Assembly: GCA_019828545.1 (NCBI GenBank)
Contig: JACVRA010000089.1
Span: forward strand, 167,053 to 231,052
Source of the DNA: Paracamarosporium sp. OC-R06-R3
Taxonomy: Eukaryota > Ascomycota > Dothideomycetes > Pleosporales > Didymosphaeriaceae
Length of the DNA stretch: 64,000 nucleotides
Direction: 5' to 3'
A program made the position numbers and the translations under genes. The notes under the pieces are model-generated. The model saw only the letters and a program-made list of their open reading frames with translations, made no database searches and was not told the origin of the DNA. Of this stretch, positions 1 through 64,000 are shown one piece after another. Every line of letters starts with the position of its first letter. The first letter of the stretch is position 1.

Positions 1-830
1 AGCCGGAGGATGATCCCGACCACGTACGTTCATAGATGATTGATGACTCCTGGCCGCCTTTTGTCACAGTGTGTACATGGCATCGAGGCCTTTTTGCGCG
101 CTATCGAATGTAGAGAAGTATGGAATCGTGTGGATAGTCGTTACTCATGCGTCTTCGACCATAATGGGGTGCTTGCGACTGAATCGCTGGATGGGCTATC
201 AGGTTTTCAGGAAGGTCGCACGAGGGACCGTCACATCCCTGTGCGCTAAACCTAATAAAACTTATTACCCAGTAGATGCGTCGTCAAGTACTCCTACCAA
301 CACGATACTGTTTAAATCTACTAAATCATATCAGCAAATATGAGAAAAGATCCAGCTCGCTGTATAAAGTCCACAGCCGATCCACGGGGCACCCAACATT
401 CCTTACCTTGTTTCGTCCCACGTGGGCAGTAAAGGAAAACCCGATATATAGCCTTAGGCTCGGTATGCTAGGTGACAAGCAAGACTGAACTGTGAACGTT
501 GATTCTCTGTTCCTCTAAGATGGCCCTGGAAATATTTCGCAGCATCGTTCCGTTGATGTCCAAGATCTACACGTCTGTGTCAGCAGCTGAATGCGTAAGC
601 AGCGACAACAGGACGGCAAAAAACCATGCAATTTCCAATTCGACGACTCCACGCGAAGCTCAACCTGATTGACGCTCGATACTCTGAAAGCGGCAAGTTG
701 CGCATCAGGCCTACATCAGCCTTTGTGCGGCCCTTGTAGGGTTCGATACATAAGTGTTTCTATCCTTCTAGCATCCATCTTCGCCCTATCTTCTATTGTC
801 AAGACCACCCTCTTTCCCCACACAGCAAAC
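1..830. other. Intergenic, no gene seen
   Basis: Only short overlapping reading frames without family motifs are present. The last 60 bases or so before the ATG at 831 are rich in C and T, which is common just upstream of fungal start codons, so this end is probably the promoter and leader of the next gene. Confidence 0.5.
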
Positions 831-1345
831 ATGTCCAACACCTCCCTCCCAGCCTTTCTGCTCGAGCGCCAATCAAACCTCACAGCCGCCTTCGAACTCG
901 GCGACGTCGACAAAATCCTTACATTCTACGACCAATCCCTGTCTTTCTCAGATCACGGTGTGTTACTCCCTTGTTCCCCCACATCTCCCTTCGCTATATC
1001 TATCTAATCCTTTTTCCCCCAGCATGGCACGCCACAGACCTCTCGTTCTCCCAATTCGCATCCTTCCTCCACCAAACCTACGCCACTACTTCTGCGCTCC
1101 GCATGCAAACGCACGGCGTGCACGGCACGAGCAAAGAGTTCTGCGCCTGGGAGTGGACGCTGACCGTTGTGGCGGGGCAGGATGATCCAATTCGGGGGCT
1201 GGTGAAGGGGAAAGAGATCGTGCTTAGAGGGTGTTCTTTGCAGTGGTGGGAGCTGAGGGAGGGCGGGGACGAAGGAGAACTGCAGGATTGGAAGATTGTG
1301 AGGGAAGGGGATTATGCCTGTGGGGCTGAGGGGGAAGGGGTGTGA
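831..1345 (+). CDS. SnoaL/NTF2-like small protein
   Basis: Two exons, 831-957 and 1023-1345, joined over a 65-bp GT..AG intron at 958-1022, give 149 residues. The fold family is inferred from length and layout: an N-terminal helix (ERQSNLTAAFELGDVDKIL), then a D-x-x-L-S-F-S-D-H stretch, then alternating strands with paired Trp residues such as CAWEWTL and LQWWEL. SnoaL/NTF2-like cone-shaped proteins are small binding or isomerase proteins found in many fungi; the substrate cannot be read from sequence. The splice is well supported because the Ala-Trp-His-Ala-Thr-Asp start of exon 2 continues in phase. The next gene is on the same strand 530 bp downstream. The family call is an inference; the gene model is firmer. 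Confidence 0.7.
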
Positions 1346-1874
1346 ATAGTGAAGGGAGTTAGTGTGCGGTTCCCTGCTTCGATTCTGATGCCCCTAGCCG
1401 TAGAAGGTGATGTATTGACCTTGAAGTCTACATGAATATTGACCCTGTGTTAGTTTTTGTATGTTTGAAGTTGATATGCAATTAGTAGTGTTGAAGACCT
1501 GGCTGTACAGCCAATGGTAGCACAACAAAGTTCGGATTGCTACGGAGACCACAGAAGCCGTAGGTATGACGTATACTTAGCACGTTTACAGACCGATTTG
1601 CGGCGTCTAGCTGTAGTTACACTAGTGTACACAAAAGCTACTATCGTGTGAATCCGGGCGCTAGCAACAAAGTCGAACTCGTGGGAGGCTGATTGGAGCG
1701 CGTCCCGCGTCATCTCGCTTGTCTTGGCACAACTCCAACAAAACTTCACAACCAAGACGTCGACTAATCCATCACGACCCCCGAAACTCTGCGCAAAGCC
1801 TACACATCTATCGACTGAGCAGCATCTCTAAGCTCGGTCCATCGCGAACACCCGATCCCCGCCCCCTCAGTTTT
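1346..1874. other. Intergenic, promoter side of the F-box gene
   Basis: No supported gene. An open frame runs from about 1719 into the F-box gene, but it has no ATG until 1875, so the upstream part is taken as 5' leader. Confidence 0.5.
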
Positions 1875-4800
1875 ATGCAACCAGAGCCTCCACACGTTTC
1901 CCAGAACACGCTCGCCGCCGAAATCGCCCCCGAACACCCCGCCACCACCTCCCAGCATGGACTCCAGGAACGCGACCAGCAGCTCTCCCTGCTCCCCAAC
2001 CATAACGAGGAGTCGGGAGAGCCAGCTGCTCTGGGAGCCACCGAGCGGCACGCGTCGCGCGAGTCGAGTCGCGACCGCGATGATGACGCTGCCACGCGAC
2101 TGAACCCCGCCAGCCCTCCTCCAAGAAACAGGATTACCGAATATGAGAACGCGCTAGTCCAGACACCCAAGAAACGGAACCAGGGGCCTGCCTTTGAGGT
2201 CATCAAGTCTACGAGGAATCCCGACGATAAGAGCTGTCCAATTGCCAAGTTGCCCAATGGTGAGTCACCGGCACAGCATAGCAGACCTGCTACAGACATC
2301 TGACACCCATCTAGAAGTGTTGACGCATGCCATCTCTCACTTGTCGCCGCATGACCTTGCCGCTGTGTCCCTTGTCTCGAAACGCTTCAATGGCCTCGTC
2401 ACTACCCCTCACGCCTGGCGTGAAGCCTTCAGTCGCTACTTCCCGGGACCTACAGCTCTGGTTGACGAGGATGTGCGATTGGCCATGGAAGAGGCTGGGG
2501 ACAACTTTCGCTCCGAGAAGCGCGCCTTCACGCGTCTCTCGACACTGTCGTCGTGGAGGAGCGAGTACATATTACGGACTCGACTTTTGCGCTCGCTGGC
2601 CAGAGGCAAACCCGCTCAAGTACCTCCAGCAACTGCTGCCCGTTCTGGACAATCGCAGAATAACGCTCCCGTAAACATGTACAACGCCTTTACGTACACC
2701 ACTATTAACCACCTGCACGCCACATTCGGCACAGGTCTGAATAAACGCGTACCTCGCTTGATTCACGGAGCCGATGATGTAGGCATGTGTACCAGCAGTG
2801 ACCCCACCAGTACCAAGGTTGATCCCTGGGGCCAGAGCGACCCCAACTTTTACGCCCAATTTTCCGAACGCTTTCCTGGCGTGGCTGAATGGGGCCTGGG
2901 ATCTGGCGAGGTCGTCGGTCGCCCCAATGTCATGGACGTGTCCCAGCAGTATGGCATGGTATACGGTCAGGGTTGCCCCGAAGGTTCCTGCTATTACCGA
3001 GCTACCGATGAGCAACGAGGCCGTTTTGTCGCGGAACCCACCGACTTTTCGATGCCTGAAGTAGGAGTACCCAAGCTTGGTATCGACGGCGGTGCCATCT
3101 GCAGCGTCTGGATTGCGAAGTCCAACACCATCCCCAACTTGACTGATGGTTTGATCGGACTTCTCATGGGTTCCGCAGCCGGTGTCGTATCGGCGTGTAG
3201 CCTCGGCACGGATGGGTTACGCGGTACCCGTGTTCAGCGTGGTGAACTCGTTGCTCGCTGGGTGCTTAGCCCAGGTGTTCCCATCGTTGCAATTGCTGTC
3301 GACGAAAATTATTCCCTGAAACGCCACGCTCAGAATCGCATCTGGGCTGTAGCTCTCAACGCCTTGGGTGAACTTTTCTACCTGACTAAATTCCCTACTC
3401 GAAATCAATCTCCAAAGGGCCAGCTCAATGAGTACTATTCTGAGTACCTGGCCTGGCTTACCGGTCGCAGTGTCTACTGGAATATCGTTGAGCCTAGTAG
3501 ACGAACCGCGAGACCCGATCCTTACAATGATGTGGAGATGGACGGAAGCTATTCACCGAGGAGCTCGTGGGATGGCATGTGTTTGAGCAAAGACCAGATC
3601 CTCGCCGAGACTAGGGAGATCCAACAGTTCATGTCGAAGCTGCCTAAGGAGTTCCGCAAAACATGCCTCGGATGGGATATGCGCAGACGCCTCGAAGTCG
3701 ACTTTGCAGGTGATGACGGCAACTACGCCGGAGAAGCCATGGTTGTTATCGAGTGCGGGCTCGAAGAAGGTGATGTTACAAAGCTTACTCGATTCACACG
3801 CTGGAAGACTCGCGAGAATACCAAGGGCAGCACTACCTCAACTCCAGTTGCCTCTCAGCAAGCATCGCAAACTACGTCACTCTTTGGCGGATCTGGCACT
3901 GCTACTCCCGACCTTATTCAGCAGCAGCGATTGAGCCAACGGATGCGTAGCTCTTCGTACGCCTCTAACAACAGCTCTCCTGAGCGTGCCAATCTCGTCG
4001 AGGAATGGAGGACATCTGATTTCACATTCGGTGGCCTCAAGTTAACACAGATTGCCACTACTGCTCTCGACTGCTCTACGTTTGCTACCATGACCATGTC
4101 TGAAGACCCTGCGCTTGGATTCTCAACTGCGTCTACGGCTTCCTCGCCCTACGCGTCGCCCATGTCAGTGGCCAGCCAACCGGCCTCGCCTTCAGATATC
4201 CCTGGCCAACGAGCTCGCTTCGTTGCTGTCGGCACGAAGACCGGCGAAGTCCTTTTGTGGAATGTCCGCGCTCCAGTCTCGCGCAGTGCTGAGTATCCGA
4301 ATAGCATCCATCCCGTTCGCATTATCTACACTCAGTCCCCCGAGATTAGCTGTCTTGCTCTGACAGCACTGCACATCGTAGTCGGTGGGTACGACGGGCT
4401 CGTGCAAGTGTGGGATCCTCTTGCTTCTGACACCAAGCCTGTGCGCACTTTACACTCTCGACATGCTACTCGGGCACGCAGACGCATCCAACAAGCACAA
4501 GCCTCAGTCCAGGGCGTTGGTGTTAACATGTTTGCCGCCGGAGCCATCGTGCTTGATCCCGACCCAACAGCACTGCGCGGCGCCGTTTCAGTCGGCAACC
4601 AGATCCGCTACTGGAGCTACAGTTCCTCCGCCGCAGACCAATACCAGAGCAGCAAGCGGCGCCTCCGGCGCTCCGAACGTGGCAGCAACACCGCCGGCGA
4701 GCGCCTCGTTGGACCTACGCGCCTAAACCTAAAGAATTACATCAACAACGAGAAACACGAGCTCGAGCGCGAGCAGGTAGAGCGGCGCAAGCACGCCGAC

Positions 4801-5328
4801 CGTATGGCCGGCCGCTTTGGCGTCGACCTGCTCGGCAGCGAGGAAGAAGCGCTCGCCTACGCCACCATGCTCTCGCAAGAAGCCATGCAGAACGACGCCG
4901 CTAAGCGCAGAGAAAGCGACTCCTTTGCGCTTGTCTCCGACACCGAGACCAGCGTCGCGCACTCTAGTTCTCCAACCATGGCCGTCGACCCCGAGCTCGA
5001 CGCCGACATCGCTGAAGCTATCCGTCTTTCGCTTCAAGACGGTTCCGGTTCTGCATCTACCCATGCCGCGGCGTCTCCGGCGCCGAACAGCGAGTGGGAT
5101 ATCCCGGTTAAATATGCGAAGGGCAAGAAAGCGGGTAGTCCACCACTAGCTGCCGGCGCGTCTGGGTCTAAGGATACGGAAATGGACGATCTCGAGTTCG
5201 CGTTGCAGCTTAGTCTTGCGGAGGAGGCGAGTAGGAACGAGGTCCATGGGGACGATGCGTTTCCGCCGCTTAGTCCGCGGGCTGGTGACAAGGGGAAGGG
5301 GAAGGGGAAGGCGAGGGTTGCGTGGTGA
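1875..5328 (+). CDS. UFO1: UFO1-like F-box protein with WD40 repeats and UIMs
   Basis: Exons 1875-2259 and 2315-5328 (intron 2260-2314) encode 1,132 residues. After a low-complexity acidic N-terminus, an F-box begins at about residue 125 (KLPNEVLTHAISHLSPHDLA); the splice falls inside it and restores the classic LPNEVL motif. WD40-like strands follow, for example VGTKTGEVLLWN and VVGGYDGLVQVWD. Two ubiquitin-interacting motifs sit near the C-terminus (AEAIRLSLQDGS at about 1021, LEFALQLSLAEE at about 1085). The combination F-box, WD40, UIM is that of yeast Ufo1, a substrate receptor of SCF ubiquitin ligases. A (AAGGGG)n tract at 5291-5310 encodes a Gly-Lys tail. The start is the first in-frame ATG. 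Family confidence is high; targets are unknown. Confidence 0.85.
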
Positions 5329-5759
5329 GCGTTTCGGGAGATCCGGGTGTGGTGGGTGTTGTTCTTCATCTTGGGTGTTTTGTGCTGTTGGTGGAGACAC
5401 CCCAGAGCTTCGTCACGGACCTTCACGCCTGCCTACTCGCTAGGGCATAACGTCTGCCCCAGCCGTGTTCATCTGTCTGCACCCTCCTCCTTTTTTCTTT
5501 CCTGTTTCTTCCTTTTCGACTTGATCTGATTTTGTGGTCTGGCGATGCGTGCGGTGTCCAATACCTCTTTTATCTTTTTCGGTTCTACGTTTCTTCTTCT
5601 CTTTCTGCGTCTTTGGACGCACTATTGAAGCTAAAGGGTTTAGGGTGGTAGCTTAGGTTTTTTTTATCGTAACATGTCGATGTCTTTTATTGATGGATGT
5701 GAAGTTTTTCTATGTGATGATGCGCTTCATCGATCTATCTTGGTGATCTAAGTGAAATG
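5329..5759. other. 3' flank of the F-box gene
   Basis: T-rich sequence with several poly-T runs, consistent with the 3' untranslated region of the F-box gene. No gene is seen here. Confidence 0.4.
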
Positions 5760-7900
5760 CTGTGTGCGGTCGGGGAATAAGACCCTATGTTTCCTAGATT
5801 TGGCTTGTGCGGTTTGGAGACGGATGTGACTGCTCTCCCATGTTGCTTCTTTCGCTTCTATTTGAGGTGTGAGAGGAGCCACAGGAGAGGAGCATGTTGT
5901 TGGTTGAAGAATTGTTTTTTGTGGTGCTCATGGATCGGTGTTCAGGACATGATGCCTCCCAGATTTTGTTTGTGGTGCTCCGCGCATGCGAATACGGGCC
6001 AAAGAAAGTCTGTGTAAGTGAGCGGCTGGGCGGACGAGCAGCATGATATCGTGTTTGGCATGCTTTTGTGGTAGATGTGAAGTTGTGTGTTTTAGATGGT
6101 GCATGGAAAATACGTTGGGTGGTTTTATTTTCTGGTAAGGGAGAGAGGAGCGCATAATGGTGGACGAGTGAGTTTTTATTTCATGTTGGACATGAAGTTG
6201 TGTTTTGGTGTGCTCTATGGAATGTAAACCTGGCGTGTTTGTTTTTGGTATGAAGGGAGCCAGGGGAGAAGGGACATAGAGTAGTAGTAATGGATCTTAT
6301 GGTATATGGGTTGTAGAGGGAGCAGCCCAGGTATGTTTTTTATCATGGTAGTTTTTTTTGCGATGCCAGACGTAGGAGCCGCGACGTATAAATATGGTAG
6401 CTGGGCTTTGTGATGTTTTGGGTGTAAAAACGGCGGTCTGGACGTAGGTTATTCAGAGTTGGGTTTGTTTTCGGTGCGAGAGGCAGGATGTATAGACACA
6501 TGTGTAATGAGGGATTCCTTTTAAGATGTGGTTGGTGTAGAGGGAGTGGTCTGGAAATAAGTTGCCAAAGGCAGGATTTGTTTTTAGAACGAAAGGAGCG
6601 GAAGAGAAAGGATCACTTTGGATAGCCTCTGGTTTTTACGATGTGATAGTCGTAGAGACGGCGTTCCGGACATGTATTGTTAGACGGTGGTTTTGGTAAG
6701 GTGTGGGAGAGAGGAGAGAAGGTGGAGGACATGGTGATCGAAGATGGCTTTTATGATGCTACGGTTGTGGAGGCAGCGGTCCGGAAATAAAGTCACGTTA
6801 GGTCTTGTTTTGGTGTGGGAGTGGAGGAGGAGCAGACACGTTGATAAAGAGGGATTGCTTTTTATGATGTGATGGTCGGTAGGGCAGTGCTCCGGACATG
6901 GCTTTCTTGGTGAAACATTCTGTTGAAGGCGTGAGGAGCCGGAGCAGAGCAGACATAAAATGAGCCTTAGGATGGTCACAAATCCACGCTTTGTGGACAT
7001 GGTTCGTTCTGGGTACGCTTTGTTGAGGTGCAAGAAGAGGGAAAGAAAATATATAAGTTGGTAGTGGGATATTCTTTATAATGATCCTGAACTCCATATG
7101 CTCTGGGTATAGAACTTTTGTTATATATTTTGATTTCGTATGAGAGGAGCAGAAGAGGAGTAGATATGTAATTCTAGTAGGCTTTCTTCTACCGTCTTGG
7201 TTCCACGCTTTCCGCACATGTCATTTTATGTGTAATCTCATTTTTGGAGGCGAGAGGAAGGAGAAGGGTCATATAGTATACGACCTGCTTTTTGTATCGT
7301 GACAAAGTCTACGTACTCCATACATAGCTTTATTATGGTTAGGTTTGGTTTCAGGACAAGAGACGCAGAATGAGTGGCGGCGTGGTAATATTTCTTTGCA
7401 TAACGGCCCTAATCCCTACGCCTTCCGGACATTGCGACCTGGTGTACATTGTATAGTGGGAGGGCCAGGAGAGGAAATGTAATGCCAGAAGCCTTTTTTA
7501 TGATTGTCATGAAGTCTGTCGTTCTATTTCCAATTTAAGGGGTAGAATAAAGAAAAGATTACGTTTTTAAGAGATTTTTATGGTTAATCTAAGTATACCT
7601 TCTCTGGACGTGACTACCCTGCGTATGTTTTGTTTTTTGGAGCGCGGGGGGAACAGAGTCAAAGTAGACGTAGACTGAACATATTTCATTCTGTGATTGC
7701 TACGAGCTCTACGCTTTCCGAAAATGTTCCGTTTGGCGTGTGTTTTGTTTTCCGTGAAAAGAAGGAGAGGAGGAGGAGAAAAACAATGATAGCGGGTTGC
7801 TTTATAATAGGCACTAAGCCAGCATTCCAGCCATGATTCATCTAGGGTCTGTCTTGTTTTCTGGACGTGAAGCGAGATTGTCCCTTTAACCGTAAAGTTT
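5760..7900. repeat. Decayed tandem array, period about 110 bp
   Basis: About 17-18 diverged copies fill the space between two converging genes. Each copy has two halves: one like TTTTTATGATGTGATGGTCG running to TCCGGACATG, and one like TTTTGGTGTGAGAGGAGC followed by purine-rich sequence and ACAT. The second half recurs near 5866, 6133, 6250, 6470, 6583, 6692, 6808, 6929, 7018, 7136, 7236, 7348, 7456, 7632 and 7750, a spacing of mostly 95-120 bp. Copies differ by many substitutions and small indels. Reading frames on either strand are short and carry no recognisable domain, so I take it as non-coding. Its origin is unknown. Confidence 0.75.
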
Positions 7901-8182
7901 TTTAAAAAAGGCTTCTAAAACAAATGGTAAGTGATATCCAGAAAGTAAAGAAGAGCCACTAAACTATCGTATATGGAACTTCACGCGTTTTGGTAGAGTA
8001 GTCAGGCCACTGTTCTAGCCAGCATGGTGTCCGAACACGTTGTACATTAGCTTTCAAACAAATAAAACTTACTTCAATGGCCAATCGTTACTTAATAATC
8101 TAAAAACTAACAGAACCTGAATGGAACAAGATTGGAACGCTCTGAAAAACATCTCCGTCTGCAAGATTAGCACACATGATCC
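7901..8182. other. Short spacer, 3' flank
   Basis: AT-rich spacer between the end of the repeat array and the stop codon of the following minus-strand gene. No feature recognised. Confidence 0.3.
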
Positions 8183-10800
8183 CTATCCGAAGTACATATT
8201 CGCGTTTGCGTAGAGACCATAGCTTCTCTCCCAAGAGAACTCTTCTTCCTCGAAGTATAGCTCTGACTTTTCTTTCTCTTGACCCGTTAATCTTGGCGCT
8301 TTACACACCAGGACTTTCGTATTGCTGTCGCACTTAATTGACTCATTCCGCTTCTTACCACCTATACAGATCAGGTGCACTCCGTCCTCACTCCCAACCA
8401 TGAATACAAGAAATCCGCAGGCTAGCAGTGTTGAGAGCTTCAACGGGCAGTCGATCGAGAAGCCGTCGACACTTTCGAGGTCATTTTTGGACAGACGAGA
8501 ATTGTTCTCCTTGCCTATCCGTCTTGCTCGGCGCTGGAACAGACTGTTGTACTCCCCCGTTGTGTAGAATTGTTTATGATCATTGCGCAGGAGGTACATC
8601 ATGATGACCTGCTCGTCCACTCCCGTGACACGGCACAGCTCCCGTACGCTCTTGCATGGTAACTGCCGATGGATAAAGTCATGCCAACTCCAATCCTTGG
8701 TATACCAGCTCTTTGAGAGTCCGATGCCGAAAACAGCGATGGTCCAGAGAAATATGAGAATGTTTGAGCGATCAACCCCGGCAAGCGTCTTTCCAAACTG
8801 GAAGAGGATTACGAGACCGATAATGACGATGGCGAAGAACATCCCGACGGCTGAGAAGACAAACGTATTGCAGTATACCACCACGGTTTTGTCGGTGATC
8901 TTCCAAGATTTCATTGGCTTTTGATATTTATTGTACATAGCCTCTGCGTCTTGGATACCAAGGAAATCTTTCGCGCTGACTGAAGGTGCTAGGTTGGCCA
9001 TCTCCACATCGCTTGCTCTTGAGCTGGGACGTAGGAATCGCTTGTAGTCGAACTTTGATCCAACCTTCCCGCCACTTGATGTCTCGCCATCGTCTACTCC
9101 CGGATCAGAATGAAACCCGATGTTTCTGAAGGACGATAATGCTATTACGTCGTCCTCAGGTGGTTCATTGTCAGCTTGTCCGACCAAGCATCGAAAGGTA
9201 AACATGGCCTCGAAACGTCCTCGCTGGTAAAGTCTGATGCCTTTCTCGGTGCCCCGGAATGACTGTACCGACGTGAGCAGGCGGAATGTTTCTCTTGCTA
9301 TTGGAGAGCTGCCCAATAGAAGAGGCGCAAGGATTGAAATATAGTCTCCCGGGTGCTCAATGTTTTGATGCAAAAATGCCGCCTTAGGAGAGGACATGAC
9401 CTCGTCCGCATCATCGGCAAAACCAGTTGGTCCCTCTGAATTGCAAGTGAAATGCCAATCAAGCGTGGCACCAGCGATATCACTAGAGTCTCGGGATCCT
9501 GAGTTTAGACTTGGTCGGGGTTGCTGTGCGTTTCGCTTGCGAATTGCAAGCAAATTGTATAGTAAGAGTTGGCAGCCTGGGTAACATAGGCGAAGGAGGG
9601 TAGACTGGTCCGATATAGCTATGCTCTTATGGCGGTCATCAGATATGAGCCATGATGGTACTTCGTCGTTATCTCCCACGCTCTTTGTGGCGCGAATGAT
9701 GGTGTTGAGCTCGAACGAAAAAGGTGTCCAATGAGAAACCCTCTTTCTTTGCGAGAAACCGTCAAGAAAGCGTTTCATTATGTCGGTCAGGTGAATTCGG
9801 GTGCGCAACTGCTCGATATGATAGATGATCGATGGGGTGGTCACATCCACGAGATCGGTGAAGGTCTCAATTGAAGAAGACATCGCTGACCTTCTTCCAT
9901 ACCTTAAGGCTTCAAGTTTACCTCCTGACTGCTTCTCAACTTCTTGATCGTACTCCAGGTTAGAAACGATATCCCGAGCATTGCAGACAGACCGCTCCGC
10001 ATGTGTCGTCGCATCGTGGCTGAGTATTCTGAGTTTAGCCGTCATACGTGCCATTACACCAAGACACTTATGCACCCAGATGCTACCCTCGGCAGAGTTG
10101 ACCAAGAAGCGACCGAGTAGCGCGGTGAAGTATTCCAGAAGGGTTAGGTAGAGTTTCGATTCATCCTGGGCAATCTGTAGCTGTCTCGGAGGGCGGGGAA
10201 TGACCGTATCGCTTCCAACGTATTCTCGAATCAGGATGTGACTAGAGCTCCTAGCTTTCATGAGAGCGCATTCTACAACCATGTCTACACTCCGGCTCAA
10301 CCGGCGATGTGGTGCGAGCTCTCTAACGACTGTGATGGCTATATCAAAAAGACAGAGATCCAAGTTGGTGGAAATTTTGTCGACAATCATGGCAATGTCC
10401 TCAAGTGCAGCTTGTGAGGCTATGGAGCCAAGTTGGTCCCCAAGAGGTAGCAGCGACTCTTGTAGGTCATGTTCCTGAATATGCTCCACGATCCGCTCAA
10501 TCTCGGCCTCCACGAATGCCTCTTCCTGCTCGTCACTGACCTCTGCATGAACAGTGAAATTGTCGTATCGGGGTAAATCCTTGAAAGTAAAATCTCGATA
10601 TTTATACGTTTTGTGTGCCTGAGCTTGTGCAAGGATGGCGGCTTTAGTGGCAGGGTTGTTGAAACGGATACCTCTGTAAGGCCCCGAGTCGAATAGAGCT
10701 GTATCCAGGCTGCTTCATATCAGCAATGTTGAATTTTCCTGCTAAGGGCGCTTTACTCGGAAAATACCGACTCTCCTACTCCAACATCCATGTCGTCCAT
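8183..10800 (-). CDS. Large membrane protein of unknown function
   Basis: Two exons on the minus strand, 10757-10800 and 8183-10709, with a 47-bp intron carrying GTAAAG and a TTGCTGAT branch region. The product is 856 residues. The start ATG at 10800 was chosen because the long frame has no ATG near its beginning and the short upstream exon joins in phase (MDDMDVGVGESVFSD). Residues 1 to about 560 are soluble and helix-rich. Three hydrophobic segments lie in the C-terminal third: VFSAVGMFFAIVIIGLVILF, ILIFLWTIAVFGIGL and LSTLLACGFLVFMVG. I recognise no catalytic motif or named domain. It is divergent from the AAA ATPase gene, 907 bp away. It may belong to a fungus-specific family; function unknown. 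Confidence 0.7.
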
Positions 10801-11707
10801 TCTCACGAATGTCGGGGGTATTGAGTTTGAAAGTGGTTGTACAAAGTTTCCAAAATTGTGCAATGAAGGTAAAGCTGGGCGGTGACCTTAGATGGTTCAT
10901 CGATTCGAGATAGCAGCAGATGTGATTACTGTTTTATATGCTAGTGAGAAAGAAAACACTCTGCTCGTCCGAAATCAATACGTGTCCGGTGAGCGGCTGC
11001 AGAGCTCGACAGATCTCACATTCATTCTAGTGAAGATTTTTCTTGCAGCTTTCTGGCTCAACCCCTGCTCCGCACTGCAAGGCTGTGCTGCAGGCGAATC
11101 TGGCGGGCTCACTCACGTGAGAATGGCGGAAACGCTTGAGTACAGGCCAGCCAGCGGTAGGCTCAGGCACCTTACAGGGCGAACCCCTTGGTAGGTTGCT
11201 GGCGTTACCTGCAACCTTCTGGGCTGTGCGATGGAAGCATACTTAATGGACTTGGATGCTCGCTTGCGGCTAGAATGCCTCTTCGCCAGTAGTAATGCTA
11301 GTGCTTATTGCCCTTGTAGCATATGAAAACTATGCATGAAGCACTCAAAATGTCTCGAAGATGCTCACTGGCCTACCAATTCACTGTGCGGAAAAGAAAA
11401 AGCCGCAAGGCAGTGCACGAGGCAGCCCGTGAAGTAAGGGTCTTGCCGCAACTAATGTTAGTTGCAGCAGGATGGTTCCCTATATGCACGGCAAGGCCAA
11501 CGTGTCAATCCGGTGAAGCAGGTGGGGCATCCTGCACAATACCATTGGTCCAAGCTACCTCGCGCCCTTAGGACCATGCTAGCGGAGTTTATGGCAGAGC
11601 GCAAGGCTGCCTCCCAAAGTAGTGAATAAGTGTGAAGGATATATACTTGAAATGAGTTGGAAGTGGACATAGATAGGAACCATAGCATTCGAAGATTCAT
11701 TGCCGTT
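10801..11707. other. Divergent intergenic region
   Basis: Lies between the 5' ends of the large membrane protein gene and the AAA ATPase gene and so should hold both promoters. An open stretch at 10892-11194 has no family motif and was not called. An extra upstream exon for the ATPase cannot be excluded. Confidence 0.4.
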
Positions 11708-13816
11708 ATGACGTCTATGATACCCGACAACACTGCACTGCAGAACCAATTTGCAGCAGTGAAAGTGCATGACGTTAGCGAAAAGATATTACCATCTGGA
11801 AAGAAACAAACTTTCGATACGCCTTCCTCCACCGACCGACGCAAAGCGTTGAGAGATGCATCTAAGCACCAGCCATTGACCGTCCGCCGTACGCTCTCAG
11901 CGTTAGGAGTACAGAGCGATATCAACGTGGAAATTCGATCCGAACACATTGTTTGCTGTCTTGCTCAAGTGTTCAAAGACTATCGGGCTGTGAAGCTCGT
12001 TGGCAACCCAGTGGTACTTTCCAATCTTCGGCCCCTGATCCATCGATTTAAAGATATCTGGGCATATACCTATGACGATCATCGGACGGGCGAAGAGCGT
12101 CAAGACCTGGAGAAACTTCTTGCGTTCATTTGCACAGAGTTGGAAGAAGATCTCCGCTTATTTCGCGAAGTTGAAGAGTCACAGGAGGTGTCGTACAAGA
12201 AGCTCTGGGCTTGCTTCATTCCAGGGGACATCGTAGTAGTAGCTGGAAATGATCACACAGAATGTTTGAAAATCCTGGGTTGCACTGCTAGGAAGGACAC
12301 ATATGATTTACAATGTAAGTTTCACTATGCTTTTGAATCGTTTTTATGTTCTCCTACTGAACATGTTTCAGGTCATCAATACGACTATGCAGCAGGTTGT
12401 CGAGGGTTCGCCATCGTGGAGAGAACTATACCCAAGTTTGGAGGTTCAAGGCCGATTACCAAACTTCCCATCGTACCTTTGCAAGCTAGGCAGGATGCAG
12501 ATAGAATAAGGAGGACGTGCATTGAACAAGGAAAGCTTTGGTACCGAGTTGTTGGTGGCCTCCACTGTGCGTATGGAGGCATCGCACGCGTCATAAGAGA
12601 CAAAGCCTATAATGCCTACAGCCCTACCAATTTGGCAGAGGAGGCAAGCTTTGTGAGTACAGTCGCATGTTGGAACACAACTAATATCTCCTGCTAATGC
12701 TTTAAAGATTGAGGGTAAGGTGATGATCGATCTTGAGGCTTTCCAAGAAGCCAACCCAACACTTCGGCCTACGATCGACGTGGACACCAAAGTCCGTATA
12801 GCTCTTCAAAGTCCACCCGAAAATCTTCTTGAAAAGCCTCACACCGATGTCTTATCTGATCTTACGGATGACCAGGCCCTCATATGTCCTGCGACGGCCC
12901 CAGGTTTTGCGTTCCAGCAGAAGGTTTGGGCAAAGTTCTCCGTCCGAGCACTGAGACCAGTTCGATGGGAGACGGGTCTGTGGAAGAATCTATACATGGA
13001 AGGAAAGAGGAAGCAACATATCTGGGATCTGACTGCCAATCATGATTGGGCGGTAGATGTGCCTGGAGACCGCAAAGATTTGGGGCTCAAATTTTTGCTT
13101 TATGGCAGGACCGGGTCAGGCAAGTCTCTTACCGTCGGTAAGTCATCACTATTTTTATCTTTTCAACAGGCGTAACACGTTAGTAGAGAGCCTAGCCGAT
13201 GAGATGAGGAAGCCGTTGTTCACCGTATCAGAACACAATCTCAGACTTTGGAGTAAAACCGCTGGTATCTCAAATGACAACGCGCTCCAGCACGCATTCA
13301 AATGGGCCCATAGATGGAAAGCACTCATGTTCATCGACGAAGCGGATAACTTTGTTATTCGGAACCCGGCGTGGTCCTCCGATCTATTCATGGGTGAGTT
13401 CGTATGATCTCCTGTAGCCCAAAAGTTTGAAATTGATGAAGTTAGCTTTCCTACGACAGGTGGAGTTTTTCCGCGGTATTTTGTTCCTGGCCACGAATAA
13501 GGATGAGACCCAGTTTGATGCGGCTGTGTTGGGCCGGATTGACGTCCGTTTCTACTACGAATGCACTGATGTACAACGCAAGGTTCTTATGTGGGAGAAA
13601 CAGCTTCTCCAGAAGTCAATCGAGCCCGAGGAGGCATGTCGCATTGCAAAAGAAATGGGCAAAAAATATACCGAGGTGGACTACCGCGTCATTCAGAAGC
13701 TGATGAAGCTTGCTCTGCTCTTGGCCACCTCAAAAGGTACAAGTCTTGGTCTAAAAACCTTGGAAGACGCCATCACTCTGCACAGGGGGCAGCTCTTGGA
13801 GGGTGAGGCCCATTGA
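11708..13816 (+). CDS. AAA-type ATPase, fungal family with N-terminal substrate region
   Basis: Five exons (11708-12314, 12372-12652, 12708-13137, 13187-13393, 13446-13816), all in phase, give 631 residues. The N-terminal half has a LWACFIPGDIVVV segment like the W-x-x-F-x-PGD motif of the large fungal AAA family. The ATPase core shows Walker A GRTGSGKS at about 429-436, Walker B MFIDEAD at 487-493, a sensor-1 stretch FLATN, and FDAAVLGRID where the family has FDxAxxSRI. The third intron has three closely spaced acceptors; the last one (ending 13186) restores the expected S-L-T-V-E-S-L motif, whereas the first leads to a stop. The start could be 11708 or 11717. Members of this family are often annotated as mitochondrial or vesicle-linked, but the role here is unknown. 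Confidence 0.75.
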
Positions 13817-14480
13817 TCAGTGTCTGCATGGCATCAGCAAATTCGAAAGTTACACTACGCAGGTGAAAGCGATACGTCAACACCATGTAAATCTGTAGAC
13901 CTATATCAATTCACTACTTGTTTCTTCTCTGCTGCTGTGGCAACTCTCACAGTCAAGTCTCATCGTCTGCTCAAGTATGTGTTCTGTGTCTAGGGTCGGG
14001 CGGCTTGTGAAGGATGAGAGCGTGTTGCGATACTCGTGGCCTAATGGCATTGGCCCTTCATAGGTGACACGAGGCTGCAGCGCTAGTGGAGATACCAATA
14101 GGGTGCCATGTGGGTCCATAGCGACCGCATTACTAAGCAATCCCTTACCGTAGTGGTCTTCTCTCTAAAAAGTACTACTTTGTAGACAAGATACGAAGAC
14201 TGTGTTTCTTATTCCCTATGAACTTTTCTTCTCAGAAAAGTCAGAGTAGTGAGAGGAGAAGGAAGTTGATTATCACTACCGCTACTTTTACTACTTTAGA
14301 ATGGTGACAGATTCGCGGCCACCCATATGGATTCTCGGCCACCTAAATAACTCTTTAGACACCTTACTTTAGATGGAAACACTAAAATCACACTGTTTTT
14401 CACGTATTATCTACGTGCTTCTACCCGTGACATAAATTGTAATGAGGCAACATGCTCAGTTATACAGAATTACGTTATCC
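13817..14480. other. Intergenic with AT-rich low-complexity patch
   Basis: Convergent 3' ends flank this stretch. Bases 14160-14450 are rich in TACTACTTT-like words, contain a palindrome CTTTTCTTCTCAGAAAAG near 14224, and two GCGGCCACC/TCGGCCACC words 23 bp apart. This resembles a decayed transposon end, but no terminal repeats or transposase remains were found. Confidence 0.3.
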
Positions 14481-16139
14481 TTAATCAGCCCTCTGGAAGT
14501 TGTCTTCAGTGATGTGCAATAGCCCCAGCAAGAGCTCACGTCCCTTCTCTAGATTTACTTGATCCACTCTCTCCGAGATACCCTCCTGGCTCTTGATAAT
14601 ATGCTTCCTGATTTCATCATACGACATATATGTCCCGTCCTCAAATTTTACTGGTTGCAATTCACCATTCTGTTTTCGAATCTGCCCATCGACGATGACA
14701 GTCTCTATGTCTCGGACATCACTGTGTCTGATGACTGCGACCAGGGGATCGAACTGAGAGGAACAAACCATGCTTGGCGATTTAGTGTTGAGAATCACTA
14801 GATCTGCGAAATAGCCTTTTGCGATCCTGCCAAGATTGTTACCCATGCCAACGGCACGAGCACCCTCGATAGTAGCGAGATTGAAAACTCGTTCCGAGGA
14901 TCCTCTAAGAGTGTTCGGGAACTTGTTTTGTTCAAGACACTCTAGGTTCTTCTGCTGCCGACTAAGCAGAAGAAGCGACCGTGCTTGCCCAAGGACGCTC
15001 GATGGGCCGCAGGCATGAGCATCAATACCAATTGAACCATTGACGCCAGGCTCCAGGGCCATTGGAGAACCGAGGCCCATATGTGCTTCTGTCTCCGGGG
15101 TGCTGGATATGTATATACCATGGGCTTTCAGTATCTTTAAATCACCGTCGTTCAGTCTGTTGCAATGTGACAACACAATGTCAGGACCAAGAATGCCTGC
15201 TCTTTCCATTTTTGCGATTGGAGACGACATACCTGAGCCCGAGAATTAGTTTAGCTAATATTGTTTGTCGTTACAGTGCATGCTCACCAATTGCAGCACT
15301 ATCAATTACATGACTGGTGATCAATTTAACTCCAGCTTTGCGGACCCGCGAAAAAATGGTTTGCAAGACGTTTTCTTCAAGGAAGTAGAAGTCGAAGCCG
15401 AAACCTATCTGTACCCGACCGTTTACAAGCGATGAATCCTTGAGCCATTGTTCAAGTTGTACAAAAACCCACTCGGGCATGATATCTTTTTCGGGGATAC
15501 ATTCCTCTTGATTCCAAGTTTGGAAACGGAACCAGGGAAATGCGTATGCAAAGTTCGCTCGTAGACCAGATACCTTTGTCGCTGTCAAAGCTTGGGAGGC
15601 TTATATAATTAGCACACACTACTTTATTGTATTAAACGTACAAACTTCCTCTCAAGTTAACGTACCGTGATCACTAGTCCTACCCGCATGCATGTGATCC
15701 AAAACGAACGTTGTCCCTGAATCAATGGCTTCTAAGCAGCCTCCCAACTGACCCCAAAATACATCATCAGCAGAGTATGCGTGGCTCTGGAAATTACCTG
15801 AAGATCCACTGTCAGAGGTGGGATTGACCCTATGCTAGAACCTGAAGATTCGCTATGGATCTTACCGGCTGGCATATAGTCGATGAACGTATGATCAGCA
15901 AAACGTGCTTTAAGCTGAGTTTGCCATAGGTGATGATGCGTATTGATGAATCCCGGCGAAATGATCTTGTCGCGACAGTCTAGCACAATGCCCTTGTCCG
16001 GTACGCGTAGATTTTGTCCGAGGTTCACGATCACATTCCCAACGATGAGCACATCTGTGTTAGCTAATGAAATCACGTGATCGTCATCATCGTGGTAGAG
16101 GATTGTGCCTCCTCGAAGAAGTATGGAATCAGAAGGCAT
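14481..16139 (-). CDS. Metal-dependent amidohydrolase (TRZ/ATZ-type)
   Basis: Four exons on the minus strand (15866-16139, 15666-15797, 15288-15599, 14481-15232) encode 489 residues. The metal-binding HxH lies in GFINTHHHLWQTQ at about 63-75. Later family landmarks follow: DDVFWGQLGGCLEAIDSGTT, KLITSHV, DIVLSHCNRL and SIGIDAHACG, which carry the further His and Asp ligands of the amidohydrolase barrel. Length matches ATZ/TRZ-type chlorohydrolases and cytosine-deaminase-like enzymes, which remove amino or chloro groups from ring substrates; the substrate is not predictable. The second acceptor of intron 1 (ending 15798) was chosen because it restores the GNFQS motif. The last exon ends with a stop at 14481. 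Confidence 0.85.
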
Positions 16140-17800
16140 ATCTTCAAGAAAATTCAACAGTTGGTATTGGATATCCTGCAATACAAAGGCAATTTCAATG
16201 CGTACACATTACCTAGTCGGCATCTCGGACGAAGCATGAGAGCGAGCGATTACGTAAGGGAGACCGTGTCGTCTCCGAATCAGACCGAGGGCGACTTCGC
16301 GGCAGCCCCGCATAATAATATGCCCTCCCGCACGAGAAATCCATTGAACTATTGCCGAAAGGCGACGACGATCGTATGCTTCTATGCCGCTTAATCTTAT
16401 TGTAAATTTGACTGATAAGACCGATGGCTCACGGTATTTGTTCGAGTTGTTTCCACTCACCAATAATAACATTCGATATATCTACAGGGTATCAAACTCT
16501 TCGTTGACCCATTTTCCGAAAGCCGACATGCGTTCGCCAAGAATTCTCATACCTCAGCACAAAGAAATAGAGCTAGATCCGTCCGCTATAACCCCGCAAG
16601 TATCGAATAACCTCTCGTCTCGTTCGCTCGATGAGCAAAATTCACCCCTCCGATGGCGGTATTCGTGTCTAGACTCAAATCTTGTATACTTAGGACTTCC
16701 TTCCTTGTATTCCAAAAAGAAACAACTCTGTAGCCATTGTCCTGTGAAGCTCAATAAGTTTGACCTTGGTATCCATCCGTTGAAGGGCTATTCAATCCTC
16801 CTAGGATAATCGTCTAGCAGCAGCTTCACCGTACGTGATCGTGAAGTTCAGAAATTCTTGTTTTATGCAAATATCTCCATGTTCTTTGTGTGCAGGACAT
16901 TGCCTCTAATTTGTTTGAGGAAGTTCTTTAGCATGTTTCTCGCCATCCTACCTTAGTCGTATCTGAGACTTCACATGATGCTGAATCTCATTAAATTGAA
17001 ATAAATTTTGACAAGCAAGAACTTCGTTTCCGTGCCGATATATTTGTGACGAGCCGTAGAGTAACAGAAACTATTATACACATCGCGACACCCATTTACT
17101 CCTAATTATTCCTATACAACCATTCTAATTCCTCGAATTATTAAGGTTTTCTTTCTAAAAACGGGTTTAGAGTGAGCGATAACGTATATTGTCTATACCA
17201 GGGAAGGTATTGAAGCCCTGCCGAAGGAAACTCGCATTCCCCCGTCCCCTCCCTTTATTCGCTTTAGACCTTCCTTCTCACAAACCACTCAACTTGCCCT
17301 TCTTTACTCCTAATAGAAACCGCAAATAATTACTAATTCAAGCTCATTGCTTTTCCCCACCTCCTTCACCATACCTTGGTGCACCTGTTCTTCCTCCCAC
17401 AAGACCGGCGTTTAGGTTCTCCGCTAGAAAACTTATGTTCTCAGGGTGGTTGATGCTGTTGTTGAGGGATGCTGCCTTTTCCTTCATGCCCTTGTCCCAT
17501 GTCGGTTCCCAGGGCAAAGCCGTCATTTGGGCTACGGTCAAATCCTTCCACTTGACTCAATACGGCTTCTCCTTTGTGTTCACAGGCAGCATGTGGCACA
17601 TCACACAGTCGCTTAAACCAGTCATTGCATACTGATGCGGTAGACGCTCGCTCTGGAGCGCCGTCTGCCATGCGGTTTGACCGGCCTTGACCGTATACGG
17701 TAGAGATCGAAGGTAGCACATCATCTGTCATATACTGTATCTCCATTTCACACCCACCCATAAGCACTGAATGCATCAATAGTGTAGGTCTTCCACTTGA
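16140..17800. other. Intergenic, possible gene relic
   Basis: No intact gene. A minus-strand frame at 17344-17541 reads like protein (ALPWEPTWDKGMKEKAA, HPENISFLAENLNAG) but is closed upstream by a stop and has no partner exon that I could find. It may be the 3' end of a dead gene. The rest shows nothing recognisable. Confidence 0.3.
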
Positions 17801-20800
17801 AGCACAAACACAAGCACATCATATTGACATCTGAAAAATTTCTGGTGTCCGACCGAACGCTAGCACGAGGGTCTCTTGTAAAGACTTTTAAGTTCAAAAC
17901 AGGGACATGTGGTTGCCATGATGGTTCAGAACCGCATGTATGAACGGCAGGTGATTTTGAAGTCCCAACAAGATAACACCATGCACGGTTCCACGTCCTT
18001 ATTTTAGACTGCGTTGCATAAAAGTAGTGTCTACATCAGACTGTTTCGTAGAAGTCTCATATGTAGGATCTTGAATGGTATCTTAGGCCTAGGGAAAAAG
18101 AGTCCAGTATAAGAGGAGTCGTCGAAACAGCGACATGGTATTGTCGCGGTAGTTTTTGAGTCCCGACCAGAAAGACAGCGTTGTCTTTCCATGATACGTA
18201 TTTTATCCACCCCACACAGCATTATTCTCAATAATGTGTGGTATGATCCGGTCCGCACGCGCATACGTACATAGCTGTTTATTTTTAACAAATTTCTACA
18301 CCATGGCTTTGTTGTCTGTGAATTTTTAGGTCCAGGAACGAAAAGAGAGACCAGTATAACGCTGTCGTCAGCGCACCAACAGCACCATCAACCTTGCAAG
18401 TGGCGGATTTGAGTCTCGGAAAGACAGGCAACATCATTCTTAATTATCTGAGTTCTGTTCTGGACCGCACAGCCATGCAGCTCTTGAAAGCGGTTTCGTA
18501 GTAGAGTTCACACCATGTCCCTATCTCCTGCGAATTTGAATCGCAGCAAGAAGGACAGCCCCACATTCAACGTTGTCTGGTTCATTCAAATCCAACCCAG
18601 AATCCACATACATGCATTGAGAGAGGTTATTTGGTCCAGTGCGCACAGCCATGCTCGTTGCCTAACAGGGTTTCAACAGGCCCCCGAACCAGTTTGTCAT
18701 ATCCTACGAGCGTCCCGTCTTAGCAAGAAGGGTATTTCAGTATTTCTTAGGCCTATTTTTGTATCCAGTTCACACAAACATATGTTCTGGAAGCCAATAG
18801 TTCAGCAGAGTCTACACCATTTGTAGGCTGGGTAGATTTTTTAAGTCCCAAGAGAAGTATAGTCTAGCATTGGCTTGTACTTTGCTATTTTTTGTTCAAG
18901 TACGGAGCCCGTATCGCAGTGGACCGTCTTCTATTGCCGCCGGAATACACAGACAAATAGGTTGTGTGATGTACCGTCTTAGCAGATTGCCACATACCTT
19001 TAATTGCATGTGTCTTTGGTCCGGGTCAAAGAGCAGTCCAGCGTATCTTGTTATATGCGTTGATTTTGGTCCCAGCATATAGACTTGACGAATAGCAGGT
19101 AAGAATCCTTTAATGCTAACAGAACATACGGACGAATAGATTGTTTAGGTTCCAGCTTTAGCGAATTGCCTACCATATACTGGATTGGCAGCTGTTTCAA
19201 TCCCAGGAGAATGGTAGTCCAAAATCATTCATTGTCCCTGGAGTTTGTCAGGCGACATGCGTGCGTCGATGGTAGTTTTAGTCCGGTCCGCACAGCCGTG
19301 TATGCATACCACGGACATTTTTAGCAGCGTCCCATACCATAAATTCATCTAAAATTTGTTCTTAGTCCAAGGAGGGTAATCCAACGTAGTTGGAAGTGCA
19401 GACGTTTCCTGGACTTGGAAGGAAGGTAGTCCAACATAATGGGATCTCTAAGCATTCTATGGTCCTGGCAAGGAGACCCCATGGGTTTCAAATGAAGTGA
19501 ATTTATTGCCGGTGGAACGCACAGCCATACAGTTAGATCATGAAATAATTCTGCAGATTTCCCACCATAGATTGTGCTTCTCTCGGATTTAGGTCCGTGA
19601 GGGAAATCCAATGCACTTCTGTAGCAGATTGTTTCTGAAACCTGAGGAAGAGGATTCAGACTGCGTCACCTTTGGAAACGCTTGCTCAAGGGATAGAATA
19701 TGTACCAAGAGCGTTTTACTGCCGACATAGCATATAAACATGCTGGCATAGTACCAGGAATTCTAGCAAACTCCCAGACCATCAGTTCTTTCCAAATATT
19801 TTTAGTCCTAATAGGGAAGCTCGACATGAATCGACGTCCTGGTAATTTTTGGTCCAACCAGGAAGGGCAGTCCAATATCGTTCATTTTTGGGGGCGTTTT
19901 GGTCCGAGCACAGAGACTCCATCCAGCCGTATTCGAATGGCTTTCATTGCCAGCAGAACACACAGACAAGCATAGTGTCAGGTTCAGATTCAGTGCAGGC
20001 CCACATGTGTGCTTTGTATAAGCTGTTTCTAGTCCCAGGAGTGCAGTCCAACATGTATCAATGTGTAGATAGATTTAGGTTCGGGCAGCAAGGCAGTCCG
20101 GCATAAGTTGAAGTCGAGTCGATTTTCAGTCTAAGCCCAGACTCCATAGCGGTGTTGAATGCGACTTTATTGCCCGGCGGAACACACAGACATGCATTTT
20201 ATCAGGTTCAGTTTTAGCGGAGTCCCACTCCATGACTGTGTACTGGATTGCTTTTAGTCCCAGGAATATGGTCCAACATGGCCACTGTGAGTTACGCTTT
20301 TGGTCCAGGGAGGAAGGCAGCCTAACATAACCCCAGATGCAAGTCTTTGTTCGAACCGGGAGGGTAGTCCAGCATGATCTGATGTTCAGACATTCTCTGT
20401 ACCGACAGGAAGACTCCATGAATCCATGCATTGGAGTTTCTGGTCCGGGCAGAACACACACAAATGCGTTGTATGGGGTGCGTTTTGAAAAGGGTCTCAC
20501 ACCATTTGCGTTTAGAAGGCATGTTTTAGTCCCAAGAGGGAAGTCCAGCATGAGCAGATGATTGGTCTGTTTGTGGCCCGGGAGAAAACTCAGTCTCACA
20601 TGTATCCTTCCGAGAGGGCCCTCCAGCATAATCGTTCATGGCGTTCGATTTTGGTGCCAGAGGAAGGGAGTCCAATATAAGCTTTGGCCTTGGATTTTTA
20701 ATCCAGAAGAAGGCCAGTCCAACATATCTCTGTGTCGATTGATTTTGGTCCGAGAGGAAAGAACTCCAACATCAATCCAGGTGGAGACTTTGGCCCGGAG

Positions 20801-21160
20801 GAAAGAAGTCCAACATGACTTCTTTTTGTTACTGGGTTTAGATCCGGGAGGGAAGTCCACCAATTCCCCTTTGCACCTAGCTTTTTCACACCCAGAAGTA
20901 AGCCCACCCCACCATCTTTCCATGTATACAGCCGTTTTTAGACTCAGAACCTCACCCACCATGGGTGTGATTTTCCACTCTCTTCAATCCCAGAAGAAGT
21001 GCACCCCATATGAGCCGACTTCATCCTACTTCCAGTCTAGTCCAATCCAGTCCAGGCAGGGATATAATCAAGCATTCCCATGTTTTTTTCTCCTGCGGTT
21101 TTTGGTCCAAGGACGGAGACTCCATCAGTAAGCCGCATACTGATTTTAGGTGCGAGCGGA
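17800..21160. repeat. Decayed hierarchical tandem array
   Basis: Units of about 45-55 bp repeat throughout, with a typical core like TTTTAGTCCCAGGAGGGNAG followed by TCCAACATG. Variants alternate: one with GGAACACACAGACATGCAT after TTATTGCC, one with GAGTCCCACACCAT and one with AGACTCCAT. The ACACACAG variant recurs near 18246, 18463, 18631, 18766, 18934, 19111, 19281, 19503, 19722, 19951, 20168 and 20438; the gaps are near 170 or 220 bp, which suggests higher-order blocks of three or four units. Long reading frames are absent. I take it as non-coding satellite-like DNA. The unit is similar in layout to that of the array at 5.8-7.9 kb. Confidence 0.75.
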
Positions 21161-21488
21161 GCACATAGGTGGTATATAAAGCACTTTTAGAAGCTCGCAG
21201 TCGCTGTGGAAGTGTGAGGAGCGAAGGGAAGGGAAAGTGAGGGGGTTTATATACCTGGGGTCATCTGATGTCTGGGTTTGCATTGGGGTTGGTGGGAAGA
21301 GTGGTGGTGGTGAGGATCATCATCAATAGGTAATTATACTAAGAGGAAGCGAGGGAGATGGGTGGTTGGGACCGATAGTGTGGGTATTAAGTCTTTCGAA
21401 TACCATTCGAGTGTGGTTCGTTGGGGATTCTAGTCCTAGATCTAGTATAGATTCCCCACTTTTTTCTATAGGATCCCGATGTCTGGCA
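21161..21488. other. 3' flank of the MATE gene
   Basis: G-rich stretch between the second repeat array and the stop codon of the MATE transporter gene. Nothing recognised. Confidence 0.3.
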
Positions 21489-23606
21489 TTACACCCTCCG
21501 CTCATCCATGGCGTTCCTCGCCTCCGCAGCCGCAACCGCACTCTCCCAACTCGTCTTATAAATGTAGAACCCTTCGATGGCGGCAACGACGCCGAGAGCA
21601 ATCGCCGGTCCCTACAGTATATATTAGCCCCACTCAACAACCGCACGGAACGAAAAAATACTCACAATCCACAGACCCCAGAGACCTAATCCCGCACCGA
21701 ACGCCAGCCCAAAACTAATCGGCACCCCGATGACATAGTACGCGAAAAGCGCAATGTATCCACCAATCTCCTGCTTTCCTATTCCACGTAAGATACCGTT
21801 GGAATTCGCCTGCATGCTGTCGAATAGCTGGAACGCAGCGCACAGAGGGAGTAGCGAAGCCACCAAGTCGATGACCTCTTCGTCGGGCGTGAACAATTTC
21901 GGAATATAATCCCTCAGCAGCGACAGGAACAAAAAGTTGAAAATGCCCACCAGAACCGAGAAAAACAGCGCGACCTTGGCCGCCATCTTCGCATGCTCGT
22001 GCAGCGTCGCACCGATCAAATTCGCAATTCGCGTCGACGCCGCCACGCTCATGGGAAACGGAATCTGGAACGTGATGCCGGTTACCGACCCGAGCACCGA
22101 CTGTGCGGCAAGCGTCGTGGGCCCCAGCCAGCTCGACGACAGCGTCAGGATCTCGAAGGCGAGGAACTCTGCAAGCACCATGATGAGCCCCGGGATCGCG
22201 AGGCGGATCATGGGGCCCCAGTTCTTGAGCGCGCGTCGGTCAAACCCGCCCCAGCACTGGTACCCGTCGACGAAGCGCACGTAGCAGAAGAGCAGGACTG
22301 GCATGATGTTCTCTGTGATGGCGACGGCGATGGGAGCCCCAACGAAACCCCACTCGAGGCGCCACACAAAGATGTAGTTCATGAGGGCGTTGAGCGGCGC
22401 ACAGATCAGCAGGATGTACATGTTTGCAGAGAACAGGCCTTGCGCTTGGAGGTAGCGCTTTCCGCCCTCAAACGCGGCGTACCCTGGTGCACCGGCGATC
22501 AGGATGCGCAGGTAGAGTCCGGCTAGGCGAGCGGTTTCTTTCTCCGGCACGATGTGAGAAAGGATTTGGGGGCCGAAGGCCCAGATGGTTACGATGGGGA
22601 TGGTGACGAGCCAGAGGAAATAGACCATGCGCTGTAACTGGAGACCTACAAGGTGGGGGCGCCCGGAGCCATAGGCTTGCGAGCAGAGCGTGTCGAGAGA
22701 TGTAGCGAGGCCTTGGTATACTGCGTATCCGGTGATACTGGCAGTCACTGTATTTGTTAACATGCATTTTTGAAATTTTGTAGGACTTTAGAGGAGAAAT
22801 GGAATCACCGGAGACGTACTGCTAGCCAAACTCACAGCTCCAAGTTCAATCTTCCCGATATGACCAACCGTGAAAACACTCGCAACCGGTAAACTGTACT
22901 GTAGCAAGAACGTCAAAATGAGCGGTGCAGAGCTCTTCAGCAGCACCTTCGTTTCCCGCTGCCACGTCGTCTTCAAGCGCCCGGACGCAACCGCCTCGTC
23001 GAACCGCTGTGCTATCGTCCTGGGCGTATCTAGCCCCGCATATGGCAAATCTGGGTTTCCCAGAAGCGGATTTCTCTCATTTGGTTCCTCGTGTTCATGG
23101 CGATCCTCGGCTGCAGCACTCCTCGTCATCCGCAGCCCAGGCAAACTAAGTTTCCGAGCTAGAGCCCCATACGCGCCGCTTTCGCTGCCTCTCCTGGGAT
23201 GCTTCGGTGGGAGTAAGTCGTTATCGCGGAGTAAACTCCGTTCCTGCTCGCGCATCTTCTCCCGCTCTTTCTTGCTGAGATAGCTATGTTTCTTCCAGCT
23301 TTGGCCCTGCTCATGCAAATGGCTTGAATTTGGCACACTGGAGGAGAATATGGCGGTCCCGCGGGCTCCTGGATTCATGTAGCTCGGCCGACGGTAGGAA
23401 TTTATCATGGAGAATTGGCGGATGGTGGACGAGCCATCGGTGTCTGACTCGGCCTCGTCCTCGGATGGCGAATCGTCCTCTTCATAGTCGCGGGCAATTG
23501 CCTCCTCTGCTATCTGGGGCGCCGAAGAGAGCCGTTCCAGCTGCGACGTGATATCTGATATGGGCGCATGCTCGTTGTCATTGTCAAGATTATGTTGTGG
23601 CGCCAT
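21489..23606 (-). CDS. MATE-family efflux transporter
   Basis: Three exons on the minus strand (22820-23606, 21666-22747, 21489-21611) give 663 residues. A long charged N-terminal tail of about 215 residues precedes a membrane core of about 12 helices. MATE hallmarks are visible: KSSAPLILTFLLQYSLPVAS at the first helix, then YAVYQGLATSLDTLCSQAYG, the conserved second-helix signature, and SVAASTRIANLIGA in the second half. The phase-1 splice that creates the Met of M-T-A-S-I-T-G-Y fits the family. The last short exon supplies GPAIALGVVAAIEGFYI. Fungal members resemble yeast Erc1 and act as proton- or sodium-coupled drug/metabolite exporters in the plasma or vacuolar membrane. The substrate is unknown. 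Confidence 0.9.
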
Positions 23607-24445
23607 TGCGGGCGGGCGTGAGCAGCGGGGCTGGTTCAGACGGCACAGAGACAACACCCCACCACCTCTAATCTCTAGCAATCGCAAAAAGCAAGAAGTC
23701 TAGTCGCGGTCTTGGAGGTTCGAGGAGCAGTAGAGCAGGGAAGTAGAAAAAGATATTTATGCGGCGCGGGAAGTGGGGAACGTAGCGTGAACAAGGACGT
23801 CGCGGTGCAGGTCAGGGCTCGATGCGGCAAGTGGATGCGCAGTTCCTAGAGCTTAAGAGCTTAGCTTTCCGCCCTTTTCTTTGACGCAGCGCGTGCATGT
23901 CAACTTCCAGGATGGGTGACTCGATTTTCGTCATTCTTGGCTTTGTGTGCTGACTGTTTTTCCTTCTACACGGGGCAATTTTCTGCTGCAGCTGAGGCGC
24001 AAATTTGCTGGGCGATCATCCATCACTGAATAGGCGAATGCCGCGGCCCGCTGCGGTGAGGACGATAACATATCTACGAGTCAGTTTAGAGAAGCTTATT
24101 CAGTCTTAAGCCGACCTGTTGTGCAATTTTGGAAGACGTTGTCACTCGTGCCAGCAAAAATAGAAAGAGGCGGACGAACACGCGGTATGACATTGACATC
24201 GAATGATGTGGCGAGCACGATAAGACGAGGAACGCGACTGGACGCGGCCATGGAGAAAAAGTTGGACGAGCTGCAGACAGAACGATGAACGCGAACGGTG
24301 AACAAAAGGGCAACGAAAGGACAACGAGGCCCAACTGGGTCGAGATTCCAGCACATGTTCCCCAGCATGTCGTGTAACCGTGTGGGGTGCCACCCGAGCG
24401 GACGGAGCAATGATACGCAGCACAATACGCGACTCGATTGTCAAG
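23607..24445. other. Intergenic, promoter of the MATE gene
   Basis: No gene supported. A TATA-like ATAAATAT word on the minus strand lies near 23755, about 150 bp upstream of the MATE start codon. Confidence 0.35.
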
Positions 24446-25420
24446 CTATCTACCAGCGCCCCCTCCACTACCGATAAGCGGCGTCTGCTCGTTGTCCTCT
24501 GCGTTCCCGTTGGGAACCGGAGCTGTCGCAAGCTTGGCAGACTGTCTATCCCTCCAGATAAACCAAAGGCTCATTCCCAAAAGGATACCCTGCAGTAACC
24601 CTGTGAATATGAACAAGCCCCACGCGCTCCAACCTCCAGGTCCCAATCTGACGGCCAAACTAGCCGCAAAGACAAAGCTGCCTGGAGTTTGGATGAGCAT
24701 CATAGGCACCGACAAACTGCCCGTCTCCTGCAGCCTCCACGTAGTTATGATCTGGGGTATGTATTGGATCGCAGCGAGCGAGGTAGCCAGTAGGCCCAGG
24801 AAATTAGCCCAACCTCTAATATGCGAGGGCGCAGCGTAGGCGAAGATGACGGAGCCCAGGAAGGCGAATATGAAGAAAGCCAGAGAGAGGGCGAGGACGA
24901 CTATGGCTTCTTTCCAGGTTGGGAGGTTGGCATCTTGCGATTCGGAATCTTCGGCGTTGCGTGGAAAGAAGATGAGGAAGAGGAGCATGCTGGTGGCTGT
25001 TAGCTGCTGCGAGAAACGCGATCACCGTAGTGCTCACATGAAGAAGAAACACGTCCACTGCACTCCGATCTGTGCGATTCCCAACAGCGCAGCTGCACAC
25101 GGGAAGCGTCCGATCTCACTGCAGCATGCCATGTCCCGGGTGCTTTCGGGCAACGTCAAGATGTTCGCTATGCTCGCTGTGCCCGACACGGTGCCTAGCA
25201 GCACGAACAGCGGACTCAGGCCGCGCGACGAGCGTCGCATGATTATCTTTGCATGTTGCGGGAGGTAGGAGACGAGGATGCCGACTAGGATGAAGCTGCG
25301 AAGGGAAGCTGGTTAGCTAGGACTCGAGTAAACAGTCATGCAGACTCACACTGAGATGGAGAAGTTGGCAATGTCAGGATGCTCTAGCTCCTGACACCTC
25401 CCAGAATCCGTAGAAAGCAT
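24446..25420 (-). CDS. PQ-loop repeat membrane protein
   Basis: Three exons on the minus strand (25350-25420, 25038-25295, 24446-24989) encode 290 residues. Two PQ-loop motifs are present: VSYLPQHAKIIMRRSSRGLS in the first half and IQYIPQIITTWRLQETGSLS in the second, with about seven hydrophobic segments. PQ-loop proteins of this size are vacuolar/lysosomal or endosomal small-molecule transporters (relatives of cystinosin and yeast Ypq proteins); the cargo is not predictable. The gene starts 230 bp from the divergent PEX12 gene, so they probably share a promoter region. Splice sites are clean (GTGAGT and GTGAGC donors). Confidence 0.85.
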
Positions 25421-25650
25421 AGTCGTGGTTGGTTATGGAGTGATAACTCGACGCGCTGCTGATGTTGAGCTTGGGAGCTGCCTACGCGTTCCTGGGGCTT
25501 GTGACGTCTGAGTCGTGATCGGCAGGTGCAACCGAGCGCGACTCCCGTTCCGATGCCTCGGCCCAGCGCGCCTTCTTCACGACCACCACGCGGGCTGCTT
25601 TTGATACACATGCATCGGTGTCCTCCAGCCCGCCACAGTCCTCCATCGTC
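25421..25650. promoter_or_regulatory. Bidirectional promoter, PQ-loop gene and PEX12
   Basis: The 230 bp between two divergent start codons must contain both promoters. No specific binding site is assigned. Confidence 0.5.
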
Positions 25651-27048
25651 ATGGAGTTCCTACCCAACCTCCAGCATGGCATAGACGACCTGAAGCCCTC
25701 CCTCTTCGAGCTCCTCTCTGAACAGCAGCTCGCGTCCCTGCTCCCGCCCTCGCTCCGCTACCTCCTCGCCGTCTCCACGCATCGATATCCGCGCTACCTG
25801 CTGCCCGTGCTCAACTCTTTCGATGAGGTCTACGCATTGGTCATGCTCCTCGTGGAGCGCCACTTCCTGCGCACCTATGGTGGCTCGTTCACGGAGAACT
25901 TTTACAGTCTCAAGCGCGCAAAAGTGCTGCGGGTCAAAGGAGGCGAGATCCCGCGCGCACAGCTAGGAGCGAGCGAGAGTGTGCGAGACGCCGTGAAACT
26001 AGGAGAAGGAGACATCTGGCGGAACCTGGCCGTCCTCGTGGGTCTGCCGTGGTTGAAGGGCAAGCTAGACGAGGGCTACGACATCCATGCCGCCCACTCC
26101 AACATCCTCGGCGCAGGGTACAATCGTGAAAGAGACGGTCTCCGATCTGGTGCGACCATCAAAGAACGATTCTTGTTTTATTACAAGTGGTTCCTGCGGA
26201 ACATCTACCCAAGCGTGAACGCCGCCTACTATTTCTCGCTCCTAGTCTTCAACATGGCATACTTGTTCGACGGGACAAAGTACTCCTCACCTTTTCTGTG
26301 GCTGATTGGGACGCGAATACGGAGACTAGGCGAGGCGGACCACAAAGCCATCGCATTGGCGACGCAGCCGAGCAAAGTTGGGCCGGCACGGCCTGGAGAA
26401 GGTGGCTCCATGTTCACACCCAGAAACATAGCGCGCAGCATCAAGCCGCGTTTGCTATCCTCGCTAAAGATACTGCTGCCTACAAGTATATTCGCGCTGA
26501 AATTTCTCGAGTGGTGGTATGCCTCAGACTTCGCGCGACAATTGTCGCGAAAAGCCGCCGAGAACATCGAACTACCGCCGCCAGTACTCCCTAGCCTCCC
26601 TCCCTCAAGTAAACGAGAGACTGCCAAACAAACTTCGTTAGATGAAAAGCACCACTCTTCGTCGCCTTCTTCAGAGAAGAGCAAACGCATCGACCCTCCA
26701 ATATCTTCTTCCTCGCTTTTACCCATCTTCACCGTGCCGATCCCGGCCGACTCCTATCTATGTCCCATTTGCGCTGATTCTATCGTAACACCTACCGCAT
26801 CCCCGACTGGATTTGTGTACTGCTACAAATGCATACATCAGTGGGTCGAAGGCTCCCATGAACGCCAGGTAGCTTTCATGGAAGGCGCAGCAGGTTTCAA
26901 GAGCGAGAATGGGGAAGAGGAGGATGAGGGTTGGGAGAGAGAAGAAGGGAGTCGAGAGGGCCGGTGGGAAAGTGGTAAAGGGAGAGACGCTGTCACGGGT
27001 AGGAAAATGCTTGGAGGCACTGAAGCTCTTCGACGTGTCATGGTATAA
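25651..27048 (+). CDS. PEX12: Peroxisomal biogenesis factor 12 (RING peroxin)
   Basis: An uninterrupted frame of 465 residues. The N-terminal Pex2/Pex12-type membrane region starts with [20 protein letters not shown] and includes the conserved [17 protein letters not shown] segment. The C-terminus holds a degenerate [17 protein letters not shown], then [15 protein letters not shown]. Pex12 forms, with Pex2 and Pex10, the peroxisomal ubiquitin ligase complex that modifies and recycles the import receptor Pex5. A Glu/Gly-rich insertion lies after the RING (about residues 425-445). The start is the first ATG and aligns with the usual N-terminus. High confidence. Confidence 0.93.
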
Positions 27049-27250
27049 ACAGCTGTGACTGCCGGCTCATCTGTCGACATCATACAATTGGCTCGAATCA
27101 GCACCGGTTGCTCTATGGTATCTTGTTTTGTGTCAACATCCTCTCGGCCGCTCGAAAACCCGTACCTCTGCAACCGCTCCATGGCCTCATGTGTTACAGA
27201 AAGATTTCAGAGACATTGGCTGGCCTTGGCATTAACTAATCTATTCAAAG

Positions 27251-28189
27251 CTAGGACTGTCCGGCAAAGTAGAATCCACCCCTAATATCATCAAGGAGCC
27301 CCCATTGCTTCGGCTCCCACCCCAGTAGCTTCCGGGTCTTAGCACTTGATACTGGGTTATCAGCACTTGCTATCATTGCGACCCATCCAAAATGCTCCGC
27401 AGCCTCATCTTTTGACTTCGACACCACAGGCACCCCTAGCTTTTCACCAATCACTGCGGCAATGTCTTTCACCGGAACGCCTTCCTCCGCAACGCCATGT
27501 AGCATCGACCCCGCTGGTACATCTTTTTCTACTGCCAACCTGAACGCAACCGCGGCATCAGAAAGTTCCGTTGCCGGCCAGCGGTTTAAACCGTCACCGA
27601 TGTATGCGGAAACACCCTTGGAGCGTGCGACAGAGATGAGAGAGGGCACGAAGTGGTGGTCGCCCTCTCCATGACACACGGGCGCGAGACGCAAAACAGC
27701 TGTTCGCACACCCTTTTCTATCCCAATACGTCTCACTATGTCCTCGCTCTCCCCACGCATAGTGAGGTCATCGCCCTTTCCACCTATATCGAATGGCGTC
27801 CCCGAAGATCCCCATGGAGTTTCCTCGTTCCCCAAACTCCCATGAGGCAGTAAGAGCGTGCCGCTCGCCGTTACGAAAGGTCGGTTGGTCCCGGCCAGGG
27901 CATCTATCATAGCTTGTACGGCAAGTTTGTCCGTTTCCACGCTCGCGGCGAAGTTCGAGAAGTCATGGATGAAAGCGAGGTGGATGACAGCGTCTGCATC
28001 TTTGGCACCTGCCTTGAGAGCATCCAAGTCCGAAAGAGTGCCTCGGTGGACAGAAGCACCGAGGGCTGTGACGATCTTTGCGGATTCATCAGAGCGGACG
28101 TAGCCGGTAACTGTGTGGCCGGCGGATAGGAGTTCTTTGAGAACGTATTTGCCGACGGTACCGGACGCTCCTGTTACGAAGATATGCAT
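27251..28189 (-). CDS. NAD(P)-dependent epimerase/dehydratase-like SDR
   Basis: A single exon of 312 residues with no intron. The N-terminus MHIFVTGASGTVGKYVLKEL is a textbook Rossmann strand with a GxxGxxG motif. DADAVIHLAF and the later RWPATELSDAA region match extended/atypical short-chain dehydrogenases of the NAD-dependent epimerase family. The canonical YxxxK pair is not evident, which is usual in the atypical group. The substrate is unknown. It is transcribed divergently from the Zn2Cys6 regulator gene with 640 bp between start codons, so regulation of this enzyme by that factor is possible but only inferred from position. Confidence 0.85.
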   Translation of the reverse strand: MHIFVTGASGTVGKYVLKELLSAGHTVTGYVRSDESAKIVTALGASVHRGTLSDLDALKAGAKDADAVIHLAFIHDFSNFAASVETDKLAVQAMIDALAGTNRPFVTASGTLLLPHGSLGNEETPWGSSGTPFDIGGKGDDLTMRGESEDIVRRIGIEKGVRTAVLRLAPVCHGEGDHHFVPSLISVARSKGVSAYIGDGLNRWPATELSDAAVAFRLAVEKDVPAGSMLHGVAEEGVPVKDIAAVIGEKLGVPVVSKSKDEAAEHFGWVAMIASADNPVSSAKTRKLLGWEPKQWGLLDDIRGGFYFAGQS

Positions 28190-28830
28190 TGCGAAGTTGC
28201 CGTGATAGAAAAAAGATGGAAGTTTCAGATGTGCCTGCTGGTGCTCTTTGGAAGATGAGCAGGTACATATTTATAGTCTTCAATCATATCATATGCGGAA
28301 CATTCTGCACTCTTACAAATACACTCTCTAGCTAACCTTACACCAAATGGCCTCATCTAACGTTCAATCGTGCGATGCGCGGAATACAATGTCATACTTA
28401 CAAATCCACGCTGCGATTCTGACTTCATGATACGCCTTTCGAACCTACAACCTCCAATCATCGACCCGTACAGCGTGAAAAACACATACTCGCACTTACA
28501 AATGCCCTTATTGCAATCATCTCATCAAATAACAATGTAGACCGTTAACTCCACTATACCTCAAACTCGCACACTCATACCATACCCAAATTCGTCCGAG
28601 CGACGCCCTAACCCCATCCGTTCGCCGCACCCTGACTCGCAACCAATCGCATCGCGCGCAACGCGAGTCGCGGCTTAGCCCGACCCTCTGATCGCTATTG
28701 CCCTTCTTCCGTGCATCTGCATCTGCACAGACTAACTAACCACCTCTCGTGTTGTCCTCTTCACACTCTCGTCTGTCGAACTGACCTTTTTCTACATACG
28801 GTACCTTGCCAATCAATCGCGTGTGAACAC
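28190..28830. promoter_or_regulatory. Divergent intergenic region, SDR and Zn2Cys6 genes
   Basis: No gene seen. It holds both promoters. Several repeats of ACACTC/ACACTCTC and CTTACAAAT words occur, such as CTTACAAATACACTC near 28312 and CTTACAAAT near 28397 and 28495. Confidence 0.4.
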
Positions 28831-30471
28831 ATGGAGTCTAGCAGCGCGACCGCACCGACGAGGAAACGCAGGCCATACAGGAAGTCGCTGTACGGGTGCC
28901 GGAATTGCAAGCTACGGAGGGTGAAGGTATGTCCACATTTGCACTACCATTGTCGTGGTTCGTTCGTTCGAGCATACTTTACAATTCGAGCATGGTGTAC
29001 GTGGTGCACCAATCGAGGATAGAGAGTGACATGGTGTGAACCCCAATTCAGGAAATGCTGACGGCCCCAGTGCGACGAGACGAAGCCCCAGTGTCGAAAT
29101 TGCTTCTCTTACGGCGTCGTGTGTAATTACGTGAGCAGTGCTACCCCGGATCTGCATGTCTCGGCCGTAGGGCTGCGTGCTCGTGGGGCGGATCCCAGGC
29201 CCAATCTGCATGGTCATGAGCCTGTGGAAACGGTGATTCGTCCTTCTTTGAGCCCGGTGGCCTTCTGCTCGGATGGGAGACATGAGTTCCGCATGAATGA
29301 TCAGTGCTTTGCTGCGTTGGGGAGATTCGGGCTGAGGGCTATTGGGCCGTTTAGTCGCGAGATGAAGAAGATCTGGCGAGATCAGATTCCGTATTTGGCA
29401 TTCAGGGTATGTATGTTGGAGTAGGACTGGACTAAACCTATCCTGTGTTGTTTTGTAACTGTAGCGATGCATTTGGTTCGTCTTGCTAACCAGGGTTGCA
29501 GAATCCATACCTGATGCATACCCTATTGGCTGTGTCAGCAGCACACGAACGACACTACGACATGGTTGGTGACATGCCCTTGCTGCATTGGGTGCTCGGA
29601 CTGGCAATCTGACTGTTTACTACTCTAGGCGGATGACGCCCTGCAGACCGTAACCGAAACGTACCACACCACACGTGCCATCCAACTCTTCAACGAGAAG
29701 CTCTCTTCCGAACTCACCTTCGACGACTACGACCCTATTTGGGCCACGGCTGCGCTCCTAGGCCTCTTAGCCAGCGCCTCTATCGACTCAGATACCCAGC
29801 ATTCATGGCCCCTCACGCCTCCCGCGGATACAGACCTCGAGTGGTTCCGTCTAACCGACGGCAAGAAAGCGGTATGGGCCATGACGAATCCATTGCGTCC
29901 TTCATCCATCTTCTCAACGATGGCTTCCGATTATCGAGCCTGGGACGTGCCCATCCCACCCTCTGGCGCCGGATTCATGGACCCCCGTCTCGCATCGCTG
30001 TGCGGAATCACAGAGTCCAGCACGCCGGAAGACAACCCGTACTTCGCAGCGGCACACGTGCTAACGCATTTGCAAAGGCTAACAGACGCGGACTTGGGTC
30101 CAATTAGCACTGCGAGGACGCTGAAGCCCGCGGGAATCGACCGCGTGACTTTCGTCAGTCAATCCAAGGTCCAATGCCTCGACCTCCTGAAGCGCCGCGA
30201 CAAGGTTTCGTTGTTGCTGCTGGCGATATGGTATAAGCGGTGCGAGGGCGTGTGCTGGTGGCTGGAACGGCGGGCCAGGGTCGAGGGGCGCGCCATCCGG
30301 CTCTACCTCCAGCAACACCATCCTGAAGAGAAGGTGATATTCGAGCTGTTAGCTGAGCTGGATGCGCAAATGAGGAAATCGATTAAAGGACGCGATGTAA
30401 GTTATGCGGCGGAAGACACGGAGATGCTGTTTGTGTATCACAACGCGCGGTTGGAGTACTGGGTGCAGTAG
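28831..30471 (+). CDS. Zn2Cys6 fungal transcription factor
   Basis: Four exons (28831-28926, 29071-29406, 29502-29564, 29629-30471) give 445 residues. The binuclear zinc cluster C-x2-C-x6-C-x6-C-x2-C-x6-C begins in YGCRNCKLRRVK and continues across the first intron with CDETKPQCRNC. The basic run RKRRPYRKS precedes it. The rest is the helical region common to Upc2-like and other Zn2Cys6 regulators. The exon 3 donor is GTTGGT, a weaker than usual site, but it is the only one that keeps the frame open. An alternative last exon at 30518-30652 is possible. A nuclear DNA-binding role is certain for the family; targets are unknown. Confidence 0.85.
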
Positions 30472-31440
30472 AATCAGGACACGAAGCCAAGGCTGACAAT
30501 GTTGGCTTTCTGTGTAGGAATTTGATGAGACGCTGTTGCGTGTGAGCTTTTGCGGGACGCGCGTTGAGCGGACGGAGACGGGCAGGCTGGCGTTCAGGGT
30601 TGAACTCAAGGCTGACGGTTACTTGTTCCCTAGGCAAATTGGGAGACGATGATGACTACTTGCATGGACCTGTGCTACGTGAATATTCAAATTGCTAGGT
30701 AAGTGGGTGCGCGGGAGGGTTGTGCGAGGGCTAACGGTGCGTAGGGCATGTTGTCTTGCTGTTATTGCTGGTGGAGGGTTCGACATGCGGAGGCCGTGGG
30801 GTGAGGAGACGGTGGAGGCATGTCAGGAAGCGGGGAAGGGAGAGCGAACGCCACAGTGAGGTCTCTAGCGATGAAGGAAAGCGAACCACGTGCGAGGTAG
30901 CAAGTGCCGGTTGCTTACCAGCGCCACAGCACAACCTTTTACCATTTCCCGACCGCACACGTTGATCCCGTCACGACTAAGCCACTATTGGTGTCTCAAG
31001 AAATCCGCTTGATCTGCACAATCAAAGTATTGAAAGCGATAGGGTTATAGACGCTCATGCGAGCACCGCCGTCTTATCCATCTCTTCTGCGCCGACGGCA
31101 AGTGCCAACAACTGACTCTGATGCTGACACAACAGGTCTATTGACAATAGTCCACGCCTCATGGACACTCCGATATTAGATGGCACAGCCATGCACAGGC
31201 CGCCACGTTTCGAAGTGTCTTTGTCCCATGGTATTGGGAACCTGAAAGCACAACGGAAGCAATATATATAGCAAGAAACACACAAGGTCTGGGCTGTCGT
31301 GGTACAGCATACCTCAGCTCGTTCCAGGCGGTCGGTGACTGTCACAGGTCTTGTGTGAGACAGACATCAAGCGAGTGCTGCCAGGTGAAACGCACACACA
31401 CACGCGGAAAGCCTTGGACTGTGTCATGAAGGTGTTTTCT
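30472..31440. other. Intergenic
   Basis: Contains the possible alternative last exon of the transcription factor at 30518-30652. Otherwise nothing recognised. Confidence 0.4.
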
Positions 31441-32173
31441 AATCTGGCCGGTATCTGGTTATCGTCGTCTGGAGCAGCGACGTCGGGATCCCGTGCGGCG
31501 GACGCTGGGTGTGGCGTCCGTCGTGCCCGGGTGCCCGGAAACGCGGCTCCCACATGGCGAATCACACGGGCAGGCAGCGCGACATATCATGGCTCCCGGA
31601 GACGAGAGTTTCGATCTGTAAGGGCAACTGATAGACAAGCCGCCAGCGTCTGACACATGGGATTGCCTGCTTGCGCACGGCGTTATCGCTCGCTTAGCGC
31701 CAAGCCTAACCTCGCCAGTCGCACCCTTATCACGGCCATGCGTCTACGAGCCATGTCCTGTACACGTCCCGTACATGCACGCCTTGCGTCTTCGCCCTGC
31801 GTGTACCTGCACGGCCTCCCAGCGGTCCGCCATCCTGATTCGGCATTGTTTTCCGCCGAGCCTCGGCGCTCCGTGTACAGCTCGCGACAATGGAAGGTCG
31901 TACCAGCGCGGCCTTATCTTTGCCAAGAAGCATGCTCTCGGGCGGCGCGGTCAAAGGATGCGGGAGAGGATGGGGGTGTATCTGGGGCTGCGGTCTCCAG
32001 GGTCGCCGTGCCTGGTGCCCGGACCTGGGAAATTGACACCTCGACCACCTATATAGGAGAGATCGGCCCCCCTGCCCAACGTCCTCAGGTCTTCTGCGAA
32101 GGTACCGACTGCGACGGCAGCTCCTTGGTAGACGAGGTTGAGAACAGAACCCACTCGGAAGGACACAGTCAAT
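31441..32173 (+). promoter_or_regulatory. Promoter of the ammonium permease with GATA sites
   Basis: Four GATA-type words occur as TTATC on the + strand at 31459-31463, 31683-31687, 31727-31731 and 31914-31918; the last two extend to CTTATC. HGATAR sites are bound by AreA/NIT2 nitrogen regulators, and such sites upstream of an ammonium permease fit nitrogen control. A TATA-like CTATATAGG lies at 32049-32057, about 120 bp before the ATG. Binding is inferred, not shown. Confidence 0.5.
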
Positions 32174-33833
32174 ATGTCGAGTGCACCCGTCGTTGTAAGT
32201 ACTTCTTATACAAGTCGATCTAACAGTGAATGTTGGCTTGATTGTTGGCCCCCCCTTGGGTCAGCTTACTACATACCCCATACTGGCAGCAAACGCAACC
32301 ATGCTAACCAACCATCACAACAGCCCGAGTTCGACCCGGCCAAGCCCAATGGGGGCAACTCCCTCGATGAAGACGTCAACGCTCAGTATGCGGGCCTTGA
32401 ATTCCACTACGTGTACCTGATGGTCTGCGCCTTCCTTGTCTGGCTCATCATCCCTGGTATCGGTTTCTTGTACAGCGGTCTTGCACGTCGCAAGTCGTCT
32501 CTTTCGCTTCTGTTCCAGTCGTTCGCCGTCGCAGGAGTGTAAGTGAACACCATTTTGTATTCGTAACTAGTATCGAAGCTAATAACTGAACACAGCGTCT
32601 GCTTCCAATGGATGTTCTGGGGCTACTCGCTCGCGTACTCCCGCACCGCGAACTCCTTCATCGGTGACCTGGCCAACTTCGGCTTGAAAGACGTAGTCGC
32701 CGCTCCTTCTCCCGGCTCCGCTCTGCTCCCCGAGATCGTCTTCTGCCTGTACCAGATGCTGTTCTGCATCTGCACCGTGGTCCTCGTTACTGGTGGTAGC
32801 TTCGAGCGCGGCCGTATCCTGCCTTCCCTGATCTTCTCGTTCTGCTGGGCGACCATCGTATACTGCCCCATTGCGTGCTGGACATGGAACGCCAACGGCT
32901 GGCTGTACAACCTCCCCTCTCTTGACTTTGCTGGTGGAGGTCCTGTCCACATTGCAAGTGGATGGTGAGTAGATCCTAATTCTATCAATCTTGCCATAAC
33001 TAATTCTTGCATCTAGGGCTGCTCTCGCCTATGCCTTTGTCCTCGGCAAGCGCGTCCACAAGGGAGAGAAGATCCACGGCAAACCACACAACACCACGCT
33101 GGTCTTCATCGGAACCGTCTTCATCTGGTTCGGTTGGTTTGGCTTCAACGGTGGCTCTGCACTCAACGCCTCAGTCCGCTCTATGATGGCAGCCTTCAAT
33201 ACTAACACCGCGGCTTCCTTCGGTGTTCTCGGCTGGATCCTCGTCGACTACATCCGCAGCAGAGGCCGCTTCTCGCTCGTCGGTGCCTGCTCCGGTGCCA
33301 TCGCCGGTCTCGTCGGTATCACGCCCGCTGCCGGTTTCGTGAGCCCGTGGATTGCCGCCCTCATCGGTTTCCTGACTGGCGCAATCTGCTCTTCGGCCAA
33401 GAACATCGACAAGCTGCTCCGCATCGACGAGGGAATGGACGTCTTCAAGCTGCACGGCATCGGCGGCATGTGCGGCTCGTTCTTCACGGGCATCTTCGCG
33501 CAGAAGTGGATCTCTGCACTGGACGGCGCCTCCATCTACGAGGGCGGGCTCGATGGCGTCGGCGTCCAGGTCGGTCGTCAGCTCGCCGAAATCTGCGCCA
33601 TCTCATCGTACTCGTTCGTCGTCACCTGCATTCTGCTGTATGCGCTCAAGTTCATCCCCTTCATGCACTTGCGCGTCACCGAGGAGGCGGAGATGATTGG
33701 CCTCGATCTCGACCAGTTCTTCGACGAGCAGATTGGTGACTGGAGCATGATGGAGCAGCAGATGCTCGAGGGCATGACGCAGCCGCAGAGCAAGCAGGCG
33801 AGCTCTGAGGCTGTGGCGCCGAAGTCGGGATAG
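32174..33833 (+). CDS. Ammonium transporter (Amt/Mep family)
   Basis: Four exons (32174-32194, 32324-32538, 32596-32964, 33017-33833) encode 473 residues. The family signature FIGTVFIWFGWFGFNGGSAL is clear, as are the first helix (VCAFLVWLIIPGIGFLYSGL) and the pore region LHGIGGMCGSFFTGIFA, whose His is one of the conserved pore pair. Eleven helices are expected. The cytosolic tail contains EEAEMIGLDLDQFFDEQIGD, resembling the conserved C-terminal region that gates fungal Mep proteins. The first coding exon is only 21 nt, followed by a 129-bp intron. Family certainty is high; which paralogue (low- or high-affinity sensor) is not decided. Confidence 0.92.
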
Positions 33834-34235
33834 GGGGGTGCTTTGGAGGTAAAGTCGTGCTGGTGGTGGTTGTAATAGAATGTGAGAGTATACCCTTGTT
33901 TTTCCTTTGATAGAATCAATTTAGTAGAGTTTATCCATCTGTCTGAGTTCTGCGGTGTGTGGCCGCGTGGCCAGTTGCATTTGATTTCACGGGTGGCCCC
34001 TTCCTTCGCTTTACTGGCAGCGGTCTATTGCAGTGCAAGCATGTGCTTATAGTTTGAAGTCGATTGCCTAGCAAGTTACTGCAACGCATTCTTCCCTCTC
34101 CCGTCCTGTCCCCTCTCCTTTGCATCGAGACACTCAATACGATGTTCTCTTCCCTCGTATTCTCCGCATATTCCTATCGTCAATCCCCTCTTTCCGGTTT
34201 CCATTCCCACAGTTCCAGCCACCCGCCGCCCATTC
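33834..34235. other. Intergenic
   Basis: The 3' flank of the ammonium permease gene and the CT-rich leader of the next gene. No other feature. Confidence 0.4.
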
Positions 34236-35455
34236 ATGCCAGCACCATGGGTCCTATTCGACAGCGCCGCAGCCTACGGCGGCGATTGCACCTCCCGCGC
34301 AGACCCTGACATCGCTAGCATCGGTGTATTTCCCCCTCTTCTCAAGCCCCAGTGCATCCGCTGATGTACACAGGTAGTAATATCCTTCGTCCTCGCAAGC
34401 ATCATGACTACGACAGCGTCGATCCTCGCCATGATCCTCGACCAAGCCTTCGACGCGAAGGGTCTGTTTACCATCCGAGCGCCAGTGCGGTACCTACGCG
34501 ATCGTATTCTGGACACAGAGTGGAAGAAGAATTATGCGTGGCGCCCGTTTCTGGACCCGCTTATTATTGGCCTTGGAGATCAGCAGCTTATCACTGGGTA
34601 TGCGGTGCTGCTCAGCGGGTGGATAAAGGTTGGTTACGACGTACCTCCCTTTTCCCCATCCCTCTCCCCTCCCCCCTCTCCCCGCCCCCCGCCCCCCACC
34701 CACCCCTTTTGGTGCTGATAAATTTGCCTCAGGTGTTCCAAAACCTTTTCCAAGTCCAAGGCGCACACTTCGTCCTCGTGCTGTATATCTGCGCTCTATC
34801 TTCCTCATCGCATCTCGCCGCGCTCATAACCCTAAGAAAGTACTTCCGGCGCTACCGCCTCATTGCGAAATGTCGTCTCGCGCTCTTCATCGCCTTCACA
34901 TGCTTACTCCTCGTGTCCATGATCGCAGCAATCAGCATGCCAGAGATCGTTCTTTCAACCCCCGAAGGCACGACGGAAAAGCAACCCCGCGTCCACCGGC
35001 TGTCCTTCCTCGTCCCCATGATCTTCATCATCGCAGGCTTCTCAACAGCGCTCGTGTGCATCATGTGGACTCCACAACGCAAAGCGGGCTCCCGCAAATC
35101 AAATAGTTGGCACATCGTCCGCCAAAGCAGCCAGCCCAAGCTCGAAGCAAGAAGCAGCTCGATAGCCGTCCCGGCAAGATTCGGTATGAACGTGTTCTAC
35201 ATCCTCTTCCTGAACCCGCTCATTGCGTTCATCATCCAGCTTGTTCTAGCCGTGCTTTCAGCTATCTTGGTTCTGTGTCAGAAGTTCTCGGTCCCGGAGG
35301 AGCCCGGTAAGTGGTGTGGACTGCAGGATGGGCGCGAGAATGAGTGGGGCTTTGGACAGACGTTGAGTGTGGTTATGTTGCTGCTTCCGGGGATGAGTGC
35401 TGCGCAGGCGTATTTGGAGGGGAGACAGCATATTCAGGAGGGGAGTAGGACGTGA
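34236..35455 (+). CDS. Seven-helix membrane protein, fungal, function unknown
   Basis: Three exons (34236-34325, 34374-34628, 34733-35455) give 355 residues. A DPDIASIG motif near residue 25 matches the DIAGIG motif that opens the first helix in a widespread fungal family of unknown role. Seven hydrophobic segments follow, such as VISFVLASIMTTTASILAMI, LIAFIIQLVLAVLSAILVLC and TLSVVMLLLPGMSAAQAYL. The second intron (104 bp) uses a GTTGGT donor and contains a long pyrimidine run. A frame reading through both introns is open by chance and was not used, because it loses the first two helices. No ligand or reaction can be assigned. Confidence 0.75.
34645..34718. repeat. C-rich intronic tract (G-rich on the minus strand)
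   Basis: Inside the second intron of the seven-helix gene, about 70 bases are almost pure C and T with at least six runs of four or more C. The opposite strand has matching G-runs. It may simply extend the polypyrimidine tract. Confidence 0.7.
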
Positions 35456-35693
35456 GTGGGAGTGAGTTGTGATGTTTGGGGATACGTTTGGTTAGATAGA
35501 GCATTCCTGGATTTTCTTGTGGTCGCTGAGGTAGTTGAGTTGTTCAGGCTAACCGCAAGGCTGCCGTCGTCTGACTTGCTGTGCTCGATTCCAGAAACGG
35601 AGAACACCTCGGTGCGTATAAACAGCCAATCTAACAGCACGCGTTGGAAGTTCATGGGATCATTACACATTACGTATATACATACTTCACAAA

Positions 35694-38654
35694 TCAGTAT
35701 ACAACCCGTCCCTCCCACAGCGGCGCCTCAAGCGCACTATCTTCAACCCATTCCACCTTCCCCTTCTCATTCACAATCGCCCCCTCATCCGTAACCCTCA
35801 CCCCATGCTCCGCAAGCTTCTCCTTCAAATCACTCACCTCCTTCACACTAACGCCCAACCGGTCCCTCGCCAGCCACACAACGGGCGGCTCCGCAACAAC
35901 AGCAGGATGCAGATACGCCTTCCGCGCATCCTGCACCTCATACGGCTGCACGGGCTCGCGAAACCGCGCATCCAACGACGCAGACAGCTCCCCCGCAGAC
36001 TGCGACTGCGGGAGAAAAACGCGCTGGAATAGCGAGCGCTTCTGCGCCCGCCCCGCCCCGCTCGCTATGTCCTCCCTCTCCGCCCGCGTCCTGTACACAT
36101 CGGAGAAGTTCGCCGCAGCCCCAGACACGAGGCCCCCGGCGTCAGGCTCGCTCGTGACAATCTCGTCCTTGTCGCCGTACCCGGGGTGCATGTCGCTCCG
36201 CTCGGTTATCGTCTCGCCGGCGCTCATGCTCCTGGGCGCTGTTTCGCCGCGGCGCAGTCCCGATTCTGCGAGCAAGTTCATGGGGAGTTTATCCACGAGG
36301 GGCACGAGTTTGCGGCGCATGGCGATGTGGAAGATGATTGTTGCGATGACGAGGATGATTTGGAGGATTAGGGGGCCGACTGCTACGGCGCTGTTTCCGA
36401 TGTTTATGGCGAAGAGGCCGAGGAGGCAGAGTTCTGCGAGGTAGACGCCTACTAGGAGTTGTTGGATTGCGCGGGCGTAGCATGCGCCTTTTGTGTCGAT
36501 GTCTGTGGCGTAGACGTAGCTGTTAGGAGGGAGTTAGTTAGATGAGCTTGGGATGGGAGGGTGGTGTGGGGTGGTGTGGGAGCGCACTTACAGCATGTTG
36601 TATCTGTATGCGAGGTATATGAGGCCCATGCCGACGGTCGAGAAGCCTAGGACTAGCGGTGCGATGATTGCGTAGGAAATGGCGATGACGCCGAGATTCG
36701 TCCACGCCGGGTACTCTGAGCCCCACGACGGGGCCGTCATCGCCATCCACTTGTCGTACTTTTTCCGCGGCGTGCCGGCTAGTTTGCTGAGGATGAAGAC
36801 GCCCACGATGCCTCCGATGTTGACGAGGTACTTGGCTGCCTGTGCAACGCCGAAGAGCACGAAGTACGAGATGTAGAAGTTACTCGCCTTGGGCAGGTTC
36901 TGTGCTAGGAGTGGGACGGCTTGGGCTGGCTGCGAGACTATCTGCGAGGCTACGGCTGTGGCGCCCGAAGTGAAGGTTGTCACGAGGAAGACTTGGACGA
37001 CTTGGAAGGCGAAGTACCAGGTCTGTGTTTGCTGCTCGACTTCGGAAAGGGTTATTGCGCCGGCGAGTTTGGCTACGACTGGAGCGTTGTTAGCTCTATT
37101 GCAGAAATTAAGGTAAGGGACAAGGGACTTACGGCGACAGATGATTGGGACTAGAGACATGAGCACGGCGAGGAGCACGGTGGGTAGGAGTCCGGTTACT
37201 ACTCCCAGAATGACCTGCGGGATGTCGTTGATCCATCTGAGGAACGGCACGTTCTCGGTCAGGTAGTTCACGTTGCTGATGATACCGACCACGGCGACGG
37301 GGAAGCTCCAGAAGAGGATCATGGCGAAGATGAAAGCAGTCGCGAGGGCGCGCCTAAGCGACCGGTCCCAAGCGTTCATCTTCAGGTTCTTCCAGATGAT
37401 TTCGCCGGGGAGGACACCGGTCTGACGCGCAATGAATGTAGCGGGCTTGTCGTGAATGGTGACCGCACTTGTCGTCTGCGCAGCGGCCATGGTCTCGAAT
37501 TCAATGAACACCGCATTAATCAGTTTTTCTTTTCCAGCGATGTGAGACCGCTGGCTAGCCTGCACCTCAGGGAGTAACTCTCTCAAATGATCCTTCCCGT
37601 AATCGATCGTGTCAACCTTCCGTCCAATAAGTGGTTTAAGCCGGTGCGTCGGCCTGTCCTTAGATTGCAGAAAGTCGTTCCAAGACGTCGGCTTAGGCTG
37701 TCTCGTCTGTGCATCCGTCTCACCTCCTTTCTTCTCTTTCAAGGCTGCCTTCACGGCCTTCTGGATCAGTTTCATTTCTCCGCTTTCGAGCTTCAGCGCG
37801 GTTTTGTTGATATCGTCGACGCTGTCTTGCAACTTGGAGAAGTCGGATACCAGCCAGATCTGCGAGACGCCGCTGAACATGCGGTGCAGGCGTCGGTGCG
37901 TGAGGTATTCATCCGGCACGTTGGTGAAGAGCACGGTGCGCGAGGAGATACGGGATGCGTTCCATGCGGAGAGGAGGTATGCTTGACGCAGCTTGATGAG
38001 GTACGAAAGTTCGCGCCAGATGAGGTACAATACGAAGCCTGTGTTTCGCTGTTAGTTATTCATTCGGTAAGAGCAGCTTCGCGTCCTACCAAAGAATATC
38101 CACGCGATGAACGCGTGTGCAAAGAATCTCGCCGGATGCGCCACATTGCTGAACGACAGGATGTCCAGGTCCTTCTGCCCAGCGCCGCCAGTCGCGTTTA
38201 CCGGGAACAAAACAGGCCATGTAATCAGGCAGCCGACAAAACTCATGAACACCAGAATCTTGAAGAAGCGTATGTAGAGGTAGGCATCCAGCGATTGGTG
38301 GTTGAGAATGAACTCGTCTTTCGTCGCGCGGAAGTCGGAGATCCAGCCGAAGAGTCCTGGTTTCGAGGATGGTTGGATTTTTTCACTGGGTTATGGTTAG
38401 TATATTCGATTACTTGGAAATAGGGGAAAGCGCGTGAAATGGACATACTAGTTAGATAGCTTGTCGTGGAATGTTCGCGGCTCGTACAGGCGACGCTGTT
38501 TCCTGCGCAAGATGAGGAAGACACCGACGTAGACGGCGGCGAGCGCAGCGCAGGGCACGAGCGTCGAGACGAATGCGGAGATCGAAGAGGATGAATTGGT
38601 ATGACTACCTTCTTGCTTTGTCGAAGACGCCGCTGTCGACGATGGGGACGACAT
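35694..38654 (-). CDS. CSC1/OSCA-type (RSN1-like) membrane channel
   Basis: Five exons on the minus strand (38449-38654, 38090-38385, 37133-38038, 36592-37078, 35694-36519) encode 906 residues. An N-terminal helix is followed by the EPRTFHDKL motif, then two helices, a cytosolic RRM-like domain starting with SSRTVLFTNVPDEYL, and the 7-TM core beginning with AGEIIWKNL-like sequence (LPGEIIWKNLKMN) and ending RYNMLYVYATDIDTKGACY. This layout is that of the CSC1/OSCA/TMEM63 family, osmosensitive or mechanosensitive cation channels; in yeast also Rsn1 and Phm7. All splice phases close. Plasma membrane location is the family norm. The long polar tail after residue 690 is variable. Confidence 0.9.
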
Positions 38655-39684
38655 CTTGACGAGCAAAATGACGCGTTACTACTCAGCTGAATGGGAGTGC
38701 ATCTGCGACGCGGTGGTGTTGGCGCAAGCTATATCCGTTCTTTGTATTCCCCTTCACATGCCGTCGTCATCTACGGGCCCACTTCCAAGCTTCCAAAACA
38801 AGACTCGATACGCTTGCGGATGTGGTTGTGGCGTTGAGCTACAAATGCGGCCGCTAGAGGCGTACCATTCGTAGTGTGAGGACGTGCGTTTGAGGGCCAA
38901 TCATGATAAATGGATGATGCGATTGATCAATTTAGTTTTGATGCGCTGCTGGGACTAGACGACTAGATCGGGTGTTTTTCGATGATAAGATGATGGCGTG
39001 GGAGACTAGTCATAGTAGCCTTGACGGTGGGCTTTGGTGATGGTCTTGATGTCATCAGGGTCTAGGTGTTGCGGGGAATGCTGGACTATCGTGCGTCGAT
39101 CGAGAGAATGGTAAACATGCTGTCGGTTCGATTTCCATGATTTGCATTTCCGGCTGCTGCTACAATCTGCGTGCTCGTCCACTTAGGAACGCCTACTGCC
39201 TTCCCTTATCCCGACCTTAGACGTATGAGAATTGAGTACAGAACAAGGAAGGCTGTTCTTACGAAACTCTCAGCAGTCACAAGGCGGTCGATGCGTGGTT
39301 GCCATGGAGCGACAAAAGCCACTCGTCAACTACACTCCTGTCTTTCATCTCTTACGTGCTCGTGAATTTCACTCTAGCCCGAACGTTGCCATTCTCCTTC
39401 GCTTGTTGCAGGTTGTCGCTAACATTGCTGTTGTTGCCGCATTTAATCTTCTCGAAGAACTCTGCTGTGTGTGTGTGTTAATAGGACCAAGAAAACAACC
39501 CCAAAATGCATGTTGAAGATACATAATGATGCATAAAGTATTACACTACTAGAGCTAGAGTAACGGGTAAGCATACAGCAAAAACATTTGCTATTGCAAC
39601 CCGCTCGTTCCTGTTCGAGAAGACTTACATATGTATTTTACAGTAGATTTACACATCGAATGCTCACATAGGTCTTCCCAGCAT
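38655..39684. other. Intergenic
   Basis: Promoter side of the channel gene and the 3' flank of the next gene. A short GT microsatellite is at about 39464-39479. No gene seen. Confidence 0.4.
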
Positions 39685-40285
39685 TCATCGCCTTCCAAAT
39701 ACACCACCAAGCAGACTGCCTCCCCCACCCCCAGCACGTCCTCCTCTTCTCGCCTCATTCAACAACCATTCTCTCAAGTACTCTTTATTTCTCATTTGCT
39801 CTGGTTTCGTAATTCGCGTATCGAATTGTGCTTCTTGTCTGCTGAACGCTAATAATGTAGGCATCGACGTTATCTGCGCGTAGCCGGTCAGCATGTGTCC
39901 ACAGCCTGGAATACGACCTGTTCTCCCTTACCATATATTTAACGCCTAGATCCCCTATCAACGTGCTGTCCAATTCCACCTCGGCGAACCCCAACCCTCC
40001 CTCTTCCTCTCCAACGCGCTCTTCTTCGATCATCCCCTTGACCAATGGCTTGACAGCTTGGCATGTGCTACACCAGCTTGCGCTCCATAGTGTTATAAGG
40101 GGTCGGTTATTGGCGGCCGAGAGCATTGTGAGGGTATGCAAGTCGTTCGGTGTGCGAACATTATCGAAGATGCGATTTTGGTTCGACCGCGTAGAGGAGC
40201 CTGTAAGGAAGTTTCGTTGGAGCTGTGCGCGTGGGATTTGTAACTTCAATAAGCGGGAAGCTGAGCGCGCCGGTCGCAGTATCAT
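39685..40285 (-). CDS. Thioredoxin-like protein, probably mitochondrial
   Basis: Two exons on the minus strand (39932-40285, 39685-39873; intron 58 bp with GCTGAC branch) give 180 residues. The redox motif is WCSTC (Cys72 and Cys75) after the strand RPLITLWSAS. The cis-proline stretch TSMPTLLAF is restored only by the splice. The first 25 residues are basic and lack acidic residues (MILRPARSASRLLKLQ), suggesting mitochondrial import. Fungal proteins of this type are uncharacterised thioredoxin-fold oxidoreductases. The Gly-rich C-terminus (GGRAGGGGGSLLGG) is unusual but may be species-specific. Confidence 0.85.
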
Positions 40286-40687
40286 CGTGGCTGTATTATT
40301 GTTGCGGACATGAGTGAACGCGTTGGAGGATGCGACGTCATAACGATTGGTCTTTTGCCGACTGACGCTAGCCTACGCCGGGTTAGCCTAACACGTGACT
40401 AAGTCTAGCCATGCATTTGAACTTGAAGATGTCGAGTACGACATGTTCGGGCTATCTTCTAAGTACTAACCTGTACAATCCTCCGTATATGAAAATAACC
40501 TTAGCCATGTTGTTGTCTCGATCTACTTTCCTTGTTAGATGGCCAGGCCACCGCACGTGATCAAGGACGAAGACATGAAAGAGGGGTCTGGTTGATGATC
40601 CGATCAATCGCAACCGACATTATAGTATTCTAAAAGGTCTACCAGAAACCGCTATCTATAGTCATACACTAGTTGACTCGAATCTCT
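40286..40687. other. Intergenic
   Basis: No feature recognised. Confidence 0.3.
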
Positions 40688-43111
40688 CTATGCATACTTC
40701 TTACCCACACCCACCATCTTCCCCTCATCTTCATGCTGATCAGCGTCAAATTGAAGTTCAAGATGCTGCTCGCCCGTATCCCGCACCGTTACCATCTCTT
40801 GCCAGGCGACGGAATTATCAACCCCACCACTGGTACCGTAGAGGCTTGCACTCGGTGCTGAGTTTATTGCCAATGCTAGAAGCCCTCCTACAGCATCCCA
40901 ATTACCACTATAGAAGTAGTGTTGCCGAGCGTACATGACCAGCACGACACACATATGGACCAATATAAGCAGTGAATAAAGTAGCAGGCATACAACTGCA
41001 AACCAGGACAAGATACCCCTAAAAGCGAAACCGTATCCATAACGCTCTGATAAGATGCGGACAACGTAGGAGGGAGTACTGCCTGCGTACTGTGCTCTTA
41101 CAAACACGAAAGAGGAAAGAGTAGTGTAGGTTATGTTGTGATCCGCAGATTCGGTTACAAGCCAGGGAAACCGGTCATAGGTGGCAGTTCTAGCAATCCC
41201 GTCCACGACAACGACTGCGAGTTCAGTAGCGTATAGCTCCTGTGCATACGCTATAATGCTTGCGTAACTTGTTTGATCACCTATCATGGTGACGTTTTCG
41301 GGCTCTCCAGTGATTTGCATGGCTGGCACTTCGAATAAGGCAACTAAAGCCGATTCGGTAGTTGCATTTTCGTGGCCAAGGACTGAACTGTTGGTGTTTT
41401 GGTCAAGGTAAGCAGCCCACTCTAACTGAAGATCGAGCGGAGCTTCCGAGAGCGCGTATCTGAGTCTGAGGAGAAGCGAAGTCAGCATACTCCCTTGAAA
41501 CGATGCATGTGTAAATGCCGTGAGGAATTGATCATAGATAAATAACGCACAGCAAAACCGCGAAAGCAGATTCAGCCGTAGTGTACTGATGAACATTGGG
41601 ATGTGCAGCACTTACCTGTTTTCTTCCTGATGATCCCAATTTCCACGTGTTACCCATTCGAAGTTGTCGGTGAGGTTACTGGAAACTATTGATGCATTAT
41701 AGGGTACATGATACGCATCGCTCGCAGCCCAACGTGCATCAATGGAGCAAGGGACTATCCATCGTTGTTGACCATCACTCGGCATTATGAAAAGTGCGAG
41801 GAGTGATGACGAGGCGGTGCTGCGCGTGTCCTTGAACCACGCAAACCGGGGCATGGAATCTGGGAGTGTATCCCAGATTGCATTATCGCTAGTCAAAACG
41901 AAAGGATCGGCTTGGTAGTTAGTATCATCCGCCCAGGGGCCCCTTGTAGGAGGAAAAGTGGCGTTGCGCAGTTGTCTATCTTGCGCCAGGGGTCCCACCC
42001 GACAATTAACGTTTACTACAGGTTGATAAGTTGGCGTCTCTGTAGCAGTCTTAAATCGCGGGAAAAGTGTTTCTGCCATCTTCCCTATATTATAATTGTT
42101 TGCGTAGTTGAAAAACGAACCGAGGGTTGCTGTAGTCAACTCGGTGACGGTTGTCGTTGTGACGCTGGTAGGCTGTGTTGAATTTTCAGAATTGTCCCAG
42201 GGCATTGCTACTAGCGATATTCCACGTTTCGCAGTACTTAGCCGTTCGTAAAAGACCGGGGGTTGTTGTACCCCGGCATTTAACCTACTCATAAGCCATT
42301 CCGCGATGTCAGCGAATCCCGATGATGGGCAGCCAATGTTTACTTGGAACGGGTCGCCTAAACACATTGCATCTGCCGTGGCAATGCCTGTAAGTGTTCC
42401 ATTGAACATGGCCGGCCATAGCTCCGTCTTAGGGGCCATATAAGCGATTTTCGAGTTCTCCTGCAAATCTGCACCCTTCATTTCGAACCAACCAAGCGCG
42501 GGAATCATCGTTATCGCAGACGAAGGCCCTAAAACAATGGAGAAGAAACTAGAAACTGCTATAAGAAGTCCGAAGGGGTAACAGTAAGGGTGGCTTTTCC
42601 AGAAAGCTTTGCTGATCAACGCACTTGGCGATGTGTACGTAACGCTAAGCAAGCCGAATGGGATGCCATGACGTCCTAGCAGAAGTTTTCGCATATAATA
42701 GAGGAGTACGAAAGATAGGGAAGCCAGCATAATTAATTCGTGTATCTTCGCAAGAAGTTGGAACATTTTCAGTTGATTTCGTATCAAAGGCTCCGAAAAT
42801 TGTCGCCAAAATTTCTCGGTAATATTCAACCAGAGTAACACTGTAATAAAGCCAAGTGCTGTAAGATGATCCGCGAATTCCTTGAACGGCAGGCATTTTT
42901 TGATGACCACTTTGGGTTCCTGTACCGGACGCCATGGCCGAAGGAAAGGTTGAGTCGCTTGATACATGATCGTCCGCGGGTGCTCGAGGCCAATGGCTAT
43001 CTTGGGTCTCAGTACTGGAGGAAGAATTGAGTAAAGATCGGATTTGAGATCGGCAGAGGATATATAATAGGGAATCTGCTGCCTGGCCGGTCTGATGAAG
43101 GCAACGGACAA
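40688..43111 (-). CDS. Large fungal membrane protein, function unknown; 5' end uncertain
   Basis: Two exons on the minus strand, 41616 upward and 40688-41465, joined over a 150-bp intron with a GTAAGT donor. From the frame opening at 43111 this gives about 757 residues, but there the first codon is TTG; the first ATG is at 42967, or an earlier exon exists beyond 43111. Helices near the N-terminus (LTALGFITVLLWLN, ELIMLASLSFVLLYYMR) are followed by a segment like FGLLIAVSSFFSIVLGPSSA. A large N-glycosylation-rich external domain comes next, and a final helix lies near ILSWFAVVCLLLYSLLILVH. The pattern fits a family of fungal membrane proteins of unknown function. Confidence 0.6.
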
Positions 43112-43642
43112 GGCTGCAGCACAAATTTTCTAGTGTAACACGCCAGCTCAGCTTCGGATAAGGGGTACAAAAGATGGCGTACGACTAGTGAAGAGGCGAC
43201 GATAGAATTGCAAGGCTGAGCTGTGTAGTCCGGCCCAGCTCTGTAGCTGAGGTTTATTACCTCTTTGAGTAGACTTTGCTGCTGCATATGCCACTGGATA
43301 AGACAGTGGCTGCGAGCGAATATGGTCAAACCGAAGGACGGAATTGGCAATAAGCAAAATCATAGTAGGCAGGAAAAAAGTTACAAGAATATCCCCAGAC
43401 AGCGCGATGGTAGAAAAGTTGACGTTGAGACGAGACGTGCTCGTATATCGCTACAGGCAGGGGTCGAGTGCATGGTGATACCCGAACGAGGATAGTGTCC
43501 ACGTTAGCGATTGTGGCGCAGCAGCAGTGCTCTAAACTATACAGCTTGCATCGGCTTGAATTTTGTGCACGCTATTGCCTAAACGTCATACCTATATACA
43601 CATAAGGTTATCTTCATCCATGTTCTTGGACCTGTCACGGCG
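43112..43642. other. Intergenic, left edge of the accessory island
   Basis: May hold a missing first exon of the preceding gene. Nothing else recognised. Confidence 0.3.
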
Positions 43643-43937
43643 ATGGAATATAGATATACACCATTTTCAGATGCCGGAGCTGAAATCAGAGTCACGGTAA
43701 TACGACCTGGTGCCCACGATTATGACATCCACCTTTTATTCCGCGAGACGGCTATCCCATAAATCCAAACCTGATCCAATGCGGCACAGTGATCTTGAAT
43801 ACGAGGCCCTTTCATACGCCTGGGGTACGCCCGGCCACACGTCTCGAGTTCTCGTACACGACGAAGTATCAAGACCCTTCGCTGGCCACATTGAGATAAC
43901 CGAAAATCTGAATAGACAGTGCCATCCTCAACTGTAA
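43643..43937 (+). pseudogene. HET-domain gene remnant, N-terminal part
   Basis: From the ATG at 43643 the frame reads as a plausible HET protein start (SDAGAEIRVTVIRPG). It shifts near a T-run at 43731-43735 into the frame carrying LEYEALSYAWGTPGHTS, the signature of the heterokaryon-incompatibility (HET) domain. That frame stops after ITENLNRQCHPQL, where intact HET domains continue with the N-L-x-x-A-L region. So the copy has at least one frameshift and is truncated after about 90 residues. HET proteins trigger cell death on non-self fusion in ascomycetes. This copy is broken. Confidence 0.75.
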
Positions 43938-44020
43938 ATTGCTCTATCTAGGGAGACTGAGTAGCACTAAAGTAGGAGTAGACGACAAGGAACCCACCAC
44001 CAGCTAGACAAGGACCAATT

Positions 44021-45106
44021 TCATGGTGGAGATTCACGTTCTCGGGCCCCTGATTGTCTTTCGATCACGTACTCGTCCTTCGTGAAGACCTGATGCTCGT
44101 TGACCCAGTTCTTGACTGCCTCAAAGCTTCGGCACTTGTGTTGTCTAGATATTTTCATTAGCCGTGGTGTTATCGGAGACGGGATGGTTCTGGTAGCCCA
44201 GGTCCGCTTGGTAGGGCATTTCGGAATCACGTACACACTGAAGTCAGGGAATGGGGCTGGATGTCCTTTCACCCATACGTATGTCAGTACTCCCGTATCA
44301 GCTTCACACATAAGCTGCGCTTTGTTAGTTCATTCCATTTTTTCACCACCCAAGCAGTGACATTGGGTGTAGTACCTTCTGTCGAAGATTGTCGATGCAG
44401 TGATCTGCGCGCCGAATTAGTCTGGACATAGAAGCAAACTATCCATGGACACACAGGAGTGCACTTACCAATATGCCAGCGCAGTATCTGAGGTGTGTCC
44501 TTCCAAGCTGGCGCCCAGTCTTTGTAGTAGTTCTCGTACGAAACTTGTCGCAGCATATCCAGGCAATGTAGCTGGTGGATCACCTCTACGGACGCCATGT
44601 AGCCACCGCCGATCTCAGGGGCCAGTTTTACGGAGTATTCGTGAGACACGTTTATGGAAATCAAAGTGTCCTCATCTATACTGATGACACCTCCTACCTC
44701 TGTCAGAAACATTTCACTGCACTTAAAATGGAGGTTCCAGTGATGACTTACCGTCCGCATGAGTTATGCTATCCCATGATTTGTCGATCTCTGGGCTTGG
44801 TGTTCCCTTGTAGGCGTTGGGAGTTGCGAAACTTCCGTCGAAGCGTCAGGTGTACCCAGTATTCTTCACTGCCTCAAGCACAGGAGACCACTGAGGCGAG
44901 AAGTCGCTATCGACACATTTCGTTGATGGATCCTTTCGTGCAATAATACCAGAAAAAAACAGTAGGGAGGATACAAGGAAGAATACCGCCTGAGCGGCCC
45001 ATGAAGACCTGACGTGCTTCGACGTTGTTGAAGCTTTTGATCTAAAGAAACCGTCCTGGTACTCTTCGAGTATATATCCTTCAGAAAGGCGTTCGTGATT
45101 CTGCAT
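44021..45106 (-). pseudogene. UstYa/DUF3328-type oxidase with in-frame TGA
   Basis: Four exons on the minus strand (44752-45106, 44469-44699, 44376-44404, 44021-44314) would span 302 codons. Codons 1-33 are cytosolic and about 34-53 form a membrane helix. Family features are complete: SPVLEAV, the YKGTPSPEIDKSW block, and the two signature motifs HQLHC (codons 160-164) and HIDHC (194-198), then CEADTGVLTYVW. UstYa proteins make oxidative ring closures on ribosomal peptides such as ustiloxin and phomopsin. Codon 87 (bases 44846-44848) is TGA, between the SPVLEAV block and RFDGSFATPN. I found no intron of normal size that removes it. The gene is either recently inactivated or carries a sequencing error. 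It is divergent from the precursor gene. Confidence 0.8.
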
Positions 45107-46002
45107 GATGCGGCAGCAAAGGTAAGAGTGGTTTCCAACATGAAAAAAAATTGACAATAGCTGGGGGACTGTCTATGACCTTGAGATTCTCACCTAGTAC
45201 GACGGGGTAGCTTTGCCTTGATTCCGGCATCGATTGCAAAGAGCAGGCAAGCTCACCGCATCTTTGGCCCTCCAATCAGGAGATAGACCCGTTTGTAAAA
45301 CCCGACGCATCTTATCTTTAAAATGTACACCTCACCGGGGTAAGAAGGTGCCACACATATGCAAATCTCCCACAGTCGGCCCTACTCTGCAGTGGAACCA
45401 GTTCAATTGTGGGAAAGTTACGCTTTACTTGTCATCACCCAGAGAGCATGAGATCAACGTTACAGATCAACACGCTAAGGATAGATTTGTTAAAGTGTTT
45501 GCGCATGCAACCTCAGGACGATGGTTGATATTCGGGCATACCATTACTAGTGTGGGCTAGATTATGTGCACAGATCGGCATTGTAATATCGGAAACGAAT
45601 GAGGGACGCTATGATAGTAGCAACGTAGTTCAAGGCAAACCCATCAGAAGATGCATACACTTTCTTTAGCTGTAGCGATTACGGCAATTGAACGCGGGTG
45701 TAATTATGTGGCACACTCTCTTGCATGCCTGAGGAAGAGGCCCCTGCACCACCTGCAAGTGACCAGACCCAGTATACAGCAGCTTCTGAAGAGGTGCATG
45801 GACTGTAACCTCATACGTTCAATGCCGTCTGAACATCTGTAGTTCCTGTGCACTGGTACGGTCCCACACTATGTATTTAACAGGTTGATTTCTTCGGTTC
45901 TCAGATGGCAATAGGCAGAGGCGTCTTTTACAATCATTCCAAGAATCCAGCACGAGAGCCACCATCTCCGAACTCTTGCCTTGTAACGTTATATTCGTCA
46001 TC
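45107..46002. promoter_or_regulatory. Divergent intergenic region, oxidase and precursor
   Basis: About 900 bp between two divergent starts. A TATA-like TATTTAA is at 45874-45880, about 125 bp before the precursor ATG. Short open frames here show no motif. Confidence 0.4.
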
Positions 46003-46291
46003 ATGCAGTTCAGAGCTTTTCTCCTGGCCGCTTTCGTGGGTGTTAGCGTTGCGGCTCCTGTTGTCAAAACGCGTAAGTCCATTCATATGCGATCCTGCCG
46101 ACACATCTGTGAACATAGAAACTAATGAACTTGCGATATTAGTCAGCGCCGATAAGGCAATCATCAATACGCGTTTCGTCACCTACGGTGTCGAAAAGCG
46201 TGATGCGGAGGTCAACGCTACTACGAATACCGGAAATGCCGTTATCAACACCCGATTCGTTACCTACGGTGCCGAGAAACGTGACCACTAA
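46003..46291 (+). CDS. Candidate RiPP precursor, secreted, two KR-flanked repeats
   Basis: Exons 46003-46072 and 46143-46291 (70-bp intron with GTAAGT donor and ACTAAT branch) give 72 residues. Residues 1-18 form a signal peptide (MQFRAFLLAAFVGVSVAA). Two 15-residue repeats, pattern A-[IV]-INTRFVTYG-[VA]-EKR, lie at 29-43 and 56-70, each ending in a Lys-Arg kexin site. Between the repeats, 16 codon pairs including the following Asp differ at eight by synonymous changes and at only two by amino-acid changes, so the peptide itself appears conserved. A Asp-Ala dipeptide follows the first KR, as in dipeptidyl-peptidase-trimmed precursors. Signal peptide, repeated cores with aromatic residues, KR sites and a neighbouring UstYa gene are the known pattern of dikaritin precursors. 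Product unknown; a pheromone-like peptide is the alternative. Confidence 0.75.
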
Positions 46292-47303
46292 GCATCCAAA
46301 GGCCGGAACCTTCGCAGCTGGAGTTCAGTAACGGGGCTTTGGTTATGAGTTGATCTCCGTTCACCCAATTTCCTCCATGTTGTGTTGGCTATAGCGGTCT
46401 CTGAGGCTGAAAAGCGAACTGTGTTGTGGAGGTTCTCGGAAGCTTACACTCTTTACAATGTCACATGAGATGCAAGAAATGCCATGATATTTTCATTACT
46501 CAATGTGCAATGTCTCCATGTCTGTGTGTATTGTGTCGTTCGAGAGTTAAACCACTGGAGCCGCAGTACAATACGTCGCTCATTCGGGCTTGAAACAATG
46601 GGCGCTGAATGAGAGGGAAATGCACAGTCTCGTATTGCCTGTTTCTCACAATCCACCGAGTACTTTGCCTATCTGGGGAACCTCGATGTTACGTATGTTG
46701 TCTCGATATCACGTAGGTCTTGGCCTGGAACGACCTATATTGAGTAAATGGAGCTTTTCCAAACACAAAGCTAGACCACCCATCTTCGTTCAGCCTTGGT
46801 GGAGCCTGGATATAAGCGTGAAACATCTTACAAGGTGAAGAATCATTTGTGCAGCAGAGCGCTATGAGGGCATTCTCTATCGAGACAGAATGTTCGCCTT
46901 CGTGCGACATGTTGCCTTGACCGTGGGACATGTTGCCTCCGTGGGACATGTCACCTCCGAAGGCTGAATTACAAACAGCTACGGTAAGTCGGAAGGGCGA
47001 AGCATACGTACAGTGATAGGTAGTGACCGGAGATATGTAGCCTCCCAATAGCGTATGCCAAGTCGAACCCATTGCGTTTGTGAGAGTTTCTGTATACGGC
47101 AGGAGCGACGCCAGTCCCATACCGGTGTCACATGTAATAGGCAACTGCGCCCGCCGCCTGAGTGCACAACAGCGCATTGACCACAACGCATTGACCGCAG
47201 CGCGCTATCATGTCATAACAAGAAATCTTGGTGAATTACACGCAACTTACCTTCCCTGAAAACCAACAACCCACTTTCCCTGAAAACCAAATCCACTGGC
47301 AAA
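46292..47303. other. Intergenic with an uncertain minus-strand frame
   Basis: An open minus-strand frame at 46689-47186 includes protein-like sequence (TGMGLASLLPYTETLTNAMG, STWHTLLGGYISP) and a Met-Ser-His-Gly repeat. A 48-bp intron at 46965-47012 would join the two parts in phase, but no convincing start exon was found. Could be a small secreted or metal-binding protein, or chance. Confidence 0.25.
46904..46963 (-). repeat. Three short tandem copies encoding MSHG-type units
   Basis: On the minus strand the word ACATGTCCCACGG (third copy ACATGTCGCACGA) occurs three times at 18-21 bp spacing. In the open frame it reads DMSHGG, NMSHGQG, NMSHEG. Met/His repeats can bind copper; that role is speculative here. 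Confidence 0.6.
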
Positions 47304-48130
47304 ATGGCTTCAAGGCGACCGTTCATTGTCATTATTCCTGGAGCGTCTCAAAATCCTACTCATTACGGCTACCTTGCCCATCTTCTTCAGCTCGGTGGCT
47401 ATCCAACTTTCTCTGCGCTCTTGCCTTCAACGGGGGCAGCTGAAGAGGTGACCGTCCAGGACGATACTCGTTACATTCGAGACAAAATGCTGATCCCCGT
47501 CCTGGATTATGAGGGACACGATGTGATAGTTCTCACCCACTCTTACAGTGATATACCTGGCAGTGCCGCTGTGCAAGGATTGTCTAAGCCGGAGCGTACG
47601 GCAGCTGGCAAGCAGACAGGAGTCCTTGGCCAGATTCATCTTGCGACACTCCTAACTAGGGGCGGCGATGGAACGGATATTGTAGGAGCGTTTGGAGGGC
47701 ACTACCCACCGCACATTCGACCGGACGTAAGTGCCACTCTCAACCTTGTACATTCTAAGCTGATGGTAACTCACAGCCCGATGCGAACCTTCTCCGCTGC
47801 GATGACCGTATTCCGCCGCTCTATGACGATGTACCAGCAGATCTGGCCAAGGTTGTCGCCGCGGCGGCGATGGCCCAAGGAATGACGTCTTTCAACTCGC
47901 CTGTTCCCCGAGCGAACTGGGATAGTGATGCCTACAAAGGAAGGATCGCATACATACGCACTACGAAGGATAAGACCTTTCCTCTGCATGTGCAGCAGAT
48001 GATGATTGATGGCACTGGTGTTCAATGGATAGTCAAGGACATTGACGCCGCACACTCGGCTCAGATCTCGCAGCCGGAGAAGTTAACGGCTATCTTGATT
48101 GAGGTTGCGCGGACCTGGGAGAGTCTTTGA
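47304..48130 (+). CDS. Alpha/beta hydrolase
   Basis: Exons 47304-47726 and 47777-48130 (50-bp intron) encode 258 residues. The start MASRRPFIVIIPGASQNPTH holds the oxyanion-hole PGA turn. The nucleophile is probably Ser80 in VLTHSYSDIPG, where most relatives have HSYGG, so the residue two after the serine is Ser instead of Gly. DIDAAHSAQISQPEKL supplies the catalytic His and the usual S-QP-ff ending. This is the AB_hydrolase-6 type often seen in secondary-metabolite clusters. The substrate is unknown. It lies 1 kb downstream of the precursor on the same strand. Confidence 0.85.
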
Positions 48131-48688
48131 GGGTGGGGGTGAGAGAGGCTTGAGGGTGAGAGAACCTCGAGGCTCTGCCACCCTCGAGGGTGACAGAGTA
48201 TTGCGTTGAGACAGACTGTGAACTTATGTAGTTCTTCTCGCCAGTAGTCCCTTGACAAACTACATAGATAATGTGTTCATCGAATCCTTCTTGGTCAAGT
48301 TGACGAAACAAGCCTTTTTTGACGTTGTTTATAGGCCATCGTTGTGGACAAGTGCTGAATTCGTATTCTGGGGCCACGGCGAGTGAAATCCGTATATTCA
48401 TTGCAGTTACGCGCCCTGATACTGCTGCCCGCTCGCACTCTTACTCGTCCAACGTGACCGAGTCTTGCTTTATTGACACTATCTGCTTAGACAAGCTTTG
48501 TGTGATTTCATGTCCGGACTATCCATATCTCAGCGAGACGTGAGTACGGTCACCGTAATAAGACCGAGACACCATCACTAAGCATCGCCCTGCAGCCAAT
48601 AGTGCCTTCGATGTTCTTGGCATCCGGTATATCAACTGCAGAGTAGCCTTTTGGAGCCAAAGGGCACTTGCAGGAGCTTCTTCGAGCA
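48131..48688. other. Intergenic with short G-rich repeats
   Basis: GAGGGTG words recur at 48129-48190, with palindromes CCTCGAGG (48165-48172) and CCCTCGAGGG (48181-48190). No gene seen. Confidence 0.4.
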
Positions 48689-49751
48689 ATGGCCTCCCAG
48701 GTATATTCACCCGCATATATCTTATCATACCGGAACGAAGAGCCCGAAGAGCACCAGCGCTTGGATTCACAACACGATGTCATTCAACACGCAATCCTTG
48801 GTGGCCGTCTCATTCATTCATCCATCACGTTTTCCCGTTCCTGCATCTTCATTGCTGATATTGCTTGTGGCACAGGCATCTGGCTAGAAGATGTTCGAAA
48901 GAGCCTGTTGGTAGAGCGGAGACACGAGGATCTGAACCTGATAGGATTCGACGTGAACGCCCACGGGTTCCGCACTAGCCTTATGCCCGCTATCAAGTTG
49001 ATACAGCATGACTGCGCTTCCGAGTTCCCCACCGAATACGTGGGGCGGTTCGACCTCGTCAATATGCGCGGTCTTGCGTTTGCAGTAACCCAAGAACAAT
49101 TTTCACGGGTTGTGGCGAATGCAGTCCACCTTTTGCGTAGGCTTCCTTTATCTCAAAATTCTGATCTTGACACTGACCCTTTGATAGGGCCTGGGGGCTA
49201 TCTACAGTGGCTTGAAACAGACACTAGGCTGTTCCAACAAGTGCCACCCACTTCTTACTTTTCCGAAGCAATTTCATTCATCAATCACGAGAGACAGCGT
49301 CGCAGTCTTGTGGAAAAGTACGTTAACTGCCTGCGGTGCCCGCTCACTAAGCTCATCTCCTGGCAGTCTTCCATGTTTCATGCTCCAAGAAATGCTCAAA
49401 TTCTCGAAAAATAAAACTATCGCTTCACAGAACGTTTCCTCGGTTAACATCCTGCATTTCAACCTCTTGCCCGGCGGCATCTACAGGAATCCAGCTCTCA
49501 CAGGTGATGAATTGAACAGGTCCTTTTCTGAGACGGTGCTCAACTCGATGAAGGTTGCTCTGATGAGTTTGTTGCGCCATAGCGATGGTGCAGGTGGAGA
49601 ACATCCAAATGGTGCCAGACCAGTTGATGCTACCACTGACCTCGCAAGGGTGTACCAGGTTGTGGACGCGATTGATGCTAGCAAGTATTCTACCGAGACT
49701 ATCGCTGGTGGAATGTTCCCCCATTTGGTGGCTCAGAAGTCGGAGGAGTAG
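48689..49751 (+). CDS. SAM-dependent methyltransferase
   Basis: Exons 48689-49317 and 49367-49751 (49-bp intron, GTACGT donor) encode 337 residues. Motif I is IADIACGTGIWLEDV with the DIACGTG core at 57-63. It is followed by NLIGFDVNA, FDLVNMRGLAFAV and GPGGYLQWLETD, the order seen in class I methyltransferases of fungal secondary metabolism (UMTA/LaeA-like group). The second exon continues in phase and ends at a stop at 49751. In RiPP clusters such as phomopsin and ustiloxin, methyltransferases N-methylate the peptide; that this one acts on the nearby precursor is only inferred from position. Confidence 0.85.
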
Positions 49752-49800
49752 TTACATTGACCAATCTAGAAGTATTCCATTACATGCCCTGAGCAAAGTT

Positions 49801-50980
49801 CTAAGCCCACTCAGGCGGAATGCCGTAGTTCCTCGCAGTCTCCATTTGCCTTTGATCTTGTCGCTCTTGATTCTGATCTTGTTTGTCCTTTCGCCTACTC
49901 AAGAGTATTCCAATCGAGGGCATACAGCCAGCGACAATGACAGCCGTGTATTCTACCAAACTCCATAGCTGAAGCTTGCCAATATGGTATGGAAGGTCCG
50001 TTTCATGGTCAAGAAAAAGATTGCGGTAGTATAAAGAAGCCGCTGCGCACGCAACAGCACTGTTCATCAAGTCGAGTCAGTCTATGAACACTCAGGAATG
50101 TAATTATACCAGGGGAGACTTACAGCAATGCAGCAACTGTGATAGACCCAATCAACATTTTGCCACCAAGCTGCCGCGCCCCGGCAGCCACGATCAACCA
50201 GCCAAATATCGCGACCATCATCAGATCTGTAAGTAACGCAAATCCCCCTTCTACATATATCGCTCCCGGGACATTTATACAATGTGCGTTGGTCGTGGAA
50301 TCCCAGACTCCCCTCCTTGGTGTACACTGGAACGCAGCTACGAAAATGACCGCGAGATAGTATCCAACTATCATAACTGTGATAGGGTAGACACACCACT
50401 TGAAGGCCCGATGCGACTGGGTTTTGGTATTGAAATACCGTGTGATCTGTATTGTAAGCGAGAGTTTGGCGGTTCCAAGCATCGGCCCAAGTAGTAAGTC
50501 CGCGATATTCAAATTCTGTTGTAGGCTCAGCTCGCAATAGAAAGAACAAAAGGACAGGGGTACTCACATTCATGATCTGTGGCATTCGAGATGCTCGCAC
50601 ATTCCACTGGTGTTTTGAGATGCCTAGGTAACAGCTGATGTCAAAAAGCACCGTCCACGCGACTAAATTTGCCTGTGGGCCGTGTCAAAAGTGACCTATT
50701 GTTTCTGGAACAATGCGTACCGCAGCGAAAATCGAAAGATCTGTACAAAGTTAGGACAGTGCGAATTAGGGGAGTAAGGACATTGCGCACAGTCTTCCCA
50801 GTCAGGGTTCTTGGTTACCCATACCGTGGTATAAACGCGGACGGACATGGAGAGTAATAACATGATCAGAGTAATTATTGATATAGCCAGAACGCTAGGC
50901 CAGATATCTGAGTTCAGGTCCAAGATGGGGATTGTGCCTGGAGGTGGTATACCAGCAGGTACATTCTCCAAGGTGGACAT
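49801..50980 (-). CDS. Fungal rhodopsin-like seven-helix membrane protein
   Basis: Five exons on the minus strand (50791-50980, 50721-50740, 50568-50672, 50124-50515, 49801-50059) give 321 residues. Exon 2 is only 20 nt; with it the family motif DWEDYLSIFAA is restored. Helices include LAISIITLIMLLLSMSVRVY, WCVYPITVMIVGYYLAVIFV and LWSLVEYTAVIVAGCMPSIG. The W-x-x-V-E and C-x-P ending is typical of the fungal rhodopsin-like/PTH11-related family (PF20684), membrane proteins common in secondary-metabolite loci, mostly without known ligand. It converges with the methyltransferase gene, with 49 bp between stop codons. Confidence 0.85.
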
Positions 50981-52248
50981 CGTGTATGTTGGTGCTGAGA
51001 GGAGGAACCGGGGGACAAAGACCTCAAGACAATTTTGAGAGCAACAGAGTATACGAGACTTCTTTGAGGAGAGTTATCGACAACAGCTAGTTTTTTGATG
51101 TCAACCCGCGATGCATGAGCTGCAGCGCAAAGGCGGCGGGCACACAGACTTCGACTAGAGTGCTGCTACACAAGAACCTTCGGGTAATAATTTAGGATGC
51201 CTTGTTTTTGGGTACTTCAGGAGCCCACATGCACTCCTCCACGAGGTGCTGTTTGAAACCGAACACTCCCGAAAGCTTGTCTGGAACAGCCCGATAGACT
51301 GGATGAAATTGAACGTCCGTCATCTTGCACAGTGTGAGTTGCACGCTTCTATGTTTGCATTTCTAATACAAGAACGGAGGCTTATCTGTGTTGACGAATG
51401 GAGCTCTTGCAATTCGGCCAAGTGTTGCAGTATCCCGTAGACTTGCATATAGTTTAGTCTAACGCTGACGCCCAACAGCCAAGTGCATTAGGTAACGATG
51501 CTCAAGGAATATTGCAGTAACGAGGTGCAAATGGCAAGGCAAACGGAAGGTGGGGTTTTGTGGGATGCGCAGCAGATGCGTTATACTAGCACCATTTAAT
51601 TTATCAGTTTCTCCCCAATCGGATAGTATTGTAACGCCTTAGATAGCCTACCACCCCAGCGCGCACAACATTTAGTCATACAATTCTTGTTAGCCAGGTA
51701 GCCTAAAACTCTCTCAGCGACGGAGACCAGCGCGTTTACGATGTAAGCTTGGGAGAGATGATGTACAATTGCTACATCTAGAACGTTGTCTTTCGATCGA
51801 GATGTCGCTAGCGTTGATTTGGTCCCTTTCTCAGGCGAAACGCCACATGTGCGCATGCTCATGTTGCGTATGCATAACGCAGCTTTCCCGTACAGGACTG
51901 GTACTATGAGGGCGATGATCTCATTGGTTGAGAGGGACGAACAGTCGGTATGTACGATAATATATCGGCGTAGCTTAGCTTGCAGTTCTAATTACCTGAT
52001 TCGCAGCTATGGGTGGACGTACATCTTGCCTGACACCTACGCCCATCGACTGCAGGATGCATTGCTGTATTATCATAAGCATTCGGACTCCGTTCGCAGG
52101 ACGAAGTGATGGTCAAAGCAGAGAGGCCACGCAAAGCCCCAGGGTACCGAATGGCGTTTGAAGCATAAATTCAAATGGTGAAGCCATCGAATTGCAGAGT
52201 ATCAAACTACAGGCGTTTTGTCTATAATATTTTTATCATAACTGGACA
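50981..52248. other. Intergenic, possible gene debris
   Basis: Short frames at 51246-51440 and 51786-52109 have no recognised motif. In the second, a GTATGT..CGCAG intron at 51949-52009 would link MISLVERDEQS to a short ending LWVDVHLA, so this could be the 3' end of a lost gene. No ATG-led gene was found. Confidence 0.3.
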
Positions 52249-53550
52249 ATGTTGCAACCTCTCACGCAAGCCGCAAAGGTTTGCATCACAGTCACGACGA
52301 TCTTGGGCGTAATCGCAATCGTTGTCGTAGCATTGCGATTCTATTGTCGGCTTAAGGTTCAGAAAATAGGAATCGGGCCTGATGACTGGTGTGTCTTGGC
52401 CGCGGTGGTAAGCTTGCCCAGGTACTGCCGATATTCAATTCCAGCTAACACAGAAGAGGCTATTTCAACCGGCATCGCTGCAGGAACAAACTATGCAGCC
52501 GCAGTTACCGGGGTGGGTGACAACTCCTTTCATCCTTCCATGAACCAAGTCCTCTTCGCTCTCAAAGTAAGTGTTAGTGTCTGATATATGCGATCGAGTT
52601 CTTCTGACTATCTTTAGATGAACGTTGGATTAGAAATATCTCAAGTGGCTTGCATGGGTGTCATCAAGGTCTCAATTCTTCTCTACTACAAACGCATCCT
52701 AGTCCTAGAGATGTACCAGAGAATCACAAATGTTCTCATCGGCATCGTTGTTGCATTTGAACTCTCTATCTTCATGGTATGTCGGCCCCGTGGGGACCTT
52801 GTGAAATCAGACTTACTCAAACAAATACCATAGGCCACCCTGTTCTCCAAAGGGGTTACCATCTCCAAACAATGGGATCTTTTTGCGCCCTTCCGCATCA
52901 ATGTTTCTGCAATACTACTTACATTTTGTGCGGCAAACGCTTTTCTCGACCTGATCACGCTTGCACTGCCAATCGTAGCAGTACACAGCCTACAGATGAG
53001 CACGAACAAAAAGCTGCTACTATCAGTCATTTTCAGTTTGGGAAGCTTGTACGTATTGGTTTCGCGTATGTGTCGCGAACAAGTTTATCGTTAACGTTGA
53101 GATTTCAGCTGCATTATTGCATCTATTGTCCGTCTCTACTACGCTGTACAGTTCACCAAGGTGGTGCCAACTCCAGATTCTTTCTTCCAGGCGCCCTTCA
53201 TTAACCAGATCTTATGGGCGCTAATTGAACCCCCGGTATTTATATTGGCTGGTTGTCTGCTCACACTCGCACCTCTTTTCCGGATTAGAATCAAACCTAG
53301 AGTATCCAGCTGGTTTCATGCGCTGCGTTCTATGTTACTGTCGGTTTGCAAATCGTCTCCAAACACGAGATCTTCTACGACGGGGAAAGCAGATGGCACG
53401 GCACCATACGGTATGCCTGGCGGTGAACACGAGCAGCAGCTCTGGAATTCATCCGCACCGGTCCGGCCTCTCAGGGGACAACGCGTGGAGGAATTGGAGA
53501 TGCGGAACGTCGAACGACCACGCGTACTTGAAGATGAGACTCAAGTGTAG
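52249..53550 (+). CDS. Fungal rhodopsin-like membrane protein, second copy
   Basis: Five exons (52249-52407, 52459-52566, 52618-52776, 52834-53048, 53109-53550) encode 360 residues. The first helix is followed by RFYCRLKVQKIGIGPDDWC, the DDW motif of this family. Then come GVGDNSFHPSM, QVACMGVIKVSILLYYKRI, a segment ending FLDLITLALPIVAVHSLQ, and WALIEPPVFILAGCLLTLAP, where relatives have W..vE....C.P. The acceptor of intron 1 was chosen 9 nt after a CTAAC branch site; the intron is a multiple of three, so a retained form would also stay open. It belongs to the same broad family as the gene at 49.8 kb but is clearly diverged from it. Confidence 0.8.
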
Positions 53551-54689
53551 GTCAAGCATGACTATAATTCGCACCTGGTAGTCAAAGGGTATGAACATGT
53601 CATTCCAATTAAATTTGAATTAGGTTGAGAGTTTTGGAGCTTCGAATCCTGTGGAACAGTTAGATTTCTTCTATTCGTAGCGTTGTAGTAGCAATCCAAT
53701 GAATGCTTTTCCTTCACGGCAGCAATTCGTCAAAGAGTTTTCCACGTGACGCATGCTTTGACACGCCAGGCCTGCAACTAACATTGGGAATACACACATA
53801 TCGAGATAGCTCCTGCTGCGCTTACAAGACCCACAGGTAAAGTAATTTTCAATAGGAAACAGGGGCGCTAGGGATCCAATTTGGAGCACAGCAAACAGGA
53901 GATATCAGCCCAGCTCAACACAATATACGTGGTTAACTCTCCTAGCGGCCCACTACAACCATGTTCGGGGATATTCCTGCATGTCCATGGAAAAGTACTT
54001 TTGTGCTGTCATTCGATTCAATGCGTGGAGTAGTATCTGTATGTTGATGCACACCATACCAAACCAAACTTTTGCAATGACTCCCAGAGTTCTGCTCGTC
54101 AACAGTCGTTGTTTCCTATAATCTCAACAGCTTAGTAAAGGTACAGCATTCAGTGCGCAGCTCTGCTGTGGTACCGACTCACTAGGGTCCCACGCTGGGC
54201 CAACACCAACTCGATGCACACCATAGGGCTTGAACACATCACAACGACAACGCCCAAAGAGGCATCTCAATACAGACTTCCCGAACCTACTCAGAACTAA
54301 AAAAGACTAAATTAGCATTCTATGCACTATATGCACTATATTTTAAGAATTCAGATGTTTCTTAAGTCTCCCAGAGTAGTAAAGTATATGTTAAGTATAT
54401 ATTAATTAACTAGTCTAAAATAAGTCTTTAGATAGTAAAATCTTATATTTTATAGCTTTAAAACTTCTGTAATCTTAATAATGTAGTACATGATTTCGAA
54501 GATAACCTGCTTCAACGCTGCTGCAAAACTCTTTCCAGTACTTTCTCTGAGTCCCTTCTGCCGCTAAGCTTAGACCAAGTGTCTGTGACTGACTGCAAGA
54601 GATATCTGCAGGTCGTCTGGTCTACAGAACTGAGTTATGAAGATCTTGAACAATCGCTATCTGTCGATGCGAACCTGTGCAACATGTGA
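53551..54689. other. Intergenic with AT-rich patch
   Basis: Bases about 54300-54490 are strongly AT-rich with many TA steps, such as AAGTATATATTAATTAACTA. This looks like a transposon or duplication worn down by repeat-induced point mutation, but no coding trace is left. The remainder shows nothing. Confidence 0.4.
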
Positions 54690-55094
54690 TTGATCATATG
54701 GGGTGTAGGGCGCTCGATATTCAAAACAAGCAACGGGTATATTGGGCTCGCACTTGCCGGAACTCGGGCAGGTGACAGTGTTTGCATACTACTTGGTAGT
54801 CGGCTACCTGTTGTACGTTGGCCTTCCCAGATGAGCAATACTTGGCAGGCTGTCGGTGTATGCCAAGTTCCAGGCATGATGAATGGGGAGGTAATTTATC
54901 GTGAAAGGCTTACTGGGCCATATCATGCTGTCTGGCAGACAGGTTCATGCTATGGTCTTATTGATGGCCATCCATTTGCCTTGTGTCATACAGAGACAGA
55001 TAATCTATGGACAAATCCGGTAGAGATCCTAGAAAAACGGGCTGGCATCTCAGTAGAGGAATACCAGGTTCAGCCGCATAAGCTTAGAGATTAA
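54690..55094 (+). pseudogene. HET-domain gene remnant, C-terminal part
   Basis: An open frame without ATG reads FKTSNGYIGLALAGTRAGDS, then ILLGSRLPVVRW and VPGMMNGEVIYRE. This matches the conserved end of HET-domain proteins (T-x-x-GYIGL-x-P, GD-x-V-x-x-L-G, and G-x-M-x-GE). About 130 residues remain up to a stop at 55094, followed by AT-rich-flanked non-coding DNA. The N-terminal and middle parts are missing. It could be the other half of the HET remnant at 43.64 kb, which has the same orientation. Confidence 0.7.
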
Positions 55095-55429
55095 CCGGAG
55101 ATTCTAAGAGCAGCAGGATTACCCTTCGAAGATTTCATCCTTGCCTAGACTACTCGTTGGTCGATTCTTCCAAGACAACTAGACATACGCGTGCCGAAAC
55201 CGGCGTATACTTTAAAGATAAATATAAATATCCATACTTCATCCTACAATATTCTTGTGAGCCAACAAACGATCATCAAACGTTTCAGCGGAAAAAGGGA
55301 AAAGCCAGACAACAAACTAGGAAGGTTTTTCTCGTGCTTATTTCCACTGCCCCGGAACCTTTCACCCCGCATATACTCCTGTGCAACTCTCTATTGTATT
55401 TTCTCCTTGATTTCCAAGTCTTTTCACTC
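55095..55429. other. Intergenic, 3' flank of the NFX1-like gene
   Basis: Nothing recognised. Confidence 0.3.
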
Positions 55430-58400
55430 TTACCTTTCCATATTCTCAGCTCGAGTCACGCCAGCGACGGCTACGTGACCCAATCCCCCAATGGGCTCCC
55501 CACATTCCGGACACCGTGCTTGCTCCATCGGCATACCACACTCACCGATCGCAAACTACATACACATTAGCATATGAACCAACAGGATAAGAATCTTCAA
55601 CTCTTACCGGATGCCCGTTGACGCAATTGTACCAATGCCCTGAATGAGTTGCAATGCCCCTTGACCCTGATACCATCGCTGCCTTGATCATTGCTAGCTC
55701 CTCAGTTGTGACATCCTCATACCACGATTGACCCAATAGTTTAATACTATGTTCGACCGCAGTGCTCAAGTTATTCGCATTGTGAAAAGGTTGCTTGCAG
55801 CTCTCAAGCGCAAGCTCGAGGAAAGCCTTGGCTTCGGCTATATATTCGGTCGCTTTGGCTCTGTCGCTTTGCTCCATCAGGCCAGAGGATTGATACAATC
55901 GAGATATATTGGCAAAGTAAAGGGAGGCTTCGACGGCAAGCTTGGGGATGTTGGCGGCGGTGCTGTCAGCTATCAAGGCGCGGCATGATTTGAGGAATGG
56001 ACTGGTCAGTGTCTCTGGCGGACCACCTGGGAATTTCGGGTCGGCGTCATAATTTTTAGCCGCTTGCGTGATCCAGAACTTGTCTTCAAGCATCATGGAG
56101 TCGGTTCTTATCTGGAGAAGTCTTCCACCTAATACGACGCGGCGATCACGTGGAACCTCTTCATGCATTTCTAGCAATTCGAATGTCTCGCTCAGGGGTT
56201 TTGACCGATCTGCCGCGATCGCATGGATAGTGGCTTCGTGAAGCTTCTTTGCGGGCTGATGGCGATCAGCAACTTTTCTTAGGAACAATGCAATGTCCCT
56301 CCCTAATTTGAGAGCTGCGCCGTATCGATTCTGAATGTTTTTGGCCGCTGCCATTCTGTTGCGTGCATCTAATGCCATTTCCATCGTCAGACCGATAGTC
56401 TGACTAGCGGCATAAATCTCGTTCCGAGTGCTTTCTAACTCCTCCTCAACAGACCCCACTCTTTGTTCAATATCCCTTAGTTCCGCCTGTCCGTTGACTA
56501 GGAATCGCTTTGAAAGTTCATCAATAACCGCTCTGTTGATCACACGATTGTATCTCTGCGTAACGTACTGTCTCACTGGAAGTTGGCAGCCAGTCGGCGC
56601 GGACGGCACCGTGGACCCTCCCTAAACTTCCCTGGATACGTCCGCTTTCTCCATCTAGAGCTTCATATGATGTAGCCAATATATAGCTTTCAGACCGAGT
56701 TTTTGTTTCTCCTTGAGCAACCTTCCGGAGGTTATGATCCTCGAGCAATGTTGATTGACTTTGGCCCCCCATGCGAACGATCCTTCGAATGCCTGTTCGA
56801 TGCAGGTGTTCGAGAAATTGATCCAATGCATGATTTGTGTAACAACTTCCTCACTGTAAGCTTGTCTGCATAGGAAAACGGATCAAATCACTTACATCAC
56901 CACAATCGGGCCAAGGTGAGCCCTCTTCTTACATTCCATTAGAACTTGCATCAACTGAGTACCAAGGTAAGATTTTCCAGTGCCAGGCGGGCCTTGAATG
57001 AAAGCAAATTCCTGAGAGAGCGCTGCAATTAATGCATGGCATTGGCCCGGATCCAGCTCCGTTCGTGTTTCTAGCTCGTGGAGGATCTCTCGATTGTCGA
57101 TTGAATTTGGATTGAAGCGGATATCTTCGCCATCATTTGCATTGGATCTTAAGATTGGTTTCAAAGAGAAATAAAAATCACCCCGAGCATATAATGGTGG
57201 CGGTATATCTGCCTTTACGGCCCTTTGCGATGGAACAATCTTATCAGGGAGTATCCACTGTTTGAAGGGTAGTCGCGCCAAGCGACTCATTTCTTGAAGA
57301 TTCGCTAGGATTGGCATAAATGTGGCTGGCAACACGCCAGGAAATTCGATCAACACCCCTCGAGTCTTTTCGTAACTAAGACGAACAAGTGCCTCGACAT
57401 CCTCCTGGCTATGTCGTGCCAGTTTCGCGGTGATGGTACCTTGACGCTCCTCGTTTGTGAGGCTACGCTCTTTTTTGTTGTCCGTTTGTCGCAGCGTGAC
57501 CGTGAAGAATATATGCTGAACAATACCTTCGTTCAGGGTGATGAATGAAAGGAGTATGCCCTCACTGAATCGCTTACAGTCTTCCCACCATCTACGTCGT
57601 TCCGCCGGTGATTTGCCACGGAGGTTTTGTAGCTGTGGGAAGGACAGATTAACCTCTAGGCCCCGTCGCTGGTCAAATGAAAGGTAACTGATGTATGTAT
57701 TGATGTAGTGGTACGCGCGGAAGTCACCAAAGCTGAGCCGTGGATTTTTCAAAGACGTTGGGTCTGCTTCTATAGCATGCATGAGATTCCCCAAAGCGTC
57801 TTTGAGTTCGCCGAAGGTATCATATCGAAGGAGGCGGAAGCTGGTGTCAATGTGACGTTGTATTGGGTCGATGAGAAAATGAGGTTGATCCTTGTCGATT
57901 AACGGCAGGAACTCAGGTACGTCGGTCAGGATCTCTTCGCGCGTCGGGAATATCTCCATCTGTGAAATATCTGCTTTGTCGTTGTCATGTCTATCATGAG
58001 GGGTTTCGATGCTTCGGGGGTAAGATGATGAAATCGGTAACACATCTTGTGATTCGTCCTCTTGTGCCAACAGTCCCTTTGCGCGATCTACCACCACACG
58101 CATTTCTCCAACATGACGGAACACGATCGTATAGGTTTCTGACTGCCCCTCGCTGATCATCTGAACTGCATTTGCGATCTCATCTATCAAAGAAGGTAGA
58201 TCCTCGTTGAATCGGGCTCGTGATTCTCTCCTGAGTATCTCTCGAAGCGCTAAAGTCATTGCGATTACCAATTGCTCCGCTCTCGTAGCAAGATTTGGTG
58301 TGATGGCATCCGTATACGCCTTGACAATAGTTTCGCAAAGATGCTGAAAGAATGGGATGGCACGCGTACCATTCGCTCCGGTGATGAAGTTGTAAAGGCT

Positions 58401-58934
58401 TCCTACGTACGTGTCCACGGAAAGACAATCAAGGATTGCAGGATGGGTGATGGTTTGAAGAAAAGCTAGCGCTAACTCAATAAACCCGCTGTAATCTGCG
58501 AGTTGAGTTCGCATGGTCATCATATTCTTGAGATGCAGCGGGCCAAGGTATTGGTCGTTGTCCATGTCTCTCGGAAGCATCTGTTCCCATTCTCTTTCAT
58601 CTCCTTCGAGTATATCCAGAGCACCACGCCACAGCTGAAGGCCCGTTCTGATGTCGTCCGATCTTAAAGGGTTCTTGAGAAGCCTTTTCCAATAGTTATA
58701 GTTCTCTCTCGCTTGAAGCTGTGTAGGCGTTTCTTCTTCTTTTGGTCTCTGTTCTCTTTTTGGTGCGATATCGTGAGAAAACTTGCACGTTGCCCCGAAT
58801 TTGCAGCTACCACTTTGCAGATGATATCGACATACTCCATAGCTGTCTGTTTTTTTCCCTGATCGCCCACCTCTTCCCCCACGTGAAGTGACACGATAGC
58901 TCCCGTTCCCCCATTTCTTGCCCCAGTTACTCAT
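55430..58934 (-). CDS. NFX1-type zinc-finger helicase relative lacking the helicase core
   Basis: Proposed exons on the minus strand: 56896-58934, 56617-56845, 55608-56555, 55430-55555, 1,113 residues. A CCCH finger at 35-54 (C-x8-C-x5-C-x3-H) begins the protein. A long helical region leads to the P-loop FIQGPPGTGKS (648-655) and, after an intron, NHALDQFLEHL and LLEDHNLRKVA, as in ZNFX1/NFX1-type SF1 helicases. Motifs II-VI are absent. After about 60 more residues comes a helical C-terminal part and the NFX1-type zinc module (GHWYNCVNGHP, FAIGECGMPM, ARCPECGEPIGG). The join at 56556-56616 uses a weak GTCCAC donor and may instead be a deletion scar with frameshift. Relatives work in RNA silencing and heterochromatin; this copy probably cannot unwind RNA. 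Confidence 0.65.
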
Positions 58935-60597
58935 GTTACGAATGGGTCGGTGCAATTACCAATAAGCTCCAATTGCTATCGCTGGAGGTATCATGTGTTT
59001 TTGGCGTTGATTCTACACAGATGGAAGGGGTGAAATAAGAAGTGATTAGGCAGCAGCAAAGGACTCACATTCCTTATCAAAGATTGGGATACGATCCGTT
59101 TGCCAAAGAATCCGAACGTGTGGGTAACCATAGACATGCAGTCCCACCCACTTCACTGTTTTCATTGGAAGTATCGGAAAGCCGATGCATGTAGGTCCAC
59201 TGTAGTGGTACCGAATTGATGAACGACGCGTGTCTACGAGTCCTTGATCTCGAAAACTCGTTCACCGGAAAAATAAATGATAGCCTTGCGAGCGAAACAT
59301 CTCAGTATTCAAAGGAGTTTCCAATCAAAATAGAATATGTAGTGCGTGCTGGTGCAAATCTGGGTTCCTCAACCTCACTTTCATATGGCTCTCCGAGTTC
59401 TATCTAAGGGTGCAGAGGGTGAAAGTAAGGATTTCTCGCAGGGATGTCCGAGTCTGGGATGGCAATGTGGTATGTGACGGTTCAAGAAGCTCTTTCCCTC
59501 TGGGAGAAGGCTAAACCTATCTGAGACTAGCGCTGTTTACGCTGGTAGACGTACATACTCTACAGCTTCTAGATAGCACACCTAGTTAGTTGATACACAA
59601 TCTTCTCACCAATTTTTTTGATCACCTACTGCGTGATCTTACACGGTACAACATCACTTCCCCGCCCTGACTGCAACACGGGCGAATAGAGTTGCCCGTA
59701 CAGGTGCGCACCCAATGTGCAAGACATGTGGGCTTATACGTCTCTAACAATACAGAGCCGGTGTTGTCTACGACAACGGGAACAGCAATAATCGCAGTTA
59801 CTGTAGAACTAAGCTACGAGTTACACATCAAACGAGGCGGCTCAACTCCATGTACGCTTGCATCCGTGAGCTTCATTGGTCCTGCGAACACTACCATCCA
59901 TGGCAATCAACCACTGAGTACCATCTCGTCAACACAAATCATTGCCGTGTCTTCCTCGCAGCTACTCTTCTACAAGAAGTCAGGTTTTCCATCACTTACT
60001 ACTCTCTATATAAATTCACTTCAACTGTAGTGGTTTCTCTACAATTGTTTTTATCTCAACGCATTAGGCTCCCTCCTAGCTAACGAATATAGGCGCACCG
60101 CTGCGTCGTACCTACTCGCTTCCCCCAAAAGCGTTGCACGTCTGTTTGGACCGCGCGCTACCACTAGAGCACGTGATTTAGATGAATTGAGTGGTATCGT
60201 ACAACGTTAACATATCGCATCAGACCGCACCACACCCACGGCAATGCCATGCCATGTTACCATCATCTTCGTTGCATCGGAAACGAACCAATACACTACG
60301 CTAAATCCAAGCCCTAAAAAATGCGATTTAAGCTGTTGAGCAGGCACAGAAGAACGCAATTGATAGAGCAGGATGCATGAAAGACGTTACTCGAAGCGTA
60401 CGGGGCGAAGCCGGTAGTCATCCGGATATGCGGCAAGTATCTCGGCATAGCGAGGCGGAGCACGTAGAGTCAACCCCGAAACAAAATGCGATCGGTAAAC
60501 TGCACCTCCTCAATCTTCACAGCCTCTAGCGCAAGCTGAACAATCGGCTTTTTCAAAGTGAGCTTCCAGATAACGGCGAACAATCAGTGCTCGAAAC
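58935..60597. other. Intergenic
   Basis: Several short frames, for example 59692-60030, lack motifs. No gene supported. The first few hundred bases should hold the promoter of the NFX1-like gene. Confidence 0.3.
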
Positions 60598-60978
60598 ATG
60601 CAGATCGTCTACACCATCTATCAAACATCAGAAGCGGGGCGCGCGACCAAATTTCTGCACGAGACGCTGCTCGCCAGTCACCCACCCGCTGAGCGCAGGG
60701 CTATCAAGATCATCACTACCATTATGAACGTTAGACTGGGCCACCTGCTGGCTCCTGAGGATGCGAGCAGATACCGCTATATCCGCGTCGTAATCGATGT
60801 TCCGAAGGGGAGACTCCAAGGTTCCGAGGACAAGCAGGCACTGATGCAACGAACGGTCGATGCTTGCTTAAGCTATGAGGGAAGGCATGCTGATGACTGT
60901 GAGGTGGAAGTGAAAATCAATGAGGTTGATGAGAGCGACTATATGCGAGTTCGAGGTAGAAAACTTGCTGGCGTATGA
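60598..60978 (+). CDS. Hypothetical protein, 126 aa, possibly tautomerase-like
   Basis: An ATG-led, intron-free frame of 126 residues. It reads like a compact folded protein: RYIRVVIDVPKGRLQGSEDK, then ALMQRTVDACLSYEG. The strand-turn-helix order and spacing recall tautomerase/MIF-fold proteins, but the catalytic N-terminal proline is not there (it starts MQIVYTIY). There is no neighbour within 1 kb to suggest a role. The gene may be a fragment or a new small family; the assignment is weak. Confidence 0.4.
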   Translation: MQIVYTIYQTSEAGRATKFLHETLLASHPPAERRAIKIITTIMNVRLGHLLAPEDASRYRYIRVVIDVPKGRLQGSEDKQALMQRTVDACLSYEGRHADDCEVEVKINEVDESDYMRVRGRKLAGV

Positions 60979-62420
60979 GGCTGTGTTGAATTGAAAGCGT
61001 GGAAGCTATTGCGGGGCACGCCCCATTAGAGCTTAGCGGGCAATGTCCGAACCGCACTGGCTGCTAGGCTGCAGGTAGCGCATCGCTATACGCTGATGAA
61101 ATACTTTACTTGTCCCTTACTCGGTCTCCATTACCCATAGACGCGGAAATTATTGGTGAAGACTCCGCCTTTACATGCGGTTGGCGCGATTCTTGGTCAC
61201 GCTTCCTCATACACACCGACGAACACTTCTATACACTAAGAATGCGATACAAACAACATGTTTTCTTTGATATGCTTTGACCTCGAATCAAAATATAATC
61301 CTTACACGTGTTACACCTAATATGAAAGATGATTATCATGTGTAGCTCTAACGCGAATAGTTTTCAAACCAATGCTATCTCCAAGCCATCATCATCGAGG
61401 ATCTATCCTCTGGAGAACCTGACTTCAATCTTGTGATGAGGTAGGTTTCCTCCTGCTGACCTCATACTTGTGTACTTTCGTTACCATTGCCACTCCGTTG
61501 CTACCCGATTTTCCAGGAGCCTATGACGGGCTTGCGGGTGCCTGGTTAAAATTTGCTAAAGTCTGGCTTGAAATAGTCGATATCACCCATGCAAGCCTTC
61601 AATTAAACACGAAGAGACGGCTGAGATGGAGCTATCAGTGGGAATGCTGATGACTTCTAGGCTTTGGCCCTTCATGTCTGCCCCGCGACACCACAATGAG
61701 CTCCAACATAGAAGATTTCCCGATCTTCCATCGTCAAGACTCTCGAAACCGCCCTTCGCATCCCAAACGCGTAATAGACAGCGTTAGAGACTGTCTATGG
61801 CTGTGGCCTGATGATAGGCCATAACCAGTCCCAGTCTAGAGTAGACCTCGTATAGTTGCTGATACCGAACGATTTTCTGTCCAAGCAAGCTGTCAGTAAG
61901 GATACGTGGGGAATTAGTATCTCCCAGTGATGCTGCCATATTAGTGTAGATGATATCAAATCAGCTGTCAGTAAGAATTCTTGACAATGGAAACTCACTT
62001 CGTCGTGCTTATCAAGCCTTACAGCGAGTGCCTTGACCGTATTTCCAGTACGCCTACTGTTCGGCGAAGAAGATCGATCGACGAGCCAGGGCATGTTCCT
62101 ACATGACACATACTCGTCCGTTGAGTGCTCCTTCCAATACCTGGGCTTGAAAGTCGTCGATCATCTCGCAAACGTGGAACAGGTCGGTCGAACCTGCATC
62201 CCGTGGCGCAGAGCTATAATTTGCCGGTTCCTGCGCGGTTTGAGGAACCCCAAAACGGGTTCAGTTTAGCGACTAGGAGCAATAACATAATACGCATGAG
62301 TGTAAAAGTCCAAGCAAAATAAGAAAAATGATAACGTTCATGAATGGGAAGAAAATCCAATCACTTGAACACTTTCTGTGAGCAAGAATGACCTGCGCAT
62401 TGATATTGATGCTTATTTAC
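60979..62420. other. Intergenic
   Basis: No supported gene in about 1.4 kb. Short frames at 61468-61650 and 61795-62109 have no recognisable motif. Confidence 0.35.
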
Positions 62421-63468
62421 CTACTGTCGGTACAGCTGCCCGCTCAGACCAGCCTTGATAGACTCCTCGAAGTCTTCCTTTTGCAACCCTAACTTCTCGT
62501 TCCACAAGCCGAAAGGCCTGTGGTCGCCCAATCCTGCTTTACCAGAGACAACTGCTTGAATTAGAGGGAAAAATCCAGAGAAATCACCTGCCTGGATCTT
62601 TTTAAGACCGTCTTCTTGCAGAGCCTTTGAGTCTAAATGCTCAACCTTGTACTTCTCTCCTGTGATCTTTTCAGCCTTCTCTAGAAGCTCTTTCTGCGAT
62701 GTCTCAAAGGACGAGACGTAGACAGCCTGGTTCTTTGTCTCCTCAGCGTACTCGAGAATCCTGACTGTAGCAAGGCCAATTTGGCGGAGATTGGTAGTTG
62801 AAAATAGAGCCATGCCTTGGTCAATGAGTGCAGCGGTTTTGGTATGAGGGTTGATGCCGAGGAATCCGACGTTGAGTCCCCAGTCTAGAAAGATATTAGA
62901 AAACCACAGCTATCTTTGGCACTTTGTAGCTTACCAAAGAAAGGACCTGTGATGATGGTGGTTTGGCTAATCTCACTCTCCTTACTCTTGAGATAGTCTT
63001 GGACATCCACCTTGGTTTTGAAAAGAGGGTTCACTTCCAGCGCACGTGGATCAGTAGTGTTGGAGCCAAACTCAGAAGGGATAAAGCGCTTGACACCTGC
63101 AGCAATAGCTGCGTCAATAACCTTAATCTGTACATCTAACACCTCAGACGCGATAAGAGAGACCACGGCGTCTTGAGCTTGAAATGCAGATCGAAGAGAG
63201 TCAAAGGAGTCGAAGTTCGCGCGCACGACTTTAACATTGTCGGAGAAGGTCTGAGTAGAGGATTCGCCTATAAGATGTTAAAATCAAGCTTCATTGTTGA
63301 GGGAATACTAACGGCTGAGGACTGTCACATTGAAAGATGAGTTTTTCAGAAAGGCATCCAGGACTGAAGGCCCGAGTCTTCCACCTGCCTACTAACATTA
63401 TAGAGGATATCAAAATGTGGGGTACTCAAGGTACTCACCCCGATGATGACAACGTTCTTAATTAACAT
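62421..63468 (-). CDS. NmrA-like/isoflavone-reductase-like NAD(P)-binding protein
   Basis: Four exons on the minus strand (63439-63468, 63313-63388, 62935-63267, 62421-62884) give 300 residues. The first, 30-nt exon supplies MLIKNVVIIG, and the splice completes the Rossmann motif G-A-G-G-R-L-G. Further landmarks are VSLIASEVLDVQIKVIDAAI, GVKRFIPSEFG and TTIITGPFFGDWGL. This is the NmrA-like/aromatic-alcohol-reductase group of atypical SDRs; many reduce small aromatic or isoflavone-like compounds, while NmrA itself is a redox-sensing regulator of AreA. The enzyme type is more likely given SEFG and the C-terminal region. Donors are GTGAGT, GTTAGT and GTAAGC. Confidence 0.88.
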
Positions 63469-64000
63469 ATTTATATTCAGAGTTGAGCCAGTAGATTTTC
63501 AGAATGTAGCAGCAGGCAGTGAAGATTTTCGGAGAGATGGTTGCAGTTGATGCTGTCCAAGTTGGAGAATCTTGCTCCTTCTTATACTCAACTTGAAAGC
63601 AGTTGCCCCACGATGTCAATATTCGGCCCTTCATCGCGTCTCGAAACGAAGCAATGCTGAGAAATTCTCTGGCAGTCCCTACGAAAAAACATCCTACGTC
63701 TGGTCCCCATAACCCTGCCCTGAATAATAGGGCCGTTTACGGCGCCAACGGCCTAATAAACCACCGACAAAGGCTAGCTTTTTTGGGGGATCGATCGTAA
63801 AAAGACTCAATTGGTTGAAGTTGCGGATGACTACCGATCTAGCATAGCTACACTATGTGATAGGGGTAAACCCGCCGAAAGAATGTTCCAGAAACTTGCG
63901 CGCTATATCAGATCAAGACGAGAACTTAGCGGTGGAGGAGAAAATCGAGTAGGCTTGCCCAACATGGCATTAACGTGTCCGTGCACCCAATGCACGGATT
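63469..64000. other. Intergenic to window end
   Basis: Promoter side of the NmrA-like gene; nothing else recognised. Confidence 0.35.

What the first reader, a model, noticed from the sequence alone, without database searches (positions are those of the whole stretch)
46003..46291. New small RiPP precursor with two conserved KR-terminated repeats
Seen: a spliced 72-residue secreted protein with two 15-residue repeats of pattern A-[IV]-INTRFVTYG-[VA]-EKR. The two DNA copies differ at eight synonymous positions and only two that change an amino acid, so selection has kept the peptide. Known: dikaritin precursors (ustiloxin, phomopsin, asperipin types) have a signal peptide, repeated cores with Tyr/Phe and kexin sites next to UstYa genes. 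Inference: a core around RFVTYG, with Phe and Tyr as possible crosslinking residues. This core does not match the dikaritin cores I know.
Basis: partly seen in the sequence, partly recalled or inferred. Interest (0 to 1): 0.9.

Follow-up and report, generated by a model that had tools for sequence, protein, structure and literature searches.

The report
Conserved fungal repeat-peptide precursor gene
A small fungal gene encodes a secreted protein carrying two copies of a short peptide whose sequence is almost unchanged in a lichen fungus and other relatives, and it sits beside a peptide-crosslinking enzyme gene that is interrupted by a stop codon in this genome.

Summary
Window 46003-46291 (+) encodes, across a 70-nt intron, a 72-aa protein with a secretion-signal-like N-terminus and two repeats, AIINTRFVTYGVEKR and AVINTRFVTYGAEKR, differing mostly at silent sites. 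Three other proteins share the repeat: one of the lichen fungus Gyalolechia fulgens and two unnamed ENA ones. A UstYa (DUF3328) gene lies next door (44021-45106, -), and in Gyalolechia UstYa and precursor bear consecutive locus tags. I read it as the precursor of a Kex2-processed, UstYa-modified peptide, dikaritin/epichloecyclin-like, with a core not found in the texts searched. Caution: the window's UstYa gene has an in-frame stop, so this genome may no longer make a crosslinked product. Precursors beside UstYa genes are common in this genome; unusual is a core kept across species, beside a UstYa group found in five fungal classes. New member of a known kind.

The parts
46003..46072 (+). precursor exon 1: start codon and signal-peptide-like N-terminus (MQFRAFLLAAFVGVSVAAP..)
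   Evidence: translation; signal peptide judged by eye, no predictor used
46073..46142 (+). 70-nt intron, GTAAGT..CTAAT..TAG
   Evidence: no RNA evidence
46143..46291 (+). precursor exon 2 with both repeats and stop
46157..46204 (+). repeat 1, AIINTRFVTYGVEKRD
46238..46285 (+). repeat 2, AVINTRFVTYGAEKRD
46196..46201 (+). Lys-Arg (candidate Kex2 site) after repeat 1
46277..46282 (+). Lys-Arg (candidate Kex2 site) after repeat 2
44021..45106 (-). UstYa (PF11807) gene, divergent from the precursor, five exons in my model: 45106-44752, 44693-44469, 44404-44376, 44314-44235, 44144-44021
   Evidence: Pfam (4.5e-53 for the piece after the stop), exon model, ortholog alignment
44846..44848 (-). in-frame TGA that interrupts the UstYa gene one residue before its invariant FDGSF motif
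47304..48130 (+). alpha/beta hydrolase gene, two exons read by eye; role in the pathway unknown
   Evidence: PF12697 8.1e-12
48647..49751 (+). putative SAM methyltransferase (two overlapping open frames); role in the pathway unknown
   Evidence: PF13649 22.2 bits, below its curated cut-off of 27; second frame no match

Best explanation
The gene encodes a Kex2-processed repeat precursor of a UstYa-modified peptide. SHOWN by sequence: a signal-like N-terminus, two near-identical cores, KR after each, an adjacent divergent UstYa gene, and the same core in three other proteins with constant core and variable spacers. INFERRED: the protein enters the secretory pathway, Kex2 (one P_proprotein match in this genome) cuts after KR, exopeptidases trim the spacer, and UstYa oxidatively closes a ring through the invariant Tyr, probably to the invariant Ile seven residues before it, as described for epichloecyclins (Ile N-terminal, Tyr internal). 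The mature core would be INTRFVTY(G) or AVINTRFVTY(G). In the genome as assembled the cyclase gene is interrupted, so here the product may be linear, made with another UstYa, or no longer made.
For: Repeat anatomy and silent-site excess. Relatives: P0001 8.8e-11, P0002 7.2e-6, P0103 9.6e-29 with five repeats. Six of the ten core columns are invariant in 11 of 11 copies: A1, I3, N4, R6, F7, Y10. UstYa next door. Umemura 2020 reports DUF3328 gene counts highest at the position next to such precursors, and Tyr in 65.6% of repeats with against 38.2% without a DUF3328 neighbour (PMC7329392, passages). Five other repeat/KR precursors lie beside UstYa genes in this genome.
Against: The UstYa gene has an in-frame TGA, and an intron that removed it would also remove invariant residues. 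No tyrosinase and no S41 peptidase match lies on the window's contig; the four-gene asperipin-2a cluster as described has neither. No dibasic site precedes the first core. No annotated precursor was returned for the other named fungi with a close UstYa; short spliced genes may simply be unannotated. The relatives of the precursor are only three, one of them named. No crosslink, transcript or mass evidence.
Confidence: 0.7

Rival explanations
1. A decaying pathway: in this species the UstYa gene is dead, and the precursor is a leftover whose constraint reflects its past. (Compatible with the best explanation as to what the family is; it differs on whether the pathway still works here.)
For: In-frame TGA in the only UstYa gene beside it; no second copy of the locus and no close UstYa paralog: the 29 other matches at E up to 1e-5 are 28-52% identical.
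Against: The precursor frame, splice signals and both repeats are intact, and the rest of the modelled UstYa frame with its HQLHC motif is open; a single stop could be an assembly error.
Confidence: 0.35
2. A linear secreted signal peptide, like an alpha-pheromone, not modified by UstYa; the neighbour is coincidental.
For: Kex2-repeat precursors without DUF3328 neighbours are the majority (6120 of 7878 in PMC7329392); the core is conserved as signals are; the UstYa gene here is interrupted.
Against: UstYa linkage is also indicated in Gyalolechia; invariant Tyr and Ile; in the same paper only 3 of 443 pheromone-type precursors have a DUF3328 gene within 15 genes.
Confidence: 0.2
3. Chance open frame with a local DNA duplication, not a gene.
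For: No transcript evidence; two copies only.
Against: Same architecture in three other proteins; silent-site bias.
Confidence: 0.02

Closest known systems
Epichloecyclins (GigA, Epichloe)
   Same: Secreted repeat precursor with KR sites, DUF3328 gene in the cluster, ring closed on Tyr with an N-terminal Ile (PMC9233826, PMC6514808, PMC7317419, passages). From memory, no call: the core INFKIPYTG also starts Ile-Asn, has a basic fourth residue and ends in Gly.
   Different: Core sequence differs (INTRFVTYG); Ile-to-Tyr span is eight residues here against a reported hepta-peptidic ring; the genome's one P_proprotein match is on another contig; UstYa interrupted.
Asperipin-2a (AprA/AprY)
   Same: One UstYa-type gene, no tyrosinase named in the cluster, Tyr-bearing core (passages).
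   Different: Core FYYTGY; its cluster has a transporter and an isoflavone reductase, while none was recognised directly beside this gene among the 20 window proteins given to Pfam.
Ustiloxin/phomopsin (UstA, PhomA)
   Same: Signal peptide, repeats, Kex2 sites, UstYa, Tyr and Ile in the core (passages).
   Different: Tyr precedes Ile (YAIG, YVIP) there, follows it here; no tyrosinase or S41 peptidase match on this contig.
[quoted passage not shown]
   Same: Fits the anatomy.
   Different: None of the conserved motifs printed in section 10 of PMC6339444 (EDYXI, DADAATXYV[A/V]D, YVW[G/A][G/S], SPPHKT, QKLKVD, XSDW) matches; the type profiles of PMC7329392 are in a figure that I could not see.

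Membership tests
UstYa-associated RiPP precursors (dikaritin sense, DUF3328 as marker) | N-terminal signal peptide | tested here: inconclusive
   Hydrophobic N-terminus ending ..SVAAP seen by eye; no predictor used
UstYa-associated RiPP precursors (dikaritin sense, DUF3328 as marker) | Repeated core peptides | tested here: met
   Two copies here, 2, 2 and 5 in relatives
UstYa-associated RiPP precursors (dikaritin sense, DUF3328 as marker) | Kex2 dibasic sites between repeats | tested here: met
   KR after both copies here; over the four proteins KR after 6 of 11, AR 2 of 11, neither 3 of 11 (counted); P0001 has no KR
UstYa-associated RiPP precursors (dikaritin sense, DUF3328 as marker) | UstYa/DUF3328 gene close by | tested here: met
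   Adjacent and recognisable; linkage indicated by tags in Gyalolechia
UstYa-associated RiPP precursors (dikaritin sense, DUF3328 as marker) | That UstYa gene intact | tested here: not met
   In-frame TGA at 44846-44848 in this assembly; all 17 other rows of the alignment carry a residue there
UstYa-associated RiPP precursors (dikaritin sense, DUF3328 as marker) | Tyr (or other aromatic) in the core | tested here: met
   Phe7 and Tyr10 in 11 of 11 copies
UstYa-associated RiPP precursors (dikaritin sense, DUF3328 as marker) | Side-chain crosslinked product | not testable with these tools
   Needs mass spectrometry
Ustiloxin/phomopsin subgroup | YxI core order with tyrosinase and S41 peptidase in the cluster | tested here: not met
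   Core order is I..Y; 39 tyrosinase and 6 S41 matches in the genome, none on C330
Epichloecyclin | GigA-type core and kexin gene in the cluster | tested here: inconclusive
   The only P_proprotein match is on another contig, C306; the GigA sequence is recalled, not fetched

The most novel reading that the evidence does not exclude
INxRFxTY is a vertically inherited, deeply conserved cyclic peptide of Pezizomycotina, kept as a developmental or symbiotic signal rather than a fast-changing toxin: its UstYa belongs to a group whose branches roughly follow Lecanoromycetes, Xylariales, Eurotiales and Dothideomycetes, and precursors remain to be found beside the other orthologs.
Probability: 0.22. 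Interest if true: 0.75.

Novelty: new member of a known kind. Interest (0 to 1): 0.5.

Why it matters
[quoted passage not shown] This family gives a concrete precursor, core and UstYa group to look for in lichen and other fungi, with predicted masses. A core kept across species argues for a function under selection and makes the toxin-or-signal question testable.

Tried and rejected
DNA loci of relatives: genome contigs and viral-contig scans with the three-precursor alignment gave 48 and 15 pattern matches, none confirmed (these collections are prokaryotic and viral). A second precursor in the own genome: only this locus. A second copy or near paralog of the UstYa gene: none found. Solved structures for UstYa: best E 0.13 and none. 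Bacterial promoter scan: not meaningful for a fungus. Splicing out the TGA: rejected, because the first AG after it lies inside the codons of the invariant FDGSF motif (sequence, alignment). A check of the hydrolase splice used a wrong exon end, so its printed variants are disregarded; the model given to one search was read. Identity with the abundant KEP type G-6 of PMC7329392, whose listed genera include Hypoxylon, Penicillium, Aspergillus and Rutstroemia, is not excluded: its profile is only in a figure; its described multiple Asp residues speak against it. Literature: core strings gave no paper (the one paper listed held only the word epichloecyclin), and the fragments NSRF and NTRF are absent from the main texts of PMC7329392, PMC6339444 and PMC7099791 and, as word starts, of PMC9632046. 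The library is open-licence PMC only, and figures and supplements were not searched, so this does not show that the core is unpublished.

Full report
What is there. The + strand from 46003 to 46291 encodes MQFRAFLLAAFVGVSVAAPVVKTLSADKAIINTRFVTYGVEKRDAEVNATTNTGNAVINTRFVTYGAEKRDH once a 70-nt intron (46073-46142, GTAAGT, a CTAAT branch-like site 21 nt from the end, TAG) is removed. An acceptor at 46118 would also keep the frame and the repeats. The two 16-codon repeats lie at 46157-46204 and 46238-46285 and differ by 9 silent and 2 replacement changes; random placement of the same number of changes gave as few amino-acid changes in 9 of 50,000 trials. Under the criteria no other open frame of the window repeats as well, and in the 43.1 Mb genome the DNA-coded core pattern occurs only at these two places.

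Relatives. A search of 5.8 billion proteins gave two relatives at E up to 1 among 4 candidates: P0001 (70 aa, ENA, no name) and P0002 (91 aa, Gyalolechia fulgens MAG, Q9196_005253). Because that search admits only 0.55-1.75 times the query length, I ran another with a longer query made of the three precursors; it gave one protein at E up to 10 among 2291 candidates, P0103 (226 aa as predicted, ENA, no name), with a similar signal-like stretch in mid-protein and five repeats after it. Over the 11 repeats of the four proteins, A1, I3, N4, R6, F7 and Y10 never vary; position 5 is Thr or Ser, 8 is Val, Ala or Leu, 9 is Thr in 10 and Asn in 1; position 13 is Glu in 9 of 11. The Gly after Tyr is present in 3 of 11. 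KR follows 6 of 11, AR 2 of 11, and the 3 without either are the last copies of P0001, P0002 and P0103. So the conserved unit is the ten-residue core, with variable spacers between: the pattern expected if the core is the product. Only one relative has an organism name, so how far the core itself reaches is known poorly.

The neighbour. A UstYa (PF11807) gene lies next door on the - strand: the exon model spans 44021-45106, and the part after its stop scores 180.8 bits. Of the 100 proteins returned for that part, the first eleven cover all of it at 58-76% identity: among them Hypoxylon 74, Nemania 73, Pyrenochaeta 76, Cudoniella 71, the lichens Icmadophila 71 and Calogaya 65, Penicillium 63 and Aspergillus niger 58. 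In G. fulgens the UstYa relative P0039 is Q9196_005252, one tag below the precursor P0002, both on one contig of 10,130 bases by the listing. I could not read that contig; adjacency is inferred from tags and contig length. A quick tree of 40 rows (39 hits that I picked of the 100, plus the window; midpoint root, for drawing only) has a set of 25 rows at SH-aLRT 96. Inside it are Penicillium with A. niger (100), Nemania with Hypoxylon (100), these joined by Cudoniella and two metagenome proteins (86), ten rows that hold the five named lichens Icmadophila, Calogaya, Gyalolechia, Heterodermia and Flavoplaca with five ENA proteins (88), two Pyrenula proteins (95), and the window with the Dothideomycetes Pyrenochaeta and Polyplosphaeria (80) (the class of Penicillium and Aspergillus, Eurotiomycetes, is from memory). 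Another lichen protein, of Letharia, and a second Polyplosphaeria one fall outside. No strongly supported (starred) set of up to half the rows holds the window. This suggests, weakly, vertical descent and a dothideomycete host; no call names the organism.

The break. The UstYa reading frame has an in-frame TGA at 44846-44848. It falls at a position that varies among the aligned relatives, one residue before FDGSF, which is invariant in the 18 aligned rows. The next AG lies inside the codons of that motif, so an intron that removed the stop would also remove part of it. The four introns of the model have GT..AG ends, and the rest of the joined frame is open, HQLHC included. There is no second copy of the locus in the genome, and the 29 other UstYa matches at E up to 1e-5 are 28-52% identical by exon. 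Assembly error, recent loss in this strain, or another UstYa acting in trans all remain possible.

Context. The genome gives 75 matching stretches of UstYa. Of the 30 best of these, taken as loci with about 1.5 kb on each side and scanned for repeats with KR or RR, 6 loci (two of them the same place) show five other repeat precursors, such as QWYDLTYIDKR and QYHGKNVVK. So a precursor beside a UstYa gene is ordinary here. The genome has one P_proprotein (Kex2-type) match, on another contig; of 39 tyrosinase and 6 S41 matches none falls on the window's contig C330. An alpha/beta hydrolase (47304-48130) and a weak methyltransferase match (48647-49751) follow the precursor; whether they belong to the pathway is unknown.

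How it probably works. By analogy with ustiloxin, asperipin-2a and epichloecyclin (PMC6514808, PMC9233826, passages), the secreted precursor is cut by Kex2, trimmed, and oxidised by UstYa at the Tyr. Epichloecyclins are described with an N-terminal Ile joined to an internal Tyr; this core has an invariant Ile and, seven residues on, an invariant Tyr, the same polarity and the reverse of ustiloxin. I therefore favour an Ile-Tyr ring; Phe is the alternative partner. All of this paragraph is inference.

Novelty. The texts searched do not contain the core strings, and the conserved motifs printed in PMC6339444 differ (section 10). A lichen survey found no conserved repeats in its two clans (PMC12048977, section 22). 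The library is open-licence PMC only and I read no supplements or figures, so prior listing of such a precursor in a table cannot be excluded. I file it as a new member of a known kind.

Noticed in passing
L001/L020 (G000 C200), L003 (C260), L004 (C302), L010 (C42), L025 (C142): Five other repeat precursors with KR sites beside UstYa matches in this genome, with cores such as DPQWYDLTYID, TNFEIDTILDVN, QYHGKNVVK, KDSDDIWLW and VDEGFSKIIY.
   Followed up: partly
window 62421-63277 (-): NmrA/isoflavone-reductase-like open frames, recognised by eye and not scanned; the asperipin-2a cluster contains an isoflavone reductase, but this lies 16 kb away.
   Followed up: no
window 50082-51165 (-) and 52228-53550 (+): Two fungal rhodopsin-domain (PF20684) membrane protein genes near the precursor; one frame of the first scores 65.4 bits, one frame of the second 20 bits, below its cut-off of 27.
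   Followed up: no
P0010, P0039, P0048, P0059, P0031, P0020 (alignment A2): P0010, P0039, P0048 and P0059 carry extra residues where the window UstYa gene has intron 1, and P0039, P0048, P0059, P0031 and P0020 diverge where it has intron 2, which looks like introns read as coding in those protein predictions.
   Followed up: partly
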